Notes under the pieces: generated by a model
Told to the model about the DNA's origin: nothing
The model's database searches: none
The model's input: the letters and a program-made list of their open reading frames with translations, nothing else
Made by a program: the position numbers and the translations under genes
Assembly: GCA_029778935.1 (NCBI GenBank)
Contig: JAKPBM010000345.1
Span: 1-18,123 of the forward strand
Direction of reading: 5' to 3'
DNA: 18,123 bases
From: Bacillota bacterium
GTDB taxonomy: Bacteria; Bacillota; Clostridia; Oscillospirales; QAMX01
Part shown: positions 1-18,123 of the stretch, one piece after another
Position numbering within the stretch: position 1 is the stretch's first letter
Layout of the letters: each line of letters opens with the position of its first letter

Positions 1-1
1 C

Positions 2-103
2 GAAACCATGATTATGAGAGTATACCAGCACATTATGGAAACCAAGATGAACGAAAGCACCAAAAAGTTGGACGAGTATTTCAGCAGCTTTGAACTGGAT
101 TAA
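2..103 (+). CDS. int: Tyrosine site-specific integrase, C-terminal end (partial)
   Basis: Only the last 33 codons lie in the window, in the frame starting at base 2 and ending with TAA at 101-103. The visible peptide contains MRVYQHI, which matches the 'vYsHv' motif around the nucleophilic tyrosine near the C-terminus of phage tyrosine recombinases. A lysine- and glutamate-rich tail of about 23 residues follows. The protein would cut and rejoin DNA at the attachment core during integration and excision. The call is supported by position: the stop lies 3 bp before the first arm-type repeat and about 60 bp before a tRNA 3'-end core. The rest of the protein, including the catalytic Arg/His residues, is outside the window. 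The family call is fairly safe from motif plus context, but rests on a short peptide. Confidence 0.75.
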   Translation, partial: ETMIMRVYQHIMETKMNESTKKLDEYFSSFELD

Positions 104-106
104 GTA

Positions 107-127
107 ATGCAACACAAAATGCAACAC
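107..127 (+). repeat. Left pair of direct repeats, probable integrase arm-type sites (P arm)
   Basis: ATGCAACAC occurs at 107-115 and again at 119-127, a 12-bp step. The same 9-mer recurs with the same 12-bp step at 357-377, on the other side of the tRNA-like core. The second copy here is followed by GAACCG and the matching right-hand copy by GACCCG. Paired direct repeats on both sides of a core are the usual arrangement of arm-type binding sites for the N-terminal domain of tyrosine integrases. The repeats are seen directly; the binding role is inferred. Confidence 0.7.
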
Positions 128-165
128 GAACCGCTATTCTTCCATTTCCTCTAAGGAAACAATTA

Positions 166-200
166 TTTCGCCGCAGGTTCAACTCCTGTCACTCGGACCA
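166..200 (+). other. attP core: Attachment core: 3' end of a tRNA gene (T arm, acceptor strand, CCA)
   Basis: The T arm can be read as GCAGG (172-176), loop TTCAACT, then CCTGT. It is followed by the 7-nt acceptor strand CACTCGG, discriminator A and an encoded CCA ending at 200. No matching 5' half (CCGAGTG or similar) lies within about 75 nt upstream, so this is a tRNA 3' fragment, not a gene. Phages that integrate into tRNA genes carry such a fragment so that the gene is restored. The acceptor implies a C1:G72 pair with A73, which fits tRNA-Pro best, but the amino acid identity is inferred. The exact limits of the phage/host identity cannot be seen here. Confidence 0.75.
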
Positions 201-201
201 G

Positions 202-231
202 AATAACCCGCCACTATTGTGGCGGGTTATT
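202..231. terminator. Intrinsic terminator after the tRNA-like core
   Basis: A perfect stem of 13 bp (202-214 with 219-231) closes a 4-nt TATT loop. It has AT-rich outer pairs, a GC-rich centre and a T-rich run after 231. It would stop integrase transcription. After integration it could also replace the host tRNA's own terminator, since it lies 2 bp past the CCA. The hairpin is nearly symmetric and might act in both directions. Confidence 0.8.
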
Positions 232-268
232 TATATTTTTTACTGGATAACGGCAACAATTTAGATCA

Positions 269-318
269 ATAATTTGAAATTCCTATAATTTGAACTTCCA
301 GCATCGCGGAATAATTTG
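269..318 (+). repeat. Three copies of ATAATTTG in the attachment region
   Basis: ATAATTTG occurs at 269-276, 285-292 and 311-318. The first two extend to the 10-mer ATAATTTGAA. They lie between the core and the right arm repeats, where excisionase or host bending proteins (IHF/HU-like) bind in other phages. The stretch is AT-rich, so part of this could be chance. No gene is seen between 104 and 454. Confidence 0.4.
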
Positions 319-356
319 CGTCGAAAAACGACTGTTTTCCAGCCGTTTAGAACGCC

Positions 357-377
357 ATGCAACACGCCATGCAACAC
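357..377 (+). repeat. Right pair of direct repeats, probable integrase arm-type sites (P' arm)
   Basis: ATGCAACAC occurs at 357-365 and 369-377, again exactly 12 bp apart and in the same orientation as the left pair. The outer copy and its flank (369-383) match the left outer copy (119-133) at 14 of 15 positions. Conserved sequence, spacing and orientation on both sides of the core argue for a function, most likely integrase arm binding. Confidence 0.7.
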
Positions 378-420
378 GACCCGTGAAAACATTGAAGCGC
401 AATTTCAACAAAACGAAAAA

Positions 421-443
421 AGCCGAGGCAATATGCCTCGGCT
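421..443 (-). terminator. Intrinsic terminator of the late operon
   Basis: A perfect 10-bp stem (421-430 with 434-443) has an ATA loop. Read on the minus strand it is followed by a run of T (plus-strand A run at 416-420). It begins 11 bp after the endolysin stop codon, so it ends the whole minus-strand structural and lysis transcript before the attachment region. Confidence 0.9.
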
Positions 444-454
444 AAGTTTAGCAA

Positions 455-1720
455 TCACAAGTCTATCATTTTATACCCTTCCGCCCGCAACCGTTCCGCC
501 AGCGCTTCCCAGGTGATGGATTTACCTTGTTCGAGTGCCGGTTCGTCCGGCTGCTCCTCCTTTGACCGTCGATATGCAGCGATGACATTGTACACATCCC
601 GATGCTCCAGCGGATGGTTCACCACTTCAAACGCGCCCGTGCCGGAGCGATCCCGCAGCTGGATGGTGCTGCCGCCGCCGTCGAGGTTGATGGCTTCGGT
701 GCAACCAATACTGACCAGGTAATCCCGAAGCTCGATAAGCGTCATGCCCGGGCAGCCGGGTTGGCGGCCGTCGACGGTGACAAAGAGGATCTCGTTGCCA
801 CGCAATGCGATCGCCGACCTTGGATGCCGGTCTTTGAACAGGGCGACATTGGTGTCAATCGGCTGCGGCTCGCCCCGGAAAATGAGCACCGGATAGGCGG
901 AAATCATGTCCTGCCACGCGACGCTCCCTGTCTCTTTGAAGATTCTGTCGAAGTGGACATTCCCCTCCTTGTCGATGCCGAAGCCCCAGCCGTTGCCGGC
1001 GTTTGCGACAATCTGGCCGTTTTCAAACACCGTACCGATTGGCCGGATGCCGTCTGCCAGAGAAGCGTTAATTACGCCTTCCAGCGTGTTGTTCTTGCGG
1101 TATGTCGCTTCAGCCCAGTCTTTTACTTTGCCGAGCGGTACAACCGAAGGATTCTGTGACGCGCGATGGATTCCGAATGTGTATTCCGACAGAGGGTATG
1201 CCTCGATTTGGATATAGTCTTTGCCTTCCTCGGTGTACTCCACACCGGGCAGCTTGCCCCAGTTCTTCCAGGGCCGCTCTGCGAGTTTTGTCTTGACGAC
1301 GCCGTAATCAACGCCGCGCGCCTCGACAACCTCTCCGTTGCCGATATACACGCCGACGTGTCCTTCCATATGTACCATCACGCCGGGAATGTCCGGCGCG
1401 GTCGAAATGGAGCCTTTCTCTTTGCACAACTCAAGCATACCGTTAGCGGTCGTGTCCGGGATGCCGTTGGTGGCGTAGTAGCGCAAAACGCCGTCGCCGG
1501 TATTGCCCCAGAGGAAGTGTTTGATAAGGCCAACGCAGTCATAGACTTTCTTGCCGACAAGGGCCTTTGCTTTTGTGAGATACGCGCCGGTGTATACGTT
1601 CGGGTACAGCGATTTTAACTGATTCAGCCGCGATTCTGTCAGCGTATACCCCAGCCCGCCCCAGACATAGCCGGAGCCAACCTGCGCTGTGCAGAGTTCG
1701 GCCAACTGTTTACCGGTCAT
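455..1720 (-). CDS. Two-domain endolysin: NlpC/P60 peptidase fused to a phosphodiester glycosidase (NAGPA-like) domain
   Basis: This 421-aa protein should be the lysis enzyme that cuts cell-wall peptides at the end of infection. Residues 1 to about 165 form an NlpC/P60-type papain-fold peptidase: Cys62 in YDCVGL and His121 in GHVGVYIGNG are the expected catalytic pair. Residues about 200-385 look like the phosphodiester glycosidase family (relatives of NAGPA): RHPRSAIAL (298-306), DGRQPG from 317 and NLDGGGS (345-351) are the hallmark stretches. A charged linker and a short tail (W..LAERLRAEGY) close the protein. There is no signal peptide, so release depends on the holin just upstream. The start is preceded by GGGAAAGGA at a good distance. 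It is the last gene of the operon. Peptidase activity is likely; the substrate of the second domain, a sugar-phosphodiester in the wall or capsule, is inferred. Confidence 0.85.
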   Translation of the reverse strand: MTGKQLAELCTAQVGSGYVWGGLGYTLTESRLNQLKSLYPNVYTGAYLTKAKALVGKKVYDCVGLIKHFLWGNTGDGVLRYYATNGIPDTTANGMLELCKEKGSISTAPDIPGVMVHMEGHVGVYIGNGEVVEARGVDYGVVKTKLAERPWKNWGKLPGVEYTEEGKDYIQIEAYPLSEYTFGIHRASQNPSVVPLGKVKDWAEATYRKNNTLEGVINASLADGIRPIGTVFENGQIVANAGNGWGFGIDKEGNVHFDRIFKETGSVAWQDMISAYPVLIFRGEPQPIDTNVALFKDRHPRSAIALRGNEILFVTVDGRQPGCPGMTLIELRDYLVSIGCTEAINLDGGGSTIQLRDRSGTGAFEVVNHPLEHRDVYNVIAAYRRSKEEQPDEPALEQGKSITWEALAERLRAEGYKMIDL

Positions 1721-1722
1721 GG

Positions 1723-2010
1723 TTACTCGTCCTTTCCCGCCTGCTTAAAGAGCTGATGTCCATATACCGCCGTTGCGGCGCACAAAATACCCTGCGTAAT
1801 GGCCGTAAAGGCCGCCAGAACGCCTTCTTTGACGGTAGCAATATCAGATGTACCCAGCACCCACGCAAGCGCCAGCACGACGCCCGTACAGCCCAGAATA
1901 AGGGGTATGTACTTGTCCTTTACCTCACTGTGCTTCAGGCCAGCGCCGATACCGAGCAGGACGGGCACGAGTATCAGAAGCCCCGGCTGAATGTACTCCA
2001 TGTAGTCCAT
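1723..2010 (-). CDS. Holin-like small membrane protein
   Basis: This 95-aa protein has three hydrophobic segments, roughly residues 8-25, 36-55 and 68-85, and a short charged C-terminus (FKQAGKDE). Such a protein placed directly before an endolysin is expected to be the holin, which permeabilises the cytoplasmic membrane so that the endolysin can reach the wall. The ATG at 2010 is chosen over the in-frame ATG at 2028. The sequence between them contains the GGGAGGG Shine-Dalgarno element, and the later start removes an overlap with XhlA. The stop is 2 bp from the endolysin start. The exact holin family was not recognised. Confidence 0.75.
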   Translation of the reverse strand: MDYMEYIQPGLLILVPVLLGIGAGLKHSEVKDKYIPLILGCTGVVLALAWVLGTSDIATVKEGVLAAFTAITQGILCAATAVYGHQLFKQAGKDE

Positions 2011-2014
2011 GCTT

Positions 2015-2314
2015 TTACCCTCCCACAATCATGTTGATAATGAGGCCGCCAAAGCCGCCTATCAATAGGCTGATAACGGCGTTTATCATCTTGTCCAACA
2101 GTTGCCCCGGCCGCTTTTCCAAAGCGAAGATACGTGAGTTTTGGTCTTTGAGTTCTTCGTCGTGCCGCTTAATCATCTGTTGCATCTCGATTGTAAGGTC
2201 AGACAACTTCCTCGTCAGCTCCTCCATAGACCGGATGCGCTCCAAGTCGCGTTCAAACCGTTCATCGACCACTTTGTGATTGGCGGCACAGTATTCTTTC
2301 GATACTGTGTCCAT
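2015..2314 (-). CDS. xhlA: XhlA-type lysis-associated membrane protein
   Basis: This 99-aa protein has a hydrophilic, heptad-like coiled-coil region (about residues 20-70, rich in E, K, R and L) and a single C-terminal membrane segment (about 75-97, rich in I, L and G). This is the layout of XhlA proteins of PBSX-type elements, which act together with a holin and an endolysin in host lysis. The ATG is preceded by AAGGAG at 8 nt. It lies between XkdX and the holin, as expected for a lysis cassette. The family call rests on architecture and position. Confidence 0.75.
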   Translation of the reverse strand: MDTVSKEYCAANHKVVDERFERDLERIRSMEELTRKLSDLTIEMQQMIKRHDEELKDQNSRIFALEKRPGQLLDKMINAVISLLIGGFGGLIINMIVGG

Positions 2315-2317
2315 AGC

Positions 2318-2461
2318 TTATTCTCCTTCGTTAAGCATCGCCGCAAGCTCATCATACTGTTCTTGCGTTATCATGCCGGCCGCTTTGTAGGCATCCAGCA
2401 TTTCTGCCATTCTGTTTGTTCTGCCGTTTTCAATCAACATTTTAAGTGTTTCATACCACAT
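2318..2461 (-). CDS. xkdX: XkdX-family small phage protein
   Basis: This 47-aa protein begins MWYETLKMLIENGR and contains GMITQEQYDEL. The pattern 'W...k..y..G.it.eqy..l' is that of XkdX proteins, tiny proteins of unknown role found between tail-fibre and lysis genes in many Bacillota phages. The ATG at 2461 is preceded by GGAGGTGGGAGCG and overlaps the end of the upstream gene by 11 bp. The stop lies 3 bp before the XhlA start, and the XhlA Shine-Dalgarno sequence overlaps its last codons. Family membership is likely; the function is unknown. Confidence 0.75.
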   Translation of the reverse strand: MWYETLKMLIENGRTNRMAEMLDAYKAAGMITQEQYDELAAMLNEGE

Positions 2462-2789
2462 CGCTCCCACCTCCGATTTTTAGGAGAGCTAGCTCGTATC
2501 CAACCTCTGCAAAGCGGGAATACATGTCAAGGCGGAGTTGTTCTAGGGGGTCGGGAGGGTTGACGGGCTCAGTGATAACTGGTACTGGTTCAGGTTCAGG
2601 TGTATAGAACTCACCAGTTTCCCTGTTATACATTTCCAGGACATCTGATGGGTCTTCAACGGTAACACAGGATGCTAAAAAATCGCTGGAGAAGCGTTCA
2701 GTTATCGGAATGCCGGGAAAATCGGGGTCGATTTCTGGTATAATACTTCCAGTAGCACCATTTTCATAGATGTATACATAGTAGGACAT
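2451..2789 (-). CDS. Small tail-tip or fibre-associated protein of unknown function
   Basis: This 112-aa acidic protein starts MSYYVYIYENG, carries a Pro/Glu-rich linker (PEPEPVPVITEPVNPPDP, about residues 67-84) and ends in a short helical region (LEQLRLDMYSRFAEV). Proteins of this shape often lie between the distal fibre gene and XkdX, but I do not recognise a characterised family. The ATG at 2789 is preferred over the in-frame start at 2807. GGGGAGG sits at the right distance before it, and it starts 2 bp after the adhesin stop. A structural or fibre-chaperone role is only suggested by position. Confidence 0.65.
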   Translation of the reverse strand: MSYYVYIYENGATGSIIPEIDPDFPGIPITERFSSDFLASCVTVEDPSDVLEMYNRETGEFYTPEPEPVPVITEPVNPPDPLEQLRLDMYSRFAEVGYELALLKIGGGSDVV

Positions 2790-2791
2790 TA

Positions 2792-4069
2792 TTAATAACC
2801 TCCCCATGTAATCAAGACACAGCCTTTTCCACTACCACCGTCTGCCCCGTTTCTAGAATTCCAGCCGTCCCCTCCCTGTCCACCGTAAACAGAGGTTCCC
2901 CCAAGTCTTCCGCCACTTGAAGAGGCCCTTGCCCCGCCGCCACCGCCGCCAGTACCCGTTACAGAGGCGCCATTCTCGTTGGGTGCATTACCTCCATTCC
3001 CTCCATTAGAAGCTAGAACAACAATTCTCCCGTCGATAATAATAACTCCGCCACCGCCACCGCCTCCGCCACCGGAGTAGTAGTTGGTTGAGGTGCTTTT
3101 CCCACCTCTACCGCCAGTTGAGCCTCCAGTACCGGGGGATCCTCCGTTGTTTGCTCCGGCGGTGCCCCCACTTGCAGACACGTAGGAACCAAACGAACTA
3201 GCACCTCCAGCAGTAGCAGCAGACGTACCAGTGAACCCTTTCCCTGCCGCACCTACGGTTACTGGGATAGGAGTTAGAGAAGACAGCACAACGGAAGAAC
3301 TCACAACGCGACCAGCACCCCCTCCGCTACCTCCACTAAAGTAATCGTCTCCGTTACTGTATCCAGCTCCACCGCCACCACCACCACCGTAACCAGCTCC
3401 ACCGCCACCACTACCACCAGCTGAGAGATAATATGGTTTTCCACCCTTACCCGCGTCACCGCCCCTAGTGTAAGCAGTGCCACCAACTGAGCCAGCACCA
3501 CCGCCGCCACCGCCGCCACCTATGCAGGTAACGGAAATAATGTCGCCTACTTTTAGCCCGTAAACGGTAGGGTCAAAGATTCCGCTGTCTTCAAAAAGCA
3601 CATAACCCGGCGGGGTAGGTGAGGCTCCGCCTGCTTGAAAAGTATAGGCGTCTAGGGAAGAACTGTATATTAGCTGTAACCACGAACCGGCTTTGTGTGA
3701 GCCATCTGTGTTGTCTTGAGTTGTGTATTTTATCGCCTTAGCACCAGTCCCGTTGACGTTCAGCGTCGCGCCTGCCGCCATATCGGTGTGCAACTTAATC
3801 CGCACTACCGCCCCATCCTGCAACACAAATCCGGGCTGGTCTAGGATCAGTGCTTCCGCTGTGCCGGACGTTTCGCCGGACGCGGCCAGAATTTCGTCCA
3901 TCGCCGCTTTGTTATACGGCTTGCCCTCCTGCGTCGCTTCGTCTGCGTATTCAACTTTTGCTTTGATTTCCGCGCCGACAGGCAAACCGGACGACCCGGC
4001 GTCAACAACCGTTAGTTTTCGCCAGCCTTCTTTGCCGGGTGCCGGTATTCTGTCTTTGTTCGGTATCAT
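2792..4069 (-). CDS. Glycine-rich tail fibre / tip adhesin
   Basis: This 425-aa protein has a non-glycine-rich N-terminal part (residues 1 to about 155) that probably attaches it to the baseplate. A short beta-rich segment follows (YVLFEDSGIFDPTVYGLKVG, then DIISVTCI). From residue 183 to the end there are many runs of glycine broken by short hydrophobic strands (for example GVIIIDGRIVVLASNGG), and the C-terminus is CVLITWGGY. Proteins with many glycine-rich motifs, such as the gp38-type adhesins of T-even-like phages, fold the motifs into packed polyglycine II helices and bind host receptors through exposed loops. The role here, receptor binding at the tail tip, follows from that similarity and from position next to the baseplate genes. 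It overlaps the upstream gene by ATGA. Confidence 0.75.
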   Translation of the reverse strand: MIPNKDRIPAPGKEGWRKLTVVDAGSSGLPVGAEIKAKVEYADEATQEGKPYNKAAMDEILAASGETSGTAEALILDQPGFVLQDGAVVRIKLHTDMAAGATLNVNGTGAKAIKYTTQDNTDGSHKAGSWLQLIYSSSLDAYTFQAGGASPTPPGYVLFEDSGIFDPTVYGLKVGDIISVTCIGGGGGGGGAGSVGGTAYTRGGDAGKGGKPYYLSAGGSGGGGAGYGGGGGGGAGYSNGDDYFSGGSGGGAGRVVSSSVVLSSLTPIPVTVGAAGKGFTGTSAATAGGASSFGSYVSASGGTAGANNGGSPGTGGSTGGRGGKSTSTNYYSGGGGGGGGGVIIIDGRIVVLASNGGNGGNAPNENGASVTGTGGGGGGARASSSGGRLGGTSVYGGQGGDGWNSRNGADGGSGKGCVLITWGGY

Positions 4070-4458
4070 ATCAGCATACCTCCGCTTTCAAATGTGCCCA
4101 TGCGCGGCCACTCTGCCGCTATCCGCTGCGCCATGTTGTATATTGCCAGCACGTTGCCTTCCCACCGGTTGGCGTCCTGCCAGGTGGGAACCGTCCATAT
4201 CCGCCGCGGTTTCCATTCCGGCGGAAGCGGCACTCCCGACGATTCAATTGCCGCCAGCCCTTCTTCCAGGTGGATGTACCACTCCGCCCTTCGCATGTCC
4301 TGCCGCGTAACCGTTGAGATATAAACCTGCACAGGATAGGCCAACGCCGGCAATACGACGTTGGCGATGTACATAATGTTGCCCGCCTGCCGGTTGTAGT
4401 CGTCGGCGTTATGGAAGTCCGTCGGCTTCCAGTCGGTTTTCGGCATCTGCCAGGTCAT
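4066..4458 (-). CDS. Small baseplate/tail protein of unknown function
   Basis: This 130-aa protein opens with MPKTDWKPTDFHNADDYNRQ. A 'KTDW.p.D.fn..DynR' opening is common in small tail proteins of Bacillota siphoviruses encoded between the hub and fibre genes. The rest is tryptophan-rich (six or more W) with no membrane segment. Both ends overlap their neighbours by ATGA, so its translation is coupled to the hub and the adhesin. It could be a connector between baseplate and fibre, but no characterised family was recognised. Confidence 0.65.
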   Translation of the reverse strand: MTWQMPKTDWKPTDFHNADDYNRQAGNIMYIANVVLPALAYPVQVYISTVTRQDMRRAEWYIHLEEGLAAIESSGVPLPPEWKPRRIWTVPTWQDANRWEGNVLAIYNMAQRIAAEWPRMGTFESGGMLI

Positions 4459-6110
4459 TCCACCACCCCCACCACGCCGCCGGTTGCAATCATCGTCGCA
4501 AGGTCGAGCCTAAGCCACTCGATGCGGCCTTTGATTACGCGACCGTACATGCTGTCCACCGTAACCAGCTGCCCGGGCTGCTCTCCCTCCGCCGTGACAA
4601 TTTCCAGCTCGTTTTCATATCGCTGCTGGTAGTAGTCATACACACGCTGCGCCGCCGCTTTGGCGTTGGCCGGAGAAATCAGTGTCGCGTCCTTGATCTG
4701 CAGCACATTGCGCTTCTCCCCTGCCGGCAAGGACGCTGCGTACACGCCGAACAGCTGCGTGTTGTCGATGTAGCCTTTGCCGGCAATGTTCACCGTGCCG
4801 GCGACCGAAACATCAATGACTGCGTGGTTCGCACCGGTGGACACCAGCGTGGCACCGGTGACGGTTATGCCGTGCACCGGCTCGGAAAACAGGATGTCAT
4901 GCCGGCCGGGCGACAGCTCGGCGGAATACAGTTCCTTTTCCTGCGTTTCGGGCTTGTAGCTGTGGGCCGTCACTTCGACGCCGGTAACAAGCGGGCGCAG
5001 CGTCAGTTTTTCCTCATAGGTTTTCCGGTCATAGCTGATATGCGCGGCAACCGACGCGGTCGGCGCTTGGATATGTATCCTGTCGGTGCGACCGCAGGTC
5101 ACAATAGCGCCCAGTGCGAAAGCCACCTGCTGCAGCGCTTCCCGGTGCGTACATACCGGAATCCAGCCGGACAGCGGCACGGAAGCCAGCGCGGCGTCCA
5201 TCTCGTATTCCGCCCCGGCGGAAGCCATGATTTCCGCCACGATGTCGCCAGCCGGCACGTTGCTGTACATGCCTCCGAGGAAATCGGTCTTGTCGATAAC
5301 GCCTAGCAGGTCGGTGGCGGTCAAGGTCGTGGAGATTTCCGCCGTGCTGCTCCACTCGTTGAGGTAGTAGGTACCCAGCTCCCTCCCCTCCGCCTTGACT
5401 AACAGGGGCTGCCGCTGCTGCAAGGCGGCATAAATACCTTTGGGGTTGGTGATGGCAAAGTCCTCGTCTTCAGAAAACACCCGCACCATCAGCTCGCTGT
5501 ATGGCAGTTCAGCCGATAGCGGGTTGACCGCTTCTTTGAGCGTCGCCTCCTCGATGTCAGCGTCGGTGAACTCCTTGATAGCGCCGTAGAGGATGCCCGT
5601 GAGCTTCACATATCGGTACGGCTTGGCGGTACGCAGGAACGTAACAACGATCTTGCGGTAGTTTTCTACAAGGTGATACGCCACATAGCGGGGCCGGTCG
5701 GGATAGAAGGTTTTGTCAGCCAGCAAGCCGTCGGCGGCGTCGTACCAGCGGATGCGGATTTCGCTGCAGTAGTCGTCTGTCGGAGAGTAGAAGTCGAAGG
5801 TCAGGCCGACGCTGGTGTGGTTCTCAGTGAAGGTAATAGTCAACTCCGGCGGGGCGGCAAATACGCCGTTCAAATCGGACATAGACCGGCTCCACCAGCC
5901 CCAGGGCAGGCCTTCCGGCTCGTCGGGAAACAGGGGCATGCTGCCGTCCATCGGGAAGAAGTCCTCCTCCCAGGTGGCGGCTATCGTCGGGGCAAGGTCG
6001 TCCCGCTTCAGGTCGTTTATGTCGACAAAAGGCTGCTTGTCAGATGCCAAAAGCGAGCTGTCGCCTTTGGCGGTGATGTCCAGCAACCGCCAGGAAATGG
6101 ATAGGCTCAT
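4455..6110 (-). CDS. Baseplate hub / tail-associated (Tal-like) protein
   Basis: This 551-aa protein lies two genes after the tape measure, where siphoviruses encode the tail hub. Residues about 260-305 (TATDLLGVIDKTDFLGG, then a segment with IVAEIMASAG) resemble the central part of phage hub proteins of the gp27/gp44 or Tal fold. The C-terminal third reads as repeated beta strands ending in a short helix and an OB-like stretch (residues about 500-545). The N-terminal half has tryptophan-rich beta segments that could include a carbohydrate-binding or Dit-like region. It would close the tail tube and hold the adhesin. The start overlaps the upstream stop by ATGA. The hub role is likely from position; domain limits are approximate. 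Confidence 0.65.
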   Translation of the reverse strand: MSLSISWRLLDITAKGDSSLLASDKQPFVDINDLKRDDLAPTIAATWEEDFFPMDGSMPLFPDEPEGLPWGWWSRSMSDLNGVFAAPPELTITFTENHTSVGLTFDFYSPTDDYCSEIRIRWYDAADGLLADKTFYPDRPRYVAYHLVENYRKIVVTFLRTAKPYRYVKLTGILYGAIKEFTDADIEEATLKEAVNPLSAELPYSELMVRVFSEDEDFAITNPKGIYAALQQRQPLLVKAEGRELGTYYLNEWSSTAEISTTLTATDLLGVIDKTDFLGGMYSNVPAGDIVAEIMASAGAEYEMDAALASVPLSGWIPVCTHREALQQVAFALGAIVTCGRTDRIHIQAPTASVAAHISYDRKTYEEKLTLRPLVTGVEVTAHSYKPETQEKELYSAELSPGRHDILFSEPVHGITVTGATLVSTGANHAVIDVSVAGTVNIAGKGYIDNTQLFGVYAASLPAGEKRNVLQIKDATLISPANAKAAAQRVYDYYQQRYENELEIVTAEGEQPGQLVTVDSMYGRVIKGRIEWLRLDLATMIATGGVVGVVE

Positions 6111-6490
6111 ACGCTCCCTCCCGGGCGACGGGCCGGCGCTTTGGCGATGAAGTTCGCCGTCAGGTTCTGAAAGTAGTTCTTTTTCCTTTCCGTCCGCAAA
6201 AGCTCGTCGCCCACGTTGGAAAAGTAAGCTTTAAAAGAATAGTCCCCGGCCTCGTCAGGCACGATGACCGTGTGAAACTCTACCGGTTCGGTAAGTTTTT
6301 GCCAGAGCCGCGCGTACTCGGCCGTGTCCGTCGTGCTGCCGAATTTGAGCTGATAGTTGAAGAACACGCCGATGAGTTTTCGGGACAGGTCGCCGGTCTG
6401 CGTCCGCTTGGCGTACTTGTCCAGAAACTCGCCCTGGCGGGTCAGGGACACCACCGGGACGTTAAACTTCTCTCCGTCAATGATGATCAT
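6107..6490 (-). CDS. Small distal tail protein
   Basis: This 127-aa protein begins MIIIDGEKFNVPVVSLTRQG and has 'YARLWQKLTEPVEFHTVIVPDEAGDYSFKAYF' spread over its centre (positions about 64-92). A short protein with this opening, following the tape measure and predicted beta-rich, resembles the small tail proteins some databases list as DUF6711-like. These may take the place of a distal tail (Dit) protein joining tube and hub. The family assignment is uncertain. ATGA overlaps couple it to both neighbours. Confidence 0.6.
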   Translation of the reverse strand: MIIIDGEKFNVPVVSLTRQGEFLDKYAKRTQTGDLSRKLIGVFFNYQLKFGSTTDTAEYARLWQKLTEPVEFHTVIVPDEAGDYSFKAYFSNVGDELLRTERKKNYFQNLTANFIAKAPARRPGGSV

Positions 6491-8982
6491 AACGCACCAC
6501 CCGCAATGAGGTTCTTGCCCACCCGGCGGGCCACCTTCTGCTGATTGCGGTAGATGACTTCGCCGTCCAAATACACGTTCCCGCCCGCCCGGATGGCTTC
6601 GAGGATTTCGCGCAGAAGGGCGATCATGGCCGGGTCCGTCCGCTCCTCCCGGAAGATTTCCCGCAGCAGTCCTTCCGGCGTTTCGATGTTGTAGCCCCGT
6701 TTCTGGTCGCCCAAAACGGCCAGAAACTCACGGTTCGGCGGAATGACCGCGCCGGCGGCCAGCCGGGGGATTTTGGGGATGTTAAAGCCGTAGGTGTTTC
6801 CGCCGATGCCGGGCACCCAGTCGGGAATGGTGATTTTAATCTTGTTGATCTGGTCGATCATCCAGTTGATGCCGTCGATGACCCAGTTTATCCCGGCCTT
6901 AATTGCGCTCCACAGTCCCTCGCCGATGACGCTGAACAGGTTTTTCCAGAAATCCAAGGTGAAAATAGGCGCGACATACTGGCGCCACCAGCTCTTGATT
7001 TTCTCCCAGACGTTCTTTATCCAATTGAGGATAGCATCCCAGTTCAGCGCGGTGACTGTAACCAACCCCGCTGCGCCGGCTGCAATAAGCGCGACGCCCA
7101 AAGGTAGCGCAACGCCGGTACAGACAAGAATGATGCCGAGTACCAGCAGTGCCAAGCTTGCAATTGCCACGATTTTGCCGACTGGGCCACGTATAGCATC
7201 AACAATCTTGTCCCAGTTTAGGGCAGTAACCGTTGCAAGCACAGCCGCCCCAGATATGATTAAGGCTATACCTAACGGAATTGCCGCGCCGCTGCATACA
7301 AGAATAAGGCCGAGTACCAGCAGTGCCAAGCTTGCAATTGCCATGATTTCGCCGACTGGGCCGCGTATAGCTTCGACGATCGCTTCCCAATTCAAGGCAA
7401 CAACAGTGGCGAGCGATGCCGCACCGGCCAAAATTAATGCGATGCCAAGAGAAACCGAAACGCCGCTAAGTGCAAGTATCAAACCAATTGCCAATAAGGC
7501 CAGGCCAACGATTCCCATAATCTCACCAATCGGGCCTTGAATAAGTCCAACAACCTTCTCCCAATCTGTTGCTACCACAGATGCAATCATCGCGGCCCCA
7601 ACAGCCATAAGCGCGATGCCCAACGGTATTGCAACGCCGCTAAATGCGAGCACCATACCAATCACCAGCGCATAGTAGCCTGCCTCGGCAAAAACATCTC
7701 CGAGTGGGCCTTTGAGAAGTGCTGAAATCGTCTCCCAGTTAGCGGCCACAACACTTGCCAGTCCTGCGGCACCAATTATCATGAGTCCGATGCCAAGCCC
7801 GATTGCGACACCGGAAAACGCCAATACCATACCTACCACTAGTAGGAAGGCACTTGTTAAGGAAAATATCGATCCAATTTGCCCTTGGAGTGTATTGGCA
7901 ATCAAATCCCAGTTCTCGTTAATTGAATAGGCCAACCCCGCAGCACCAAGCGCAATCAATCCGAGGCCAAGCGGGATATTTGAACCTGTAAATACAAGAA
8001 TAACACCAAGCGCCAGAAGCGCCGCACTTACGTATGTTGTTATATCGTCCAACCTTTTCTTGTATTCCTCCGCATCGAACTGATCCATAGCGCCGAAGTC
8101 CGGTTCTATGGTGGTCATATCTGTGGAGGTATCCTCGCTTAATACATTCAGCTCGTCGAAAGCCGCCAGCTGTGCACCCGCTTTTTCCGCGGCATCCCCC
8201 GTTTTTTCAAACGCTTTGGTCTGTTCATAAAGCGCCTCGGCTGCTTTTCTGGACTGTGAATAGGTTGTGCCAAACAAAAATGAAACAACCCTTGCAAGCT
8301 GCGTCACAAAACCAGACAAGGCGTTGACAAATTGTATAAACGTAGGTACAATCACGTTGACAAGGGGTTGCGCCAGCGTCAAAAGCGACGCTTTTAGCTG
8401 CGCGATGCTCTTACGGGCTTGTTCGTTGCTTTTGATTACCTTGCCCATCCAGTCGAAAATCGACCGTAGCGCACGGCCAAGCGTGTAGAACACCGCGACA
8501 CGGAAAAGCATGTTTTTCAGCCGATTGGTATACTTTGTCATATAGGCATTAGCCTTATTGATGGCCTTTCCCATAGCCAATGTAAATCCCTTTGACTGTG
8601 CCAGTCTCTGGGAAATGACGCCGGCCTTTTCCTTGTTCCGCTCCAACTCATAGGTGGCATTTTGGATGGCCATGTCATACCGCTCGACGCGGGCTTGTAC
8701 GGCATCCCACTGCCTTTGCAGCTGGTTTACTTCCGCCTGTTGCGCTTTAATTTGAGACCGGAAAAAGAACTCCTTACCGCTTTCCATATAGGCAAGTCGC
8801 GCTTTGGCCTCGTCTAGTCTGGCGGCAAGTACGGCCGATTCTTGGGCCAGCGCAGCACGTTCGGCTTGTTTCTGCCGGATTCGATCCTCGATTGATTCGA
8901 TTTTCTTCGCCACGCTGTTTAGCTGTCTTTCCAGCTGTTTATTATCAAGTGCGGTCTTAAAGGTAATGGTGCCGTCGCTCAT
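6487..8982 (-). CDS. Tail tape measure protein with tandem 58-residue hydrophobic repeats
   Basis: This 831-aa protein sets tail length and is ejected ahead of the DNA. Residues about 8-130 form a long coiled coil rich in Q, E, K, R and A. A basic segment follows (about 150-170), then a hydrophobic stretch (about 205-245). Residues about 323-655 contain six head-to-tail copies of a 58-residue unit, each with a glycine-rich hydrophobic core (L..G.....G..IPLGIAL...GAA), an invariant [ND]W and a GP[ILV]G turn. A Trp-rich amphipathic part (about 655-720) and a C-terminal region typical of these proteins (LAAGAVIPPNREFLAVLGDQ) complete it. The start has GAGGTGA at 5-6 nt. There is no peptidase domain. 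The next gene downstream overlaps by ATGA; upstream, it is separated from the chaperone genes by the opposite-strand lipoprotein. Confidence 0.9.
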   Translation of the reverse strand: MSDGTITFKTALDNKQLERQLNSVAKKIESIEDRIRQKQAERAALAQESAVLAARLDEAKARLAYMESGKEFFFRSQIKAQQAEVNQLQRQWDAVQARVERYDMAIQNATYELERNKEKAGVISQRLAQSKGFTLAMGKAINKANAYMTKYTNRLKNMLFRVAVFYTLGRALRSIFDWMGKVIKSNEQARKSIAQLKASLLTLAQPLVNVIVPTFIQFVNALSGFVTQLARVVSFLFGTTYSQSRKAAEALYEQTKAFEKTGDAAEKAGAQLAAFDELNVLSEDTSTDMTTIEPDFGAMDQFDAEEYKKRLDDITTYVSAALLALGVILVFTGSNIPLGLGLIALGAAGLAYSINENWDLIANTLQGQIGSIFSLTSAFLLVVGMVLAFSGVAIGLGIGLMIIGAAGLASVVAANWETISALLKGPLGDVFAEAGYYALVIGMVLAFSGVAIPLGIALMAVGAAMIASVVATDWEKVVGLIQGPIGEIMGIVGLALLAIGLILALSGVSVSLGIALILAGAASLATVVALNWEAIVEAIRGPVGEIMAIASLALLVLGLILVCSGAAIPLGIALIISGAAVLATVTALNWDKIVDAIRGPVGKIVAIASLALLVLGIILVCTGVALPLGVALIAAGAAGLVTVTALNWDAILNWIKNVWEKIKSWWRQYVAPIFTLDFWKNLFSVIGEGLWSAIKAGINWVIDGINWMIDQINKIKITIPDWVPGIGGNTYGFNIPKIPRLAAGAVIPPNREFLAVLGDQKRGYNIETPEGLLREIFREERTDPAMIALLREILEAIRAGGNVYLDGEVIYRNQQKVARRVGKNLIAGGAL
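7020..8015 (-). repeat. Tandem 174-bp coding repeat inside the tape measure gene
   Basis: Six units of about 58 codons (174 bp) lie head to tail, the last one partial. The protein pattern is conserved in all units. At DNA level the two downstream units are closest: 7135-7169 and 7309-7343 are identical over 35 bp at exactly 174-bp spacing, and the next 30 bp differ at only a few sites. The older units have diverged mostly at the DNA level. Confidence 0.9.
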
Positions 8983-9028
8983 GGTATCACCTCAATCGGT
9001 GTTGATTTCGTGATTAGGAGGAAAGAGT

Positions 9029-9553
9029 ATGAAAAGAGTTTTAATTCTGGTTGCCGTTATCCTTTTACTAGCCGGCTGTGACATGAGTCACACAAATTCA
9101 TTAGAAACATCAGACCAATCCCAAAAAGAAACAACAACAGAAGTAACGACAACCATAAAAAAAGAGGTTGTTTTGGTTGATCAAGACGGTATAAAAATCA
9201 CATGCAGCGGAATGTCGCTGATTAACTACTTGCCGGAACAGCCGGAAGCAATAGCGCTGTATGTACACCTAACAATAGAAAACAACTCGGCTAACAATAT
9301 CACCGTATACCCAAAAGATTCTTCCGTAAACGGTGTCATGAAGCTAGCCGGCGCCGCCATGCCTTTTGCCGTCCTAAGCGGGAAAAAACTGGTTAGTTCC
9401 TTCTTTTTTGGAAATCTGGAAGGCACGGGCATTACCTCCGTTGACCAACTAGATCAGGTCAAAGAGGTCGAATTCCGCCTATGGGTCGTAAACACAGATA
9501 CACACAAAGACTTATTTGAAACGGAGTTGCTGAAAGTTGCTCCGCAAACCTAA
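9029..9553 (+). CDS. Moron-type lipoprotein with an Ig-like (DUF4352/DUF5067-like) domain
   Basis: This 174-aa protein has a lipoprotein signal: K2 R3, a hydrophobic stretch and the lipobox LLAGC with Cys17 as the lipidation site. A Ser/Thr/Lys-rich linker follows (about residues 18-46), then a beta-rich domain with IENNSANNITVYPKDSSVNG and LSGKKLVSSFFFG. This pattern is known from secreted Bacillota lipoproteins with an Ig-like fold. It is the only plus-strand gene inside the late region, lying between the tail chaperone and tape measure genes. It has its own AGGAGG ribosome site and terminator, and its AT content is visibly higher than its neighbours'. These are the marks of a moron expressed in the lysogen. 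A role in superinfection exclusion or surface modification is inferred; it might also be a host-derived gene with a metabolic or stress role. No clear promoter was found in the 46-bp gap, so it probably lies inside the start of the tape measure gene. Confidence 0.85.
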   Translation: MKRVLILVAVILLLAGCDMSHTNSLETSDQSQKETTTEVTTTIKKEVVLVDQDGIKITCSGMSLINYLPEQPEAIALYVHLTIENNSANNITVYPKDSSVNGVMKLAGAAMPFAVLSGKKLVSSFFFGNLEGTGITSVDQLDQVKEVEFRLWVVNTDTHKDLFETELLKVAPQT

Positions 9554-9577
9554 GCCGCCCGATTGGGCGGCTTTTTT
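9553..9577 (+). terminator. Terminator of the lipoprotein gene
   Basis: A perfect 8-bp stem (9553-9560 with 9565-9572) has a GATT loop and is followed by six T (9572-9577). It starts at the lipoprotein stop codon. Its T run reaches into the stop codon of the opposite-strand Gp15 gene, so the two genes converge with almost no space. Confidence 0.9.
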
Positions 9578-10121
9578 ATGCTCCCCATGCTTTTAGTGTC
9601 TCTTTTTCCGCGTCGGTGTAGATCGGCTTCAGGTCGACGATGTCCCGGTTTTTCCGGTACCACTCCCTTTCGGCCTTGTCCAGCGGCTTGCCTTTGGCCA
9701 GTTTCTCCCGTATCCGCACAATTTGGGCGAACATGCAGTCGCCAATTTCATAGTAGGCCGAAACGAACGTCCACCAGTGCAGGTAATCCAGCGAACGGAT
9801 CTCCGTGCCCAGAATGCGGTTTACCGGCGAAACTATAAAGCGGAAGTCCTTTTCCCAGTCTACAAGCCTGGGGCCGCTTTTCCCGTGGTTTTCTTCTCCG
9901 CAGGATATAAACCAAAAACACTTCCGAATGGCTTCCTCGTAATGTTCCCGCGGCATTTCGTCAAATGCCGGGTAGAAGATTTGCAGCGTCACCAAAGCGC
10001 GTTCCTGGTCGCTTAATTCTGGGTCGGAAAGGGCGGTGCATATGTCCAGCACCGCCCTGTAGTCCGACCGGATTTCATACTCTACGTCGCAAACGGTGAC
10101 GCTTGTCGGCAGCTCATACAT
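9576..10121 (-). CDS. Gp15-type tail assembly protein (second chaperone)
   Basis: This 181-aa protein starts MYELPTSVTVCDVEYEIRSDYRAVLDIC, a typical opening of the bacteriophage Gp15 family found just before the tape measure in A118-like phages. It occupies the place of the second tail assembly chaperone, which coats the tape measure while the tube polymerises. The reading frame stays open for 42 further codons upstream. I chose the ATG at 10121 because the extension is unusually Arg-rich, reads within the upstream gene in another frame, and AGGTGA lies just before this ATG. It starts 5 bp after the upstream stop. Two short Trp-rich helices lie near residues 103-125. Confidence 0.8.
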   Translation of the reverse strand: MYELPTSVTVCDVEYEIRSDYRAVLDICTALSDPELSDQERALVTLQIFYPAFDEMPREHYEEAIRKCFWFISCGEENHGKSGPRLVDWEKDFRFIVSPVNRILGTEIRSLDYLHWWTFVSAYYEIGDCMFAQIVRIREKLAKGKPLDKAEREWYRKNRDIVDLKPIYTDAEKETLKAWGA

Positions 10122-10126
10122 AAGCG

Positions 10127-10552
10127 TCACCTGTTGTACTTGCCATATTTTGTCATGTATTTCTCGACACGCGGGTTCGTGCGCTTCTGTTCGTCGGCGA
10201 ATTTGGTATCGATTTCGTCCATCACGGCCAGCAGGAAGTTGCACCAAACGGGCAGTCCGTCAGCCATTGCGTAGACGTTCATGTCGCCAAACAAATCCTT
10301 GCTTATGGGGCCAAACACGCCGTCAATGATTTCCCGCATTTCGGAATCACGCTTGCGTGCGAATTCGAAAATCTCACGCCTGTCTTTCATGTTCTCGACT
10401 TCGGCCCTTAGCTCTTCCTGCTTTTTATCAAGGGTGTTAAAAGCGTTGAAGAGCTTTTCTACAAAGGCGCTGTCGGTAGGATTAAATGCAATTGTGCACT
10501 TACCGTTCACCCTATACTCGACAACACCACTATCAAAATTTAGTTCTTTCAT
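10127..10552 (-). CDS. Tail assembly chaperone (first, G-like)
   Basis: This 141-aa protein begins MKELNFDSGVVEYRVNGKCT, followed by FNPTDSAFVEKLFNAFNTLDKKQEEL. That opening is typical of the small chaperone encoded between the tail tube and Gp15 in Bacillota siphoviruses. The body is helical and charged, with a central coiled-coil-like part (residues about 35-65). It should keep the tape measure and tube subunits soluble before assembly. AAGGTGA precedes the ATG. Whether it also forms a frameshift fusion with the downstream frame is doubtful: no standard slippery heptamer was seen in the overlap. Confidence 0.7.
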   Translation of the reverse strand: MKELNFDSGVVEYRVNGKCTIAFNPTDSAFVEKLFNAFNTLDKKQEELRAEVENMKDRREIFEFARKRDSEMREIIDGVFGPISKDLFGDMNVYAMADGLPVWCNFLLAVMDEIDTKFADEQKRTNPRVEKYMTKYGKYNR

Positions 10553-10569
10553 GCTGAATCACCTTCTGT

Positions 10570-11103
10570 CTATTCTCCAGAATTTTCTGTGTCAGGCGTG
10601 AAGGTAACAACACCGTTCGAGACAGAAGCCGTGCCGGTTATCCGATCGCCGCCGAAAGTGACCTCGATAGGCATGCCAACATTGTTGGAGCCGCCTAGGC
10701 TCGTTGGCTTGATGGCGCAGCTGCTGTACCGCTCGGCGAACACGCCCGTGTCCTTGGCGCCTGCGTACGCGTGGACGACCAGCATGTCCATGTTGCAAAG
10801 CGCCGCCACGTTCTGCTCCCGGATGGCCAGGTTCCAGATTCGCATCTGCGCCTCGTCGCCGGCATCCAACTCGCAGGGCTCAAAGCTCTGGGTTATGGTT
10901 GGCTTGCGCATGGTTGTATAGGTCTTACCGAAAATGTCGGTTTTACTCTCTTCGCCCCAGTCATATTCGGCGGAGCTATCCTCTACGCGCTTGCCGACAG
11001 GGCGCCATACCGGAGATTCGGTTGTACCGGTGTTGAGATACAAAATCAGTAGTTCCCGGCTCACTACCGCTTCGGGAGCGGTGTTGAAGTTCATATCAGC
11101 CAC
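10570..11103 (-). CDS. Major tail tube protein
   Basis: This 177-aa protein is encoded right after the tail terminator and before the tail chaperones, the standard place of the tube protein. The sequence is beta-rich (LLILYLNTGT, SKTDIFGKTYTTMRKPTITQ, IEVTFGGDRITGTASV) and resembles the tube proteins of A118-like phages. The start is GTG at 11103 with AAGGAG nine bases before it. The in-frame ATG nine bases later is too far from that site. It overlaps the upstream gene by 13 bp. A Big-type decoration domain is absent. Confidence 0.8.
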   Translation of the reverse strand: MADMNFNTAPEAVVSRELLILYLNTGTTESPVWRPVGKRVEDSSAEYDWGEESKTDIFGKTYTTMRKPTITQSFEPCELDAGDEAQMRIWNLAIREQNVAALCNMDMLVVHAYAGAKDTGVFAERYSSCAIKPTSLGGSNNVGMPIEVTFGGDRITGTASVSNGVVTFTPDTENSGE

Positions 11104-11519
11104 GGCGATTCACTCCTTTTCGTGTACGTAAATTGTATTTGTACCTGGTAGATGCCTGTACCATCCTCTTCTAAACCGAAAAGAATAGCATTTGAGACGG
11201 CAATGCGTTCCGGCACATAGCCTTCTTGCAGTGTCGGTAAATTCCCCAGTCTATCCTGCTCTTCAAGCCACTCCGTCAAGCCTTCCAAAAACGCATGGTT
11301 GTCCTGCCGATCGATTTCGTCCGCGGCGGCAGCCTTGGCGTAAAATACGTAGTTGCTCTGATACTTTCGCGCGCCTGTGATGTCCGTCGATACCCTGCTG
11401 TTACCGGAGGGGGCCAAAGCGTAACTGTCAGGGTTTTCGCCAGGTCTATCGGTGTAGATCATCTCCATCGGGGAGTAGGTTTGCAAGAAGTCCTGCAACG
11501 CCTTGATGATGCTCATCAT
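11091..11519 (-). CDS. Tail terminator (minor capsid protein 3-type)
   Basis: This 142-aa protein (DFLQTYSPMEMIYTDRPG, then YQSNYVFYAKAAAADEIDRQD) fits the phage family often named 'minor capsid protein from bacteriophage', the fourth in the connector series. By order it is the tail terminator, which caps the finished tube and docks to the head. Two adjacent ATG codons (11519 and 11516) are possible starts after a GGGGGTGGG run; the first gives an ATGA overlap with the upstream stop. The family name reflects database usage and does not prove a place in the capsid. Confidence 0.75.
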   Translation of the reverse strand: MMSIIKALQDFLQTYSPMEMIYTDRPGENPDSYALAPSGNSRVSTDITGARKYQSNYVFYAKAAAADEIDRQDNHAFLEGLTEWLEEQDRLGNLPTLQEGYVPERIAVSNAILFGLEEDGTGIYQVQIQFTYTKRSESPWLI

Positions 11520-11989
11520 CCCACCCCCAGGAGTTTTTTCAAGCCTCGCAGGATGTCCTCTTTGTGGTCCGCCTTCATGCGCTCAAACCAAAACGCACCC
11601 CGCATGGGCGCGCCGTGGTATTGGTACTCACGATTGCTTACCACCTTGCGAACACCCTTTCTGGATCTCCATCCATCCTTTGTGAGGAAGCCTGCGGCGC
11701 CGGTTACGGGGTCAACCATCACCTTGCCGTAATACATGTTTCTGGCGTAAGGTGTGTTGTACGTAACGAAGCCGCTGCCGATTTCGGTGGCAGTTATACC
11801 AGAAGTGCGAAGCATACCCGTTTGGAACGGTATGTACGGCTCCGACAAACGCAATACCTCGCTGTCCACATACCGCTGGGCTTCCTCCAGCCGCCCGTTC
11901 AGTTTCTGTACAAAACGAGGGTCCCACTCAAACTCGCCTACAAGCGTCGTGCCGGCTTTAAAGCTGGTCCCTTTCGGTTGCTTTATCAC
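11516..11989 (-). CDS. Tail completion / neck protein (minor capsid protein 2-type, HK97 gp10-like)
   Basis: This 157-aa protein contains YVDSEVLRLSEPYIPFQTGMLRTSG and YNTPYARNMYYG (about residues 40-90). The 'P.qTG.Lr.Sg' and 'tpYA...yyG' motifs are the signature of gp10-like neck proteins. It also has GAPMRGAFWFERMK near the C-terminus, another common feature. It would act at the head-tail joint. The start is GTG at 11989, giving a GTGA overlap with the previous gene, with GGAGG ten bases upstream. Confidence 0.8.
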   Translation of the reverse strand: MIKQPKGTSFKAGTTLVGEFEWDPRFVQKLNGRLEEAQRYVDSEVLRLSEPYIPFQTGMLRTSGITATEIGSGFVTYNTPYARNMYYGKVMVDPVTGAAGFLTKDGWRSRKGVRKVVSNREYQYHGAPMRGAFWFERMKADHKEDILRGLKKLLGVG

Positions 11990-12390
11990 TTTGCCGACAC
12001 CTCCCAGTGCGCCATATCGCCACCGAAATCCTTCGTGTCTACGCTTGTTATCGTGAGCACGTCGTCCAGCCCCTGCAGCTCTTTAGAGGAGCGTTCAATG
12101 TCCTTTGTAATAACGCCCTTTACAACGATGTCGCCGCTTTGGAGCGTCCAGAAGCCGGACTTGTCCGCAAGCCCAGCCCATTCTTTCGGCGGGCTATACG
12201 CCGCGCGGGAAGCCTTTGCCAGCATTGGGATAATCAGCTGCAGGCTATCGACAGAGGTAACGCCCGTTTTGCGTGCGATGGCACCTTTTATAGAGTGCCA
12301 GAACACCCCTTTCAAGACCGTCCGCTGCCATTTCTCCGTGCCGTTTTCCGTGTACTTGTTGTACACCGTCACCGTATGCGCAAACATCAT
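11986..12390 (-). CDS. Head-tail stopper (minor capsid protein 1-type / DUF6751-like)
   Basis: This 134-aa protein opens MMFAHTVTVYNKYTENGTEKWQRTVLKGV, a pattern of the small connector proteins listed as minor capsid protein 1 or DUF6751. The beta-rich part TSVDSLQLIIPM and SGFWTLQSGDIVVKG fits a head-closure (stopper) fold. The ATG at 12390 forms an ATGA overlap with the upstream stop, so I prefer it to the in-frame GTG at 12396. It should close the portal channel after packaging and receive the tail. Confidence 0.7.
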   Translation of the reverse strand: MMFAHTVTVYNKYTENGTEKWQRTVLKGVFWHSIKGAIARKTGVTSVDSLQLIIPMLAKASRAAYSPPKEWAGLADKSGFWTLQSGDIVVKGVITKDIERSSKELQGLDDVLTITSVDTKDFGGDMAHWEVSAK

Positions 12391-12719
12391 GCCCACACCA
12401 CCGGAGACAGGTTCGGGAGATAGATTCGTGCCGCCTCAATCAGTCGTTGCTCGTCGGACTTGGGCTTCTTGGAATACGTCCGGCTCCAGCCGCCCACCGA
12501 CTGGCTAGCCAAATCTCCGCCCTGCTCGTTCACCTGCCACGCCTCGGCTACGGCGCAGCAAGCCATCTTGACCGATTCGGATTCTAGGTTAATGTTATTC
12601 CCCAGCATTCTACGGAGCCACATGCTGGCCCGGAGGGAGAGCCGCGGAAAATCTCCCTCCGGGATAGCGTTGCCGAGGTATGTATCTCTGTAGTATTCGT
12701 AATCGACGTAAGCCTGCAT
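12387..12719 (-). CDS. Head-tail adaptor (gp6/gp15-like connector)
   Basis: This 110-aa protein is largely helical (YVDYEYYRDTYLG, FPRLSLRASMWLRRML, VKMACCAVAEAW) and ends SDEQRLIEAARIYLP. Such short all-helical proteins, encoded just after the major capsid protein, form the adaptor ring bound to the portal. The frame is open from GTG at 12728. The ATG at 12719 is better placed, eight bases after AAGGGG, and follows the stop of the preceding 47-aa gene by 5 bp. Confidence 0.75.
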   Translation of the reverse strand: MQAYVDYEYYRDTYLGNAIPEGDFPRLSLRASMWLRRMLGNNINLESESVKMACCAVAEAWQVNEQGGDLASQSVGGWSRTYSKKPKSDEQRLIEAARIYLPNLSPVVWA

Positions 12720-12724
12720 AAGGC

Positions 12725-12868
12725 TCACCCCTTTTGGTGCTTATCCCCCGTCTTGCCGGCTTTCGCGTCCTCGGGCTTCTCCGGCACCAGCTGATAGCCC
12801 TTGGCCAGATATTCATGCAGCCGGTACGGGTCGATTTCGCGGTAGATGCCGCATTTGACAACCTTCAC
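12725..12868 (-). CDS. Small (47-aa) phage head-region protein
   Basis: This short gene reads MKVVKCGIYREIDPYRLHEY, continues AKGYQLVPEKP and ends in a lysine-rich tail. It starts with GTG at 12868 after AAGGAAGGTGACGGGCG, and lies 15 bp after the major capsid stop. Many Bacillota phages carry a similar tiny protein with a '...YLAKGYQLV' segment between the capsid and adaptor genes; its role is unknown. Spacing, ribosome site and the filled gap support it being real. Confidence 0.65.
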   Translation of the reverse strand: MKVVKCGIYREIDPYRLHEYLAKGYQLVPEKPEDAKAGKTGDKHQKG

Positions 12869-12883
12869 CGCCCGTCACCTTCC

Positions 12884-13762
12884 TTACTTTGTGGCCGAAT
12901 GGACGTATACGCCGGCGACTTTGTTCTCGTAGACGAAGCAATCGTGGTAGAGCCTGAACTGGAACTTCCATGCGTCCTTGTCCTGGTTGGTGTCGGGGTC
13001 GAAAATCTTCGGCAGGGCGAACTTCTGAACCTGCAGCACGGCGGACGGATGAACAATCATGAAGTTGATGCTTTTCGCATCCTCCGCTTTGGTGTAGCCC
13101 CAGTTGCTGGTGCCATCATTGAGCGTAATGGCGGTGTAGAACCGGGACTTCGGCACATAGACGATTGGCATGTTGTTGTAGCCCGCCAAAACCGTATTGA
13201 CGGTGCTGTCGCTGCCCCACTGCCGCGCAAGTGCGCTGTTGATGATGGGCTTCAGGTCGCTGTTGATGAACAGCCGCCGTCCCTCCATCGGCACTTCGTC
13301 CTCGTCCATCTTTCTTACAGCTTCGTCGATGGCCGCGAGGATGGTGTCCTTGTCGAGGTCGGCGGGGTCGGCTTTGGAAACACCAGACGTGCCGGCGTAT
13401 CTGGCGAAGCGATATGCGTCAAGTTCCGGCACGACGTGCTCCCGCATGAAGTTGCCGACGACGGTGCCGAATACCATGCCGAGGGTTTCCTCGTTGTCCA
13501 TCCGGTCGACGGAGAACTCCTTGCCCCGCTCCTCGGTGAGCCTGAGGGTTTCCCAGGTGGCCGTCACGTCGCCTTTGGGGTAGCCGTTTTCCCGGCTGTA
13601 ATCGCCCATGCCAGTAGTGGAGACTTTGAGCACCTTCACTTCGTTGACGCCGGAGAAGTCCACCTGCGTGGCAGCGTCCAGACTTTGGGTCAGCGACGCC
13701 TGCTTATAAACGGCGTCGATAATAGGTAAAAACCTTTTGGCGTATTCAATGCTGTTTGCCAT
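12884..13762 (-). CDS. Major capsid protein (HK97-fold)
   Basis: This 292-aa protein follows the scaffold gene and has the content expected of a capsid subunit. An N-terminal helix (SIEYAKRFLPIIDAVYKQAS) is followed by a beta stretch with VKVLKVSTTGMGDYSRENG (E-loop region), RMDNEETLGMVFGTVVGNFM (spine helix region), EGRRLFINSDLKPIINS and a C-terminal part with HPSAVLQVQKFALPKIFDPD. This matches the coat proteins of A118-like and related siphoviruses. No N-terminal delta domain is present, since the scaffold is a separate gene. AAAGGAG precedes the ATG by 8-9 bases. Confidence 0.85.
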   Translation of the reverse strand: MANSIEYAKRFLPIIDAVYKQASLTQSLDAATQVDFSGVNEVKVLKVSTTGMGDYSRENGYPKGDVTATWETLRLTEERGKEFSVDRMDNEETLGMVFGTVVGNFMREHVVPELDAYRFARYAGTSGVSKADPADLDKDTILAAIDEAVRKMDEDEVPMEGRRLFINSDLKPIINSALARQWGSDSTVNTVLAGYNNMPIVYVPKSRFYTAITLNDGTSNWGYTKAEDAKSINFMIVHPSAVLQVQKFALPKIFDPDTNQDKDAWKFQFRLYHDCFVYENKVAGVYVHSATK

Positions 13763-13765
13763 TTC

Positions 13766-14335
13766 TTACTGCTCCTTTCCGTTGGTTGTGTTATTGGGGT
13801 TGCGCGTGATTCCCGCCGCGCTGGCCGCGGCCGACAGGAACTTGTCCAGGCTGCCGCTTTCCAGCGGGTTGCCGTGGCCCAGACCGCTGTTTAGCGTCGG
13901 ACCGGGCCTTGTGTCCTCGAACAAGTAGGGTTCGTTCTTTTTGAGTTCGGTGAGCTGTTCGTCTAGCCCGAGCAGTTTTTCGCCGTCCAGTCTAATCTGC
14001 TCCATGTTGAGCAGGGCCTTGACGGCTTTCGTGTTTTTGGCCCTTGCCGACATCAAAGCGGTTTCCATCGCACTCTCCAGCTTCAGTCTTCCTAGGTCTT
14101 CGTTGTATTTCTTCTCCCAGGCGGCCACTTCGTCCTTGAGCTTCTGGACATCCACGCCGTCGTACTTTCGGACGGTGTCCTGCAGTTGCTGGATGGTCTG
14201 CTGGGCGGTAGCCAGCTCTATTTCTTTGTTTTTCATTTCGGTTTTGTGGTTTTCGACGCTCTTGCCGTGCTCCACCATGATTTTGTCTATCACGTCGTCG
14301 GCAAGGCCCAGTTCTTTGAGAAATTCGCGTTTCAT
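13766..14335 (-). CDS. Capsid scaffold (Gp20-type minor structural protein)
   Basis: This 189-aa protein is a helical, highly charged scaffold. It opens MKREFLKELGLADDVIDKIM, has a long coiled coil (about residues 25-90 with repeated K, E and Q heptads), then LMSARAKNTKAVKALLNME and LDEQLTELKKNEPYLFE, and ends in a flexible Gly/Pro/Asn-rich tail. This is the pattern of the phage Gp20 family, which guides capsid assembly and then leaves the head. AAGGGGAAG precedes the ATG. It sits directly before the capsid gene, as usual. Confidence 0.9.
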   Translation of the reverse strand: MKREFLKELGLADDVIDKIMVEHGKSVENHKTEMKNKEIELATAQQTIQQLQDTVRKYDGVDVQKLKDEVAAWEKKYNEDLGRLKLESAMETALMSARAKNTKAVKALLNMEQIRLDGEKLLGLDEQLTELKKNEPYLFEDTRPGPTLNSGLGHGNPLESGSLDKFLSAAASAAGITRNPNNTTNGKEQ

Positions 14336-14337
14336 TT

Positions 14338-14394
14338 TTACTTCCCCTTTCCGCTACGCTTTTTTACGGGGTCGCTCCCCGTGCGGTGCGCCAT
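14338..14394 (-). CDS. Possible 18-residue basic peptide ORF before the scaffold
   Basis: In the gap between the minor capsid and scaffold genes, ATG at 14394 opens a short frame reading MAHRTGSDPVKKRSGKGK. It stops 2 bp before the scaffold ATG, so the scaffold's ribosome site lies in its last codons. The peptide is strongly basic. There is only a weak ribosome site (GGGCG), and so short a frame can occur by chance. It could be a translational leader for the scaffold. Confidence 0.2.
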   Translation of the reverse strand: MAHRTGSDPVKKRSGKGK

Positions 14395-14444
14395 TGTTAC
14401 GCCCGACGCTGGGCGAAATATAAACAGCGCCCGTTAAGGCGCTG
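14366..14444 (-). promoter_or_regulatory. Three successive hairpins between minor capsid and scaffold genes
   Basis: The 118-bp gap 14336-14453 has three perfect stems: 14366-14371 with 14377-14382 (6 bp), 14400-14404 with 14411-14415 (5 bp), and 14425-14431 with 14438-14444 (7 bp). On the minus-strand transcript the last one comes first and is followed by TTTATATTT, so it may be a weak terminator. It is the longest gap in an operon where other gaps are a few bases. An attenuator, RNA-processing or mRNA-stability role is inferred. Confidence 0.45.
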
Positions 14445-14453
14445 ATATAAACG

Positions 14454-15584
14454 TTATTCAATTCGCTCCCTATCGTACTGACGTTTCAGTCCTGTCTGGT
14501 CGAGGAATTTTTCCTGCTCTTTCAACCACTTGGACAGTTTTGCTTTTGCTTCATCTGTAGGCAAGCCGGCGGCTTCCATGCCTTTCAGCTCGCGCTTCCA
14601 CTTACGGATTTTCCGCTCGTTGTATCTTTGGATTTGCGTTGCTTCATATTCGGTGATTTTCCGGCCTTCGTACTCGTATTTCGGGGCATTCATATCGTCT
14701 AGTTGTGCCTGCGTATAGGTAGGCTTTGATACGCCCTCGATAAACGGGTACATGTTATGCCGGCAGTTCCATCCGCCCAATCCAGGCCCCGTTCCGTAAC
14801 CAGTCTTTTCCACAAGCGACGGGTATTTCGGATGCGTGCCGCTGCGTGAGTAGATTTTGCCTTGCCATTCTGCGTGGTTTTCGGGGCCTACGCCTGTGTT
14901 TCTGGCGCCGGCGTGTGCAGACACCTCAACGAGGTCGCAGCCCATCTCCGCAGCCCTGGCGTCCTGCAATTTGAGCGCAGTCTGATTTACACCAGTCAGC
15001 ACCGCACGCCTTACAGCAACGTCCATGTAATCCGTATGTCCGGAAGGATATGTAATCGTCGCTAGACCCTTGTTCGCAAGGTCTTTGATGGCGTTTCTGG
15101 TGGCCGTCACGTGGTCTAATGCGCCGGACTGGACTTGTAGCCAAGCCCTGTCAAGAGCGCGCTCAAACTGCTTTGTGGCCGTATTGGCGGTGGTTCTGGT
15201 GAGGTTTTCAAACAAGCCTTTGGTCTGCCGCAGCCCCGTTTCCAGCACCTGAATAAGCGCAGGCGATTGCTCGATCGGCGACGGCGCAAGCCCCGCTTTG
15301 CGGTATATCGCGTCATCCACGGACAACGCCTTTTTGGCCGCTTTAGCAAGGATGCGTTCCAGCTGCGGCACGCTTTTACGCGTGGCCCGCGCCAGCCGGC
15401 GGAGAATTTCGTCCCGCACCATGCCCATTTCCAGCAGTTTTCTAAACTGCCATTCTGTGGCCGGGATAAAATCCTCCACCGCCGCGATACGCTCGGCCAT
15501 AAAGGCGATGATGTCTTCCTCCACCAGCGCATACAGCTCCACCAGCGCTTTTGGGTACCGCTCCAGTTGTTCTGGCGTAAGCAT
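14454..15584 (-). CDS. Phage minor capsid protein (Phage_min_cap2 / MuF-like head morphogenesis)
   Basis: This 376-aa protein follows the portal, with one base of overlap (TAATG). The N-terminal half is helical with Arg/Lys-rich stretches (ILRRLARATRKSVPQLERIL). The C-terminal half carries the family's hallmark: VSAHAGARNTGVGPENHAEW, then a WQGKIYSRSG stretch and GLGGWNCRHNMYPF (about residues 220-285), with conserved Cys and His. The end is a charged helical tail. Proteins of this type are packaged in low copy inside the head and may aid assembly or be ejected. There is no added toxin domain. Confidence 0.85.
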   Translation of the reverse strand: MLTPEQLERYPKALVELYALVEEDIIAFMAERIAAVEDFIPATEWQFRKLLEMGMVRDEILRRLARATRKSVPQLERILAKAAKKALSVDDAIYRKAGLAPSPIEQSPALIQVLETGLRQTKGLFENLTRTTANTATKQFERALDRAWLQVQSGALDHVTATRNAIKDLANKGLATITYPSGHTDYMDVAVRRAVLTGVNQTALKLQDARAAEMGCDLVEVSAHAGARNTGVGPENHAEWQGKIYSRSGTHPKYPSLVEKTGYGTGPGLGGWNCRHNMYPFIEGVSKPTYTQAQLDDMNAPKYEYEGRKITEYEATQIQRYNERKIRKWKRELKGMEAAGLPTDEAKAKLSKWLKEQEKFLDQTGLKRQYDRERIE

Positions 15585-17047
15585 TAGCTACCACCAACAA
15601 AGCCCATGATTTCGTCGTTTGTCAGTATGGCTCCCACTCTCTGTTTTGCGGTTGCTTCGTCCTCGCCGTACCACTTCATTCGGAACTCCCAGGGCTGCAT
15701 CAAACCGTCCCGCACTTCCTGCGCGTCCCGCAGTCGTTCGGACTCCTTGTCGATGATATAGCCGTCTTCGAAGTTCACCGTCACTTTCGCGTCCGGGTTC
15801 ACGTTCTCGCCGAGGATTTCCTTGCCTGCCCATAGGATGGCGCGGACAAGCTGCCGGATGGCCCGCTCCATGACGATGTAGTGCTTGCTGGCGTTCTGGA
15901 CAAGCTCCTGCTTGTCGCCCATGTACTGGGTCGCCGTGACGACGCTGCCGACGTTGAACTGGTAATGCTTCGTGCCGAACCCGACCTTGAACGATAAGTA
16001 GTCCAGCTGTGCCTGCAGGCCTTCCCGGTTCTCCTGCACCCGCAGAGAGGGGTTAAACTCCTGCACGGCCTTCTGCCGGCCCTGTTCGTCGATATACCCT
16101 TCCCCCACCTGCACAAACAGCTGCTGCATCACGTCATCGGGGGTTACCCGGTTGCCCTGCTCGTCCAACCGTACAAGACTTTCGTTGTAGAACACCTTTT
16201 TACCGCCCAGCTTGAAGTCCCGACAGAAATTGTTGAAGGCCAGGTCAACGCCCATAAGGTTGTCGACAGCGTGGGCGTAGATGCTCATGCCCAGGCCGTT
16301 AGCGTCCGGGAAGGTGTTCACGATGTTAGGGCTGAAAACCGCAAACAGCGGGACGTTGGCGCCCGTGAAAAACCATTCCGCAACGCCCTCAGGCAGCGGT
16401 TCTTTCACAAGCCGGCCGTTTTCCTCTCGGAAGTACTCGTTTGTGATCTGATAGCCGCCGTTTGCCAGCTCGTGGGTTTCCAGGTAGATGTACTTCCTGC
16501 CTTTCACCGTGGTTTCCGAAACGAAGGCCGCTTCCGTGATCTGCCCTTTGTGTACGGACAGGGGGATGATTTGCTGCGCCGTCAGGTAATCAATATGGAT
16601 TTTAGTGCCCTTATCCGGGCGAATCCGCCCGCCTTCCGACCGCATGCCCGTAAACTTCAGCACAAAAGCGCCCGTACCCAGCGCGAACGCCTTTTCCACC
16701 AGCGCGTTGCCCTGTGCCCAAAAATCGTTCTCGCCCAGAATGCCGCCTGTGCCATCCTCCCCCTGCACAAAGAGGGAGGAGGCTTGGTCATTTTCATCCG
16801 CGATCACGATTTGCGTCTTTTCATTGAGCAGGATCGCCGCCCAGTCTTCGCAGACCTTCTTAGCCATCCGCAGCGAAAACATCCGGCGGGTCTTTTGACG
16901 GTTGCCGTTCAGCTCCTTAAACTCGTGAAAAGGCTTGTAATAGCCCCGCCACCAGTTGAGCCACTCCTCTATGTGGCTGTAATACTCCGCCGAGAGGGAA
17001 AGCCCCCTCTCCCGGTTGATGTATTCGATAATCATCCCGATATTCAA
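15584..17047 (-). CDS. Portal protein (A118/SPP1 gp6-type)
   Basis: This protein forms the dodecameric ring at one head vertex through which DNA enters and leaves. The visible features fit the A118-type portal family: RRMFSLRMAKKVCEDWAAIL near the N-terminus, NDFWAQGNALVEKAFALGTGAF, IDYLTAQQIIPL, VPLFAVFSPNIVNTF with GLGMSIYAHAVDNL, then FGTKHYQFN and EDEATAKQRVGAIL at the end. The length from the chosen start is 487 aa. The frame is open back to 17218, but that part is Arg-rich and lies in another frame of the terminase gene. I chose TTG at 17047 because AAAGGGG ends nine bases before it; the ATG at 17035 has no such site. The start follows the terminase stop by 14 bp. Confidence 0.85.
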   Translation of the reverse strand: MNIGMIIEYINRERGLSLSAEYYSHIEEWLNWWRGYYKPFHEFKELNGNRQKTRRMFSLRMAKKVCEDWAAILLNEKTQIVIADENDQASSLFVQGEDGTGGILGENDFWAQGNALVEKAFALGTGAFVLKFTGMRSEGGRIRPDKGTKIHIDYLTAQQIIPLSVHKGQITEAAFVSETTVKGRKYIYLETHELANGGYQITNEYFREENGRLVKEPLPEGVAEWFFTGANVPLFAVFSPNIVNTFPDANGLGMSIYAHAVDNLMGVDLAFNNFCRDFKLGGKKVFYNESLVRLDEQGNRVTPDDVMQQLFVQVGEGYIDEQGRQKAVQEFNPSLRVQENREGLQAQLDYLSFKVGFGTKHYQFNVGSVVTATQYMGDKQELVQNASKHYIVMERAIRQLVRAILWAGKEILGENVNPDAKVTVNFEDGYIIDKESERLRDAQEVRDGLMQPWEFRMKWYGEDEATAKQRVGAILTNDEIMGFVGGS

Positions 17048-17061
17048 AGCTTCGCACCCCT

Positions 17062-18123
17062 TTAGTGCCCATTCCTCTGCGCCATCCGGCCGATCATCTT
17101 CTTGAAGGGCAGCCAGGAATACTGATCGGCGTTGATGACGTGGTCGTTTCTGTCTTCCGGCTCGTCCTTGTCCTCTTTCCAGCTGTAGGTGTTCATCTCC
17201 CGGACCAGTTCCCTGCACGTGTCCACGACGAGATAGTCGCCGTGGGCCATCCAGCCTGCCTGCAGGTTAATGCGGTCGATAATGTTCGTCTGTTTCCAGG
17301 AACCCTGAAATACATACGGCACGCCGTGAGCCCGCTTGTATTTCTGGCATTCCAGAATCGTGCCCTGGTCGGCGCTGTCGATGAACACGTTCCGGCCAAA
17401 GCCCCACTCCCCTCTACACCGTTCCAGAAAGTCCACCAAAAGCGGCGGGATGTCCGACGGTGTGAGCGGTTTCGGCAGGTCGCGATTGTTGTACACCCGT
17501 TCCGCAAGCGTGATTTTCTTCCGGCAGGCAGTGATGCCGGAAAAAACGAAGGCGAATGTGTCGTCCGACTGCCGGCTATAGGACGTGTCCACGCCGCAGG
17601 AGTAGAGTAGGTAGGTGAAATCTTTGGCTTTAGCGGGCGTGATAACATTTTCCGCGCGCAGGTCGAACACCAATCCAGTCGACCGGCCACGTAAGCCCTG
17701 GATTTTGTTTTTATAGAGCTTTGTCCCCGGCGGAACCGTGGCGATGATTTGCGCCTTTTTCTCTGGCGTAAGCGCCGGATTATCGTCAAAAGTAAAGAAC
17801 CAATGCACCCATCCGGGCTTTGGCTCTTTACAAAGCATCTGATTCAGCTCTTCCGGCGCGTCGTGGGCGTACTCCGGCAGGGGCCGGCTGTGATTGATGT
17901 ACTCGTCGTAGATAGGCAGGCTCGGGTCGTCCGGGTTGAGCGTCGCTATAAGATAATCGCACCGCATCGACGCCTCACGCACGTAGTCCATGTCGGCGAT
18001 GTTTATCTCGTCGATGTACAGGCACCCATACTGTCCGCCCAGCGCCTTTTTCCATCGGGCCTTGTTGTCGTAGCCCAGCACATAGATGATTTTATCCCGG
18101 AAGGCGATGTGGGGCAGGCTGTG
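17062..18123 (-). CDS. terL: Terminase large subunit, C-terminal two thirds (partial)
   Basis: The gene runs off the right edge, and 353 codons are visible. It is the ATP-driven motor and nuclease that packages DNA into the head. CLYIDEI (D38-E39 of the visible part) is the Walker B element with the catalytic Glu. The coupling motif may be LIATLNPDDP just after. The RNase H-like nuclease domain shows its acidic residues in order: CGVDTSYSRQSDDT (about 177-190), VFIDSADQG (about 244-252), and EDRNDHVINADQYSW (about 323-337) near the C-terminus. The layout resembles the SPP1/A118 group. Walker A is outside the window. The operon's promoter and small terminase subunit must lie further right. Confidence 0.9.
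   Translation of the reverse strand, partial: HSLPHIAFRDKIIYVLGYDNKARWKKALGGQYGCLYIDEINIADMDYVREASMRCDYLIATLNPDDPSLPIYDEYINHSRPLPEYAHDAPEELNQMLCKEPKPGWVHWFFTFDDNPALTPEKKAQIIATVPPGTKLYKNKIQGLRGRSTGLVFDLRAENVITPAKAKDFTYLLYSCGVDTSYSRQSDDTFAFVFSGITACRKKITLAERVYNNRDLPKPLTPSDIPPLLVDFLERCRGEWGFGRNVFIDSADQGTILECQKYKRAHGVPYVFQGSWKQTNIIDRINLQAGWMAHGDYLVVDTCRELVREMNTYSWKEDKDEPEDRNDHVINADQYSWLPFKKMIGRMAQRNGH

Follow-up and report, generated by a model that had tools for sequence, protein, structure and literature searches.

A probable complete attP with paired 12-bp arm repeats around a tRNA-Pro T-loop, and the spacing of arms and core among its relatives

Paired arm sites, and arm words that vary with the integrase N terminus, have already been described in mycobacteriophages and Oenococcus oeni (PMC3203893, PMC3706429, PMC10865867, PMC8074189; here and below, statements on cited papers refer to the portions of each text that were available). 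In mycobacteriophages of clusters J and K, the core lies at a tRNA or tmRNA gene and is flanked by pairs of putative arm-type sites (PMC3706429, PMC3203893). The arm pairs of cluster J are direct repeats downstream of the integrase gene, as at the locus described here, but the cluster J arm word (TGCATACg/tPuPy) is unlike the word found here, ATGCAACAC, and the hosts of clusters J and K also differ. Cluster K1 shares with the present locus a stem-loop between core and arm, and with the relatives of this locus arm words that vary with N-terminal integrase residues (17 and 19 in K1), whereas its pairs are inverted and those described here are direct (PMC3706429, PMC3203893). Neither a comb of preferred spacings nor a 12-bp unit is described for clusters J and K in the available portions of these two papers. 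The attP core of Ms6 matches the T-loop of tRNA-Ala, the seven bases of which are the likely exchange site, and small changes in the core redirect integration to another T-loop (PMC1762012); the present core likewise corresponds to a tRNA T-loop, but of another tRNA and in another host. The IntF/IntB prophages of Oenococcus oeni have cores flanked by short direct repeats, regarded as putative arm sites and specific to the integrase N terminus, but the arrangement there consists of six 10-bp copies of the word ATTTGCACAA, two on the left and four on the right (PMC8074189). Classes of arm-domain integrases are set out in PMC8138268, where the arm domain at the N terminus of the IntTn916 subgroup consists of three strands plus a helix, and the catalytic domain carries a beta-stranded insertion between its strands 2 and 3. 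The available portions of PMC6109161 and PMC8637289 added nothing on arms.

Layout of the site and its integrase

The stretch analysed (hereafter, the window) comprises all 18,123 bases of contig C25. Its main features are as follows.

1–103, + strand: 3′ end of the integrase gene (stop codon 101–103; full gene at 8804–9874 of contig C35, PF00589)
107–127, + strand: putative P arm pair formed by two copies of ATGCAACAC with a 12-bp step, immediately 3′ of the integrase stop
170–200, + strand: attP core, 31 bp, corresponding to the 3′ end of tRNA-Pro(GGG) including CCA
178–184, + strand: T-loop TTCAACT between the T-stem halves, the proposed strand-exchange region
202–231, + strand: 13-bp hairpin followed by a T-rich stretch, terminator-like, starting two bases past CCA
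269–299, + strand: ATAATTTGAA(A/C)TTCC in two copies (15-bp repeat, 16-bp step), located between core and P′
357–377, + strand: putative P′ arm pair, again two copies of ATGCAACAC with a 12-bp step, with a single counterpart pair in contig C320
421–443, − strand: hairpin with a minus-strand T run, resembling a terminator of the leftward lysis genes
455–1720, − strand: lysin-like gene with an NAGPA phosphodiester glycosidase domain (Pfam)
1723–2028, − strand: holin (Phage_holin_5_2, Pfam)
17062–18123, − strand: large terminase-like gene, named by inspection, running on into contig C311

An exact scan of both strands of the 18,123-base window located ATGCAACAC at 107–115, 119–127, 357–365 and 369–377, all on the + strand, with no further exact copy on either strand. 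This agrees with the sequence-only reading, which had given four copies in one orientation and an exact 12-bp step within both pairs. That reading had also called the arm pairs mirrored, which was rejected: all four copies are direct, and the pairs start at unequal distances from the T-loop centre, 74 bp before it (P) and 176 bp after it (P′). With one mismatch allowed, ATGCAACAC is common in the window (7 matches vs. 4.5 expected, with at least 7 in 30 of 200 shuffles). None of 300 first-order Markov simulations of the window contained one 9-mer in two 12-step pairs, and exact 12-step pairs of any word averaged 0.09 per simulated window. The rarity belongs to the arrangement of ATGCAACAC, not to the word alone.

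The core matched bases 48–78 of a relative's tRNA-Pro(GGG) gene at 31 of 31 positions, with the T-arm at 173–189, in line with the earlier proposal that the pairs flank a tRNA 3′-end core. ARAGORN called no whole tRNA in the window. The last 25 bases of the core recurred exactly in 37 stretches of the species-genome collection and, counting tRNA-Pro calls only, nearly all tRNAs called by ARAGORN at those loci were GGG. Whether a host tRNA gene shares the core had been named as a point to check; the 31 bp are identical to tRNA-Pro(GGG) 3′ ends of other genomes, and no intact tRNA-Pro(GGG) gene, attL or attR was found in the bin (465 contigs, 85.8% complete). One near match (G001:C226) was rejected as a tRNA-like gene beside metabolic-looking genes, and the 1,700 bases read there contained no ATGCAACAC pair. 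Upon integration, the hairpin and its T-rich tail (202–237) would stand 3′ of the rebuilt tRNA-Pro gene, so the phage may supply a terminator besides the tRNA end. For the repeats at 269–299, our guess is a bending or Xis (excisionase) site; between core and P′ of the relatives, no conserved motif like them was found, apart from weak A/T positions.

Regarding the flanking genes, the integrase had been placed on the left and the lysis genes on the right. The lysin-like and holin genes do lie on the right, but on the left the window holds the last integrase codons only, the whole gene being on C35. The protein encoded at 455–1720 carries the NAGPA domain C-terminally and an NlpC/P60 match below the cut-off N-terminally, which is an unusual combination.

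The integrase matched PF00589 with 65.9 bits (cut-off 27.1), and Pfam returned no match to an arm domain. In the model of its N terminus, a two-residue strand (14–15) and strands at 21–29 and 35–42 are followed by a helix (45–68); residues 15 and 26 of the numbering used below (24 and 35 in the model) lie within strands 21–29 and 35–42. By fold, the nearest solved structures were Tn1549 Int and lambda Int. Lambda Int is an arm-domain tyrosine integrase whose arm sites flank the core, as proposed here for the integrase of the window, and lambda integration depends on helical phase. The lambda arm word differs from ATGCAACAC, and lambda is not known to use a tRNA T-loop. Tn1549 Int (6emy and related) was the best fold match, covering the core-binding and catalytic domains (TM 0.62–0.65 by query length). 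It is, unlike the present protein, the integrase of a conjugative transposon, with 17–18% identity, and its solved chain (aa 82–397) is without the arm domain.

A ring of three contigs

The window, C311 and C35 all fall in the same bin. The first 201 bases of the window are identical to the last 201 of C35, its last 201 bases correspond to one end of C311 in reverse, and the first 201 bases of C35 recur at the opposite end of C311; among six overlap lengths tried, 201 was the only one exact at each junction. By arithmetic, the closed ring C25–C311–C35 measures 34,704 bp. By inspection, the terminase frame and a primase-like frame run unbroken across two of the junctions, and the third junction is that of integrase, arm and core. 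The earlier suggestion that the contig may be a circular phage genome holds for this three-contig ring, but not for the window itself, which makes up 18.1 of the 34.7 kb.

Ten proteins were scanned against Pfam (8 from C35 and 2 from the window). Those of C35 contained integrase, RES, DNA polymerase A, DUF2800, helix-turn-helix, IrrE-like and DUF898 domains, one protein being without a match, and C311 carries primase-like, helicase-like and terminase genes, named by inspection. Host genes beside the contig, which the sequence-only reading had named as a point to check, were not seen in the lists of reading frames for these contigs, including the 10 scanned proteins. The RES-domain protein (C35 499–1428) and the DUF898 membrane protein (C35 8309–8692) are possible cargo, their genes lying near the replication and lysogeny regions of the ring.

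Two exact pairs stand on either side of one core, and 45 relatives have the same layout, which supports the interpretation of the site as a complete attP. We consider it very probable that this is the intact attP of a temperate phage of ~34.7 kb, assembled as a circle (excised, packaged or concatemeric), with an arm-binding integrase, exchange in the T-loop and arms at whole helical turns. This explanation draws directly on the two arm pairs with their core, on the ring of overlaps and on the spacing in relatives.

Judged from the overlaps, the ring could be a free circle, a packaged concatemer or a tandem prophage. An attP junction produced by two tandem chromosomal copies of the prophage, instead of a free or packaged circle, seems improbable to us. 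Such an array would give an identical ring of overlaps and an identical junction, and a related prophage remnant (C320) is present in the same bin; on the other hand, the phage would have had to integrate twice or be duplicated, and the bin yielded no host sequence flanking it, a point that carries little weight because the bin is incomplete. The assembly forks one base past the tRNA end, which suggests that the segment from integrase through P to core also runs into host DNA in some copies, and an integrated form may thus coexist with the circular one.

The three contigs might also have been joined by a repeat common to different phages or prophages, in which case both the ring and the two-armed site would be assembly artefacts. 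The contig breaks imply a fork at every junction, and C320 again provides a related remnant within the bin. Two junctions, however, cross continuous reading frames, both arm pairs and the core lie within a single contig and not over a junction, and the two-arm layout recurs at 45 other loci. We therefore regard an artefact as very unlikely, and the intact attP of a circularly assembled phage as the preferred reading.

Spacing of arms and core in relatives

Two-pair loci were defined by a second pair with at most 3 mismatches, in the same orientation and more than 100 bp away. The 45 loci retrieved and the window gave 46 attPs, which include near-copies and form 32 clusters at 60% integrase identity. 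Every 17-mer between the pairs was scored as a T-arm, excluding the outermost 40 bases. The best T-arm lay 64–66 or 73–77 bp past the first pair in all 46 attPs, as compared with 0–9 of 46 in ten shuffles. A core centred on the T-arm was the element common to all 46, 9 of these cores being weak by the T-arm score. The distances from core to second pair were 122, 130–134, 140–144, 155 and 165 bp (176 in the window), and the pair-to-pair totals were 194–199, 205–210, 215–219 and 229 bp (250 in the window), about one helical turn apart.

Rayleigh tests at 10.5 bp over the 32 clusters yielded R values of 0.85, 0.69 and 0.67 for the left, right and total distances, and the right-hand value was reached by none of 20,000 jittered sets, although these figures are not exact probabilities because the rows are still related. 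The best-fit periods were 10.9, 11.2 and 10.8 bp, respectively (about 10.7–11.2), vs. the 10.5 bp used. The window has the longest right distance, which departs from the mean phase by ~2 bp. The integrase tree requires 7 changes of the left distance class, at least 5 of which are imposed by supported branches, and 14 of the right class, so the lengths have changed repeatedly without loss of the phase. Among the clusters, the tRNA direction was divided 21 vs. 11 and the integrase direction 27 vs. 5. The comparison with relatives suggests that the P and P′ arms lie whole helix turns from the crossover.

The sequence-only reading had expected one arm pair at each end of an integrated prophage, and C320 offers an example, being a shortened relative of the phage with one ATGCAACAC pair and a whole tRNA-Pro(CGG). 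Between positions 1148 and 2404, C320 contains, in this order, a gene resembling that at 13766–14335 of the window, the start of one resembling 12884–13762, a break, the arm pair and the tRNA; the distance from T-loop centre to pair is 174 bp, vs. 176 in the window. By eye, the coat-like gene of C320 ends after ~30 codons and runs into tail-protein-like sequence.

A scan for prophage ends, covering 220 pairs at 146 loci and whole tRNAs within 330 bp, found a whole tRNA nearby at 21 places, and the distance fitted at 19 of them (the misfits were L439 and L080). Twelve of the 19 were on the P′ side, at 131–152 and 174 bp with the tRNA pointing towards the arm, and seven were on the P side, at 74–75 bp with the tRNA pointing the opposite way. 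The tRNAs at the fitting places were those for Pro, Leu, Ser, Ala, Gln and Gly. L111 and L184 also gave a second register, offset by 12 bp, and L186 had a further tRNA at 272. On one side of L111, L184 and L130, three or more arm words follow one another at 12-bp steps, or additional pairs occur.

From these patterns, we infer that the integrase binds the arms, that the crossover lies in the T-loop and that the DNA is looped. Through its N-terminal beta-sheet domain, the tyrosine integrase would bind the tandem 12-bp units of both arms, and strands would be exchanged in the tRNA-Pro(GGG) T-loop common to core and host, as the symmetry of the T-stem and the analogy with Ms6 suggest (PMC1762012). 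Because looping would need the arms to keep to a fixed face of the helix, P and P′ would be placed at whole-turn steps from the crossover. Integration would leave one pair per prophage end, with the complete tRNA on the P′ side.

Arm words, integrase residues and spread

Relatives found by protein comprised 30 genome loci and 80 viral loci, 110 in all; near-copies, the integrase of the window itself and some contigs already encountered are among them. Exact 9-mer repeats within 80 bp of the integrase stop had a step of 12 at 54 of the 110 loci (44 of 80 viral and 10 of 30 genomic), while each other step from 9 to 30 was found at no more than 4; steps of 10, 11 and 13 bp are also present among the relatives. 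The remaining 56 were without an exact 12-step 9-mer, some of them ending within 3 bp of the stop. The words at the 12-bp step include ATGCAACAC, ATATCACAC, ACATGACAC, ATGCTAAC, ATGCACACG and TGCACCCG, and at these 54 loci the step is kept while the arm word changes.

Over the whole integrase, the column most informative of the word family (three families) was residue 26, counted from MPKAKRL. Arginine occupied it in 90 of 92 ungapped distinct ATGCAACAC rows (8 more were gapped), but in none of the 8 ATATCACAC rows (K in 6, A in 1 and N in 1) and neither of the 2 ACATGACAC rows, both of these comparison groups being small. Arg26 lies inside one of the two peptide scan patterns, and that pattern consequently favours Arg rows; among viral rows with the other pattern, Arg26 was present in 40 of 40 ATGCAACAC, 0 of 6 ATATCACAC and 0 of 4 ACATGACAC rows. 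The motif-chosen rows had Arg26 in 72 of 74 ungapped cases (8 more gapped), and the five labelled genome rows in 3 of 3 with ATGCAACAC vs. 0 of 2 others. Residue 15 was Arg in the ACATGACAC rows, and no other row counted had Arg there. On a quick tree built without the first 60 columns, in which long branches are present, the word families need 8 changes, so the link between word and residue is not one ancestral event. As for further loci of the ATATCACAC and CATGACAC word groups, 391 genomes of the class gave too few, with 1 match per pattern. Arg26 appears to accompany the G of ATG in the arm word, and we propose contacts between Arg and guanine as the simplest hypothesis for the covariation.

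The exact ATGCAACAC pair with 3 bases between its copies occurred in at least 120 IMG/VR stretches, vs. 3 for ATGCAACAC read backwards and 16 for one extra base between the copies; at least 4 of these 16 lay on contigs whose integrase has this 13-bp-step pair at its 3′ end. Among the 120 stretches listed, of at least 120, 90 contained a recombinase frame, mostly with the pair at the integrase 3′ end, and 30 had no recombinase in the fetched DNA. The exact pair lay between −150 and +600 from the stop in 88 integrases (E ≤ 1e-30). A TGCAACAC pair at a 12-bp step was found in 16 of 391 genomes of the class, one of which had seven overlapping matches in succession. A single 30-base query containing the window's spacer returned 33 records from the phage collection, of which two were opened and MT835973.1 was judged real. 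This unannotated human faecal phage has the closest integrase in the collection (42.9% identity), and it carries the same arm pair as the window at the integrase 3′ end (20 of 20 matched bases). Enterococcus phage EFRM31 was rejected as a relative, with no annotated integrase in the 5 kb surrounding its near-match.

The P pair stands in the same position relative to the integrase as in the relatives, and the first pair begins inside the integrase coding sequence at 32 of the 45 two-pair loci. This overlap would suit another role of the repeats, such as regulator binding at the integrase end, or their origin as a by-product of a conserved peptide tail. The tail over the pair, however, uses each of the three frames and in one case the reverse direction (as MQHxMQH, CNTKCNT, NATRNATR or VLHxVLH), so the DNA and not the peptide is kept; in addition, the pairs flank the T-arm on both sides at a fixed phase, and the word changes together with residue 26. 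We give such other roles the smallest chance of all the alternatives considered. The sequence comparisons strongly support the repeats as putative arm sites.

With some reserve, we favour a large, mostly uncultivated clade of integrases with whole-turn 12-bp arm units and a code in which Arg26 would pair with G3 of ATGCAACAC and Arg15 with G5 of ACATGACAC, the arm pair often lying in the last integrase codons. This reading covers T-loops in either tRNA orientation and many tRNA species, and the N-terminal beta-sheet would read the word. Title and abstract searches, covering few subscription journals, gave no report of ATGCAACAC as an integrase site among the matches listed; within the same kind of search, the matches listed likewise held no integrase arm-site report for TGCAACAC together with attP, and none on a natural spacing comb or a residue-26 correlate. 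Arm pairs, T-loop integration and changing arm words are already known, and the spacing comb and the residue-26 correlate appear new relative to the literature searched.

Overall, the attP sites of uncultivated phages are hard to recognise because arm sites are short and variable. If the rule is true, a 12-bp-step repeat at the integrase stop and a whole-turn distance to a T-loop would give the attP, the prophage ends and the target tRNA from sequence. With the natural spacing comb, the looping geometry of lambda-like integration complexes could be tested by comparison, while the covariation of residues 26 and 15 with the arm word would provide a concrete arm-recognition code to test.
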